From Glomus cerebriforme (lineage: Eukaryota > Glomeromycota > Glomeromycetes > Glomerales > Glomeraceae), in NCBI GenBank assembly GCA_003550305.1, contig QKYT01000154.1, forward strand, positions 42,653-106,652: 64,000 nucleotides of DNA. The letters run 5' to 3'. Position numbers and translations under genes: made by a program. How positions within the stretch are numbered: position 1 is the stretch's first letter; each line of letters opens with the position of its first letter. Below the pieces are notes generated by a model. It was not told the DNA's origin. It saw only the letters and a program-made list of their open reading frames with translations, and made no database searches. Positions 1-64,000 of the stretch are shown here, piece after piece.

Positions 1-461
1 TTCACGTGACTTCTCAAATTGATAATACAGACCGCATGCAATCTCCGAACTATCAGCCACCTCAACAAACATTTCAAGCTATACCAACATCGACCGATCT
101 TACTCACCCTGTTGTCTTTTTCTATCGGCCACAAAATGACTTTTGTCATTACTACGTTAATTGTAAAGAAATCTCTTACGATACTGTTACATATTTATTA
201 AATAAATTAAAAGAATGTAACATTCAATCAAATGAAAATGAATTTATTTTTTATTACCAGCAACAGTATAATAACAGATTTTATGAGGTATCTGGCGAAA
301 TTGTTTCTCCCCTTTTGATTGATAATTGTTTGAACAAAAATTTTCTTGGAATTGAACTTCAACAGAATGCGGCACAAGAGCATTTATCATTTACTTTTGG
401 TCAAAAGGAAAATCTTGAGCATCATTTAAAGCAATATTTAAGTCAATACTTATTAAATTAA
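1..461 (+). CDS. Two-cysteine domain protein, subfamily I copy 1 (5' partial)
   Basis: The window opens inside this gene; the reading frame is open from base 3 to the TAA at 459-461, giving about 152 residues. I do not recognise the family and assign no function. The visible part starts in the low-complexity N-terminal segment (HVTSQ, PNYQPPQQTFQ) and runs through the conserved domain: FFYRPQND, a first half with CKEISYDTVTYLLNK, a linker, a second half with IVSPLLIDNCLNK, and the terminal helix ending QYLSQYLLN. The second cysteine is replaced by glycine (SGEIVSP), unlike the two neighbouring copies. There is no signal peptide or membrane segment in the visible part. It is nearly identical in DNA to the copies at 2212 and 4921, so it is one of three recent tandem duplicates. 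Confidence 0.8.
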   Translation, partial: HVTSQIDNTDRMQSPNYQPPQQTFQAIPTSTDLTHPVVFFYRPQNDFCHYYVNCKEISYDTVTYLLNKLKECNIQSNENEFIFYYQQQYNNRFYEVSGEIVSPLLIDNCLNKNFLGIELQQNAAQEHLSFTFGQKENLEHHLKQYLSQYLLN

Positions 462-574
462 TCTAAAAAAAATGTTTTTATTTTCGTTATTTTAGTTAAT
501 TTCATTTCATAATATATAAGTTTATAGGATTATGTTTTTAATGTTATATTTATTTGTTCATGTTTATTTTTTAC

Positions 575-580
575 AATAAA
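575..580 (+). terminator. AATAAA polyadenylation signal of subfamily I copy 1
   Basis: AATAAA lies about 115 bases after the stop codon, followed by G. The same signal at the same relative place follows copy 2, which supports it as a real 3' end signal. Confidence 0.5.
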
Positions 581-1757
581 GATTGCTATTTGTATCAATA
601 TTTTTTAAAATTAAATTTTAAAAAAAAATATTAAATATTATTGCTGCAGCCGTTCTATAATTATTTTTACAAAAAATATGGACTTGCATAAATTTTATAA
701 ATTTTGCATACAGTATATAATATAAAAAAAAATTATTTAAAAAAAATCGCGATTATCAGAATTTTTTAAAAATTCAATTAACTTATTAAAAAATTTACAG
801 TTACGCTTTTATTTAAAACATTTTATTAAAATCTTCAAAATTTAGATTATTATGCAATTTTTTTAAAAAATTAAATTTTTAATTTTTAAGAAAAAATTTT
901 TTTATTAAAGGTAAGAAGATTATTTGTCCGCCCAGCGCTATTAGACAGATATGGAAATTCATTGATTTTTCATAAAGCCAAATGTTTAGATGCGACTGTA
1001 TCCAAATACAAACAATAAAAATTATAATGTAGGGAATACAAAAGGACAAGTATGATCTAAATTTCTGAGGCACAGTAATTACGTGAAGCACGTTTGCGAC
1101 AGATTTTACCAGATTTTCCGAGTTAGAAGCTTGAATTTGCGAATTTAAATGTTTTAACCCATGTATTTTAACTTTCATCCTTCCATCTACGTCATCATGC
1201 ATAACCCCTGCTTATTTCCTTTTAAAGATTTGTACCATTTTTCTTGTTTGTGCCACTTTTTTTGTAACACTGTTCTTGTACAGTATGTAAATAATAATAA
1301 TTTCAGTACTCTGAATAATCAAATAAGAATAATAAAAATTTTTTAAATTGTCGTTTATAGTTACTTATTTTTTTCATTAGATTTATCGGCTCGTATGATT
1401 GCTAATCTCATTTTAGTAGTTTACTTTTCTCCTAGCGGTTCCATCGAGACCATTAAATACATTTAATAGAAATTTATTATACAGATTATTAATTATTTTT
1501 TATTCTTTCTTCCATGAACTGTGAACGTTTATTTAAATAATTGTTTTTTTTACAACAGTCAGCAGATAATAAAATTCATAAACCGATAAATGATTAGATT
1601 TGCTAAAATTTAAAATTTAACCAATTTGATCAAAATTATATTTAATAAATTATAGATTGATTTTAGGTTTTTATCTTCCTAATTATTAAGAAACAAAAAA
1701 AAGAACAAAGAACGTCACACTGAAAAACCTGCATGACGTCATAATATAAATTACTCG

Positions 1758-1890
1758 GAATGAAAAGTATTGTGTAATGAAAAGTTTTGTGCAATGAAAA
1801 AGTTTTGTAATGAAAAAGTTTTGTACGATGAAAAAGTTCTGTACGATGAAAAAGTTTTGTACGATGAAAATTATTGAATGAAAATTTTAC
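1758..1890. repeat. Minisatellite, about 19-base unit
   Basis: Roughly six to seven imperfect direct copies of a unit resembling GATGAAAAAGTTTTGTAC. Only traces are seen at the corresponding place in the next unit (near 4390-4430), so the array expanded in this copy or contracted in the other. Confidence 0.75.
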
Positions 1891-2040
1891 CTAAATTTGG
1901 AAAGTTTGGCTGAGGTTTATGTTTATCCCAAGTAGTTTGTATAAAAATCTTTAATTGTGAAAATCTTTATTATCCCGAAATGGAAAACTTAGTTGAATTT
2001 TTTTTATATTACTAATGTAAAAAACTTTCATTTATAGCGT

Positions 2041-2211
2041 TGAGTCGTTGCGTTTTGCAAGATTTATTCATTATCAATAATTTTTTTTTATACAAAAAAA
2101 ACTCAACGGAAAAAAAGAACAATAACTTTTTTTAAAGTGAGTTCTTCCAGTAGACTAGTTTGATTAATAAAATTTTTTTTAATCAATATCCACACTAAGA
2201 CTAGGTCTAAT
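2041..2211 (+). promoter_or_regulatory. Conserved upstream region of subfamily I genes
   Basis: The stretch before the start codon of copy 2 is largely shared with the stretch before copy 3 (about 4655-4920): TTGAGTCGTTGCG, a T-rich tract, ACTCAACGGAAAAA, GTGAGTTCTTCCAG and AATCAATATCCACACT just before the ATG. TTGAGT and ACTCAA can pair as a small inverted repeat. Promoter role is inferred from position and conservation only. Confidence 0.45.
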
Positions 2212-2781
2212 ATGAACCAAACTCATTCGCAAGCTCAAGTTTCTACCTCGGAGAACTTTTCCCTATGCGATACCCCTACCGTCTCCACATCATCAGAAGC
2301 ATCCACTCATTCTACTGCTGCAAGCGACTTTCACGTGACTTCTCAAGTTGGTAGCATGCAACCTCCGAACTATCAGCCACTTCAACAAACATTTCAAACT
2401 ATACCTGCACCAACCAATCTTGTTCATCCTAATATCTTTTTCTATCGGCCACCAAATGGCTTTTGTCATTACTACGTTAATTGTAAAGAGATCTCTTACG
2501 ATACTGTTACATATTTATTAAATAAATTAAAAGAATGTAATATTCAATCAAATGAAAATGAATTTATTTTTTATTACCAGCAACAGTATGATAAAAGATT
2601 TTATGAGTTATCGTGCGAAATTGTTTCTCCCCTTTTGATTGATAATTGTTTGAATAAAAATTTTCTTGGAATTGAACTTCAACAGAATGCGGCACAAGAA
2701 CACTTATCATTTACTTTTGGTCAAAAGGAAAATCTTGAACATCATTTAAAACAATATTTAAGTCAATACTTATTAAATTAA
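2212..2781 (+). CDS. Two-cysteine domain protein, subfamily I copy 2
   Basis: Complete 189-residue single-exon gene; the start is the first ATG and is shared with copy 3. Residues 1-75 are low-complexity Ser/Thr/Gln/Pro-rich sequence predicted to be disordered. Residues about 76-189 are the conserved domain: FFYRPPNGF (76-84), first half with Cys91 in NCKEISYD, helix TVTYLLNKLK, second half with Cys135 in SCEIVSP followed by LLIDNCLNKN, then the FLGIELQQ strand and a C-terminal amphipathic helix to QYLSQYLLN. There is no signal peptide or membrane segment, so a soluble intracellular protein is likely. Function unknown; the domain also occurs fused to a trihelix DNA-binding domain at 48243 and 54540. 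Flanked on both sides by near-identical copies. Confidence 0.85.
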   Translation: MNQTHSQAQVSTSENFSLCDTPTVSTSSEASTHSTAASDFHVTSQVGSMQPPNYQPLQQTFQTIPAPTNLVHPNIFFYRPPNGFCHYYVNCKEISYDTVTYLLNKLKECNIQSNENEFIFYYQQQYDKRFYELSCEIVSPLLIDNCLNKNFLGIELQQNAAQEHLSFTFGQKENLEHHLKQYLSQYLLN

Positions 2782-4920
2782 ACTAAAAAAAAAAATGTAT
2801 TTTTATTTCGTTATTTTAGTTAATTTCATTTCATAATATATAAGTTTATAGGATTATGTTTTTAATGTTATATTTATTTGTTCATATTTATTTTCTACAA
2901 TAAAGATTACTATTTGTATCACTATTTTTTTAAAATTAAATTTAAAAAAATATAATTAAATATTATCGTTCTATAATTATTTTTTACAAAAAATATGGAC
3001 TATACTTATCAATAACTCATGTTATTATGACGTCCCACCAGGATCCCGTCGCCATCATAGAGGAATTTTATGAAGTGAGGTTTGGATTTGCGTACAAAAT
3101 AAGGATTTTTTATTCAAAGTTAGGTTATTTTAATGCGTATTTTAATGGATTTTTTTTTAAGCAAAAGGGTTTAATTTGCGTATTTTTTTGCATAAATTTT
3201 ATAAATTTTGCATACAGTATAATATATAAAAAAAAAATTATTTAAATAAAATCGCGATTACCAAAATTTTTTAAAAATTCAATTAACTTATTAAAAAACC
3301 TATAGTTATGCTTTTTTTATTAAAAACTTCAAAACTTAGAAAATTAAATTTTTAATTTTTAAGAAAAATTTTTTTATTGAAGGTCAGAAGATTATTTGCT
3401 TATTTTTTCTGATTTTTTGGAGTCAAGTGTCAACTTTGCGTACTGACCTTATAAAAAAACCCTTGCGTACAGCTATTAGTAAAAATCTCCAAAGTCACCT
3501 TACCCTTTTATATATATTTCGGGGTCCTGTCCACCCCAGCGCTATTAGGCAGATATGGAAATTCATTGATTTTTCATAAAGCTAAATGTTTAGATGCGAC
3601 TGTATCCTAATACAAACAATAAAAATTATAAAATCAGATCAAAATTCATAGATGTAGGGAATACAAAAGGACAAGTATGATCTAAATCTCTGAGGCACAG
3701 TAATTACGTGAAGCACGTTTGCGACAGATTTTACCAGATTTTCCGAGTTAAAAGCTTGAATTTGCGAATTTAAATCTGTTTTAACCCATGTATTTTAACT
3801 TTCATCCTTCCGTATACGTCATCATAACCCCCGCTTATTTCCTTTTAAATATTTGTACCATTTTTCTTGTTTGTTGCACTTTTTTTGTAACACATTTACT
3901 TTTCTTCAATAATAATAATTTCAATACAACTGAATAATCAAATAAGAATAATAAAAATTTTTAAAATTGTCGTTTATAGTTACTCATTTTTTTCATTAGA
4001 TTTATCGGATCGTATGACTGCTAATCTCATTTGTAGTAGTTTACTTTTCTCCTAACGGTTCCATCGAGACCATTAAATACATTTAATAAAAATTTATTTT
4101 ACAGATTATTAATTATTTTTTATTCTTTCTTCCATGAACTGTGAACGTTTATTTAAATAATTATTTTTACAACAGTCAGCAGATAATAAAATTCATAAAC
4201 CGATAAATGATTAGGTTTGCTGAAAATTTAAAATTTAATCAATTTAATCAAAATTATATTTAATAAACACGCATGATTGGCATGAATGTTTATAGATTAA
4301 TTTTAGGTTCCTAATTATTAAGATACAAAAAAGAACAAAGAACATTGAAAAACCTGCATGACGTCATATAATATAAACTACTCGGAATAATTGGATGAAA
4401 GTCTTCGTAATGAAAAGTCTTGGCTGAAAATCTCTAGCCTCAAAAAAAAGCATGACAATGTAAATAATTGATAATTAAATTACTCGAAATGGAAAGTTAG
4501 GGTGAAAATCCTATCACCATCGCTTTATTATATTATGAATTTTGATCTCTCATCAGGCAAAGAACTATCTGACTAACCACATTTAGACATGCACGTTATC
4601 ACACATTACACGGGATTTTTTTTATATTACTAATGTAAAAATTTTCATATATAGTGTTGAGTCGTTGCGCTTTGCAAGATTTATCCATCGTCAATAATTT
4701 TTTTTATACATAATAAAAAAAAATCTATTATTTTTTTTAAAAAAACTCAACGGAAAAAAGAACAATAACTTTTTTTAAAGTGAGTTCTTCCAGTAACGTT
4801 AAAAGTTTCATGGTATTAATCCCTCGAGTAACATAATATGGTAACTGCTGCGGACTGGACTAGTTTGATTAATAATTTTTTTTTTTTTTTAATCAATATC
4901 CACACTGAAGCTAGGTTAAA
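2782..4920. repeat. Duplicated spacer (unit copy B) with extra blocks
   Basis: No credible gene; the open frame at 3027-3245 is not conserved. The spacer matches 462-2211 but carries extra blocks: about 3005-3195 (with GGATCCCGTCGCC), about 3405-3530 (with GCGTACTGACC) and about 4440-4620. The last stretch before 4921 is the conserved promoter region. Confidence 0.7.
2899..2904 (+). terminator. AATAAA polyadenylation signal of subfamily I copy 2
   Basis: AATAAA about 118 bases after the stop, in the same context as the signal after copy 1. Confidence 0.5.
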
Positions 4921-5493
4921 ATGAACCAACCTCATTCTCAAGCTCAAGTTTCTACCTCGGAGAACTTTTCTCAAGACGATACCCCTACCGTCTCCACATC
5001 ATCAGAAGCATCCACTCATTCTATTGCTGCAAGCGACTTTCACGTGACTTCTCAAGTTGGAGACCGCATGCAACCTCCGAACTATCAGCCACCTCAACAA
5101 ACATTTCAAACTATACCTACACCGACCAATCTTGTTCATCCTAATGTCTTTTTTTATCGGCCATCAAATGGCTTTTGTCGTTACTACGTTAATTGTAAAG
5201 AAATCTCTTACGATACTGTTACATATTTATTAAATAAATTAAAAGAATGTAACATTCAATCAAATGAAAATGAATTTATTTTTTACTATCAGCAACAATA
5301 TGATACCAAATTTTATGAAGTATCATGCGAAATTGTTTCTCCCCTTTTGATTGATAATTGGTTAAACAAAAATTTTCTTGGAATTGAACTTCAACAGAAT
5401 GCAGAACAAGAAAAATTGGCATTTACTTTTGGTCAAAAGGAAAATCTTGAACATCATTTAAAACAATATTTAAGTCAATACTTATTAAACTAA
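4921..5493 (+). CDS. Two-cysteine domain protein, subfamily I copy 3
   Basis: Complete 190-residue single-exon gene. The N-terminal 75 residues are Ser/Thr/Gln-rich, then comes the conserved domain with Cys92 (NCKEISYD) and Cys136 (SCEIVSP), the LNKNFLGIELQQN segment and the C-terminal helix. It differs from copy 2 at only a few residues, for example Trp in the DNWLNK position and EKLAF in place of EHLSF, so it is a recent duplicate still under coding constraint as far as can be judged by eye. The downstream flank no longer resembles the other units, so this is the right edge of the subfamily I array. Function unknown. Confidence 0.85.
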   Translation: MNQPHSQAQVSTSENFSQDDTPTVSTSSEASTHSIAASDFHVTSQVGDRMQPPNYQPPQQTFQTIPTPTNLVHPNVFFYRPSNGFCRYYVNCKEISYDTVTYLLNKLKECNIQSNENEFIFYYQQQYDTKFYEVSCEIVSPLLIDNWLNKNFLGIELQQNAEQEKLAFTFGQKENLEHHLKQYLSQYLLN

Positions 5494-6846
5494 ACAAAAT
5501 TATTTTATTTAGTTAAGTTTTGTTTATAAATTATTTTAGTGGTATTATGATTTCTTTTCTATAACCTTTACTTATTAATTATATTTATTTTAAAAATAAG
5601 TCTTTTATTTTATGAGTTGTTAGCGGATGTATTTCTATTAATAAATGTATTAAAGTTCAATTATTACATTAATCTATTATAACTTTTATCTGGTGTGTTG
5701 TGCACAGCGAATAACTTAAGTCGTATATAAATTGGGAATAGTTTTTGATAAATAAAGCGTCGAATCAAAATAGTTGTGTTACGTATCAAACTTCGATTTT
5801 TGTTGATCAAATGATCATTTTAACACAATTAACAGTCTCATTTGTGATTATTTATTACTCGAAAACTGTTTAAATTTGGACAATCATTCGATAGAATTTT
5901 CAAATTTAACCGTAAGTAAAACCGCAATAAATACTCATATTTGTTGATATATAATCTATGGGTAACTTATTCGGGCCAAGATACGGTGATTAACGAACTA
6001 AAATGGAAAATGAACAAAGAAAATTTTGTGTGAGAACCGCAGTATCCGTGCAACAAATAAAGTTTCTAATTAAAAATTTTTCGATTTTTTTTTCTACGAA
6101 TAATGAGAACAATTACGTAATTAATACTTTTGTAAAAAATGTTTTAGTTCTTTCTTTTGATAGGTTTAGTTTAGATTTCTCGTTTTGTATACTGTGGCTA
6201 GTAAAGTAGCCACAAATAATATTTTAGGTTAAAGTTCATTTAGCCACAACAAAATTAGAAAAATTATTTCTCACATGATCTATTTATATTCATTTTCTTT
6301 AATATTTTCTTTCATATTATTTATCTCATGTTTTCTTTAAAACTTTGATATCAAACTCACGGTTTCCAAAATCAACAAGTTATACTGTATTTTTTAAGAA
6401 AAAAAACAAAAAAAAAGTATAAATAACAAATAAAATGTTTCTTGAAAGATAAAATTCATCATTATCTAAAAATAAACCTGTTGAGATTAAAATAAACCTT
6501 TCGAAGATCATATTCCGATTAATAATTACTTTAAAGTACATAATCAAAGTAAAATAAGTTGGCGTAAATATAGTAGTTCTATTTTTAGCATACCAGGATC
6601 TACAGGTTTCGCAGTATTGTGTTACAGAACAAGCTCACCTTAAGAGAAAATTTTCTATATATATAATTACTGTACATTGCTTCATCTCGAAATTTTAAAC
6701 GTCTTAACAGTAATTATTTCATAAAGTAATAGAATTCAACAATTAAAACGAGAAATAAATCTCACTCATTTATCATTTCATATTGAATGTACTTTGATCT
6801 ACTTTACTTTTTCTTAATATAGTGATCAAAATTTAATTAAGAAAAT
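5494..6846. other. Spacer, no gene seen
   Basis: AT-rich, with many stop codons in all frames. A 68-codon open frame at 6003 has no family features and a biased Phe/Asn composition, so I treat it as chance. AATAAA at 5751-5756 is a possible late polyadenylation signal for copy 3. Confidence 0.6.
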
Positions 6847-7275
6847 ATGGATTCACAAAATTCACAAGTTCAATTTTCTGATCAACAATATGAAAACATT
6901 GATTACAATGAGCAATCACGGGTTGTTCATTCTAATGACTTTTTCTGTCATATCGGTCCTTATCATTATCACATTAATTGTAAAGCAATTCCTTTTAATA
7001 CTATTATAAGTTTATTAAACGGTAAAATGTCGATCATTCAATCCAATGAAAATGAACATATAATTTTTTATCATCAAGAATATAATAATCAATTTTTCCA
7101 GATTACATGTAAATTAGTTTCTCCTTCATTCATCACTAATTATTTGAATGAAACTTTTCATGGAATTGAACTTCAACAGAATATGATACAAGAAAATTTG
7201 GTTTTTACTTTATATCAAAAAGAAAATCTTGAATATCATTTAATCCGATATTTAAGTCAATATTTATTAGATTAA
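6847..7275 (+). CDS. Two-cysteine domain protein, divergent short member
   Basis: Complete 142-residue single-exon gene. The N-terminal low-complexity segment is cut to about 30 residues. The conserved domain is diverged but clear: DFFCHIGPYHYHINCKAI with Cys45 in the first-half position, IQSNENEHIIFYHQEY linker, Cys88 in TCKLVSPSF, then FHGIELQQN and the C-terminal helix ending RYLSQYLLD. The RPPND motif before the first strand is lost. Its flanks do not match the subfamily I or II units, so it is an older copy. Because both cysteines and the helix survive while surrounding positions vary, this member helps define which positions matter. Confidence 0.8.
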   Translation: MDSQNSQVQFSDQQYENIDYNEQSRVVHSNDFFCHIGPYHYHINCKAIPFNTIISLLNGKMSIIQSNENEHIIFYHQEYNNQFFQITCKLVSPSFITNYLNETFHGIELQQNMIQENLVFTLYQKENLEYHLIRYLSQYLLD

Positions 7276-8868
7276 ATAAGATAAAAATAATTTTTCGATT
7301 GTACGTTTATATTAAATAAAATATTTTAATTTATGATTTTTATTTTCCTTCTTCTTCTTAGAAAACTTCTCATTTATTAATATTTTTTATACGGTTTAAA
7401 ATGTACTTCATATTATTTAACCAGTCTGTTAGCTTCAGCAGTTATCACAAACGGATTTCTTTTTATAATTACGCAATAATTCTCCTTTCGATTGTTTTTC
7501 TTTGTTTTCATTCTTTCCAATTAATAATAGAATTTGAAATTGTTTTTATGTAGATTTATAATAACATCATGAAATTTTCTTGTAAATGTTAATTTAATAC
7601 CTGTATTACCCGTATATATTTTTATATTAATAAAAGAAAAACATATCTTATGATATCGTTATAATTATCAGTTATATTGTTATTCATTGAATTAAATTCT
7701 GTATCCTTTTAACGAATTATTTAATAATAGGGTATCGTACATTTGATGACTGAACAAATGAGTTGAAAATCGTAAATGACGATCGATAAATTTTTAAGAA
7801 ATAATTCCGGCTCGAACTTTAAATTAACTCGATAAATAGATTTCACGTGATAAAAATTTCATTTCACTTTTTCGATTATTTGAAAAAATGGGGTTTTTTT
7901 TAAAAAAAAGCAACGATTATTTGAACCTAACAACAAAAGCAAAACTTTCACAATAAAAAAACCATTGGAATATTCTTACCTTTTTTTAATGATATGAAGA
8001 ATAAATGAGAAAAATTTTATATGTTGTATTAATAAAAATCAATTTGCTGATCTTAATTATGTATATTTCATTTTTCGATTAGTAAGTAATGTTATTACTA
8101 TTTTATCCAATATACTGTATATATACACAAAAAATTTTTTAAGGTATACGATAATGTTTGATGAATTTTAATTTGGAAAGTCTTAAAATATTCAGATATA
8201 TGGAATTAAAATAACATATATCAGTATTTTTATTTGGAATGTTAAATTCAAAGCGGCATTTTTTAATAATATCAAAGGTAAAATTTTAAGTTTTAATCTT
8301 TTATTTTAATTATTCAAATTTTTTAAAAAATGTTCTTTGCTTTTTCGAAAAAATAAACGAGATAATTTTTCTACCAATCATCTGAAGTTTCATGGTAATC
8401 ACTGGGTTCATAAAAACACTGAAAACTGGATTGTCAACTGAAATTTTAAAAATTTTAACGTTTCTAATATTTTACAAATAAAAATAATTACGTTACAAAT
8501 TTTTTTAATTATTGAAAAGGTTATCCCATTTTAAATTTTATAATTATACAAAAATACAAAATCTAGGAGACGTAGCTAAATTCGTGTTAATCCCATTCCC
8601 CCATTACTTCTGGAATAATGACGGTTATAGTGACTGGAGTTTGATACAATGATCGTTTCAATTTTAGTAACTCCTGTTAATAAATGGGCGTAAATTGTAA
8701 TACATGATTTTGCGTGATATAATTCCTCATTACTTTTTAAGGAAAGATTTTTAGCAGGACAAAAAAAAGGTGAAAAGCGCTAAATTATTATTTTCTTTTT
8801 TTTTCCTTTACACTATTTTAAGAGCTGAAGTCAAGCATTTAAAAAATTCTTATATATTTTATCGAAAT
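7276..8868. other. Spacer upstream of the subfamily II array
   Basis: No gene seen. Near 8672-8720 it contains part of the subfamily II upstream module (AAATGGGCGTAAATTGTAAT and ATGATTTTGCG), about 150-195 bases before the ATG at 8869. Confidence 0.6.
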
Positions 8869-9453
8869 ATGACTCATCCAAATAATCAATTTTTTGCTGA
8901 CTCGGGAAACAATCAACCTTATAGTATTTCCACTCCATACAATCCACAGGATAATGTCGTCTTATCCGTCCCATCTCATGAAAGACAAGAAAGTTCGACG
9001 AGTTCAACTGTTTCAAACAACGGATATTATGTGCAAGCGGCAGTGATTAACACCAATTCTTCCGCAAATCTTCAAATTCAACCCGCTCATCCTACTGCCT
9101 TTTTCTTCAGACCACCAAATGATTTTTATCATTATTATGTTAATTGTAAAGAAATTTCTTACGACGCAATTGCATATTTATTAACCAAGACATTTAAAAA
9201 TGGTAAGGAACGTAATATTCAATTCAACGAAAATGAATATATTTTCGTCTATCGACAACGATATGATCAATTTTATCAAATATCATGCGAAATTGTTTCT
9301 CCACTTTTGGTTAATAATTGTTTAAATAAAAATTTTCTTGGAATTGAACTTCAGCAGNANGNGNCACAAGAGCACTTATCATTTACTTCTGATCAAAAGG
9401 AAAATCTTGAATATAATTTAAAGCAATATTTAAGTCAATACTTATTAAACTAA
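8869..9453 (+). CDS. Two-cysteine domain protein, subfamily II copy 1
   Basis: 194-residue single-exon gene. I chose the ATG at 8869 because MTHPNNQF starts all good subfamily II copies; the open frame extends upstream but that part is not conserved. The N-terminal half is Ser/Thr/Asn/Gln-rich with the shared piece STPYNPQDNVVLSVPSH. The domain has Cys93 (NCKEISYD) and Cys140 (SCEIVSP), and a subfamily II linker KTFKNGKERNIQFNENEYIF. Four ambiguous bases at 9358-9364 hide three residues around the LQQ position; these are sequencing ambiguities, not a mutation. The 3' flank (AAGCATTAGGTTATTTAAG) is shared with most other subfamily II copies. Function unknown. Confidence 0.8.
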   Translation: MTHPNNQFFADSGNNQPYSISTPYNPQDNVVLSVPSHERQESSTSSTVSNNGYYVQAAVINTNSSANLQIQPAHPTAFFFRPPNDFYHYYVNCKEISYDAIAYLLTKTFKNGKERNIQFNENEYIFVYRQRYDQFYQISCEIVSPLLVNNCLNKNFLGIELQQXXXQEHLSFTSDQKENLEYNLKQYLSQYLLN

Positions 9454-11191
9454 ATAAGTATATTTTTACATAAGAAATCAAGCATTAGGTTATTTAAGTT
9501 ATTTAAGTATAGTTTATCTTTTTATAAGTTTCCTTTAATAGATTTAATGGATTTCTTTTTATTATGACTTTTTTGAACGGTTTATTTGTTGCGTTTTACA
9601 ATGAACCCGATAATTTTTTATATGTTATTTATTTTGATCTTAATGTCAGTATAACAACTAGCCATCAATCTTTTGATTTTTAAAATTTATCCGAATATTT
9701 CGAAATTCCGTGAATATGTTAGAAACTATTAAACACGATGTCTTCTTTCAGTTATAAAGTGAAAATTACATTACAAGTAATTATAAAAAGAAACTAAATT
9801 ATTTTCTCTAATGATAAATAGGCTAATTTTCTCACACTTTGAAAATTATATTTCCCAATTAAGAATATTTATAATCAAATATCATGAGACCTTTTTCACT
9901 TAAAGCGAATCTTGCGCTACAAACAAAACTGTAATATTACATTTGTAAAAATGAAATGTAAATCACGTGGCAATTTCAAAAAAATAAAATCATCGTAAAC
10001 GCAAAAAATAAAGTGTCGTCTTTAATAACACCAAATATATAAAATTCCTGTGAATTTATAAGTTTTTTTTCTTATCTGAGCCGGTTTGATTTATAATGAA
10101 AATTGTATCTAAGCTAAAAATGCGATAAACATAAAGTTACGAATATTAAAAAATAACTTATTTTAACAGTCATGTTTCGATTATTCTATAAAACGTAAAG
10201 GCATCGTAAACAGAAAATAAATAATAGGCTAAAAAATGATACAATATATAGACTCATGATTTATGATTTCAAGAGATTTATTATCGTTGTATCATTTTTT
10301 CCGATAAAAGTATGAATAATCTGCATTTAAATAATTACATTTTGTGATATCTAGTACATAGTAAAATGAAAATGGAGATATTAAATATTATATTTCATAT
10401 GGGATTCCTAATATAGAAATTTAAAATTCCTTTCAAAATCCATTACTTTTTTTTTATTTGGTATAACTCAATTTAGTGATTCAAAATCTGATCTAGGGAT
10501 ACAGTTTTTAAAATAGGAATGTAAATTTATGAGAAGTTCAATTGGATAGTTTTTTACAATAAATGCAAAACAATATCAATCATTAAGTTAATAAGCTTCG
10601 GACTTGTCATTTTCTATACAACACATTTCAAATTCTCACCATACAAGTGTCAAATCAAGACCGATGTTTATAGTACATAAAATATGAAAACGCGCATTAA
10701 TTTCACTTTTTTTTACGCAGTTATGGAAAATTAAATGTTGATTTAAAAAAAAAAATAAATACTATATGTAATAAATATAAATATATATATTAAAAAATTT
10801 TTTAATCTCATTTAACGTCATAATAATATTGATTTCTCATCAAAAAAAAACTGTCCCTGAAATATTAAGAATGGTACCCTAACGCCATACTAAAAAATTC
10901 AATATAACTTTATTCAGACTTAGGATAGTAAAACACGTATTATCTATCATTGGGCGCCACAGTTAATGCCGTGACATTTTCTTACTGCGTCATGGTAATT
11001 TACAAAAATCCCCTCATGTAAAACCATATGCTGAATATAGAAATACGCGTTTAAGCGTATTTTAATAAAAAAATTTTGCTTCAAATACCTGTTTAATGAA
11101 TAGAAATATTCTTATTGGAAAAAAGCGCGATTATTCATGTTTTATTCTATATTTTAAGATTCGAAGTCAAGCATTAGTATTTTTTTTTAGC
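9454..11191. repeat. Duplicated spacer after subfamily II copy 1
   Basis: No gene seen. Large parts recur in the same orientation after the other subfamily II copies (15425-16900, 19201-20540, 21841-23345), including CAAATATATAAAATTCCTG, ATTTTGTGATATCTAGTAC and TTTATGAGAAGTTCAATTGG. The tandem unit is thus several kilobases long. Confidence 0.7.
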
Positions 11192-11749
11192 ATAATTTTC
11201 TGCTGGTTATGAAAAAATCAACCTTCAAGTTTTTCCACTCCTTACAATCCACAGGATAATGTCGTCTTATCCATCCCATCCCATGAAAGTCAAGAAAGTT
11301 CATCTGTTTCGAACAATGGATATTATATATGCTTTCAATCTTAGTAAGCAACGGTGACGAATAATTCTTTCGCGAATCTTCAAATTCAACCTGCTCATCC
11401 TACCGCTTTTTCTTCCGACCACAAATGATTTTTATCATCATTATGTTAATTGTAAAGAAATTTCTTACGACGCAATTGCATATTTATTAACCAAGACATT
11501 TAAAAATGATAAGGAACATAACATTCAATGAAATGAAAGTGAATACATTTCATTTATCGACAACATTATAATCAACTTTATCAAATATCGTGCGAAATTG
11601 TTTCTCCACTTTTGATTAGTAATTGTTTAAATAAAAACTTTTTTGGAATTGAACTTCAACAGCAAGAACACTTATCATTTACTCCTGATCAAAAGGAAAA
11701 TCTTGAATATCATTTAAAGCAATATTTAAGTCAATACTTATTAAATTAA
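11192..11749 (+). pseudogene. Subfamily II pseudogene (psi-1)
   Basis: Collinear with the subfamily II genes but broken. The start codon region is lost, the homology beginning at TTTTCTGCTGG. There are frame changes and in-frame stops in the N-terminal half, a stop at the linker (CATTCAATGAAATG) and a shortened LQQ region (LQQ followed directly by QEH). The C-terminal helix QYLSQYLLN and its TAA at 11747-11749 are intact. Decay is scattered rather than a single hit, so this copy has been non-functional for some time. Confidence 0.85.
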
Positions 11750-12795
11750 ACAAATCACTTTTTTTATGAATTAAGCATTAAATTATTTAAGTATAGTTTA
11801 TCTTATATGCCTCCTTTTTTTTATGACTTTTTTGAACAGTTATGTTTGTTGCATTGAACATGATAATTTTATTATTAACTTATTTACAAAATGTTTTAGA
11901 CGTTAAAGTTCAAATAAAATAACATTTTATTAAGCCATAATATAATAGTTATTTGATTTTAAATTTTTTTTGGGCATTAATATGTCTTCTCTTACTGTAC
12001 GCTAAGTACTTTCTAAATATATTTTGACATTTTATAATGTTATACAAACATCGTGATGTAAAGAAGTATCACAAAAAAGATGTAAGTCAACTTGAATGAA
12101 GATAATCAACAACCGATTAATGAATTTCTAAGTCTATCATAAATTCATTAGTAAAAATAAATATTCCCGTAAAATCATGTAATAAAAAAATTACTTTTCA
12201 TTTTTCAAAAAATTGATACAAGAATTACGAGAATCAAAAAATGTAATTTTGTCATTGTTCATGCGCCGGGTAAATTACAACAATTGTTGCGCAAATATTG
12301 TCCTATATAATGTTTTTTTTAATAATTAACCTGTCTTTTATATCATAAGTAAAGTTAATTATCAAGTTAAATTACATTAACTCTGAAATTACATAAACTT
12401 CTAATTAAAACTTATTAAAAAAAATCAATTTATAGCACGATTTATAATATATTATTATTTACGAAGTAGATCAGTAAAAGGCTAAAATTTGCCGATCATT
12501 TGTAGATTATTTCTAAATTTTATCAAATTTATCATTAATGTATTAAATTCGACCAAATTTTTTTTTGACTATTTAATTCTGACTTTTCATTATTATAACC
12601 AGAAATAGCAGTTTGCGGGGGACTTCGTCCCCTATAAAAATTTCAAGTACAGAGATCAATAAAGGTTGGATTCTATTATTTATTTTAAAATTAAAAAAAA
12701 AATATTTTTTGTATTTACTGCATGTATAAATAATTACTACATAATTATATAAAAAATATTACTCAAAAAGTTAATGTTAGTTAGATATAAAAATT
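11750..12795. other. Spacer, no gene seen
   Basis: Begins with the shared subfamily II 3' flank (to about 11960), then unique AT-rich sequence with stops in all frames. Confidence 0.55.
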
Positions 12796-13006
12796 GTGCG
12801 ATATATAATTTCGCACATTTTTCAATAAAAATGATATAAAATAAGTGTGATAAATGTAATTTCGCACTTTTTTTTATGAAAATGATATGAAAAAAGTGCA
12901 GCACGATATTTATTGCACTATTTCCTATGAAAATAATATAAAAAAGTGCAATAAAGGGCATTGCATTTTTTCCTATGTAAATGATACAAAAAAAGTGCGA
13001 ATATGA
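12796..13006. repeat. Tandem array of four hairpin-forming units
   Basis: About four units of 45-55 bases. Each has the form GCACTTTTTT-like arm, a spacer resembling ATGAAAATGATAT, then AAAAAAGTGC-like arm, so each unit folds on itself. The minus-strand open frame across it (12737-13012) is an artefact of the repeat. Confidence 0.7.
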
Positions 13007-13262
13007 AAACAATATTTTTTAATATGGCGCAGTATAATTGATCACCATTGTTCGTTCTTTGAAAAAAATCACAATAAAATTAATCATTACTGCAAAATGT
13101 TTTTTTTTTGACGAGCAAATTTAACATACGATAAAAGTGACGCAGGAAGGCTTAATTTGTGATTTTATTCTAATGATATCAAAGAAGCAATAGCAAAAAT
13201 TAATAGCAAAAATCAATAGCTATAGCGATACTGCTATAGCAATATACTGTATATATTTATAT

Positions 13263-13611
13263 GGGTATGGTACGAAATCCTCAAAATCCCATCCAGAAAC
13301 TCAAAATCCTGAAATCCAAAATCCTGACAGGTTCAAAATCCCAACAGGTACGAAATCCTGAAAAATTGGCCTGCATTAATCTTTAATGCTACCCAGAATT
13401 ATGATTCGTGATTTATTAAACTTCTGAAAAATCCTAAAACTTGATTCCAGTTGGCATTAAAGCTTAATGCGGGCCAATTTTAGGATTTCGTACCTGTCGG
13501 GATTTTGACCTGTCAGGATTTTGAGTTTCAGGATTTTGTATCTGTCAGGATTTCAAGTTTTGGGATTTTGACCTGTCAGGATTTTGAGTTTCAGGATTTT
13601 GGACGGCACCC
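13263..13611. mobile_element. MITE-like element with long inverted arms
   Basis: Left arm 13263-13385 and right arm about 13470-13611 are inverted copies; the ends are GGGTATGGTACGAAATCC and, reversed, GGGTGCCGTCCAAAATCC. Each arm holds direct sub-repeats of AAATCCTGACAGGT type. The centre has a palindromic pair around GGCCTGCATTAA. No coding capacity. The target-site duplication is unclear. Confidence 0.75.
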
Positions 13612-13904
13612 ATTACCAGATTCTTGTGATTATTGCCATAAAAAACTTGATAATAGCGAAGTATTAATCTGTGGACATGGTTATCATTTTGAATATTATC
13701 AAATGATGGAATATGGTTGTCATCATTGTGAGAAATATTTACAAACATGGTATTTATAGCAACGTGAATTCTTTTTTAGATCGATTAGAAAAGGGACCAA
13801 ATGTTCTTACTTCTGATGAACAAGATAAAACCTCAATAGAAGAAAATGAGACAGTGGAAGGAGTAGAACAAATAGAAGTCAGGAAATGCATACAGAATTT
13901 TTAA
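13612..13904 (+). pseudogene. Truncated, frameshifted RING-like zinc-finger gene
   Basis: The first frame encodes a C-terminal zinc-finger half: CDYCHKKL (Cys-x2-Cys), LICGHGYH (Cys-x-His type) and CHHCEKYL (Cys-x2-Cys). This resembles the RING/RING-like spacing of ubiquitin ligase adaptors. The frame ends at a TAG near 13757, but the continuation GIYSNVNSFLDRLEKGPNVL sits in the plus-one frame from about 13736, followed by an acidic tail to TAA at 13902-13904. So there is a one-base frameshift within GAGAAATATTTACAAA. The 5' part is missing: the MITE at 13263-13611 abuts directly and its end is read into the open frame. I recall similar RING-like proteins as abundant in arbuscular mycorrhizal fungi. 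Non-functional remnant. Confidence 0.65.
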
Positions 13905-14278
13905 TGCACTTAGTCATGTTAATACTTGGTGATATTCTGTAATTTAGTTAAAATTTAATAAATAAATTTTTATTGTATTAATAAAAAAGCTCTACTATCT
14001 TAAGGAATTGTATTTTTTTTTAATTTATAAAGATAAAATTAATTAAACTGCTTACTTTTGTAATGTTTTAAATTGAATACTCTATTTAGAATAACATTTG
14101 AAATTCAGTTTAATATAAAACTCTCTAAAATATCAGATGCAGAAAGAAGAGAACATATTTGTTTTGTTATGTATTGATTGTCATATTTGTGACTTGTCAT
14201 GTGGTCGATTATGTAAATCACATAAATAATTGTGACGTGATTGGAATACCGTACAATGTAATATTCGATAAAGAATGA

Positions 14279-14394
14279 CTGTATTAATTATCTGTATCTG
14301 TATCTGTTGTATGCATGTTAATAACGGTTTTTGTGTTACAAAATGATCATCTTGCAAATTAAATATAATTAGTATATACAGATAATTAATACAG
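14279..14394. repeat. Short fold-back element with 18-base perfect arms
   Basis: CTGTATTAATTATCTGTA at 14279-14296 is the exact reverse complement of 14377-14394. The 116-base element has no coding capacity and looks like a small MITE. The 13905-14278 spacer before it holds nothing else I can identify. Confidence 0.65.
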
Positions 14395-14409
14395 ATAAAT
14401 AATACATCG

Positions 14410-14487
14410 AGAATTACTAGGTTTTGGATTGCGGTATCTCGATCTTGGCCAGCATCAGGTGAAAAATGATTGCTTAATTTTCGGAAC
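14410..14487. repeat. Half copy of the TTCCGAAATTAAGCAC palindromic element
   Basis: Contains GAATTACTAGGTTTTGGATT, TCGATCTTGGCCAGCATCAG and the right arm TGCTTAATTTTCGGAACC, all matching 20754-20873. The left arm is missing. Confidence 0.65.
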
Positions 14488-14520
14488 CGTACGGTGATTG
14501 ATTGATGGTGTTTTCAATGC

Positions 14521-14635
14521 GATATAAAACCTTTTACTTTAAATACCTGTTTAATGAATGGGCGTAAATTGTAATTACTGCATGAATTGCATATGAAATT
14601 ACTAATATAAAATCCCTTTCAAAATCCTTCCCCTT
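14521..14635 (+). promoter_or_regulatory. Subfamily II upstream module (gap copy)
   Basis: ATATAAAACCTTTTACTT, AAATACCTGTTTAATGAATG, GGGCGTAAATTGTAAT, a GCATATG-containing stretch and TTTCAAAATCCTTCCCCTT match the regions about 300 bases before the genes at 18583, 21216 and 26587. It runs straight into the N gap, so the gene it served lies in the gap. Confidence 0.5.
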
Positions 14636-15335
14636 NNNNNNNNNNNNNNNNNNNNNNNNNNNNNNNNNNNNNNNNNNNNNNNNNNNNNNNNNNNNNNNNN
14701 NNNNNNNNNNNNNNNNNNNNNNNNNNNNNNNNNNNNNNNNNNNNNNNNNNNNNNNNNNNNNNNNNNNNNNNNNNNNNNNNNNNNNNNNNNNNNNNNNNNN
14801 NNNNNNNNNNNNNNNNNNNNNNNNNNNNNNNNNNNNNNNNNNNNNNNNNNNNNNNNNNNNNNNNNNNNNNNNNNNNNNNNNNNNNNNNNNNNNNNNNNNN
14901 NNNNNNNNNNNNNNNNNNNNNNNNNNNNNNNNNNNNNNNNNNNNNNNNNNNNNNNNNNNNNNNNNNNNNNNNNNNNNNNNNNNNNNNNNNNNNNNNNNNN
15001 NNNNNNNNNNNNNNNNNNNNNNNNNNNNNNNNNNNNNNNNNNNNNNNNNNNNNNNNNNNNNNNNNNNNNNNNNNNNNNNNNNNNNNNNNNNNNNNNNNNN
15101 NNNNNNNNNNNNNNNNNNNNNNNNNNNNNNNNNNNNNNNNNNNNNNNNNNNNNNNNNNNNNNNNNNNNNNNNNNNNNNNNNNNNNNNNNNNNNNNNNNNN
15201 NNNNNNNNNNNNNNNNNNNNNNNNNNNNNNNNNNNNNNNNNNNNNNNNNNNNNNNNNNNNNNNNNNNNNNNNNNNNNNNNNNNNNNNNNNNNNNNNNNNN
15301 NNNNNNNNNNNNNNNNNNNNNNNNNNNNNNNNNNN
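14636..15335. other. Assembly gap of 700 N
   Basis: Exactly 700 N. The left flank is the subfamily II upstream module and the right flank is the last 28 codons of a subfamily II gene. An intact copy would need roughly 250 bases of leader plus about 530 bases of CDS here, so the gap size is close to what one missing gene would need but may be a placeholder. Confidence 0.95.
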
Positions 15336-15424
15336 CACAAGAGCACTTATCATTTACTTCTGATCAAAAGGAAAATCTTGAATATAATTTAAAGCAATAT
15401 TTAAGTCAATACTTATTAAACTAA
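15336..15424 (+). CDS. Subfamily II copy 3, 3' end only (rest in gap)
   Basis: Twenty-eight codons from QEHLSFTSDQKENLEYNLK to QYLSQYLLN and TAA at 15422-15424, in frame and identical in style to the gene at 8869 (both have LEYNLK). The remainder is hidden by the gap, so I cannot say whether the gene is intact. Confidence 0.75.
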
Positions 15425-17427
15425 ATATTTTACGTAAGAAATCAAGCATTAGGTTATTTAAGCTATTTAAGTATAGTTTATCTTTTTATAGGTTTCCCTC
15501 AATAGATTTAATGGATTTCTTTTTATTATGACTTTTTTGAACGCTTTATTTGTTGCGTTTACAATGAACATGATAATTTTTTTGTTATTTATTTTGATCT
15601 TAACGTCAGAATTACTTTTATAACAACCTAGCCATTAATCTTTTTATTTTTAAAATTTATCCGAATATTTCGAAATTCCGTGAATATGTTACAAAAAATA
15701 TTAAACACAATAAACATTTTTATATATAGCATTATTATAATATGTCTTCTTTCAGCTATAAAGTGAAAATTAATTATAAAAAGACGTTGTTGTTAAATTA
15801 CTTTCCTCTAATAATAAATAGCTAATTTCTCACACTTCGAAAATTTTAATTTTACGTTGTACTTATAATTTGTTTTCCTTAAAGAAATTGGTGTAATTAG
15901 TGTTTGGTAATACAACATAATAATACAAACATATCCTTTGAGTATCTTCTTATTAAGAATCTTAATAAGACCTTTTTTCATTCAAGGCGAATCCTGTGCT
16001 ACCAACAAAACTGCAAAATTACATTTGTATATGAAAAGTAACATCACGTGGCAATTACATTTTTAGCTATTTTCATTATAAAGCAAAAAGATTTTCAACT
16101 TCCAGATAAGAAAAAGCTTATAAATTTACAGGAATTTTATATATTTGCTTGGCGTTATTAAAGACAATATAATTTATTAATATTTTTTGAAAATAACCAA
16201 TAAAAAAAAATTCTATTGCCTCTACTTTTTAAGTTAAATACTGTACTTGCTGATTCGGCACACTTATTTCATAAATTTTTGTTGTTTAAAATCTTTCGTT
16301 CTTCTCCAATAAGAATAATATACTGTATACTGTATTTATTTTAAGGTCAGGTCATGCTTCGATTATTCTATAAAACGTAAAGGCATCGTAAACAGAAATA
16401 AATTATGCACAAAACAACAAGTACATGTTTCACTAGTTCTTAATAGTTATTTTTTTTTCTCAATAATAATAGATCATATCAATTTTTCCGACACAAAATC
16501 CAAAGAATAAACATTTATAGTAATTGCATTTTGTGATATCTAGTACGAATGAAAACGGAGAATGTGACAATTATAACGAAGTTACGCAAAATATAATCTA
16601 CTGGTAGTATAAGTACATTATATTAAATATATTTCATATGTATAAGATTTAAAATTCATTTCAAAATAAATAAAAACAATTACTTTTTAATTCAACAATA
16701 ATAGTTGTTTTTTTACTTTGTAGAAAGTAAATTTAATCATTCAAAATCTGATCTAGGAATGCAATTTTATGAATTTTTACAATACATATAAAAGTATAAT
16801 GATTTAGTTAGTGTAATGGAAATATGTGTAAGGATCATTTTAAACAAGTTCCGGTCTTGTCGTTTTTCATACATCATATTTTGAATTCTCATTCGTGTCC
16901 AATAATGGAAAACAGTATTAAAAAAATGTACAATGTATCTTCACAATATCATTGAAGATAAAAGTTCTTTGTTTATATCAATTATTGTTTAAAAAGCCTA
17001 CTTTAAGAAAAAAGAAATTAATAAATCAGGGCCCTCATAGCGCATAAGTGCATAATCAAATTTATGACTAACAAAATACTAGCAAAATTGTCGTCGCGAT
17101 TGAACGGCCTTTTATAAAAACTAAAACTTTTTTTGCTTCAAATACCTGTTTTATTAAATTGGCGTAACTGTAATGCAACATGATTTGCATATGAAATTTT
17201 TATAAAATAATTTCATTTAAACGTTCTTTCAAATCCTTTCCTTTCAAGCAAAAAAAAATTTTTTTCAAAATTCTAAAATTTCCACTTTTTAGGGGGATAG
17301 GTTCTTTAGATTTTTACACAAAGTCCAGGTGAAAATGCGTAACTTGTGCTAGCTTTTTATTTATAATTTTTTATATTACTATATATATCTCACAAGCATT
17401 TAAAAAACTCGTATCTTTTAATACAAT
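15425..17427. repeat. Duplicated spacer after subfamily II copy 3
   Basis: No gene seen. Matches the spacers at 9454, 19201 and 21841 with small insertions and deletions. An upstream module copy is at 17131-17240 (TTGCTTCAAATACCTG, TGGCGTAACTGTAAT, ATTTGCATATG), belonging to the pseudogene that follows. Confidence 0.65.
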
Positions 17428-17542
17428 TTATTATCTCATCTAAATAATTCACAAGTTCAATTTTCCGACTCGGAAAACAATCAACCTTCTCGCATTTCCA
17501 CTCCTTACAATCCACAGGATAATGTTGTCTTATCCATCTTAT
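17428..17542 (+). pseudogene. Subfamily II pseudogene fragment (psi-2)
   Basis: Only the first 38 or so codons survive: CATCTAAATAATTCACAAG, then GACTCGGAAAACAATCAACC and TTTCCACTCCTTACAATCC through TTATCCATCTT. The ATG is lost, an early stop is present, and homology ends abruptly at 17542, so the conserved domain was deleted. Confidence 0.8.
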
Positions 17543-18025
17543 GTATGCGCGAAAAAATTAATACGAGAGTTACGAAAATCAAATAATCTAATTAATATAT
17601 GTATATTAATTTATAATTTGCGTCGTTTCAACAACAATAGAGTTTTTTTAAAATTTTATTTTTTTTTAAAAAAAAAAGTAAATTTGATTTAGTTGAATTT
17701 AATAAACAAAAAAAAACATTTTTTTGACGCTTGATTATTTACTTTAAATTCAATAATAATAGGTATTTTTTAATTTGTAGAAAGTAAAATTTAGGTATTA
17801 AAAGATGCAACATTTAAATGAGAATGTAACTTTGTGAGAAATTCCAAAGCATAAGTAAACTTGCAGAGCAGTCGAAATCACATCTACAATAAAAATTTAA
17901 AAGCTTTATGTCAAAGAAAAAAATTGCTATGTATTTTTTTTTGAAAAAGTGCTGCGCCACAAACCAAAAAATGTCACGGTATCGGCCGGTATTTGATTGT
18001 ATCATGTATAGTCATACGATACGTA
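17543..18025. other. Spacer, no gene seen
   Basis: AT-rich sequence with unrelated short open frames on both strands near 17814-18005; none has family features. Confidence 0.5.
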
Positions 18026-18250
18026 AACCCGAAATTAAGCACTACCCCTTACCAGGTTTTGATGTCGATCTTGGCCAGCATAGGACCCCGAATAATACTG
18101 AAAAAGGTAAAGAGAATGTGGTCGTCTTTCCTTTTTCAGATAAATTTTGATAATGTCGGCCAGGTTTTATTACATTTTTTTAGTAACTGACTAACGTTAT
18201 CATAATTCCGGCCCTGAAAAATGCGTACAAAAGAGTGCTTAATTCCGGAT
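18026..18250. mobile_element. TTCCGAAATTAAGCAC palindromic element, interrupted
   Basis: Left arm ACCCGAAATTAAGCACTACC at 18026-18045, then TCGATCTTGGCCAGCAT; right arm AGAGTGCTTAATTCCGG near 18232-18248. The centre is about 100 bases longer than in the 20754 copy, so another sequence (about 18090-18230) has been inserted. Confidence 0.6.
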
Positions 18251-18273
18251 AATTAATGGTCATATCTTTCGAG

Positions 18274-18390
18274 ATATAAAACTTTTTACTTCAAATACCT
18301 GTTTAATGAATGGGCGTAAATTGTAATTGGTGCATGATTTGCATATGGACTTTCTAATATAAAATCCCATTTCAAAATCCTTCTCCTTAA
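18274..18390 (+). promoter_or_regulatory. Subfamily II upstream module
   Basis: TATAAAACTTTTTACTTC, AAATACCTGTTTAATGAATG, GGGCGTAAATTGTAAT, CATGATTTGCATATGG and TTTCAAAATCCTTC, about 200-310 bases before the ATG at 18583. It is kept in all four full copies. It contains a TATA-like stretch and the octamer-like ATTTGCAT. Regulatory role is inferred. Confidence 0.5.
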
Positions 18391-18582
18391 AAAAAAAGAT
18401 TTTTTTTTTTTCAAAATTCTAAAATTTCTCGCACGATCTGCATAGATTATTACTTTTTAAGGAAAGGTTCTTAGATTATTTGATTATTTTGTTTTTTTTT
18501 AATAACAGATAATATTTTAAGAGCTGAAAGCATTCAATTAAAAAGATTCTTATATTTTTTTATTATAGTTTATTGTCGAAAT

Positions 18583-19200
18583 ATGACTCATCCAAATAAT
18601 CAATTTTCTGCTGGCTCTGAAAACAATAAATCTTCTCCATACTATCCGCAGGATAATGTCGTCTCATCCGTCCCATCTCATGACAGACAAGAAAGTTCAA
18701 CCAGTTCAACCGCTCCGAACAACGCATATTATGTGCAGTCCCACAACCTAGTTCCAAATTTTCAGCTTCAGCAAACAGTTATCAATACGCATGTACAAGC
18801 CAGTTCTTCCAATAATATTCAAATTCAAATTGATCATCCTATTGCCTTTTTCTTTCAACCGCCAAGTGATTTTTATCATTATTATGTTAATTGTAAAGAA
18901 ATTTCTTACGACACAATTGCATATTTATTGACCAAGACGTTTAAAAATAGTAAGGAACGTAACATTCAATTCAAAGAAAATGAATATATTTTCGTTTATC
19001 GACAACGATATGATCAATTTTATCAAATATCATGCGAAATTGTTTCTCCACTTTTGGTTAATAATTGTTTGAATAAAAATTTTCTTGGAATTGAACTTCA
19101 GCAGGATGCGGCACAAGAGAACTTATCCTTTACTTCTGATCAAAAGGAAAATCTTGAATATCATTTAAAGCAATATTTAAGTCAATACTTATTAAACTAA
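18583..19200 (+). CDS. Two-cysteine domain protein, subfamily II copy 4
   Basis: Complete 205-residue gene and the best intact subfamily II example. The start MTHPNNQFSAGSENN is shared across the subfamily. Residues 1-85 are low-complexity (Ser/Thr/Asn/Gln-rich, with YPQDNVVSSVPSHDRQ and SHNLVPNFQLQQ). The domain spans about 86-205: FFFQPPSDFYHYYVNC with Cys104, helix TIAYLLTKTF, basic linker KNSKERNIQF, second half with Cys151 (SCEIVSP) and LLVNNCLNKN, then the C-terminal helix. No signal peptide or membrane segment. Function unknown. Confidence 0.85.
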   Translation: MTHPNNQFSAGSENNKSSPYYPQDNVVSSVPSHDRQESSTSSTAPNNAYYVQSHNLVPNFQLQQTVINTHVQASSSNNIQIQIDHPIAFFFQPPSDFYHYYVNCKEISYDTIAYLLTKTFKNSKERNIQFKENEYIFVYRQRYDQFYQISCEIVSPLLVNNCLNKNFLGIELQQDAAQENLSFTSDQKENLEYHLKQYLSQYLLN

Positions 19201-20394
19201 ATAAGTATATTTTACATAAGAAATTAAGCATTAGGTTATTTAAGTTATTTAAGTATACTTTATTTTTTATAGATTTCCTTTAATAGATTAATGGATTTCT
19301 TTTTTATTATGCCTTTTTTACGTTTACAATGATGAATAAAATGTTATTTTATTTTGACTATAACGTCAGAATTACTTCTATAACAACGCTTAGCCATTAA
19401 TCTTTTATTTTTAAAATTTATCCGAATATTTCGAAATTCCGTGAATATGCTACATTTATGGAAAATTTATGGAAAAACTATTAAATACGATAAACATTTT
19501 TTACAGATCATTATTATAACCTTCTTTCAGCTATAAAGTGAAAACTACATTACAAGTAATTAAAAAGACTTGTTGCTAAATTATTTTTCTCTAATGGTAA
19601 ATAGGATTAATTTGACATTTGTTTAACAAAATATCACAAATGAAGTAACAAATGAGACATTCTTCTCTCACACTTAGTCTTAATAATGAAAATTTAAATT
19701 TTACGTTGTATTTATATATATTTTTAAAATTGGTGTAATTAGTGTTCGGTAATACAACATAATAATATAGTCCTATCTTTAATATTTCCTTATTAAGAAT
19801 CTTTATAATGAGACAAACTTTTTTCCATTCAAGGCGAATCCTGCGCTACAAACAAAACTGCAAAATTACATTTGTATGACCAAATCACGTAGCAATTTCA
19901 ACGCAAAAAATAAAGTTAATAACGTCAAACATATAAAATTCCTGATTTATAGTGAAAATTGTACCTACAGCTAAAAATGTGACAAACATAGCTAAATACT
20001 TACTGATTCGGTACATTGTAAATTTTTGTTGTTAAAATCTTCGTTTTTTTTGTAATGCTAAAAATGATACAGTATATAGACTCATAAATGAGTCATGATT
20101 GATATGATTTTTAAGAGATGCATTGTCGTCATTTCAGTTTTTCAGTTTTTCCGAATTTTGTAATACAGGGGCGACAATTATAATGAAGTTACGCGAAAAT
20201 ATAATCTACTGGTAGTATATTTACAATATATTAAATATATTCCATATGGGATTTCTAATATACATTTAAAAATTCATTTCAAAATTTTTTAAAAATACTT
20301 TTAAATTCAACAATAATATGTTTTTTATTTGGTAAAAAGTAAATTTAGTGATTCAAGATCTAACCTGGGACCGTTTTTAAATTTTTAAAATTTG
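19201..20394. repeat. Duplicated spacer after subfamily II copy 4
   Basis: No gene seen; homologous to the spacers at 9454, 15425 and 21841. Confidence 0.65.
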
Positions 20395-20520
20395 TGTTGT
20401 GCCCGAGTCGTAATATGCCCCAAATCAAAATAATTACTATATAAGGGAAGAATCATAAAAATGGGCCGATAATTTAGGCCAATTGTCAACTTGGGGCAAA
20501 TTCCAAGTTGGGGCACAACA
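20395..20520. mobile_element. 126-base MITE (TGTTGTGCCC ends)
   Basis: Inverted ends TGTTGTGCCC (20395-20404) and GGGCACAACA (20511-20520), with TTTG on both sides as a probable target duplication. The paralogous spacers near 10510 and 23035 read straight across without it, so it inserted after the unit was duplicated. Confidence 0.75.
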
Positions 20521-20753
20521 TTTGAATGCAAATTTATGAGAAATTCGGTTTTATATTTATTTTATCATCGCTGTAGAATTTTGTGCAATGTTTCATTAAT
20601 TCTGCCCCACAATTTTTTTTACAAAAAAATTTTTTCTTAAAAAAAGGCTTTAATGAACTGATTTTTATCTCACTAAAATTATGTTTAGGAGTGTACAGTG
20701 TACTACTTATACTAAATTATGCGCCACACACATCAACATGTTATGCACCATAT

Positions 20754-20873
20754 GGTTTCGAAATTAAGCACTATACGAAAATTAGCACCTTACCAGAATT
20801 ACTAGGCTTTGGACTGCGGTATGTCGATCTTGGGCAGCATCAGGTGAAAAAAAGAGTGCTTAATTTCGGAACC
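20754..20873. mobile_element. TTCCGAAATTAAGCAC palindromic element (full copy)
   Basis: Ends GGTTTCGAAATTAAGCACTA and, reversed, GGTTCCGAAATTAAGCACTC match at 18 of 20 positions. About 120 bases, no coding capacity, MITE-like. Further copies lie at 14410, 18026 and 26137, each just upstream of a subfamily II upstream module. Confidence 0.7.
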
Positions 20874-20892
20874 ACACGGTAATTAATGATAG

Positions 20893-21025
20893 CGTATATA
20901 AAACTTTTTACTTCAAATACCTGCTTAATGAATGTAATGAATGGGCGTAAATTGTAATTGTTGCATGATTTGCGATATGCATATGGAATTTCTAATATAA
21001 ATTTCGTTTTCAAAATCCTTCCCCT
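20893..21025 (+). promoter_or_regulatory. Subfamily II upstream module
   Basis: GTATATAAAACTTTTTACTT, AAATACCTGCTTAATGAATG (with the ATGAATG duplicated), GGGCGTAAATTGTAAT, ATTTGCGATATGCATATGG and TTTTCAAAATCCTTCCCC before the pseudogene at 21216. Confidence 0.5.
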
Positions 21026-21215
21026 TCAAAAAAAAAAAAAAATTTTTTCTCAAAATTCTAAAATTTCTCGTACGATCCGCATAGATTATTACTTTTTAAG
21101 GAAAAATAATTAGATTATCAGTTATTGGTAAAATTATTATTATTATTTTAAGGCCGAAGTCAAGTATTCAGTTAAAAGATTCTTATATTTTTTTAGTACA
21201 ATTTACTGTCGAAAT

Positions 21216-21840
21216 ATGAATCATCCAAATAATCAATTTTCTGCTGGCTCTGAAAACAATCAACCTTCTCCATACTATCCGCAGGATAATGTCGTCTTGC
21301 TGTCCGTCCCATCCCATGACAGACAAGAAAGTTCAACCAGTTCAACCGCTCCGAACAACGCATATTATGTGCAGTCCCACAACCTAGTTCCAAACTTTCA
21401 GCTTCAGCAAACAGTTATCAACACACATGTACTGTACAAACCAGTTCTTCCAATAATATTCAAATTCAAACTATTCATCCTACTGCCTTTTTCTTTCGAC
21501 CGCCAAGTGATTTTTATCATTATTATGTTAATTGTAAAGAAATTTCTTACGACGCAATTGCATATTTATTAACCAAGACATTTAAAGATGGTAAGGAACA
21601 TAACATTAAATTCAACGAAAATGAATACATTTTCGTTTATCGACAACGATATGATCAATTTTATCAAATATCATGCGAAATTGTTTCTCCACTTTTGGTT
21701 AATAATTGTTTGAAAAAAATTTTCTTGGAATTGAACTTCAGCAGGATGTGGCACAAGAGCACTTATCATTTACTTATGATCAAAAGGAAAATCTTGAATA
21801 TCATTTAAAGCAATATTTAAGTCAATACTTATTAAAATAA
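21216..21840 (+). pseudogene. Subfamily II pseudogene with two frameshifts (psi-3)
   Basis: Very close to the gene at 18583 but broken twice. Around 21429 an extra five bases (GTACTGTAC in place of GTAC) shift the frame after INTH. Around 21712 one base is missing (TTTGAAAAAAATTTTC against TTTGAATAAAAATTTTC). Between and after the shifts the conserved domain is complete at the sequence level, including both cysteine motifs, and ends in TAA at 21838-21840. The damage is recent. Upstream module and 3' flank are intact. Confidence 0.85.
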
Positions 21841-23345
21841 ATAAGTATATTTTACATGATAAATTAAGCATTAGGTTATTTAAGTTATTTAAGTATAGAT
21901 TATTGCGTTTACAATGAACATGATAGATAATTTTTATGTTATTTATTTTGATCTTGACGTCAGAATTACTTCTATAACAACAACCTAATCATTAATCTTT
22001 TTATTTTTATTTTTAAAATTTATCCGAATATTTCGAACATGATAAACATTTTTATATATAGCATTATTATAATATGTCTTCTTTCAGTTATAAAGTGAAA
22101 ACTACATTACAAATAATTATAAAAAGACTTGTTGTTAAATTACTTTCCTCTAATAATAAATAGGCTAATTTCTCACACTTAATTTTATGTTGTACTTATA
22201 ATTTGTTTTCCTTAAAGAAATTGGTGTAATTAGTGTTCGGTAATACAACATAATAATACAAACATATCCTTTGAGTATCTTCTTATTAAGAATTTTATTA
22301 AGACCTTTTTTCATTCAAAGCGAATCCTGCGCTACAAAAAGTTGCATTTGTACATTTGACTAAAATGAAATGTAACCAAATCACGTGGAAATTTCAAAAA
22401 ATTAAATTATCGCAAACACAAAAAATAAAATATGTCGTCTTTAATAACGCCAAATATATAAAATTCCTGTGAATTTATAAGCTTTTTTCTTATCTGAGCC
22501 TTTTTGCTTTATAATGAAAATTGTACCTACAGCTAAAAATGTGACAAACATAAAGTTACGAATATTAATATTTTTAAAAAATAATCATTAAAAAGAATTC
22601 TATTGCCTCTACTTTCTTACTGATTCGGTTATTTCGGTACATTGTAAATTTTAAAATCTTCTAATAATTGTAGTTATTTTAACGGTCATGAAACGTAAAG
22701 GCATCGTAATAATGAGCTAAAAAATGATACAATATATAGATATAGACTCGTAAATGAGTCATGATTGATATGATTTCAAGAGATTTATTATCGTATCATT
22801 TTTCCGATAAAAGTATGAAAAATCTGCATTTAAATAATTACATTTTGTGATATCTAGTACATAGTAAAAATGAAAAACGGAGATATTAAATAATATATTT
22901 CATATGGATTCCTAATATAGAAATTTAAAATTCCTTTCAAAATCCATTACTTTTTAATTCAACAATAATAGATGTTTTTATTCGGTATAACTCAATTTAG
23001 TGATTCAAAATCTGATCTGGGATACAGTTTTTAAAATAGAAATGCAAATTTATGAGAAGTTCAATTGGATAGTTTTTTTACAATAAATGATTAATCATTA
23101 ATGTTGAAAGCTCCGGTCTTGTCATTTACATTTCAAATTTTTTTTACACAGTTATGAAAAATTAAATATTGATTTAAAATAAATATAAATATTAAAAAAA
23201 TTTTTAATCTCATTCAACGTCATAATAATATTTATATTGTCAGTGTGATAAAATTTTTCATAAAAAAAAACTGTCACTGAAATAGACCCTAACGCTATAA
23301 ATTTTGCATCAAAAATGTCACTAAAATTCAATATGACTTCATCCA
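21841..23345. repeat. Duplicated spacer after psi-3
   Basis: No gene seen. It is the closest match to the spacer 9454-10940, including the part with ACTGTCACTGAAATAGACCC near 23270 (ACTGTCCCTGAAATATT near 10850). Confidence 0.65.
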
Positions 23346-23370
23346 TCACTTCGTGTCACACCCTCCGTTT

Positions 23371-23961
23371 AGAGGTTAGAATCGGTTGTGTTTTTTGCAA
23401 ACCGGATCGAATCGGTCCAACCGTTTTAAACCGGTTGCAACCGATTTGCGCATTATGAAATTTTCCTGTTTAATTACCGTAATTCAGGCCAAATACTAGC
23501 CATGATTATAGAAATTATTGAGGAATTATTAAATTATGAGAAATTATGAAAAATATATATATATTATGAAAATATGAGGAATTATTAAGAAAATATTGAA
23601 AAATCATGAGGAATTATGATAAATTATGATAATTGAGAAATTACGAAATTATTAAAATTATTGAACATAATAAATCTATTTTTATTTTTATAAGTTAGTT
23701 CCAGAAAAATTACAATACATATTATGAACTAGATTATGACTTTAGCTGCGAAACATAATAAATCTACATAATATGGGCAAATTTTCGTAATTTTCGAGCC
23801 AGCACTATGAATTTGGCCCGAATTTCGTCGTTATACCTAATTTCCTTGTTTGGAAATTTTCATGCTTCTGGGCGGGTTCATAATTCAGGCCAGAATTACT
23901 CGTATCAACCGGTTTTCTTAATTGAAATCGTTTGATGAAACCCAGTTGGTTCCCGACTTCT
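23371..23961. mobile_element. Dispersed repeat with AGAGGTCGGAACC-type ends
   Basis: Ends AGAGGTTAGAATCGGTTG and, reversed, AGAAGTCGGGAACC are imperfect inverted repeats. Inside are AACCGG-rich stretches, an AT-rich tandem core built on AAATTATGA, and GAGCCAGCACTATGAATTTG. A truncated copy lies in reverse orientation at 39487-39966. Non-coding DNA element of unknown class. Confidence 0.65.
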
Positions 23962-24126
23962 ACTTAGAATAATTGTCTATCAAAATCATTTGTAGATCAT
24001 TCCTTAATTTTACTAAAATTTATCATTAGTGTATTAATAAACGAGATGGTGTAAAGATCTTTCGTTAAAGGATAGGTAAAAGCATTACATGCTTTATGTG
24101 CCGGGTTTGATCTGTTAAAAATATAA

Positions 24127-24546
24127 TTAAAAATTTATGATAAACATTGTGGGATGTAGTAATGCATCATCAGATATATGAGATGTACGAAAGAGTATAG
24201 ATCGTGAATGGGTACGAAAAACGGAGAATTGTTTATTCGGTGCGTAATCTTTTGTAGTTTCTGAAGTCGAAACGATGTTGTAAGTGGCCAGGGTAATTAA
24301 TTTCATTTTATAATCCTGTAAAAGTTTGTTGAGTTGCGGAGGATAAGACTGGCAGCGACCGAAATGGTAGTTGTCATCTTCATGTTGATTGCATAGAAAG
24401 CAATTTAATGCTCTCTGATGGGTATAAATTTAATAGTATTTTTGTTGAACTGATCTTGTGGGAAGTGAAAAATTTGCTGCTTTGATTTTCCTGCTGATGT
24501 GTTTTGTCGCAGAGAATCTTGATGTTGGGAAAATTTCATCCAATGA
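24127..24546 (-). pseudogene. Relic of a non-LTR reverse transcriptase C-terminus
   Basis: Minus-strand frame of about 140 codons with one internal stop. It reads a basic segment (FSATKHISRKIKAANFSLPT), the stop, then CFLCNQHEDDNYHFGRC, a Cys-x2-Cys...His-x3-Cys pattern of the zf-RVT type found after the reverse transcriptase in LINE elements. A tail with LNKLLQDYKMK follows, ending at TAA 24127-24129. The catalytic reverse transcriptase part is absent. A decayed, 5'-lost LINE fragment is the best reading. Its higher G+C content against the surroundings supports an insertion. Confidence 0.55.
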
Positions 24547-26136
24547 CTAGTAAATTCAAATAGTTATTGAGGTTTAAAATCAATACATTTGAGTCCCAGA
24601 ATTATTTATCATGCGATAATGATTTTTAACCAATAATATTGATTTAATTTTATAATATAGTAGTACAAAATAATCTGTGACAAATATTAAGTGAGTGACA
24701 AATAGGTCAAGGACAGCACAATACCATTAATTTTGGCGTGATTATCATTGAGAATTTACTAAAAATGATGAATATAAAGACAAAATGAATTTACTTATAA
24801 ATATTCGCATTAAAAGAACCGATATAATCCGAGTATAATTTTCCATTTTTGTAAGATACATTTTTTTTAATCAAATGCCATATGCAATATGTCTTACTGC
24901 TGCCTTTGAAGAAAGAAATAAAATTTTATGCTTTTACACCATACGATAATGTTATTTGAGAAACCATATATAAAATCCCAACCTGTGCGCTAATATGTAC
25001 TAATTATCTACAAAAATAAATCACGTTTTACTATATAAATTATAAATATCATTTGATCTGCGTAACTCTAAGCCACCATTGTATAAACTTATTTAATCGT
25101 TTTTTATCGTTTGTCTTTTTTGTTTTTGCTAAAGTTTATAAACCGATTCCTAAAGACCTGATTCCTAAAAGATTCCTAAAACTGATTCCTAGAGTCTCAT
25201 AACAACCCCCTTCAAGTAACAGGTAATAATTTTTTTTTATTTTGTTAGTTTTTTCCCTTTTTTTTTCGTTTCTAACTATTTTTTTTTACCGTATTTAGAT
25301 CTTTGGTTTTTGGGCGGAGAGTTTGAAAAGAGTAGTGCTTCTTTATTAGTTCTTCGTTTTTTATTCTTTAAAGAGAAGGTTCATTTTTTTTTAAAAAAAT
25401 AATTATTAAATGGGTTTTTTTATGGTTTAGCATATAAAATGATCAGTATGTTTAATAAATTAATTGATTTCAGCTGTTTTCGGTGTTTTCGGTGGCTTAA
25501 TTTTAATTGATCTGATCACACTAATTCGAAAACGGCGATCAGTAAATAACAACTATAATATATATATAATCATAAAAACAAATCAATTTAACCAAATCAG
25601 TTGAATAGTTATGTAAAATAGGAGTTTATGCCCTATGTCATATATTTTGAATCGCACGCATCATGTATTTTGCGGAACTTCAATACATTTAACTCAAACT
25701 CTAAAAGGAAAAAAATACAGTAAAAATTATTCATACGAAATTATTAAAAATTATTTATATTTAAGTTATTTAAGATTTACAAGCATCCCTTTAACTCAAG
25801 TGCTCAACGCATCTATAATTAATTAAAACAACGACTAATAATACATATTAAAGTAATTTATTTCACAAGTATTTTTTTATATAAAATGTACCTATTTAGT
25901 ATATAAAATATTTGGTACTTTTTTTTATCGAATTTACGCGAAGATTTGGACACGAAAACTTTGTGCATCGTATGACAAGTAGCTGTGCAGTATCATATAT
26001 CTTCAGACCGCGTCCAGTCCGCGTCCCCTTTATTTGGTAATGATCAGTCAAAATATTTGCAAATGTAAAATGTAAAGACCATAATGCAGATAGGCATTTA
26101 ATATACGCGCGGTAATGGGTATTTCCGTAAATCAGA
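24547..26136. other. Spacer, no gene seen
   Basis: AT-rich with scattered homopolymers; a GATTCCTAAA motif recurs near 25140-25190. The open frame at 25635-25826 has no recognisable feature. Confidence 0.5.
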
Positions 26137-26241
26137 TACCGAAATTAAGCGCTACCGAAAAATTAGCGCTACTTTTAATACCAGAATTACTTGGTTTTGG
26201 ACTGCGGTATATCGATCTTGGAGTGCTTAATTTCGGAACTC
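26137..26241. mobile_element. TTCCGAAATTAAGCAC palindromic element
   Basis: Left arm ACCGAAATTAAGCGCTACCG; right arm GAGTGCTTAATTTCGGAACT; centre with CCAGAATTACTTGGTTTTGG. Slightly shorter than the 20754 copy because the TTGGCCAGCATCAGG part is deleted. Confidence 0.65.
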
Positions 26242-26248
26242 TCCACAC

Positions 26249-26370
26249 GTATATAAAACTTTTTACTTCAAATACCTGTTTAATGAATGGGGGTAAATTG
26301 TAATTACTGTATCATTTGCGATATGCATGTGGAATTTCTAATATAAAATCCTCTTTCAAAAATCCTTCCC
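26249..26370 (+). promoter_or_regulatory. Subfamily II upstream module
   Basis: GTATATAAAACTTTTTACTT, AAATACCTGTTTAATGAATG, GGGGTAAATTGTAAT and TTTCAAAAATCCTTCCCC, ending about 215 bases before the ATG at 26587. Confidence 0.5.
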
Positions 26371-26586
26371 CTTCAAAAAAAAAAAAATTTCTAAAATTTC
26401 CAATACGATCTTCATAGACTATTACTTTTTAAGGAAAGATAGATACAAATCAGGTAATTGTAAGAGCCGAAGTCAAATAAAATTATTTTTGTTTTTTTTT
26501 CATTTTTTTCACGCTATATATTAAGATCCAAAGTTAAACATTTAAAAAATTCTTATATTTTTTATAGTACAGTTCGTTATCGAAAT

Positions 26587-27210
26587 ATGACTCACCCAAA
26601 TAATCAATTTTCTGCTGACTCTGGAAACAATCAACCTTCAAGTATTTCCACTCCATACAATCCACAAGATAATGTCGTCTTACCCGTCTCATCCCATGAC
26701 AGACTAGAAAGTTCAACCAGTTCAACCGCTCCGAACAACGCATATTATGTGCAGTCCCACAACCTAGTTCCAAACTTTCAGCTTCAACAAAAAGTTAACA
26801 ACACGCATATACAAACCAGTTCTTCCAATATTCAAATTCAAACTGTTCATCCTATTGCCTTTTTTTTTCGACCGCCAAATGATTATTATCATTATTATGT
26901 TAAATGCAAGGAAATCACTAATGACACCATTGCATATCTCTTAAATAGATCATTAAAAGAAAATAACATTCAATCCAATGAAATTGAATTTATTTTCTAT
27001 TATCAGCAACAAATTAACAATAAACTTTATCAGGTGTCATATGAAATTGTTTCTCCTCTTCTGGTTAACAATTGTTTGAGTAAAAATTTTCTTGGGGTTG
27101 AACTACAACAAAATATGGAACAAGAGTTTTTAGAATTAACTGATAATCAAAAAGAATATGTTGAAACTCAATTAAAGAAATATTTAAGCCAATACGTATT
27201 AGGAAACTAA
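26587..27210 (+). CDS. Two-cysteine domain protein, mosaic I/II member
   Basis: Complete 207-residue gene. Residues 1-100 follow subfamily II (MTHPNNQFSADSGNNQP, STPYNPQDNVVLPVSSH, SHNLVPNFQLQQ). The linker and second half read like subfamily I (KENNIQSNEIEFIFYYQQQ) and the protein ends SQYVLGN. The first cysteine is Cys107 (KCKEITND). The second is lost, Tyr152 standing in VSYEIVSP. The upstream module is subfamily II but the 3' flank is not, so a recombination or conversion point probably lies near 26870-26900. Whether the missing cysteine costs activity cannot be judged. Confidence 0.8.
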   Translation: MTHPNNQFSADSGNNQPSSISTPYNPQDNVVLPVSSHDRLESSTSSTAPNNAYYVQSHNLVPNFQLQQKVNNTHIQTSSSNIQIQTVHPIAFFFRPPNDYYHYYVKCKEITNDTIAYLLNRSLKENNIQSNEIEFIFYYQQQINNKLYQVSYEIVSPLLVNNCLSKNFLGVELQQNMEQEFLELTDNQKEYVETQLKKYLSQYVLGN

Positions 27211-28050
27211 AATTAAGATTTGTTTTTTTTAAGTATTAATTTCGTTTACAAAGATATCCATTTTTATAGATTAAATTTCGTCATCACTTTTTAGATTAAG
27301 TCTAATAATGGTTACGTTTTTTTTTGCATATAGAATTTATTATTTAAGTTATTTTTTTGTTTTATTAAATGTATTATTTTTGAATAAATTAAGGATCCAT
27401 TATCCAGCAAAAGTCCATAGAAAAATTTATAATTAATCTTGATAAAGTTGTTCAACCCCGTTTAAGAATAGAACTTTTTTGTTAAAAAAAAATAATTCTT
27501 TTCTAAAAGATGGTAACTTTAAGAAATTCGTTTCCAATGTAAATAGCTTATTTACTTTGCGGGGTAAATTTGTTATTATATAACATATTATCACGTGAAA
27601 AAATTGACGCAGCTAATTTAACGATTTGAAATTTTCAAAGAATCATTCCAATACTTCAAAGAACATGTTGTATCCTATCATCATCATCACCAGAATGCCA
27701 ATACGCCGATGCTTTTTTTAGTATAATCTTTAGTATTAATAATTAACAAATTTATAAAAAAAAATTTTTTAAAATAAATAATTTTTTTTTTTATTCGTTT
27801 ACTTTCTGTACATAATAAAATTTCATAAAAAAAAGTAGCGGGACCATCAACAATATATTATATATATGTATCGAATACCAAAAAAAAATAATAATAAAGT
27901 TCCCACTCCAAATTAAATATTTCTTATACTGTATTTCTCTAAAAAAATTATTAAAAAAAAAAAAAGAAAAGAAAAAAAAAAAGTATATATATATATATAT
28001 ATTTTACCATAAAATGAAATTAATAAAATACATAACAATCCCTTTCTCAA
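27211..28050. other. Spacer between the array and the glycosyltransferase
   Basis: No gene seen. Poly(A)/poly(T) tracts and an (AT)n stretch at about 27984-28000 precede the 3' end of the minus-strand gene. Confidence 0.6.
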
Positions 28051-29295
28051 TTAGTATTTAATATATTCACCATAAATGTTTGTTTGAGTACCGTTTATAA
28101 AACTATCATAAGCTGTATTAATTACACCCATCCAACAACTAGGTATTAATTCTCTAGACCAATTATTATGCCAATGGTAAGCAAAAGCACCCCTAAAGAA
28201 ATTATCAGCCTTCCTTAAATCCAAAGGAGAATAATCATTTATATTTTTAATATTAGGAAATTCTCCTGGAATAAAATTAGGATCCCAAACATCATCCATA
28301 CCATTAAGATTAGGACTTAGAACGTTCTTTTGACGACGATCATTCTTTAACCAAAGAGGATCAAATAATGGTACAGAATACATATAAAGTGCCGAATTAT
28401 ATATTGATTTTGTGGTAGGAGAATCTAAAGAAAGATTTGTATCAGCTAATAAATATTTCTTTATTTGAAACGGATGAAAATTCATTTTCTCTTTCATAGC
28501 TTGAGAAATAATTTTTCTACTTGTTGTTCCATTTGCATGTAATCTTAATACGGCAGTATTATATTCTGTTTTAAAACTCCATTTATATGAGAAATCTATT
28601 CCCGAATGATATAATGGTCGCATATCACGTAAGAAGAGAACGTCACCATCCATATACATTCCTCCATATCTATTCAAAACAACAAATCTCACCAAATCAC
28701 TAAATGCGACAGAACTATGACCAGACATGATCGCTTCCCAACCATTATATATAGGATCTGAATTTAATTGTTCTTCGGTATCCCATTTTTTAAATTCAAT
28801 ATTTTTTGGAGAGAATTTTTTATAAATAAATCCTGCAAAAGGGTTCATATCTATATCTGTATCAGAATTTTGTAACCAGACATATAATTTTGAACAAGCT
28901 AAAGGTTGAGTATAAAGAAAACTTTTCATTTGTAATGTTAACTTGTCGGTTATCATACCACGCCAAAATACATGAAATAACATTGGAGGTTCATTTTCGT
29001 TACATTCTGGAATTGGAGATGAAGGATTTATAATATATTCATCCTCTTTTGTATCAAGATATTCTAAACAATTTTCCACTAAATTAAATTTCATGTCACA
29101 ATATTTCATAACTTGGTCTGTATTAAGAATACCATTAGGTCTTTGTTGAGAAGGTACAACATCAGGTGCTTCCAGAACGTTCACTGGGGGAGAATCCGAA
29201 TAAATTGTGTATAATAAATCGAATAAAATAATAAGACATATTATAGTCAATAAACTTTTTTTGTTTAATATACTTGTTAATTTGTTTGAAACCAT
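28051..29295 (-). CDS. Type II membrane glycosyltransferase with DXD motif (GT32-like)
   Basis: 414-residue single-exon gene. Residues 15-32 (LLTIICLIILFDLLYTIY) form a single N-terminal signal anchor, so a Golgi/ER lumenal enzyme is expected. Residues 104-145 (MLFHVFWRGMIT, KLYVWLQNSD) and 199-223 (SDLVRFVVLNRYGGMYMDGD) match the sugar-binding-region glycosyltransferase fold; Asp216-Gly-Asp218 is the metal and nucleotide-sugar binding DXD motif. Near the C-terminus AYHWHNNWS (372-380) is the usual His/Trp signature of this class. This places it with OCH1-like and alpha-1,4-GalNAc/mannosyl transferases (Gly_transf_sug family); donor and acceptor cannot be told. It is transcribed divergently from the lipase gene at 30314. 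Length and motifs suggest it is intact. Confidence 0.85.
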   Translation of the reverse strand: MVSNKLTSILNKKSLLTIICLIILFDLLYTIYSDSPPVNVLEAPDVVPSQQRPNGILNTDQVMKYCDMKFNLVENCLEYLDTKEDEYIINPSSPIPECNENEPPMLFHVFWRGMITDKLTLQMKSFLYTQPLACSKLYVWLQNSDTDIDMNPFAGFIYKKFSPKNIEFKKWDTEEQLNSDPIYNGWEAIMSGHSSVAFSDLVRFVVLNRYGGMYMDGDVLFLRDMRPLYHSGIDFSYKWSFKTEYNTAVLRLHANGTTSRKIISQAMKEKMNFHPFQIKKYLLADTNLSLDSPTTKSIYNSALYMYSVPLFDPLWLKNDRRQKNVLSPNLNGMDDVWDPNFIPGEFPNIKNINDYSPLDLRKADNFFRGAFAYHWHNNWSRELIPSCWMGVINTAYDSFINGTQTNIYGEYIKY

Positions 29296-30313
29296 TATAA
29301 AAATTTAAAATGTTATTATTAATGTCGTTAAAAAATTAATTTTTTTTTTCCTTATTTTTTTTTTTTTTTTTTTTTGAGAGATAAGGGAAGGAAGTAGGAG
29401 GAACCTTTCGGAAGTGCAAAAAGCCTTTTTAAGAACCACTACAAATATAGTATTTGTTTGTAACAGATATATGTATATGTATGTTCGATAAAAAACTTTT
29501 ACCCCTTAACTTCTAACTTAAATCTTCAAATAGTTCTGCGATAACAAATAGTTTATTATCATAAATTTTATATACTCCAAATTTTTTTTCGAAGATAAAA
29601 AAAAAAGCACGAATAAGAAAAAAAAAAGACTTTTTTTAAAAAATAATATTTATATAAAGAATATAATGCATATGTTGAAAATCGGTTATTCCTTCCGAAA
29701 GCAACGATCTTTCTATTTTAAACCAAAAAAATATATTTATATATTTTTTAGAGCACTGACACTGCATAATTATTTATTTTATTTATTGTATTTCACCAAA
29801 ATTATTGGCTACCGATTTCATTTAAATAATGAAATAGTCGCCTTTATAATTTAACCAGAAACCTTTCATATATAAATATTTATATTATAAAAATTCATTG
29901 TCTTAGTTCTTAGATCCAAACTAGTTCAACTAAGGAGTAATTTTATAAGAACGTGTGTCCTATTTTTAGAACTTGAATTAAATTTCTTATCCGTAAATAT
30001 ACTCACGTACGCCCTGTACGACTGTACGATGTACACTTTGAGATAAAATTAAGAAATTCTAAAAAAAGATTGATTAAAAATATATGATCTGTACAACATT
30101 GAACGATCTTACAATTTGCTGCTGGAATATCCGAAATTAGATATATATATAATGACACAAGAAGATTTATCTTCTTTTTGAGTGGTACCATGATGGATAA
30201 TCAATTTTTAAGATTATTTTTTTTCTCTCTCTCTTGTATTAAATTAAATTCGAGAAAGTTTGTAAATAATTTATTTAATAAATAATAAATAACATTTAAA
30301 AAAAAAAATAATT
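29296..30313. other. Divergent intergenic region (glycosyltransferase / lipase)
   Basis: About 1 kb between two start codons facing away from each other, so it must hold both promoters. A poly(T) run lies at 29338-29376. The short open frames at 29666 and 30003 look fortuitous. Confidence 0.6.
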
Positions 30314-32371
30314 ATGGAAGTACCAATTATCGGAAGATTAAATTATAGAGATTATCAAGCATTAATTATTGCTATCGTGTTTTTATTTATTGAAAAATTC
30401 CTTCGTGTTATAACTTATTTACTACCAAGTTCAGGAGTGAGATACTTGAGGGATGAAAGTCAAAAGTATGTAGTTAAACTAACCCTTTTTTTTTTAAAAA
30501 AAAAGAAAGATCATTGATATTAATTTCTCTTGTTTTAATATAGATTATTTTCAATGTTATATAAGGATGAAAGAACTTTACCAGTAAAATTATTTCAACA
30601 TGCGGAAAATTTCCGAGAATTAGTTAATTATTGGGATTATCATGTCGAAGACCATATAGTAAAGACTAGAGACAATTATATATTAGGAGTTCAAAGGATC
30701 CCTCATGGGAAATATCCTTCTTCCGCTAAACCTAGTCCTATAAATTTCGCATTAAATCAAGTTCATCAAGTTGAAGAAGAACAAAACATAGAAACTATAT
30801 TTAAGAAGAATGGAATTTCATTATCAGCAATTCGAAAAAATCCAAATGATATAAAAAATAAATCATCTTCATCATCTTTTTTACAAGAATTTTCCGATGA
30901 ATCATCATCAAAAAAAAAGAAATATATTAAACCTGTTGTATTACTTTATCATGGTTTAATGACTTGTAGTGAACTTTGGGTTTGTAATGTTGAATATGAA
31001 AATAGATTGGCTTGTTTATTGGCTGATGCTGGGTAAATAACGATCGAGAACGAAAAAAAAACATATATTTTGGAACGTTAATTTAACGATTTTATTTTAT
31101 TTGTATTTAGGTATGATGTATGGTTTGGTAATATTAGAGGTAATAAATATTCAATGAAACATACTAAATTTGATCCAAGTGAAAGAAGATTTTGGGAATA
31201 TTCAATGGATGAAATGGCTATATATGATTTACCTGATACAATTGATGTAAGTATTATCAGATCAACCGTTCGATTTTAATTTAATTTCAACTAATTAAAC
31301 TAAATTAATTATATTAAATAGTATATATTAGATATAACAGGAGCACCATCATTATCATATATTGGATTTTCACAAGGAACAGCTCAATGCTTTGCTTCTT
31401 TATCAATTAATCCAAAATTGAACAAAAAAGTAAATTTATTTATTGCTCTTGCTCCAGCAACAAGTCCAAAAGGTAAATAAATGTTTTCAAAAAATTTATT
31501 TTATCAATTTTTTTAAATAAGATAATAATTTAAAATTTCTCGTTATATTTCTTTAGGTCTGAAAAATTCAGTTATTGACGCATTAATGAAATTATCACCA
31601 AATGTGATATATTTGTTTTTTGGACGTAAAGCTGTATTAACAATGGCATTGTTTTGGCAAAGAGTATTATCTCCACCTATTTTTACTAAAATTATCGATT
31701 TGGCTTTAAGAATTTTATTCGGTTGGGATCTTAAAAATATCAGTGAAGCTCAAAAAGCTATTGGTTATTATCATTTATATAGTTGTTCAAGTACAAAAAG
31801 TTTGGTCGTAAGTATGATTTATTTTTTTTTTTATTTTATAATTTTTATTTATTTTTTTTTTAAAAAAAAAAGAGGCGAAACTAATTCATTTTTCTTAAAT
31901 AGCACTGGTTTCAAATTATTAGATCAAGAAAATTTCAAATGTATGATGATTTACCACCTTATTCCTATACTTCAACTTCGTTAGGATACTCTTGTCAAAG
32001 ATTTCCCACTTTGCAAATTACTACCCCTACAGCAATATTTTATGGCGGTAGAGATAGTTTAGCTGATATGAATATGTTATTAAAACAAATTCCCGCTCCT
32101 GTTCTTATGAGAGAAGTTTTAGATTATGAACATTTAGGTATGGCATAAATGTTGTATTATTATTATTGTCGAAATTTATGATAATTCATTTAAATTTATT
32201 TATTTTTATTATTTAGATTTTCTTTGGGCTAGGGATGTTCATCAAAAAGTCTTTCCAGATATATTTAATTTATTGTTACGATATAATGTGCATGATAATT
32301 ATGATTTTATGGTTGATTATCAAAATAATGATGATGATATTATTGATCAAGAGGATTATTCTTATACTTAA
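30314..32371 (+). CDS. Membrane-anchored alpha/beta-hydrolase lipase (steryl ester / acid lipase type)
   Basis: Seven exons joined by GT-AG introns: 30314-30465, 30544-31032, 31111-31246, 31322-31472, 31557-31807, 31903-32137, 32217-32371. Every junction keeps the frame and gives 522 residues. Residues 16-37 are a membrane segment. Residues about 83-108 (YHVEDHIVKTRDNYILGVQRI) are the abhydro-lipase entry motif. HGLMTCSELWV (187-197) is the oxyanion region. The nucleophile elbow is GFSQG with Ser276. Asp444 (GGRDS) and His470 (YEHLDFLWA) complete the triad. A Ser/Lys-rich insert at about 127-177 precedes the core. The family (yeast Tgl1/Yeh1-like, animal acid lipases) hydrolyses steryl esters or triacylglycerols at lipid droplets or membranes; the exact substrate is not readable. 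All key residues are present, so it should be active. Confidence 0.88.
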
Positions 32372-32615
32372 TGTTGAAACAATATTTTATATTTAACTTA
32401 GTGAAAGGATGTTAATGGAGATATTTTATTTTGTAATTATTGAAAGGATTGTACTGTATATTTGTTTTTGATTAATAATAATATTGGATTTTGTATATGA
32501 ATTTTTGGGTCTATTATAAGTTTATGATTGCACGAAACTGGCCAGCATTATGTATTCGTCAGAAATTAGCCACGTGACTAATAAAAATGAAATAATTTCC
32601 ACGACTTTTTTTTAA

Positions 32616-33010
32616 TTGTACCAGCCCAGTGATCTGAGATATCGTTCTTTGGAAAGCTCTCTCACTCGCTTATCCCAAAAAGTTGAAAATCTAGCGGAAT
32701 ATTTCGCACTTGGTCATAATTATCCTCTTATGAAGAAAGGGAAATTGCTCGTTGTATATGGGAATAATTAGAAAATGTCCGGATCGAGTCAGTACCTTAA
32801 TCGACTATTCTTGCCTTTGTAGTATTAACTTTGCTGGGTGTGATAAACGGTCAACTGGATATTTCCCACAATAACCTTTATGGGGGCTCTGCGACGTTTC
32901 GGAACGGCTTACAGTTAACCTTAGGCCGCTTAGAGCATAGTTATAGTTGATTTTATTTTTTTTCATTTTCCCCCCTTTCCCCACAAAAACCTTAAACCTG
33001 TTGTAAATTC
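32616..33010 (+). mobile_element. Decayed retroelement fragment (same family as 34649)
   Basis: About 50 in-frame codons (32619-32768, ending TAG) contain SLESSLTRLSQKVENLAEYF, matching in pattern the coiled segment IEKQLDRLSSMVTDLRSHFE of the element at 34649. The following non-coding part has GATAAACGGTC, as does the 3' part of that element. The G+C content rises clearly (GGGGGCTCTGCGACGTTTCG near 32882). No poly(A) tail or target duplication remains. Non-LTR-type relic is the likely reading. Confidence 0.5.
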
Positions 33011-33090
33011 CCACATGAACATACCTTATCAGATTCTATCCTTATCGAAAAGATGTGATAGCAGTATAGCCTATTTGATATACAATCGAC

Positions 33091-33152
33091 CTCTATATAA
33101 TCACCTAATCGGGTTTATGAGTTATGACAGCAAAAACAGTGATTATATAGAG
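33091..33152. repeat. Small fold-back with CTCTATATAATCAC arms
   Basis: CTCTATATAATCAC (33091-33104) and GTGATTATATAGAG (33139-33152) are perfect inverted repeats, with a further related TATATAGAGGG at about 33161-33171. It resembles the ends of pogo/Tc1-type MITEs but is too short to classify. Confidence 0.5.
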
Positions 33153-33987
33153 TTGTGACTATATAGAGGGCAATTTTTGGTTGAGGTTTTTTTTAATTTT
33201 TTTGGTTGCTAGCAACCATTGTCGCAAAAGGATCTACAGATCTGCATTTGTCATCACGCTTGCGTGTATTCATTTTTAATAAGGTAAACTCGATATTTGT
33301 CCTATTTGTCACATATTATTTATTTGTCATGTCCTCAAAAAGTATTTGAGGGAATTTCCGTCAACTTTATGATCCTGATATCTTTCCCAAAAAAACACAT
33401 TTTTTCCCACAAATTTTTTTATCTGGATAAACTAAAAGTTATTTCGGTCAAAATTTTATTGATTATTTTCTTGTTTGTTAAAAGACACCTAATATACATT
33501 GGGGTGGACAACAAAAAATAAAAAAACTGTATATCGCTGTGGAAAGTTCAAAGAAATATCGTGCTAAACGCTTTAGAATATTCCCAAATGCATCCCTTTT
33601 CTTTGTAAAATATACTTCATATTATGAAAAAGTTTTAAAACTACCCCTTCCATACACTAAGAGTTAGCCAATATATATTTTAATTTGTTTAAAGCTTCTT
33701 TATTGGAAACAAGTTGTGCGCCGAAAAGCAAAAGCAAGTGAAACAAAATATTTGAGTAGAAAAAACATACTTGTCCGAATAACGTATTTCGTTGAAATAA
33801 TTTCACCTTTCTCAGGCTTAATATAGTTTTTTACATAGTATAATCCGCTTGATTTTTTTTTAAAAAAAAACTTTTTCGCTTTCTCACTGTTTTCTAAGGT
33901 GATATAAAATAATTATTATAAGTGATCGACTTGGTAGATATCACATAAACTTATCACGATTCAAAATTTTTCTTCCTCCTTATCCAA
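33153..33987. other. Spacer, no gene seen
   Basis: AT-rich. An open frame at 33297-33521 is not convincing. Confidence 0.5.
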
Positions 33988-34404
33988 ATGAGTTCAACTA
34001 CGCAAATTCCTCCCAATAACCTTGTAAATCCTCAACTTGTTCATCCTTCTAACTTTTTCTTTCGACCACGAAATGATTTCTACCATTATCTTATTAAATG
34101 TAACGAATTTACTTCCGAAGAAACTTTATGTTTATTAAATAAGTTAATTAATGAGAAAGAAAAAATCATGCAAATTAAAAAAAATGAATACATTTTCTTT
34201 TATCAGCAAAAACATGACAATAGATTTTATAAGATATCGTGCAAAATTGTTCCCCCTTTTGTGGTTAACAATTGTTTAGCAACAACTTTTGGAATTGAAT
34301 GTCAACAAAATATGGAAGAAGAGCATTTAGCATTTAATGATGATCAAAAAAAATTCGTCGAATTTCATTTAAAGCAATATTTAAGTCAATACTTATTAAA
34401 CTAA
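33988..34404 (+). CDS. Two-cysteine domain protein, short member
   Basis: Complete 138-residue single-exon gene, nearly all domain. After a 20-residue leader (MSSTTQIPPNNLV) come SNFFFRPRNDFYHYLIKC with Cys38, EETLCLLNKL, a Lys/Glu-rich linker, NEYIFFYQQKHDNRFYKISC with Cys85, then KIVPPFVVNNCL and the C-terminal helix ending QYLSQYLLN. The LNKNFLG segment is replaced by ATTFGIE. Its flanks match neither tandem unit. AATAAA at 34504-34509 is a likely polyadenylation signal. Function unknown. Confidence 0.82.
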   Translation: MSSTTQIPPNNLVNPQLVHPSNFFFRPRNDFYHYLIKCNEFTSEETLCLLNKLINEKEKIMQIKKNEYIFFYQQKHDNRFYKISCKIVPPFVVNNCLATTFGIECQQNMEEEHLAFNDDQKKFVEFHLKQYLSQYLLN

Positions 34405-34630
34405 GCAAATCTATCATTAAATATTTAGAAGATTTTTTAATTTAAATAAGTTTTTTATTTTATTTTATTTTCACATTTGTGGATGTATTGTTCTAAATTA
34501 ATAAATAAAGCATAAAATATACAGTACATACTACTATAAAATAAATTGACGCAATAATCCTGCGCATGTTACTGTGCTACAAAAATCACATGATACATTT
34601 TTAAGGTTCATTTATTTTATTTTTATTGAA

Positions 34631-35566
34631 TTTTATGCAACTAGGCAAACTGGTGAAAGACCCCAAAGGTACACAAAAATTAATAGGGTTCTTCCGAACC
34701 TCAGATGATCTTAACCAAGCATGCCAAGCGGAGTTTAAGATCCACGAACTCGTCGTCAAATGGAAGATAGATAAGGTCGGGAAGAAAACGTCTGACCCCT
34801 CCTACCTATCGGCAAAATTTTCCTCTTCGAAGAACAAGAACCACCAACCCTCCTCTAGTAGATCTGCCGCTGGAAAGAAAAATGACAAACGCACCGCCAA
34901 CGATAAAAAATATGTTCATATTGAGAAACAGTTAGATCGTTTATCCAGCATGGTAACGGATTTGCGCTCGCACTTCGAATACCTCGGCAGTATACCTCCT
35001 TACCTGGCTTATGACAATAAGTTCCACAAGATCACGAAAGGAAAATTCAAATCACTGGTCCCGAACGTCCATGGTTCCAATAATAAAGGTTCCTGATCTG
35101 GTTTTTTCCTGTCCGCTTGGGACTGGTACCTCTTTGGCCCTCAAGTGTAGTTGTCTTAGGGTAGATAAACGGTCCGTACCTGGATTTAGATAGGGTTTGA
35201 TAATTTTTCAATTAAAATTTTTTTTTTTCCAGCTTCTCTTTCCTTGTGGACGTGTCAGAACATACAAGACCTTCGCCTTTTCGGGACTACATACAACGCC
35301 TACTTTTCTTTTTTTTCTTTTCTTTTTAGTTCATATAGGACTTTATCGTCCGTTCCCCCTTAGTTTAGTTTCCCCAGTGCGATTATTTTTCTTGATTTTT
35401 TCGTAGCTTGTCCAGTTCACCTTTGGGTTTACCCTTAGGGGGGCTCAGTCACTCTGCCATGTTTTTATGTTACTTGTGTATTGCTCTAATAAAGTTTCCG
35501 CCAAGTCACGCGAGTGGCGAACTCAGGCGTTACCTTAAAAAAAAAAAATTTTATGCAACTAGGCAA
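34631..35566 (+). mobile_element. 5'-truncated LINE-like insertion with poly(A) tail and target duplication
   Basis: TTTTATGCAACTAGGCAA occurs at 34631-34648 and again at 35549-35566, flanking a roughly 900-base insert (34649-35548) that ends in a poly(A) run just after GGCGTTACCTT. AATAAA lies at 35488-35493. The insert is far richer in G+C than its surroundings, has pyrimidine tracts at 35220-35400 and ends with GCCAAGTCACGCGAGTGGCG. These are hallmarks of target-primed reverse transcription. No reverse transcriptase is visible, so it is either a 5'-truncated LINE whose last frame is not RT, a non-autonomous relative, or a retrocopy. Confidence 0.82.
34650..35096 (+). CDS. Retroelement-encoded frame (5' truncated, no RT seen)
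   Basis: About 148 codons to TGA at 35094-35096. It reads a globular start (KDPKGTQKLIGFFRTSDDLN), a basic Ser/Lys-rich stretch (SSKNKNHQPSSSRS), a coiled segment (HIEKQLDRLSSMVTDLRSHF) and a short tail. Basic plus coiled-coil content is like LINE ORF1 or gag-like nucleic-acid-binding proteins, but I cannot name it. An in-frame ATG at 34635 lies in the host target-site copy, so a short chimeric product could in principle be made. Confidence 0.5.
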   Translation: MVKDPKGTQKLIGFFRTSDDLNQACQAEFKIHELVVKWKIDKVGKKTSDPSYLSAKFSSSKNKNHQPSSSRSAAGKKNDKRTANDKKYVHIEKQLDRLSSMVTDLRSHFEYLGSIPPYLAYDNKFHKITKGKFKSLVPNVHGSNNKGS

Positions 35567-35786
35567 TTTAATTAAAATATATTATGTAGCGGCAAAACAC
35601 CTGATAAGTTTGTTTTTAGAATTAAGATGAAAAATTTTAAATTTCTTTCGGTGTGGTGCTGATTGATAAACGTTTTTCGTTATTAAAATCTACAATAAAT
35701 TTAGGAAAAAATAAAATTTCTTTTGGCATTACAATTTGAAATATAGCTACTGCAACTACACGTGATTACACTTATTTAAATAACTA

Positions 35787-36023
35787 CCCCTGCGTCGCCA
35801 TAAAAAAATCACTATCACGTGATATTTACTAATTAAATATGCACGAGCACGTGAAAGCATGTGGCGCACCTGTGATGAATAGTGTGTGACAAATAATTTT
35901 TTTCGCGCGAAAAAATTCTGTCCCTGCCATAAATATAAAAAATGGAAGCATGTGAAATCACGTGGAGCGTGACATTAAACATCACCGGTCATGTGATAGT
36001 GATTTTTTTATGGCGACGCAGGG
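35787..36023. mobile_element. MITE with CCCTGCGTCGCCAT ends
   Basis: The left end CCCTGCGTCGCCAT and the following AAAAAAATCACTATCAC match the right end in reverse over about 35 bases. TA borders both ends, though TTATTTAAATA outside both ends may extend the inverted repeat. Length 237, with several CACGTG-like motifs inside. No coding capacity. Confidence 0.75.
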
Positions 36024-37895
36024 TAAGATTATTTAAATAGACTTATGTAAGCAACGTGACTATTTGAGCACAAATTTTGTATCACGTAGTCATCGATTAT
36101 ATGATGCTGCAGTAAGGATATCATATTTTTCGAGTCATCAGACAGATTGAAATTGTGAATTAGCTGAGTTCATATATAAAATGAACATAGCACTCAATTT
36201 ATAAGAAGAAAACGTTTTTTTTTGCAAAAATTAATTTTATTATTAAAGATTTCTTCATGTATTCTTATAAATAATAAGGAGAAAACATGTTACCGATGAT
36301 ATAATACAGTTTATGATGAAGAGATGAAGAGAAAAGTTACTATTAGTGGAATGGAAATTTTTTCATTGAAAAAAAGTAGGATATAAAGATTAAATTATTT
36401 CTGTTTTTACATTAAGTTATTTTACATCTCATTCTCCTTATTTAACCATTAAAAGATTACTATTTATTTAACTGAAACTACAAAGATCAATTGTTTAAAG
36501 GGTAGGGTTACCGTCTTACCAAAAAAGACGTTGAATCTATTGTTAAAAAGGGAGGCATTTATGACAAGGGACTAATCAACACTTTGCAAGATGTCATGAT
36601 TATGAATTATTTGAAGTTTTTTCAAGAATTATTGAAATTTGTCACGAAACGTTAAAGCCTTAAAGGAATTTACATTATTTTTTGTAACAAAAATTACCGA
36701 TTATCAAGTAAATGTTACAAACTTTTTATGATGCGTAATCAATGTGTTGCACTTTAGTTTTTTTTAAAAAAAAAAAAAAAATTTTCACATTTTGTAATAA
36801 AATGATTCACAGTAAAATTTGTGCCGATCTTTGTACTGACAAAATAAATTGAACTATTAAAATCCTTATTTGAAAAAATATATATATAATCAAAAGACAA
36901 AAAAAAAATTTATTTGTTTCGTGATAATAGAATATAAAAAAATAAACATGTATTGAATTATTGTAGGTAAATTCATAACTAACAAATAAACAGTGTCAGT
37001 CAAAATTTCAGCGCTAAGTGATTAAATAAAAATTCCTTCAAATGAAATTCCAAATTATCTCGTTGGCCATTAGAAAAAGTCAAAACCTCTTGCTGCAGTT
37101 CTCCACTTTGTCAAAGTTCGATGTCGTACATTTTTTTGTTTAAAAATTGAACAATTAAAGAAGATATTAAGTATGATACTGATTTTTATCATGTCATCAT
37201 TTTCATTCAATAATAATTGGATTATAGATCTGCAACATATAACGTTATCAACATTTAAATGTCCAATGATTTTTTTTTTATTTGGAGATGGATAAGGTCA
37301 CATACTCACATGGTTATAACTTTTGTCAAAAAAAAAAAAAAAAAAAAATACTTTTTATAGTTTTTATAGTTTTTTCTATATTATTATTGTATATTAAGTA
37401 CACATAAAAAAAAAAAGATAAACTTAATTACCAATATTGACACTATATTGACTCAGATTAATCATTAATTACACAGTAAGTTACTATTGAAAGACTTTAT
37501 ATATATTAAAGAAGTAGACTCTAATAGAGAAGTATCACAACTTTTATAATAAAAATATCAAAAACATGAATGTTTCGGTAAATCCCTATGATACCGGCAT
37601 AATATGGTGAACATTCCGTGTATCGGCGAAATAATTATATTTGTGGCTGATTTTTCCTTTTCTACAACATATTAAGGACTAAAATTAGTTAATATATATG
37701 GTTAATTCTTAATGCCGGCCATAATCACCTAGATTTTGTGGAAATACTGGGGTAGTTGATGGCAAAATTTTTTTTTAAAAAAAAATTTAAAAATAATTCT
37801 CATTACAATACCTAAATTTAAAAGTCGTATTCTGAAATGAAGAAAAAAAGAACTTGATTAAATTATAGAACTTGAAACTGAAGAAGAAACAATTA
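36024..37895. other. Long spacer with a possible coding relic
   Basis: No intact gene. 36505-36654 is open for about 50 codons with a non-random reading (DVESIVKKGGIYDKGLINTL). The segment TTTGTCACGAAACG...ATTACCGAT (36637-36720) recurs at 39983-40030. I cannot name the source. Confidence 0.4.
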
Positions 37896-38202
37896 CAGTC
37901 ATCCCCTCTATAGGCACCCCATATGCGGTCAACTCTCTTCCTATAACGAGGTAGCCGTCCTGCATCTCAATTCGTTATAACTTTATAACGAAGAATTTGA
38001 AGAATTTAATTGGTTGGTTCACTATATCAAGGGGATTTTGACGAATATATCAAAATTCATTATAGATAGAGTTGACTGTAAGAACTTCCTACTTTTAATC
38101 ACACAGTGCTAGTCCCTACTATATACATGAGACCATATCACTATAAGAATACCTAACTATAATCACACCATTAGATGGTCTCAAGGGGCGTGGAGATGAC
38201 TG
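37896..38202. mobile_element. Tc1/mariner- or pogo-like MITE, possibly composite
   Basis: CAGTCATC at the left and GATGACTG at the right, each bordered by TA (37894-37895, 38203-38204). Inside, GGTCAACTCTCTTCC near 37928 and AGATAGAGTTGACTG near 38065-38078 form a second inverted pair of the same general kind, so one element may have inserted within another. No transposase. Confidence 0.7.
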
Positions 38203-39486
38203 TATTTATATTGGGATGAAGCAGAAAGTTTTTTTCTAGCATATGATTATTAACAATATATATGCACAACTTTGTGAAGAAAGTATTTCTAGACAAAAGA
38301 GCCGTGTCAATGACCTAAATTTACTTGAATGAAACTAGTCTATTGCAAAATGTACTGTATGCAATGTTCTCATGAAACTAATAAAGATAAATGACATTAT
38401 TAAATTGCAGAATAGAGTTCATGTCCAAAGACATAAAATGCAATAATATCGACTTGGTATTGGTGAACGAAAAAAAACATTTTTTTTTACTGATGTTGAC
38501 GTTCATGTTTTGGTTATAGTTTCATGCGTATCGAGCACTGGAATTTTTAAACCAATATGGGTTGAATCATCTCCCCATAAGATAAAATAAAATTAGGATG
38601 ACTATTATCAAATAATATATGTACAGTATATCTATATATAATTATTTAAAAGTAAAAAATTCTCTTAATATGACAATCCCGTAATTCGAGTTCCGGGAAG
38701 TTCCAGAAGTTTCAGAACTTGTATGAGCGTGAAACGAATCGAAGTTTCAAGATTAGTTCCAACAATACAAAGGGCTCACATTACCCCTATAAAAAAATTC
38801 TGAAAACAACTCCGATAAATGAGAAAAAAAATTAGAAATGGGATCATTTTTCTGAAAAATTTTTTATAGGGTACTGGAATTATTAAATATATAATGTATA
38901 TAATGTTCGTCGAATTCAAAGTTTTAAGTTCTTAAAAGATATTATGTATAATAACGACAAATTATTTTAAGTTTATATTTTACGGGTTTCTTTTTCACGT
39001 GTATAAAAATCGATTGGTTAAATTTTACGTGATATTTCGAATAAAGTATTGACAGTAGGTTCAAAAAGTTTTTTATTGCAGCGCAGCTTTCTTTATAATC
39101 TGATGAACAATAGATAAATTTAATAATATTATTTTCTTTTGTATTATTCTCTTTATTTTCGATTGTTACCGATTATTATTAGTTTACTGCGGTTTAAGAT
39201 ACAAATAATCCATCGGAAATAATTTTTTCAGTTGAACAAACTTCAATTGTAACCTAAATTTTATGAGATTATAACTTGTTATCGATGATTGGCACCGAGG
39301 ACATGTACAAAGTACCAACTGCGTTTTTGCAGAGTGTATTATCACTATTGATTATATGGAAGGTCTGATCATTTTTTTTTAGTCAGTTTGCAATGTCTTT
39401 TGAAACCGATGGATCTGATTTAAAAGAATTTGTTATTGTTCAATCAATTAATTAGGAAATTTTTTTATTGAAAACTAGCACCATCT
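38203..39486. other. Spacer, no gene seen
   Basis: AT-rich. I see no coding or structured feature apart from a GTTCCGGGAAGTTCCAG motif near 38691. Confidence 0.5.
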
Positions 39487-39966
39487 AGAGGTCGGAACCG
39501 GATGTACCAAACCGGTTTTGGACCCGGTTCAACCGGTTTTTCAGACAACTCGGTTTCAATTACGAAATCGGCTTGCGTTTAAAACGAATGTAAAACGTTT
39601 TGAGTAATTCTGGCCAGAATTATGAAAATTTCTAACGTAATTCGGGCCAAATTCATAGTGCTGGCTCGAAAATTACTCATAATCGCATAGAGTCGGCTAA
39701 ATTTATTATTTTTCCAACTTTATCATGATTTATCATAATTTATCATAATTTATCATTATTTATCATGATTTATCATGATTTATCAATAATTTCAATAATT
39801 TTCATTCCTCGTGATTTCTCAATAATTTCTCATGATATCATATTTTTCTCATAATAATTTCTCATAATTTCTCATCATAATCTCTCATATTTTCTCATGA
39901 TGTTTCATAATATATAATATTTTCATAATTTTTCATAATTTAATAATTCCTCAATAATTTCTAAAA
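39487..39966. mobile_element. Truncated inverted copy of the 23371 dispersed repeat
   Basis: Starts AGAGGTCGGAACCGG, passes through AACCGG-rich sequence and CCAAATTCATAGTGCTGGCT (the reverse of 23800-23815), then about 230 bases of TTTATCATAA/TTTCTCATAA tandem units. The other end of the element is missing. Confidence 0.65.
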
Positions 39967-42826
39967 TTATTTATGTTGAAAATTTGTCACGAAACGGTTA
40001 ATTACCGATCATCAAGTAGATGTTACAAAATTCTTGTAAAATTGAAATTGGCGAAAAAGCGCTTAGATGTTTCAATGATTCAATTGTTTCATGCTGAAAA
40101 AAAGAGATATCTATATAAAAAAAATCTCGTTTGGATTAAATATATATATACAAAATAATTGTCATCCTGTCATGTTTCCATTGTTTGCAGTTTACTATAA
40201 ATTTGCTTGCAACACTCAATTTAGGATAAAGATAGGAAGGTATTATTTTTATATAGAAGACACTGGTTATTTAAGAATCGTGACGAAAAAAATTTCGAAT
40301 TGTAGATGTAAGTGATAAATTACTAGATTAAGTTGATACAGTATTAATTTCCTTTTTCAATTTATGTATAAACGTATGTAAATATTGAAAATTTTACGCT
40401 TTGGACTATCGTTTTATAGTAGTAATTCAGATTATAACAACATGGTTTATATTCGATCTTCTGTTTTATTATTAAAGTTCTCTGTAAATTTTACTTCATG
40501 TATAATTTAAATCAAACCACAAAATTTCAGATTTTTTTTTTTAGTAAAGACAATAATTCTTATAATGTATATGATCAAATGATATATGATATCTTAATAT
40601 TGATACATCAAAATAAGCATCTTATCATGATTACGCAAATTTAAAGTTTTACGCAATCTAATTTCTTGACAAATTTACGTATAATAACGTCAATGTACCA
40701 ATTATATCTAAAGATTTAATACATTATAACATATTAAACACTAGCTGAAGCTCGCACCGATAAATAAATATATATAGTTATTTTTTTTGAGATATTTTGG
40801 AAATTGAGATAAAATTGATTATGAAAAGAAGCAGAATTGATTTATAATTCGGTTTATAACAACATAAATCTTGCTTTCAAACAGAATTCATGTCTTTGTA
40901 TCAAACAGATAATATAAACTTGAATAAAGAAAATTTATATTTCTAAATACAAAAAAAAAAATTATAATTGAAAAACCTGATAAAGTTGTATAATAGAAAA
41001 TTGCGTATTCATTTTTATCACATGATTGTGCTTCGATCGGTGTCGAAGATCATAAGATCATAGTCATTTACTGTAGGTCAAATTTATAGTGCTGGCCAGA
41101 ATTAGGCTTAAACAACAATTACAGTATAAATTGAAATTGTTAAAAATGAGTCATTTGTCATTCAAAATGACCCAAATGATACATGATTGGTTACTCTCAT
41201 TGCACAGCCTAGTGGTCCTCATTCTCTTCCTTCCTTCTCTTGAGTGCTTTCGTCTTATGTGGCACCAGCGTGTATTATTAATATGCACAAAACTCCGCAA
41301 ATGATCATCCCTATAGAAAAAATTTTCGTTTCTGAAACTCAATATGTAATCAACTTTCTGAAGCATTATTTTTTATGGGCATAATTTTTATTTTCGGTGG
41401 CCAAAGAATTATAAAATTATATGATTACTTATTTCCAAACGTTCAAATTCAAATACTTGCGGTATAAATCACAATGTGCAACGACAAAAAATTTCTTTTA
41501 GGTATAGAGTATATCTTATTAATTATTTGGAGTCAATCTTCAACGCTTCGAAATTTATGCACCGAATTCTATTTAATCTGTCCTAATTAAAATGACTTAA
41601 AAATTTCGTTATAAATATAGGTTGTAACAAATTTCTAGTTTTTTGGTATAAAGAAATTTTTGCTTGTTTTTTATGAATTATTTTTAATATTTTTGCTGGA
41701 GAAATTACCTGTGTAACAATTAATAAATTAATATAAATATATGATTATTGTTATTTCCATTTTTAATGCAAAATGAGTCATGTGTTTACTGTATGTATAA
41801 CTCCTATTAAATGAGATACAATTTTGTGGTACAAAATACTGCATTAATGAAGATGTTCTTACCAAATTTGATTGTGATAAAAAATATTATGTAATCGTTT
41901 GACGACCGACTCCGGAGAAAGCCTTTTCAAAAATTTTGTTCTTTCACCCTTTTTGTGACGGGAATTTTATAGAAATACTTTTTTATTGGTTAATTAATGA
42001 CAACTTCACTTTATTATTCGACATTTATTTTGTAATAATTAAATGTTGGGGAAGAACCATGACTAAATTATTGTGATGAAATACTCGATATCCAAGAGAC
42101 ATCTTAAATTTCACTTGAGTTAATTTTTAATTAATTGTTTGGCATCCACAAACTATATTGAGGTATTCTTTTATTTTAAATAGTTAGATTCATTTTTATA
42201 ACGTTAACTGTTAATAATGTTTGATGGCGAGCAAATTCTAAAAATGACTAGCACGAATTTGAAATAATCCTAATTTTGATGATCTTAATAACTCAATGTT
42301 TTATGATTTTATCTGAAATTAATAATATATTTTTTAAATGATGTATTTAGTCTATTGATAATTAGCTAATTTAAAGTCACATTTAATTATGATTTGCTTT
42401 TAGGAATGTTATGTTTTGTGATTTGCGAGAAATATACAAACATATTTTAAATTTTAAAACAACATTATCACATAAATAATACACAAGTTGTTTATGTATA
42501 TATTTTTACTACTGTAAGACAATTCATATTATCGATATTATCGTCATTTACAATATTTACAAACTTTAAAGCCAATATGGTCGGGTGACCTGATTTGTCC
42601 TATTTTCCTATTTTTGAATTCATCTTTTTTTTTTGTATCTGATCATGCGCACATTTGAATGGAAAAAATTTCTAATTGGTTTGTTATTTTCATTTACTCA
42701 TAAGGAAAGCACTTAATTCTCTTTCAAAAACATTATTTTAATCTTTGTGTTTTATTTGATGGGATTCGTGAAATATTTAATGAATTGGATCTTTCCAAAA
42801 ATAATTACAAAAAAATGAATTGAATG
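39967..42826. other. Long spacer, old segmental paralogue of 50.5-51.5 kb
   Basis: No gene I can support. Short collinear matches link it to 50740-51480: ATTACGCAAATTT, AATAAATATATAT, CCTGATAAAGTT, TCTTTGTGTTT and ATATATATCC followed by TTTCTGATTT. Both lie at the 3' side of a trihelix locus. A G+C-richer stretch at 41190-41280 is unexplained. Confidence 0.45.
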
Positions 42827-42890
42827 AAAAATAAAAATAACAACAAATAAAATAAAAATAAAATAAAAATAAAAATATATATATATCCTC
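42827..42890. repeat. AAAAT-type microsatellite
   Basis: Imperfect AAAAT/AAATAA repeats running into (AT)n, just downstream of the minus-strand trihelix gene. Confidence 0.7.
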
Positions 42891-42995
42891 GTTTCTGATT
42901 TATACAATTTTTACAAAATTATCTCCCTATTTAAAATTTAAATAAATTTATACCCTTTTATCATCAAAATCTAATATTTGCAATAATGAAGCAAA

Positions 42996-44359
42996 TTATT
43001 TAGCGTTGGAATTATTATTCTTCATTTTATATTTTCTTTTCATTCTTTTATTTTTACGTTCTTGGTTTGGGTTTTCAAAAATATACGCGTATTCGACCTT
43101 TTCAGCTTTTTTTGGTCTATCTACTTCATCTAATAATCTACTATCATCAAAAATTATATCATTAAACCCTGAAGAAACCTTATTTACGCTAAGAATTTTT
43201 TCACATTCTGACTTATACCGAAATTTAGTTTTATTATTACTTTTCTGGAATAAATAATTAATTTATCAAAAATTGAATCGCTTCTTTATATAATAATAAT
43301 AATAATAATTTACCTTCCACTTATTATAACCTTGCTTAGTATTCTTCCACTTATATTCGCATTGTCGGGGAGAATATTTGTGGCCATTTTTGATTAGAAC
43401 ATCGGAAATATACTTCCAAAGTTTGCACTTAACATTACCATGATTTGTTGGCAATAGAGCAACAACTTCTTTACATTTTTCCAGACAGAAAAAAAAATTC
43501 TTAGTAGCTTCTTCACTCCATATGCATGGAATAGTAGGGGCAATAATAATGCTTGATCCTACCATAATCGGAATTTAGAAATAAATGTATTTTATATCAT
43601 GGCGAGAATTACGAATTTATAGTAATTTATACTTTTAATAAACAGCAAAGATTTATACTAGGATTACCCACCATTATTTTGATAGTCAGACTGACGAAAA
43701 GAAGGATTCCTCTCTCTTAAACGATCGATTGACCCGTCAATTGCGGCGGAAAGCAATTCAGATCCGCATTGCATCGAATATTGATTAATAATTTCGCGAG
43801 TAGCTTTTGTATGAGAAAATAGTAACGAAAGAAAAAGGTAAAATATCATTAATATTCTATCATATTTGTTTTAGTCTACGTTCTTGACATAGAAAATAAT
43901 AAAATAGTTAAGTTTCGCTAAAACTCTTGTTTATTTATCACGTTTCAGAAACCTGCGGGCTTTCGCGTCCAATTATTTCTGTAATTTTAACGCTCTGAAA
44001 GCGGTGATATATCAACTTTCAGAAACAACAATAAATGATTGAAAAATAATACCTTTGCCACTATCAACTAGCTGATGACTATTGTCTTGTTGATTTGAAA
44101 CAATATGCGTAGGACGTATCATCGGTAAAACATTAGTATGAGGGGACAAATAAGTTCGACTGTTAGTGATACAAATTCCTTCGCAAAATTCTTCATAAAT
44201 TCCTTCATGAAATTCATCGCAAATTCCTTCAAAAAATTCTTCATAAATTCCTTCATGAAATTCATTGCAAATTCCTTCATCAATTCCTTGATGAATCTCT
44301 TCAATGTTTTCATAAATTTCCCATTCAGGAATTCCTTCAAAAAATATATTTTGATCCAT
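42996..44359 (-). CDS. Trihelix (Myb/SANT-like) protein with octapeptide-repeat N-terminus
   Basis: Four exons on the minus strand: 44359-44053, 43803-43672, 43558-43314, 43244-42996. GT-AG junctions are in frame (phases 1, 1, 0) and give 310 residues. Exon 1 carries four acidic octapeptides of EGI(C/Y)xEF(H/F/C) form at residues 28-59. Exon 2 has EIINQYS and SIDRLRERN. Exon 3 is the trihelix domain: CIW (Trp160), KLW (Trp194), KYSPRQCEYKW (Trp217), the spaced tryptophans of Myb_DNA-bind_4. Exon 4 has FRYKSECEKIL and a C-terminal YIFENPN motif followed by a basic tail. A nuclear DNA-binding regulator is likely; target unknown. No two-cysteine domain is present. Confidence 0.8.
43930..44001 (-). 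promoter_or_regulatory. Conserved intron element (copy 1)
   Basis: Within intron 1 of the trihelix gene. On the plus strand it has TTTATCACGTTTCAGAAA and AATTTTAACGCTCTGAAA about 35 bases apart; TTTCAGA and TCTGAAA can pair. Equivalent blocks occur at 52628-52701 and 58393-58456. Confidence 0.5.
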
Positions 44360-47300
44360 AATTTAGAATACCTTTTTATAGTAAATTTTTTTTTTTTAAG
44401 ATATGAAATGAGAATTCTCAAAAAAATCTAAGCTCATTCATATAATTATTTTACAAAAAAAAATATTTTTTAGAATATTTTTTTTAAAAAATGAAACAGA
44501 AAAACGCCATCCCGATTTGTCAAATATATGAAAATTCCACCATTTTCTTATCACTATATCATACGCGTCCAAATATAAATATTTCAAAACATAAATCAAG
44601 TAATATACCGGTCTGGCCAACATTTTTCTTGTTCTAAAAATCTAATTCTTTGGATGGAATATAATACAATTCATTGATTCGTTGCAAAAGTTTATATAAG
44701 ATACATAAATAACGCGATGATCATGACTTAATAAACAACAACGATTAGATTGAAAAATGCTTTAGTACATATTTATTACTATTAAATACTTTTCTGGAAA
44801 AAATGATAGGCTATATAGGCTATGTTATGAAATTTTGCCTTTTTATCGGATTGATAAAAAGTTTTTGGTAAAGAAATAGTCCAAATTAGAGAAAAAGATT
44901 GAAGGTCTGTATGCATGATTCCAATAAAAAATTCTGAGAAGATTTAAAAAAATTCCTATTCAAGTATACAAATATATAGTTTATATTTTTGTGATCATGA
45001 GAATTAAGGAGAGTATTTTTTTTTTTATCATAGAAGTTGTTTCTATCACGTGGAGTTACAGTCACGATATTTCAATTAACTATACGTGGGCGTATTTTAT
45101 TTAGTAAACACAATCTTTTATTATCCGCAGTAAATAACTGACGAAGTTACATGGTGATGCCATTTTATTTCAAAACATGAAAATTTATAGAAATCGAAAA
45201 TCTCTGAAATTATGTTTATTAAATATTTAAGAACAGCAAAAAAATTTTAAATTAATGGCGAAACTCTTAAAATTCAATATAGATGTCAAAATTCTGAATT
45301 GATTCCGATCGAATAATCAAAAAAACATGGGTTATGTTATTATAAGTAGACGCGTTCTAGATTTATTGCATAGATTCACCTTTTCTAAATTTTTAGTGTT
45401 TAATGGTAAATAAAGTTCTAGTAGTTTATGCTATAAATCATAACTACATTACTAAAAAAAAGTACTATCATTTTTAGAAATAGCTAGAGAAATCACAACG
45501 TTTCAAAGGCAAAGCTGGTGAGTTAAAAACGGCTGGTTGTTGTTTAAGAGTGTGGAGTGTAAATTTCATCATTGAAAGTGACGCATACATAATTATGTAG
45601 ATATATAATAGACTCGTTAATAAGTACAATAATTATTCTAAAAAAAATGCAAAATTACCTGTTTGAATAGGTCATTGCGAAGATTGGAAGAATTTAATGA
45701 CATTATTTCATGAGCATAAATAAGTTCAGAAATGTTGAAGGTCAAATCGAGATTGAGGAGTTATAAAAAAAGAGTTATCAGAAAGTATAGCAGCATAGAA
45801 AAATTAGAATGGTTGGAACATTTTGACACTTAGTATTTAATAATATTTTCTGTTTGATTTTTTATAGTCCTTGAATTGTTGTACCATTTTCATATATATA
45901 AATTTATCATTCTAACCTCCTCTAATCAACAGTATTTTTATATCTTCAGGATCCTTCTTCATTTAATACTTATTTTAAATAAAGACTGATTTAGAAAAGT
46001 TGAAGTTTAGTGTCAAGAATAATATCCAAAGATATTAACTTGCACTGTATTGTGTATTATTTCACAGTATCAAATTTAGGTGATGTTGATTTTTAAACAT
46101 TTATTATTTTCTCATATTATTTATATTTTTTGTTTCCATTTTATAATAATTTTGAATACTCTATAATTCTCCATATATTAGCATTAATATAATATGAATT
46201 AAGGTTCTGTTCATGGTGATTGCATATTTAATAATATTTCTTTCTTTTAAATTTAGTAGAACCACGATAATATTAGCTGTATTGTTAAATCAGCAATAAA
46301 ATCTAATCTTTAAAGAATGAAATGGTGGATTTATTGAGAGAAGACCATAATCGTCAACAGATTTCTGCGACCAATAGAAATATAGAATACCTGTTGGAAT
46401 TTCAAATGATATAATACCGATTATTAATGGATGATTTACTATAGATAAAAAAAACTGTCTTACCTTCATATTAAACACCTGAGATACTGTAAGTGCTCTC
46501 GAAATGATAAACAAACTCTTTTCTGTAGTATTAGTGCTACAGTAAATTAATAATTCCGATACTCGTGTTACACAAGTCACACGATAGATGATCCTGGATT
46601 TTTTTAACTTCCAATTTAAAGTTATTATTTATTAATTACTGCATATATAACTTAAACAGTATTAATTATTATTTCTTATTTATTATTTTTTATTATAACC
46701 TTATAAAATATTTTATATTATTTATTTATAATATGATCATGATGTAGATAAATATGTCGTATTATAGCTGTTGGAAGAACTTGTTTGCTCATTTAGAGGA
46801 ATTAAAAATCGTTCAAATTGGATCATAGAAAGCCTTATTAATAAAATTGCAAGTTTAAGAATCATGTAGATATAATATACAGTAATTTATAATCTCAATA
46901 GAAAAACACAGTTTCGGAAAACGGGTCACATGTTATTATAATAAAGGCTAGCTTATTTAGGTTAGGAGCATCTTGTCGTGCGTTTTTTACCACTTGTTTC
47001 GAGAAAAAAAGTTACATTTGCAATAAATCTCAAAGAGATAACATTGCTTGCCAAATATCACAAGATAATTAGACTCGCAAATGTTTGCAACAGACCAATA
47101 ATATGTTGCAAAATCATGGGACCCTTCGTCTAAGATTTCTTAATTTTTTTTATCTTTAATCACAATTGTATGTATAAATATTTAAGTTCAAAATGTAATT
47201 TGATAACTTAATTTGAATAATTTTTACATTGTCTCATTATTTTCATATGAACGTATACAACTTTTTCTACGAATTCTTTTTTACAAGTATTGTTTCACTA

Positions 47301-47382
47301 TATTATGATTTTTAATGCGTCATCTACGAAATAGTCTGCATAATGTAAAATTTACGTAAACTTATATAAACACAATCCCCAT
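44360..47382. other. Long spacer, no gene seen
   Basis: AT-rich, stops in all frames. The minus-strand frame at 46290-46580 lacks any recognisable domain and I leave it unannotated. Confidence 0.5.
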
Positions 47383-47497
47383 CTGTTTATCCGTATCCGC
47401 GGATGACGGATATATGTCTGATCCGAATATCCGAGAGGATCTTATCCGCCGGATTATAATACTGACGGTTATCCGTGGCGGATAGACGGATTGCACA
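47383..47497. repeat. Fold-back element rich in ATCCG
   Basis: CAATCCCCATCTGTTTATCC at the left and, reversed, CAATCCGTCTATCCGCCACG at the right, with repeated ATCCG/CGGAT between them. About 115 bases and much richer in G+C than its surroundings. Probably a small MITE. Confidence 0.55.
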
Positions 47498-47929
47498 CTA
47501 CTTAGAAGTAAAAATCTGGTAAAGTATCAGTCGAAGCCTGATCCCTCCCATTTAATAAAAATATTGTTATTATTCGACGACAAAAACGACAAAAATAGGG
47601 ATAGACAATTTCCTGGTTAATACACTAATAATGCTTTTATGGTATGGATACATCTAATTTATGTGGGGATGTAAATTTTTTCTGATGTATAAATAATTGG
47701 TAGCAATTATTTAACTGCGAAAAAATAATTTCCTTATTCGGAAACTTTTTAATAAAATCCAATCCAATCTATTTTATTGTTATATCATATTGTTTACCAG
47801 TATTGGAAAATATTCCCAACAAAAGTTCTATTTATCCATAATATTTTTAATATTTTTATTACTTTAATACGATAAATTTTGGAATTGTTTTAATTTTTGA
47901 AACGTAAAATACGAAAAAAAATGATTTCG

Positions 47930-48001
47930 ATTGGATTGGATTTCCAATTGGATAAATTGGATTGAATTGGATTGGATTGGATTGGATTGGATTGAATTGA
48001 T
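47930..48001. repeat. (GGATT)n repeat upstream of fusion gene 1
   Basis: Interrupted GGATT/GAATT pentamers, with an uninterrupted core GGATTGGATTGGATTGGATT. Each unit contains ATTGG, i.e. a reverse CCAAT box. The run ends 242 bases before the ATG at 48243. Confidence 0.8.
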
Positions 48002-48242
48002 TATCTTTTTATTTGCGCGTTGACTTTTTCAGATTATATAATAGAAATTACTGCGCATTTTTCTCAATTTCCTTAATAGTATTATAAAATATCGGATAAT
48101 AAATAAATATATATATAAGCATTTGGATTAGAATTGGATTGGATAAATCTCAACTTCTATTAGTAGTAAGAAGATTTGTTTATATAAATGGTAGATTTTA
48201 TTTAAGGCAATAAGAACTCGTTTAGTTATTGTATAAGGAATA

Positions 48243-49345
48243 ATGAGTTCAAATCCAATAGACATTTCGTCCAATTTTTACTCCCAAGATGAGTTCGAAT
48301 TTAACTATGGTTTAACTAATGATATTTTTAATAATCAACCCGAAGAATACTCATATTTTTATGAGCTATCCAACGAAATTTACCATATTACGTGCAAAGA
48401 AATAATTGACAGAACCTTGATTACTAGTAATGATTCCATTCAGTATGATAATGTATATAATTTTGATTACCAACAACTTGATACCAAGAGATTGTATCGT
48501 TTTGCTTGTAGAAAACTTTCTCCCACATTTATTTTTCAGCTTTTAAATAAATATATTTATGGGATACATGAGATGGGATCTACGACTGAACAACAAGAAG
48601 TGTTTTTAGTCGAACATCAAGAAATTCTTAAAGATCACATAATCAAAAAATTTGCTCATTATTTGGAACTAAAACAATTTTGTACGCAGGAACCTTTATT
48701 TGATTTGAGATTTATGGAAGATTATCAATATTATTATACTGCAGGCTCTAATGCGGGTACGCTTAATACTTTATTCTTCCTTTCCCTCTTAACTAATATA
48801 ATAAATCAATAAGCTCTATACTTTCTACACTATTCCCTACTTTCTTTTTTATTATAGTGGGATTAAATGGATCTTCTAACGAAAAAGAAAATGAAAACTC
48901 AGAGAAAACATCACTTCCATGTACTAAATGCGTATGGCATGAAAAACCCGTTAAATTATTGTTGTCTTTTTTGATAACACGCAAAGAAGAAGTCAATCAA
49001 CTTGCAACAAAGCGGGGTGGAGGTGGTAATATTAAAACAAAACTCTGGGATGATGCCGTGGTTATGTTATTCAGGAATGGCTATTATGAATATACTGCTA
49101 AACAATGTGCTACTAAATGGAAGAACATTAAGAAAGAATATAACGATAATAATATCCAAATTCGGTATAAATCAGAAGTTGAAGAGATCCTAGGTGGAAA
49201 TGGATTGAATTTAGAATCAAGGAGAATGGATGGTAATTCGCATTTTAATGACATGCCGATGTCCGCTAAACGAAAAATGTTAGATGAGGATAAATCAAAT
49301 AATAAGACGATTAAATTTATTCATTATGAAAATCCAAAAAATTAA
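48243..49345 (+). CDS. Fusion gene 1: two-cysteine domain plus trihelix domain
   Basis: Two exons, 48243-48756 and 48858-49345, joined by a 101-base GT-AG intron (phase 1), give 333 residues. Exon 1 holds the unknown domain at about 38-144: YHITCKEI with Cys51, LYRFACRKLSP with Cys89, FQLLNKYIYGIHEM and the HQEILKDHIIKKFAHYL helix. Exon 2 has an acidic linker, then the trihelix domain at about 196-268: CVW (Trp198), KLW (Trp235), YTAKQCATKWKN (Trp259). RYKSEVEEILG and a terminal IHYENPKN follow. Without splicing, exon 1 would run to a stop at 48812. The spliced form is favoured because the intron sits where all relatives have one and the frame is kept. Presumed nuclear regulator. There is no two-cysteine plus trihelix family I can name. 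Confidence 0.8.
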
Positions 49346-50059
49346 GAGAGAATTGGAAAGAAATAATATGAATAATATTTTAATCCTAATTTATGTTATC
49401 AAACCAAATGTAAAATCAATCTTTTATCATAGTTTCTTTTGAATATTCTTAATATCTCGCTGAATCTACTATATTTATAGGAGAAATTTTCGATCTTGTT
49501 CTAGAAGGATGTATAGATATCTTTTTTTTTAAAATTTATTTATTTTTTTTTTTGGAATATTTTATAAGTAGGAATTCTAATCTTTTACCAGGTGCTCACA
49601 TTAATAAATTATTTAAATATTTTTTTCATGATGTCAAATGTTTCGAAAATCATTTTTACTCGCTGGAACCATGAATAAGTTTATATGAAATTTCTCCGAG
49701 TCAACCTGGTTTAATGCGGGTGGTCGTAAATCTCTCATTTATAAAGAGAACTACGAATGTTGAACTGACTCTGGTAACCTACAAATAATCGAAAACAAAC
49801 TTTTTTTGTTAGTTTCTATTGCAATATTTCTATGATCATAGGAGTAATAAATAGTTCAATTTTACGAACAAATTTATAATCGTCCACGTTCCAAATAACC
49901 AATGTAACCTACAAATTTTTTAATCAGAAAATGTTTGATTTAAACAATTAAAATTCACATTTTAATGATCTACCTTGATCAACACAAATTGTTTGCGCCG
50001 AGAATGGTCTCAAAAAGATCGTCGGACCGGGCTCTTTACTTCGTAACAAAGATATATCT

Positions 50060-50091
<32 letters not shown>

Positions 50092-51559
50092 AAAAAGTAT
50101 ATTCACGTAGGGGAGGGGGGATATATATATACATCGAAGAAGACTTCAACGATGAATACGCTCAAACACATATTTCCTAATAAGTGAAGAAATAAAGAGC
50201 ATTGAATATTTTCATATTAAGTTAATTAGTATCATAAATAATTTCCTTATTTAACATAATTGTCATTCTTCAGAATTTTTAATTTGTACCATCATGCGTT
50301 CAGATTTACTTTCAAAATTTACCTAAAAAGATTTTCTTCTAAATTCTAACATTCCTGATAACAAAAATGCAGACTTAATGCACATCACGTCTGAACAACG
50401 TATGACATATTATTTAATAAACATTTCATAAATCATAATAAAATGAATTTTTTGTAATATTATGCTGATAAGAAAGAAATATTATATATGATACTGGCCA
50501 TATGAATTTTGCTATAAAATATCAAATCCAATTTTCCTTCTGAAAAATGTATACGTTGTGGAAAAGAAGCGTTGAAGGGTATAAAGATTTCAAATTAACG
50601 TTCTTATCATGTATTGCCAATTTTTTGACTTGCTTGCATGTTTGTATTTAATGATGTTGTCGAAATTTATTTAAGTGTTCACATGATAAATAGTAGCCGA
50701 GGTTTTGTTGCACTTCAAACTATAAAGTGAAGATCTCCATAGTACATTTCATTTGTCATTACGCAAATTTGAAGATCCCTTTCATCCGGTTACGAATCTA
50801 ATTCCTTGGCTATATTCGGGATTGATGAATGGTCTTTGTACTAATACTAATTATATTTAACGGATTTTCTATTATACCGGAAGCCAGTAATAAATATATA
50901 TCGTTATTTAATCGAGACATTGTAGAAGATTTTGAATAAGTTGAAAGGTTAAAATATCGATAACAAATTGAGTATCCTAATTTTGTTATTCTGGAATTGA
51001 ATGACCAATATGAGAGACAACTTATATTTTTTATAGCGACTTTGTATATGCTTTGTTAAAATTATCAAAATCAAAAAATGCAATGACAAGCCTGATAAAG
51101 TTTCTTGCAATTACAATTACGGTACTCGGAAATATAATTCATAGTTGAAAGGTGTATTCGAATTCAAAGTTTCTTTATGATAAAAAAAATGTAATTATTG
51201 TATGCAAACAATATAATTATGTTCTTAAATTTTGAAATTTTGTATACCGTATGTCATATGATCGTCAATGTGTAATACCATTTGCAATACGCTAAAATGT
51301 TGAATGTAAAGTTTACTAATTTGGTTTATCATTGATTTTTTGCTTTACTCTTTCATAATTTTATTTTTTTAGTCTTTGTGTTTATTTAATTCGATTATTG
51401 TGTAAAAATTAATTAGATACATTTTCTCAAACATATATATACCCTCCTCTTTCATAATTTCTGATTTTACAAAATCCTCTACTCTTTATTATTGTTAAAA
51501 ACACGGAATAATAAAGTTTAATGAACGATAAAATTTTACAAAAAAAAATTTTTTATACA
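49346..51559. other. Spacer, no gene seen
   Basis: AT-rich. 50.5-51.5 kb is an old paralogue of 40.5-42.9 kb. The open frame at 49965-50180 spans an (AT)n tract and is not credible. Confidence 0.5.
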
Positions 51560-52229
51560 TTAGGATGTGCAAATGGTACTGTTGTAGCCCAAACGTAACC
51601 ATGTCCCGAATCCGACTTGGGATATCCCAAATCAAACTTGGGACAATCCTATGTCCGAAAATTAACCATATCCCAAACAAAACTAGTAAATTTTAAATGT
51701 TTAAGACGTCTCAAACTACCATTTAAGACTGGGTTAGTTTGGGACATGGTCAAGTTTCGGATATAAGGTTTTCCCAAGTTTGATTTGGGACATGGTAGTG
51801 TTTGGGCTACAACAGTACGATAAATCTATTAAATTGTTTTTTTTTTATTTGGAAGAACGTAAAGATGATATCAATAAACTGCCATCAAAGCGTGGTAATT
51901 TTAAATCCAAACTCTGGAAATATATCTCTGTTGTGCTACTCAAACATGGCTACAGTTATTCTCCAAAACAATGTGAACACAAGTGGAAGAATATCAAGCA
52001 AAAATATAAGGTAAAGTTATTCTTAAAAAAAACCAAAAGAAACTATCTTAATTTTTGATGTTTAATATGTTTAATATAGGAAAACCCCGGATTTCGGTTT
52101 AAGACAGAATATGAAAGAGTTACCGGTACAAATAGGACTTCAAATGATAGTTCAGATTTTAATGAGTTTAATATATCTTCTAATGTTGGATTTGAATATA
52201 GGTTTGTTTTTGAAAATCCAAATACATAA
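51560..52229 (+). pseudogene. Broken trihelix gene: trihelix and C-terminal exons
   Basis: Before the MITE, 51565-51578 encodes MCKW and the start of the next codon. After it the trihelix domain continues (DKSIKLFFFYLEERKDDINK, KLWKYISVVLLKHG, YSPKQCEHKWKN) to a donor at 52010/52011. The last exon 52080-52229 has FRFKTEYERVTG and ends VFENPNT with TAA. The domain matches the gene at 42996 best. The MITE at 51579-51815 lies right after the first conserved tryptophan codon and shifts the frame. No upstream exon is on this strand, so the gene is not functional as it stands. Confidence 0.75.
51579..51815. mobile_element. MITE inserted in the trihelix exon
   Basis: CTGTTGTAGCCCAAAC at the left and GTTTGGGCTACAACAG at the right are perfect inverted ends, bordered by TA on both sides (51577-51578, 51816-51817), as in Tc1/mariner elements. 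237 bases, non-coding, with repeated CATGTCCC/GGGACATG motifs inside. Confidence 0.85.
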
Positions 52230-52434
52230 CGTAGAACTATTACTATTCAATATGGCCTTGTATTTTCAATTAATTATGAAATTCGTGAAATTAATAATAG
52301 TAATTAATTTTTAGACAAAAGTGCATCAATTTTTATTATTAGTTATATATATCGTGGTGGAGATTTAACAGCTCGTTGTTAGTAAATAGCTGTGGTGACA
52401 AATATAAAAGAGCAATAATTCTAGAGCTACCCAC

Positions 52435-52551
52435 CTTTATCACCCTTATTTTGATAAAGAAAAATTAAACGATCAATTGATTCGTTAACTGAGGAAAGCA
52501 TTTCAGGTGTTTCACTTATCTCTGAATAACTATCAATAATTTTTTGATAAT
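52435..52551 (-). pseudogene. Stranded exon 2 of the broken trihelix gene
   Basis: Minus-strand 117-base exon with acceptor (TATAAAAG) and donor (GTGGGT) both present and the same phases (1 and 1) as exon 2 at 43672-43803. It reads QKIIDSYSE...LSSVNESIDRLIFLYQ, aligning with EIINQYS...SAAIDGSIDRLRERN. It lies on the opposite strand to the trihelix exons next to it. No exon 1 is found upstream: a stop sits a few codons before the expected donor. Confidence 0.65.
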
Positions 52552-52627
52552 CTTTTATACAAGAAAAATAATATTAATATTCAAGTAGTCAAGTACAGCA
52601 CTACAGCATAAGTTAAACTTGAAACTC

Positions 52628-52701
52628 GTTTCATTTATCGCATTTTCAGAAATTTGCAACTTTTGAATTCAAATGCAAAATGTATGTTTTACCGCTCTGA
52701 A
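52628..52701 (-). promoter_or_regulatory. Conserved intron element (copy 2, in relic)
   Basis: TTCATTTATCGCATTTTCAG and GTTTTACCGCTCTGAAAT on the plus strand, the same pair as at 43930-44001, and at the same place relative to exon 2. Confidence 0.5.
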
Positions 52702-52976
52702 ATTACTTAAGAAAAACTCATGTTTTATAATTACCTTGATCTATTTCTTAATTAAGAGGATCCAATCCAGATAAATAAATGAGACAATTAAATAATAATA
52801 ATTCCAAAATATTTTTTGAAGTTATTGATAGGTTACAATTCGCGAATCCGATCCTTGCAAAAAAAAATAAAATCGGCTGCAGATCTTTGGATTGGATTCA
52901 ATGGCGTTAATGATCGACAATTCGTCATTGTATATACACGTCTATTTTTTTTTTATCTGAAGCAATTTAAATATTA

Positions 52977-53220
52977 GACCAGGCAAAAAAAAATTTAGAT
53001 TCTCGTGACCCGGCAGTGTCAGTTTTTTGAAAAAATGGAGAAAATTTTTTATAGTAAAAAATTTTTCATATGATTTTGAGATAAAATTGGTGTTACAAAA
53101 AGCCAACGTAATTTTACATATGAAAAAATTTTTTACATATATAAAAAAAATAAGCCGGCCGGCCGGGTCATTTTCAAAATTTTATGTCACGAGAATCTAA
53201 AAATTTTTTTTTGTCCGGCC
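52977..53220. mobile_element. PIF/Harbinger-like MITE
   Basis: The left end GACCAGGCAAAAAAAAATTT and the following AGATTCTCGTGAC match the right end in reverse (GGCCGGACAAAAAAAAATTT). TTA borders both ends (52974-52976, 53221-53223), the usual Harbinger target. 244 bases, AT-rich centre, with GCCGGCCGGCCGGG near 53153. Confidence 0.75.
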
Positions 53221-53223
53221 TTA

Positions 53224-54325
53224 GAAATTAGAAAATTAGCATATGATAAATAAAGCAAGAGAATTAATTCTCAACTTTAAAATTGGCAAGTGGCCGCAGT
53301 ATTATTTGTGTCTAGAACGTCTTATATAATTTCTCACGAATGAATCAAAAATATAATAATAGTATCTGATCTGGATTTAGGGTTCGGGTTAGAGTTTATC
53401 ATATTCATTTTACCGAAAATATTCGGGATAAACTGAATTATAGTTTCGTGTTGATTAATAATTATTATTATTCAACATACATAATTGAGTAACCATGTTT
53501 GGTTTTAGCTTCTCACACTTCTAACAATAATATTATTATTCATATGATCGACAGAATCAACAAATCCTTAGCCAAACGAAAGCGCAGCGATATTAATCTT
53601 TCTTATTAAAAAGTCGACATTTGTTGTTTTTTAAATAATTTCCTTTTGAATATCCTTCCGCAAATAATTTTATTATCTAATTTAGCACAAAAGAAATACT
53701 GATCAATTATAGTACGACCAAAGACGCCAAGTCAATGATGTTATTCCATTCTAGTAATAACGCAAATTTCAAATACTGTTTTATCTTTGCATAATTCGGT
53801 TAGTATTCAGAAGAAAAAAAGATGAACGATTTAGAGAATATTCAAAATAATCAATATGGAGTGGCATTTTTAATTTAATTAGGTAATCATTGTTGTTGCA
53901 ATAATGCTTAAAGTTTAAATGCTTATTAATTATTTGAATTTTTTATAGTATTTGCTTATTACAACTGTAGATCCTACAGTACATGTTTGAAGTATTTGTG
54001 CGATGATTAAATTAAAAAAGTACAATTGCCGATCATTTGATCACGTGAAATAGCAAATTTAAAAATAAAAATAAAAAACCTTTATTATAGACTTTTAAAA
54101 CCCACGTAGTATACATATATTAGCCTTCTCTATATCTTTACTTAAAGGTAAAAGAACGGTTATGATTGCCATTTTTGACTTACACATGTAGCATATTATG
54201 GGTGGGTGTATCCTGCATATACTGTACTGTAAATCAAATTTCTTTGACTATCAAACAGCTTTCAATAAAACCTTAAATGGCGAAATAATAGTCGATATGG
54301 GCAATATTAATTGTCAGTTGTGAAG
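53224..54325. other. Spacer, no gene seen
   Basis: AT-rich, no supported feature. Confidence 0.5.
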
Positions 54326-54394
54326 ATTGGATTATTGATTGTGTATTGGATTGGATTGGATTGATTTGAGATTAGAATTGGATTAATTGGATTA
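54326..54394. repeat. (GGATT)n repeat upstream of fusion gene 2
   Basis: GATTGGATTATTGATTG, then TATTGGATTGGATTGGATTG and further spaced ATTGG units, ending about 145 bases before the ATG at 54540. Same motif as at 47930. Confidence 0.75.
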
Positions 54395-54539
54395 AAGTCG
54401 ATCTTTCCGATCTAGGATTTTATGCGCAATTGAAACAAACAAATTATGGATCACTCGTAATATATATACAGTATTTCGCCCGTTCCAGTTTTTTATTCTT
54501 CCTTGGACGTTGAATAAAAAGCATTGATACTTCTAAATT

Positions 54540-55820
54540 ATGACAGAATATATTTCTAATGAGTTAGCCAGTAATGCTAGCATAAACCAGATTATATTCT
54601 TCTATACCCAGAATGATATAACTTACCTTATTCAGTGTGAAGAATCCAGTCCTGGCTCAATTACAGATTATAGTTTTAGTAACACTCTTATATTTACTCA
54701 TGAACAGCTCAATATAAATAAAACATATCGTCTAGTTTGCAAAAAGCTTTCAGTTACATTTATTTATCAAATTTTAAATAACATTTTCTTTAATATTGAT
54801 TTTAACCTAATTGAGCAACAGCAGCGAGAATTTTCTATAAAAGATCAAGAAAATCTTAAAACTCACTTAAAAAAGGATTTAATCTATTATTTAGAATTAA
54901 ATCGCAGACCAAATGATTTTCTATATCATTGCTTTCTTAAAAAATATTATGATTATGAAAGTATGATGATTTCTCAACAAAATAGCCTACAGGACGATAG
55001 TTACAGACAAGGTATAATTTTTCTCAAACTTGGTATGTTGTTGTGAGCACAAATTAAATGTGACTCATATTTATCTTTCTTTCCACTAGAATTTACAAAT
55101 GATCAATTCGTTTCTTTACCATCACATGAACAACCTGATGGATTTTCTGGAGTTGAAGGAACAGATGAAAAAATAGAAGTAATTGAAGCAGTATTTGATA
55201 AGTTATTGCAAATAAGTTCGTCTTTTCAACAATTTCATCAAAATGAAGGTAGGATATATCTTATTTCGTCAATTTTCTCACGTTGTGGTGAACTTTAATT
55301 GTTATGTTCGCAAGTGTTTAAAGCATGATTTGGTCATACAAATGAATGCCGTGCGGTTACTAAATATTAATATTACTTTCTATTAGTTACTTCATCAGAA
55401 TTGACCATTAATCCTGAACCTTCTAGTAATGATATTGAAGGTAAAATATTAATGGAGGAAGCAAATCCACCAAGCGAAGGAGTTGAATCTTCTAATGAGA
55501 GTGAAAGCTCAACAGAAAGAACAAGATCATCTCCATGTGATTGGAGTGAGGAAGGAGCAGTCGAATGTCTATTGTCATATTTGAAAGAAAATAAGGACTT
55601 GGCAAGAAAGCGCGGTGGTATTAATTGGGAGCAAGCCTCTACTAGGCTACGAGAACATAACTTCGACTTTTCTGCCAAACAATGTTCGACTAAATGGAAA
55701 AATATTAAACGAGAAAGTAAGAAAAATATGATGTATAAATCGCAAGTTGAAGAAATACTTGGTAAAAACGATAAAAAGAAGAAAAAAATAACTAAGTATT
55801 TACTTAATAAATACAAATAA
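54540..55820 (+). CDS. Fusion gene 2: two-cysteine domain plus trihelix domain
   Basis: Three exons, 54540-55011, 55090-55248 and 55387-55820, with GT-AG phase 1 introns, give 354 residues. Exon 1 carries the unknown domain at about 18-120: ITYLIQCEESSPGSITDY with Cys33, TYRLVCKKLSVTFIYQILNN with Cys67, and the ENLKTHLKKDLIYYLEL helix. Exon 2 (53 codons, acidic, ending SSSFQQFHQNE) has no counterpart in fusion gene 1. Exon 3 has a Ser/Glu-rich linker, then the trihelix domain at about 260-322: CDW (Trp263), INW (Trp291), FSAKQCSTKWKN (Trp314). MYKSQVEEILG follows. The C-terminus ends in a Lys-rich tail and lacks the ENP motif of its relatives. The two halves of the first domain look most alike in this copy. 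Confidence 0.78.
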
Positions 55821-57769
55821 TAATATTAATTTTATAAGATTAATTTTCATTTCAATAAGATTTACGACGAAAATTTAAATTTCAAATTAGTGCTTTTGTA
55901 AGAATTATTTGTAAAAAAATTAGCTAAAAATCAATGAATGTAATATATATAATTATTTAACTATTTATTAAAAGGAAAATTTTTGAATCTTATACAATTT
56001 TGAGTAATTTATAAAGGAACATTTTAAAAAAATGAAACAGATGTGATATATATATATACATTTTTTTTTGAAAGAAAAATGCCTACGACTATATCAAATG
56101 AATGCCAAAATTTCATTCACATAAATCCTATTAAGTTCAATAAACAATGTGCATTGAATGTTTTCTTAAAACGTACATTAGTTCGGCATGGTCGCATCAG
56201 TACCACAAAAATTTTTACTGTCACGAGTGTTTCTCAATCATCATATGATAAAATTGTGTAACCCTTTTAATTCTTAAATTATTTGCTGTCCATAGCTTCT
56301 CTTTTAATATTTATTAAAGAACATCAAAATCTTCAAAATCTGAGCGGACTTTACAATTTGTTAGATTTCTTCATTATAAAAATAAGTATGGATTTACAAA
56401 AAAAATTATCAATTTAATAATTGTTTAACGTTAACGTTGATACCCCCCTAATTTGTGAAGATAAGGTCATGATTTGAAACAAATTATTAATTATTTAAGT
56501 TTTCGTTACACGAGGGCTGTTTATTGATTTAAAATTTGACCATTGAATGGGTCTTTGTAGGAACTCAATTATATTATTTTGTTACACAATTATTTAAGGC
56601 GCAGCAACAAAGTTAGGACGAAAATTTGGTAAACCTGCACTTTTTTTTGAACAGAAAAAATTATATGCAGAATTGGAAATATATGCGTTCACTAGATTGA
56701 GCATAGAAACTTGCAAAGTCTCTACTGCTACTGATATATTATAATCAAAATTTTTTATTATTGATTGATCATCCGTCAGCTGATTTTTAAAGGTATTACA
56801 AAACGTTAACTACAAATGTTAAAAATATTACTTTTTTTGTATTTCATTAAAAGAATCTATGTTTGTCTAACCAATGCAAATTTGAATGAAAATTTTACAA
56901 ATTTAGCTTAATAAATGTTCATTGTCTATATACTTACGAGGTAATGTACAAAGCGTATCCGGAGTCTTTTTAATATGGAATGAAATGATATCAATTCCCT
57001 TTCATTCTTTTTTTTTTAAAAAAAATAAAAAATGATAATTATTATTGTATATATAATATATACGCATTATATTAAAATAAATATTTCCATTCTAGCCAAT
57101 TTTTATAAATAGTGCTAAAAAAATAAATGTAATTCAACGAAAATAAATTTTACGCTTTTTATCGTAAATTCATTCACAATAAAATATTTATACATTATAT
57201 TTAATAGTCTACAGATATAAATACCAGATATTCAAGCATTTGGCTTTTCTTCCATTTACTTATAACAATACCCAATACCGACATCAAGTATTTCTTCTAT
57301 AAGAACAATCTTCACGTGAAAATTTATCGCGGTTAGTAAAATTAATCGAAGCAGCGGCGAAGTGTATCCAAATAATCGGCGCTAATGATTGATTAAAATA
57401 TTTAGAGTGGGATTCTATAAAGAAATACTGAGATACTGTAAGTTGGAAATTCACAAGACGAAAATTTCAAAGTGTAGAGATGTGAGCCTGTTATATTCTA
57501 CTGGATATCGATGATATTAGTGTAAAAATTGGTTAGTCCAGAGTCAATTTATACTATATGTAGATATTTTTATTAAATAATTCATAATATTTACAAAGGA
57601 TGTTTAATAATATAATATAGGAATAGATAAAATATTAAAACAATTGAATTATACAATTTGATGAATCAAAAAGAACTTCCAAAGAAGTAATTTGAGCTAA
57701 CACATTAGTTGTGAGTTCCCTTGAGAAAAAATTAATAAAGAAGATTAATATTGAAAATAATGAAGCAAA
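55821..57769. other. Spacer between convergent trihelix genes
   Basis: No gene seen. A 72-codon open frame at 56043 has no recognisable domain. Confidence 0.5.
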
Positions 57770-58812
57770 TTATAGCTTACTTATTCTCTTGTTCCCATAA
57801 TCTTTTGGATTTTCCATAATAAATATACATTCATTATTATCTTCATCTAACAAATTATGACTAGATATATCAGAAGACATGTTAAATTCCTCATCACCAT
57901 TTGACTTCTCATTAAGAATTTCTTTAACTTTAGAATAATATTTTCTATCCCTTTTAATATTTTTCCATTTAATCCAACATTGTTTCGAATCATAATTGTA
58001 GCCATATTTATGTAGCAGGTTAGCAGCATCCTCCCAGAGTTTTTCTTTAATGCCGCTAGTACGACTTTTTGCCAGTTGTTTAACTTCATTTTTATGTTTC
58101 TTCAAATAGGAAAATAAGTGTTTGACAGCTTTCGGTTTCCAATTACATGGTGATTTTCTGGTTGATCCTCCAGTTCTACCCCGATTATCATATGGGGGCG
58201 GTGGAGTTGTTTCGTGTTCTTCGTCAGAAGGTTCAAAAGGTTCAGTAGCAACTTTTGATCCTACTATAATTAAAGAAATAAAATTGCATTGATAGACATA
58301 TTATAAGTTTTCAAGACAATATACTGTATATCGTGATGGATACATATCAATTATTTGTTGTGTTCATCGCGGTATAGTTTTGCTTGTAGCTTTGTTTTAT
58401 TTATCGCGTTTTAGGAGCGATTACAAATGAATTCTATAATTTTTGCCGTTCTGAAAACGACGATAATATTTATACTAATTTATAAAAATGGAAATTAAAA
58501 TAAGAGAAATATTAGTTTATTATAATTACCTTGGTGATATTCATTTTCTTCAAAAACTTGAATATTTTGTTGAGGAATAGAAGCATACGGAATGTTTAAT
58601 ATAGGTAGAGGTAGTTCTTCAAAATCATAAAACGCTGGGTATTCATTAGGACATGGTTGCATGGATTGCATGCTAATATGAGAATATTCATATAATTGAG
58701 TGAATTGAGGATAACTGGTGACGGGTAAATAGGGGACACTTTGATTTGATTGAATGTAAACAATACCATTAAATAATGGTTGAGGGCTAGCAAAATAATA
58801 ATTTCCTGCCAT
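57770..58812 (-). CDS. Trihelix protein with Pro/Tyr/Gln-rich N-terminal exon
   Basis: Two exons on the minus strand, 58812-58530 and 58263-57770, joined by a GT-AG phase 1 intron, give 258 residues. Exon 1 (MAGNYYFASPQPLFNG..., with PYLPVTSYPQFTQLYEYSH) is low-complexity, rich in Pro, Tyr, Gln and Ser, and could act as an activation-type region. Exon 2 opens VGSKVATEPFEPSDEE, then has PPPPYDNRGRTGGSTRK and the trihelix domain at about 134-203: CNW (Trp136), KLW (Trp171), YDSKQCWIKWKN (Trp194). YYSKVKEILNE and a C-terminal IFIMENPKDYGNK motif follow. No two-cysteine domain. Presumed nuclear DNA-binding regulator. Confidence 0.8.
58393..58456 (-). promoter_or_regulatory. Conserved intron element (copy 3)
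   Basis: Inside the intron of the preceding gene: TTTTATTTATCGCGTTTTAG and AATTTTTGCCGTTCTGAAAA on the plus strand, matching 43930-44001 and 52628-52701. Confidence 0.5.
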
Positions 58813-60037
58813 TATCAGTTAAGTAAGTATGCTAATATTCCTTTCCTATTGTAGATTCAAATGATTTTTTTAAAAAATTGAGATTAGGATGATGTTAATT
58901 TTCCGAAAAAAAATTATTAAATTTATTCGACGATTTACAAGAAAAGGAGTAGATAATTGATATTTTGATTTCTGTTATCATAAAACCTTTGTGTAATATA
59001 GTAATAGTAGTAAATGATATAAAAGGATTATCCAATCCAACCTTAAATCGGTATGATGAATTACAATTTAAAGTGATTTTCAGAAAGTTCTATAACAGAT
59101 TATCCATAAAAAATTCTAAATTGCGTATCAGCCAATTGGAAAAATTGGACCATATTTAATAATAATGATATTAAGATATTAAATAATCCATAAATTTATA
59201 AATTTAATAAAAATGTATGTATAAAAATTGTCTGTCAGTTTAATCATGAGGTTAAAAATTATGTATTATTTTATTCTATTTAATAAAATAGAAAATCTAA
59301 TCCAATCTAAATAAATTAATTAATCCACCTGCATTATTGAAATAAAATAATCTGCTATTACTACTATATTCGTGTAACTTTCGGATAAACAAGTTGTATT
59401 GTTTTCAACAGATAAAATTAGTAAGATCTTCTGCATTTGGATTGGATTGAGTCAACCCATTTTTGGATTTTCAATCCAATCCAATCCAATCCGTTATTTA
59501 TAGTTATTTTATACGTTTTTTATGTTTCATCTTTCATCATTTGATTGACCATTTGAGATCAACCTGATATTAGACAAGAAGCTTTTTTTAAATTACGTTT
59601 AAAAATAATAACATTCTCTAGCTTCTCGCAATATTCCTGTATTTATTTTAGAAATGTGAGGTTGGAAATGGCATTAAAGGTTACAGTAATCTAAAAACTG
59701 AAATGATCTACTTGTGTTCATTTTATCAAATTGTACTCCCATTTAAACAGTCTGCTGATCATTATTTGATGCATTTATTATATAAACTCAACAGGTTACT
59801 CAAAAAAAAAACGGAATGTTCCTACTTTTTTCCTCAAATTTTTAAAGAAAAAAGCTACAACCATTATAACCATCACGACCATTATAATTATTATATTTAT
59901 TGTCCAAAATTCTATATTATAATTAATTGCTACTGAAGCAAGAAAAAAAAGTAAGTTTTATTAAAGCCTTGTTTTTCGATTTCACAAAATTTCCTAAATC
60001 CGACCTTTTCTCATCACATAAAACTTTAGATCTAGAT
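58813..60037. other. Divergent spacer between trihelix gene and two-cysteine gene
   Basis: No gene seen apart from the repeat at 59437. It should contain promoters for both flanking genes. Confidence 0.5.
59437..59492. repeat. (GGATT)n / (AATCC)n inverted pair
   Basis: TTTGGATTGGATTGAG followed about 20 bases later by TCAATCCAATCCAATCCAAT, so the pentamer occurs in both orientations and can form a hairpin. It lies 625 bases upstream of the minus-strand trihelix gene and about 550 bases upstream of the gene at 60038. Confidence 0.75.
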
Positions 60038-60577
60038 ATGAATTATTCAAATGAACAAGTTTATATAAATGGTCCAGATTGTGCAGATTTTTCTTGTTCA
60101 AACGACTTTCACGTGACTTCTCAAGTAGACAGTTTGCAAACGCAATCAACGCAATCTGCGCTGAACTATCAGCCACCTCAACAAACATTTCAAACTATAC
60201 TTGCACCGACCAATCTTGTTCATCCTAATGTCTTTTTTTATCGGCCACCAAATGACTCTTTCCATTATTACATAAATTGTAAAGAAATCTCTTACGACAC
60301 TGTTATATATTTATTAAATAATTTAGAAGAACGTAATAATCGATCAGATGGACATGAATATATTTTTTACTACCGACAATATGGTGGCAGAGTTTATGAG
60401 ATATCGTGCGAAATTGTTTCTCCCTTTTTGATTGATAATTGTTTGAATAAAAATTTTCTTGGAATTGAACTTCAACAGAATGCGGCACAAGAGCACTGCT
60501 TATCATTTACTTTTAGTCAAAAGGAAAATCTTAAATATCATTTAAAACAATATTTAAGTCAATACTTATTAGGATAA
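60038..60577 (+). CDS. Two-cysteine domain protein, subfamily I-like member
   Basis: Complete 179-residue single-exon gene starting at the first ATG of the open frame (60038); upstream codons lack an ATG and are not conserved. Residues 1-22 (MNYSNEQVYINGPDCADFSC) are unique. From SNDFHVTSQV onward it follows subfamily I (NYQPPQQTFQTILAPTNLVH). The domain has Cys81 (NCKEISYD) and Cys124 (SCEIVSP), and one extra residue in EHCLSF. Its upstream region does not match the subfamily I promoter region, so it was moved with a new 5' end. Function unknown. Confidence 0.82.
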   Translation: MNYSNEQVYINGPDCADFSCSNDFHVTSQVDSLQTQSTQSALNYQPPQQTFQTILAPTNLVHPNVFFYRPPNDSFHYYINCKEISYDTVIYLLNNLEERNNRSDGHEYIFYYRQYGGRVYEISCEIVSPFLIDNCLNKNFLGIELQQNAAQEHCLSFTFSQKENLKYHLKQYLSQYLLG

Positions 60578-61504
60578 TTTTTTTATTATTTAAGTTGGGA
60601 ATTCCGTTTATTTTAAATTACTTTGATGATTTAATTAATCTCTTTCTATATCTTTATAGTGTTTTTTTATTAAAATTATTTTTTATGGGAATATATTTCT
60701 ATTTTAAACATAACTCCTACAAAATATTGCTAATAAGTACTTTTGGCTTGCTTATTTTGGATTGATTATATTAAAATATTTTTTTAAAAAAATATTAGAA
60801 AAGAGGAATTTTATTAATCGTTTTTCTATAATGATAAAATTATAGCGATCGATAGTTATTGCGAACCAACAATTCGATTTTAAGTATTTTTATTTTATTT
60901 TTTTGTCTAATTTGAACTTATTGTGTTAAACATTAAACAAGGAAATATTTCTACATATAAAAATTGAAAATATCCAAAAATCGAAATAGGGAACATATAC
61001 TGTATTTCATGCAACTAAAGAATGAGGAATAAACATAAAAACACTCTATTTAACCCTCTATAATATGCATAAACTCCATTGATTCCAACATTTTAAAAGT
61101 TATAAATACTAATTCATTTTTCACAAGTATAATTTAACATTTATTAATTTCAAAATAAGAAATGATAGGTATTTCTTTGTGTTTATGGACGAAAAAAAAA
61201 GGAAGAAAGACGGAATATGTATACTTAAGAGAAAAAAAAAGAAGAAAGAATTTAAAAACTGGTATAATTTTTATTTTTTAATTTTTCCTAAAAACATATA
61301 CATAAATAATGTTTTCATTTTAATTAATTTATTTGCTTAGAATAAATGGTATCAGGCTTTATGAGAGCGAGAACGTATTAAGAAAAGAGATTTGGCATGT
61401 GACATTCTTGTTGCTTTCAATATTATCGAGGATATCATTAAAAAAAAAAAATTAAGAGATCAATATATTTTTATCCCGTATTTGTTTTAAACGAATCATG
61501 ATGA
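60578..61504. other. Spacer, no gene seen
   Basis: AT-rich with purine tracts near 61190-61250. Confidence 0.5.
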
Positions 61505-61789
61505 AAAAATAGGGACAATGATGATATAAGAAATTATTTTTATGAACATAAGTTCTTCCAGAATTCAAGATATCACGTTTCATGTAAATTGGTAACACAT
61601 TCTTTGATTGTAATGTCGAACAAGGAAATTTATGTAATGGATTTTAGTGTAAATGACTTAGATCATAAATATTCATTAACTTTGTATCAAAAAATCAATC
61701 TTGAACTAAATTTGGAGCAATATCTTTCTGATAAAATTTTGATAAAGTTCGTGTTATCTAAATTTCTATTTCAGCGAATCTACATTTAA
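61505..61789 (+). pseudogene. Decayed copy of the two-cysteine domain (second half)
   Basis: An open stretch reads YFYEHKFFQNSRYHVSCKLV, matching the second half-repeat (FIFYYQQ...FYEVSCEIVSP). It continues as YSLTLYQKINLELNLEQYLS, matching FTFGQKENLEHHLKQYLSQ. No start codon and no first half. The VMSNKEIYVMDFSVNDLD segment replaces LNKNFLGIELQQ. Confidence 0.6.
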
Positions 61790-61864
61790 TTCAGATCAAT
61801 TTCTCAAAGAATGCGCAAAGAATGGATGTTTCCGCAGAAATAAGTTCAAACTCAAATACAACAA

Positions 61865-62180
61865 GAACACTTGAATGTTGAAATGTTTTATCGACCGCAA
61901 AATGATAATAATAATAATATTTATCGTGTAACTTGTAAAAACATTTTACAAGATCATCAGATAATTACGATCACGGATTCTTTTTCAAAGAATATTATGT
62001 TATAAGTATGTAAATTATTATTACTTTCTTTTATCGAAATATATTGAATAAGGAGATTTATGGAAGAGATTTTGATATAAATGACTTAAAATACAATTGT
62101 ACATTAACTTTCAAAAACTAAACCTCGAACTAAATTTGAAGAAGTTTTTGCTTTTTCATCTCATTTCTGAGAAAGAAACG
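61865..62180 (+). pseudogene. Second decayed copy of the two-cysteine domain
   Basis: FYRPQNDNNNNIYRVTCKNI (from 61886) matches the first half-repeat, including the FYRPQND motif. After a stop, LNKEIYGRDFDINDLKY (from about 62044) matches the segment in the 61505 relic. Several stops and frame changes. Confidence 0.55.
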
Positions 62181-63973
62181 ATATCAAACTATAATGAAAA
62201 TTCGACTTCTTATTACTCGTGAAAATATTAAGGAACGTCAAAATATAATGAGAATGAAAAGATCAATCACTCCAGGAATTTTAATTTTCAATAAAGATGT
62301 TTTGATAATTTTTATATTTTCTATTTTTTTTTTTTCTATATATATTTTGAATTTTAAATTGGTATAGGTTACTCTTAATATTACCGCGCTATATTATCAT
62401 GTCAAAATAAAATATATCAATACTAGTACGAGAGTTAGCTAAAGAAGGATTACAATACAATTAGTTTTTACTTACTTGGAATTACAAGATCGATTGTCTC
62501 TCCGTCACTTTAAACATTTGTGGGATTAATCTCATATTAAATACGTATCTTGAAAATTTAACATATAAATATGTGTACGTTCATATTTTTGTAATGTAAA
62601 TTAGTTAATAATAAAGAATTTTATTAAATCTTAAATTATTGGTATTGTTTTTAAAGAAAATGAATAAAATTATTTGAATATTTTAAAATTTAATAAAGAT
62701 CCAAAATTGTAAAGGGCAAAATTTCCACGCTTTTTATTATTGATATATGTAACGTATCTTATATTATAAATCGTAATTTTTACCTTGCTTCAATTTAGTT
62801 GGATAAAAACACAAAGTAGACAATTTTTTATTTATTAAAAGAAAAAACTTACCATATATTTTCAGAGCATTAATAATATAGATGAGAATTTGAGGAATTA
62901 GTAGCAGCTTGCGATATGTGTTTACGTTCGTTCAAAATAATTACGTCCTATTAAAGACAGTTGTGATTCAGAAAAGCGAAAAGTGTCTAATACAAAATTG
63001 GTTTATTATAATTATTAATTAGCCATAATTCGAGAAAAAAATTTTAAAAAAAACAAACGAATTAAAGTTTAATTCCTCAAAGTATTCGTTGAAAAAAATA
63101 TTTTTATTAGGAAGATTGATAGTCCGGATAATTCCGGTTAGCCAAATTTATGCACGTTGTAACAATGAATAATATATTTTTTATTGTAAAAAATTTTTTT
63201 ATGGTTACCTAAAAAACCACTAACATTTTAAGTAAAAAAAAATCTTTTCCGATTTATATAAGTTAAAGAAACTTCAAAGTACATACAAAGAAACTCTTTA
63301 TATCCTTATTTCTTTGTTAAAGACGACCATTTGAAAATTTTCATTTTTGGGTTAGCATATTCATCAAATACTATAGATAATCAGAATTTTAATAATTAGT
63401 ATACTGTAATTATTTATTGTATGGGTACTCAATATAAAATAATTTAGTTTATTTGTACCCCCTACATAAATGTTGTAAGTAATGTATTGGGTTACTAAAA
63501 ATTATAATTTAACCTTAAGGACGAAAGAAAAAAATTAAATATAAATATTTATTTTCTGTGTATTTATATATTTATCGTATTATTTGGCCGGAATTATATT
63601 CGAAAAGGTGTGCTTAAATACGGTAATCCATAGAAATTCAGAATAAACCAAAAAAAAATAACTTATAAATTTAGAACCAATATCTAACCTAAATATTCTA
63701 GATTGTATCATCTTTAAATGTTAGTTTATACGGGAATACCCGAGTTTATTAAATAATTTGTGAAACATTTTTTTTATCGCCATTTTAAATATACTATATA
63801 TTCGGTTCATCTTTGATAATTACCATTTCAAGTGCAATATGTCATTTAAATCAAAATGCGTATAAATTTGACCTTCTATCCTAAATATTTTTTATTTTTT
63901 ATTTTTTTTTTTAAAAAAAATACATATATATACTCAGATTGTGCCTTTATCCATCTATCACATCTATTACACT
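62181..63973. other. Spacer, no gene seen
   Basis: AT-rich. The last 60 bases before 63974 contain an (AT)n stretch and pyrimidine-rich CCATCTATCACATCTATTAC, as expected just before a fungal start codon. Confidence 0.45.
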
Positions 63974-64000
63974 ATGTCTGATAACGCCATTCGCGTACGA
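63974..64000 (+). CDS. Possible gene start cut by the window edge
   Basis: ATG at 63974-63976 opens MSDNAIRVR with higher G+C than the preceding sequence and a pyrimidine-rich leader. Nine codons are too few to identify anything. Confidence 0.35.

Follow-up and report, generated by a model that had tools for sequence, protein, structure and literature searches.

Arbuscular mycorrhizal fungi have many orphan protein families whose function is unexplained. PIF/Harbinger transposons are expected to have inverted ends with 3-bp A/T flanks, and host-transposase fusion genes arise by splicing. PIF/Harbinger elements are described as having a second gene, whose product contains a Myb-like domain of the SANT/trihelix or MADF type (PMC9710019), and as requiring ORF1 for DNA binding (PMC9921582). 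Two kinds of gene are already known from the literature, namely Harbinger DNA-binding proteins that have been domesticated and host-transposase fusions (PMC9710019, PMC8616336, PMC8700633). In the former, which include NAIF1 with HARB1 in vertebrates and the MADF co-domestications of insects, a Harbinger DNA-binding protein serves as a host gene (PMC8616336, PMC9710019); in the latter, a host exon is joined to an exon of a DNA transposon (PMC8700633).

We analysed a 64,000-nt stretch of Glomus cerebriforme DNA (the window; positions 42653-106652 of contig QKYT01000154.1, here C252), which contains fusion gene 1. The NAIF1/HARB1 and insect MADF cases often involve a co-domesticated transposase, whereas here none was found on the contig and the protein is fused to a host-family domain. 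Unlike in the host-transposase fusions, the transposon-derived partner would be a DNA-binding accessory protein, and the gene belongs to an arbuscular mycorrhizal species. The closest likeness is to the ORF1 of a PIF/Harbinger group that we call H1, which supplies the nearest trihelix relatives beyond C252, kinship at the DNA level, a matching frame start and end repeats that recur upstream of the gene; the fusion locus differs by having neither transposase nor H1-type terminal repeats and by its extra N-terminal domain. Our preferred reading, to which we assign a probability of roughly 0.6, is that an orphan-domain exon was spliced onto a domesticated Harbinger DNA-binding protein and that the product acts as a DNA-binding regulator. 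If true, this would mean that in a fungus, too, a DNA-binding protein was assembled through the splicing of a host exon and an exon of a DNA transposon; our literature searches brought up no fungal fusion of a Harbinger ORF1 with an orphan domain.

Judged from its sequence, fusion gene 1 is real: its two exons join an orphan two-cysteine domain to a trihelix, with the following parts.

48243-48756, forward strand: exon 1, orphan two-cysteine domain and C-terminal extension
48348-48671, forward strand: orphan two-cysteine domain within exon 1 (about residues 36-143)
48757-48857, forward strand: intron of 101 nt, phase 1, GT..AG (GTACGC...TTATTATAG)
48858-49345, forward strand: exon 2, trihelix (Pfam match 48929-49159) and C-terminal tail

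The original prediction held that splicing at 48756/48858 keeps the frame and joins a domain of the array family to a Myb_DNA-bind_4 trihelix, and our calculations agree on each point. Removal of 48757-48857 preserves the frame and gives a 333-aa protein; the unspliced reading meets a stop at 48812 after 189 aa. The array HMM matches exon 1 (i-E 3e-10), and its domain matches array members elsewhere in the genome with E-values down to 2e-16. Pfam places PF13837 (Myb_DNA-bind_4) on residues 196-272 (E 1.1e-7; score 32.5 bits, curated cut-off 27) and gives no match on the N-terminal part, while exon 2 ends in a lysine/arginine-containing tail (KRKMLDE). A trihelix consists of three helices with a conserved Trp in each. 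Trp 198, 235 and 259 are kept in all 10 fusion-type rows, and an AlphaFold2 model of a R. clarus fusion places the helices at 189-201/203-211, 219-233 and 242-257. Among solved structures, a profile of seven fusion proteins matched the plant trihelix factor GT-1 (2EBI, 2JMW) over helices 2-3 with an E-value of 5e-4; the type of DNA-binding domain is the same, but the similarity is remote and both the partner domain and the organism differ. The trihelix of fusion gene 1 probably binds DNA, and may do so in a sequence-specific manner.

Five trihelix copies are grouped within 16 kb of the orphan-domain array: fusion gene 1, a lone middle trihelix, a second fusion gene and two minus-strand copies that have other 5′ exons.

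54540-55820, forward strand: fusion gene 2 (C1645_822147), exons 54540-55011, 55090-55248 and 55387-55820
51792-52058, forward strand: lone trihelix copy in the middle, interrupted by a foldback element from which its start is read
57770-58812, reverse strand: trihelix gene without the orphan domain, exons 58812-58530 and 58263-57770, 258-aa model
43266-43574, reverse strand: fifth trihelix copy, an open frame with a probable first exon at 44359-44012

The foldback (MITE-like) element, at 51573-51821 within the exon of the middle copy, has arms that are about 84% complementary and ends GTACTGTTGTAGCCCAAAC at 51576-51594 (forward) and 51800-51818 (reverse). The probable first exon at 44012-44359 (reverse) contains internal repeats of the FHEGIYEEF type. 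When the 37 contigs with orphan-domain matches were compared with the 50 contigs with trihelix matches, only C252 and C800 were in common, and on C800 the two domains lie 36 kb apart. Thus, two fusions were found in the genome, both on C252.

The orphan domain itself is abundant. A composite query of array domains gave 104 matches at E<=0.001 in the 112.5-Mb genome, which is a lower bound. The fusion gene 1 domain matches that of fusion gene 2 at an E-value of 2.9e-11, and its best unfused relatives lie on contig C2. Cys51 and Cys89 are each present in 48 of 50 domain rows; from the domain tree, likewise of 50 rows, four candidate rows were left out as they gave no domain call. The AlphaFold2 model of an array member has strands at 76-79, 87-95, 118-124 and 131-139 and helices at 97-107, 141-153 and 172-184, with block pLDDT values of 78-93 over these elements and a low-confidence first third. 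The R. clarus fusion model has a similar sheet domain, followed by a low-confidence stretch (169-182) and then the trihelix. Comparison of the orphan domain with solved structures gave no convincing fold match. A word-limited search returned 78 relatives of an array protein, and those named to species come from Glomus cerebriforme, R. irregularis, R. clarus and R. diaphanus.

Both domains also stand within one predicted protein in other genomes. The spliced fusion gene 1 protein was aligned by five annotated proteins, three from R. clarus and two from R. irregularis, over 85-98% of its length and with 46-58% identity, and all five carry PF13837. A profile search returned the G. cerebriforme protein C1645_822147 (P0085, 354 aa), which is letter for letter our three-exon model of fusion gene 2, whose last exon matches PF13837 at an E-value of 5.2e-8. 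In the metagenome proteins P0086 and P0087, a gene is split at the same junction as in fusion gene 1; the exon 1 part continues with ...GSN-T-G-M-L, as would be expected if a donor in that position were left unspliced, with codons inferred from the protein. It is highly improbable, in view of the two-domain proteins of two other species, of fusion gene 2 and of the junction kept in the metagenome relative, that fusion gene 1 is an artefact of two adjacent genes, one for an array-type protein of 189 aa with its end at 48812 and the other for a trihelix. What speaks for such a pair is that read-through exon 1 has its own stop and the length of an array protein, and that no G. cerebriforme annotation of fusion gene 1 was among the matches of the similarity and profile searches. 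The fusion had also been proposed as the first functional hint for the small proteins, a priority that falls away: public databases already list fusion-type proteins, either as hypothetical or as Myb/SANT-like, and it is under Myb/SANT-like names that fusion gene 2 and the Rhizophagus relatives appear.

The architecture occurs with intact frames in three species of Glomeraceae (G. cerebriforme, R. clarus and R. irregularis). The 50-row domain tree joins the domain of fusion gene 1 to those of the Rhizophagus fusions with support of 99/93, and the grouping of fusion gene 1 with fusion gene 2 is weak (76/52). The R. clarus fusion gene RclHR1_05690007 is numbered beside the array genes 05690002 and 05690006, and the protein of the latter (P0067) groups with the window's array gene 33988 at 100/99. 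From this numbering and grouping the fusion locus seems old, and the R. clarus gene numbers suggest that a single fusion locus may be shared across species.

We found that the fusion trihelix is most likely derived from a transposon. Its closest relatives beyond C252, on contigs C91, C583, C631 and C449, form the one group H1; of these, C583 and C631 have the transposase. In the three elements viewed, on C631, C449 and C459, the ends are inverted (GGGTGC.TTCAC...) and the 3-bp A/T flanks match, although one end base differs on C631. On C449 a transposase piece lies 3-4 kb from the trihelix, outside that element's end, and the stretch downstream of the C91 trihelix contained no transposase. Beside the H1 element on C583 lies a self-inverted, palindromic stretch of 1.24 kb (1194-2437; L023), which shares about 85% identity with its reverse complement. 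Genome-wide, the Harbinger-type transposase domain PF13359 (DDE_Tnp_4) has 33 matches and lies within 5 kb of 6 of the 42 PF13837 matches and 5 of the 22 matches to the fusion gene 1 trihelix. Eleven distinct trihelix copies are at most 3 kb from a PF13359 transposase, all 11 in the opposite orientation, and only 0.27% of the genome is as near to a PF13359 match as these copies. Most trihelix matches are nevertheless unlinked to a transposase, since 31 of the 42 PF13837 matches lie off C252 and have no PF13359 nearby.

On C252 itself, PF13359 had no match at E 0.001, and no H1 end was found in the window with up to three mismatches in a search limited to H1-type ends. The sole transposase piece that tblastn located in the window is 35 aa long (12270-12371; 57% identity to an element on C1066, E 2e-4). 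A 54-row tree places the fusion trihelices with two Harbinger groups, H1 and a further one named H2, with support of 93/92; the same grouping has 80/91 in a 49-row tree with five rows left out, where the fusion and other C252 trihelices are not all kept together. Both trees are unrooted and weakly resolved, and give neither the inner order nor the direction of descent.

In the reverse direction, which the trees do not discriminate from the preferred one, Harbinger picked up or shares the domain of an old cellular trihelix gene, fused or not, and the fusion owes the transposon nothing. The C252 trihelix genes are intact and the H1 copies decayed, as this alternative would have it. We nevertheless consider it rather unlikely: plant and animal Harbinger elements are described with such a gene (PMC9710019, PMC8616336), the genome contains three separate Harbinger-linked trihelix groups, and repeats resembling transposon ends stand in the promoters of the fusion genes.

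The joint between the exons points to an ORF1 origin for exon 2. At the DNA level, fusion gene 1 (48784-49137) is 65% identical over 365 bp to the H1 copy on C91 (E 4e-32). The H1 frame start aligns with the splice acceptor of fusion gene 1, and downstream of it the frames agree (...PSNEKE in H1, ...SSNEKE in the fusion). An ATG is present at the aligned start in two of the five H1 copies (C91 and C459) and absent from the other three, and the H1 leaders on C449 and C459 contain a possible donor and a poly-T/CAG acceptor ahead of the ORF1 start. Exon 2 is thus likely an old ORF1 whose start region was turned into an acceptor, a reading that is likely rather than proven because the alignment of fusion gene 1 with H1 is loose upstream of the joint.

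The pentamer repeats upstream of the trihelix genes provide a second apparent link to Harbinger and a candidate binding site. The ends of H1 elements bear blocks of TTGGATTGGATTGG, and comparable blocks were found at three places in the window.

47926-47995, forward strand: (TTGGA)n block of fusion gene 1, 248-317 bp upstream of its ATG with one mismatch allowed, resembling H1 Harbinger ends
54346-54364, forward strand: (TTGGA)n block of fusion gene 2, 176-194 bp upstream of its ATG
59437-59489, no strand assigned: (TTGGA)n hairpin, 625 bp upstream of the minus-strand trihelix gene's ATG and 549 bp ahead of the array gene at 60038

The 17-mer TTGGATTGGATTGGATT has 51 matches at 25 places in 112.5 Mb, compared with none for a reversed-pattern control. 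H1 ends account for 16 of the 25 places, and three more are on C252, upstream of three of the five cluster trihelix copies including both fusions; no block was found upstream of the 43-44 kb copy or the interrupted middle copy. The remaining six places are C459:72930, C567 and four that were read, among which C343 shows paired H1-like ends, C728 a single one, and C222 and C265 none. In the 2 kb read at the dense (TTGGA)n block of C222 (211500-211546; L073), neither an H1 end nor a trihelix was present, and the block is possibly a target site or an unrelated repeat. A rough binomial figure for the placement of the repeats is 1.5e-11, calculated with windows that were chosen after the sites had been seen. 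When H1 leaders were used as queries, the three C252 repeat places scored top in the window for three of the four leaders; for the fourth, a place at 26.8 kb tied with the third gene's site, followed by fusion gene 2 in a tie with 38.0 kb.

The similarity between the C252 repeat places and the H1 leaders reaches past the pentamers, and the 17-mer is rare and mostly found at H1 ends, yet three trihelix genes, the two fusions among them, have it upstream. Both observations argue against the blocks being later small H1-type insertions, or mere pentamer repeats, that have no bearing on how the fusion arose or is regulated. This alternative is unlikely but deserves some weight, as the blocks are pentamer repeats without an H1 end and two or more of the 25 places lie away from recognisable H1 elements.

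Because the repeats stand upstream of the orphan-domain exon, this exon sits between Harbinger-like repeats and the ORF1 exon. The arrangement would be explained if an element had captured the exon, or if the exon had been taken up later by an element already domesticated. It does not agree with a bare downstream insertion. The same arrangement, with repeats like H1 ends ahead of the orphan-domain exon and the exon placed between a transposon-like promoter and an ORF1 exon, is also what would be seen if a Harbinger element had captured the exon and the present genes were remnants of a chimeric element rather than host genes. We regard such an origin as very unlikely: no further copy with both domains occurs in the genome, a search of 160 kb around trihelix and Harbinger sequences did not return the orphan domain, and the frames are intact in three species, in R. 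clarus apparently beside array genes as well.

According to the preferred reading of a domesticated ORF1, an orphan-domain exon would have come to stand ahead of a Harbinger ORF1, a Myb/trihelix DNA-binding protein, and would have been spliced to it at the former start codon. The transposase and terminal repeats would then have been lost from the locus, while the promoter-side repeats were retained. The fusion protein may recognise (TTGGA)n sites in its own and sister promoters, and possibly in H1 copies, and would probably regulate its own gene; the orphan domain would be an interaction or effector part that may pair with the small single-domain proteins. Points that count against this reading are the missing C252 transposase and H1 ends, the position of the repeats ahead of exon 1, the two copies without a block, the result with the fourth H1 leader, the loose alignment upstream of the joint, the weakly resolved trees, the many trihelix matches unlinked to a transposase and the missing G. 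cerebriforme annotation of fusion gene 1. A more far-reaching version, which we consider doubtful and quite unlikely, makes the domesticated ORF1 the DNA-reading subunit of a system specific to arbuscular mycorrhizal fungi, where the orphan domain recruits, or is titrated by, the ~100 array proteins, the transposon-end repeats are autoregulatory sites and the protein still acts on its Harbinger relatives.

Fusion gene 1 gives one orphan family a testable DNA link, with TTGGATTGGATTGGATT as candidate site and Harbinger ORF1 as candidate origin, and its relatives exist in the model species R. irregularis. The link is direct for two genes of the window and suggests that the roughly 100 small array proteins may be partners of a DNA-binding protein. 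The original prediction had taken the fusion to tie the orphan family to transcription. It is a real hint towards DNA, but a trihelix accompanies just two of the domain matches, which number at least 104, and since that trihelix is most likely transposon-derived, the fusion need not reveal the role of the small-protein family. Some array-family proteins contain two copies of the orphan domain per open frame (L024, L025 and L028, on contigs C622 and C756). Located among the array members of the window are also ordinary genes: a glycosyltransferase with a DXD-type sugar-binding region (28051-29295, reverse strand) and a lipase N-terminal region (30554-31036, forward strand).
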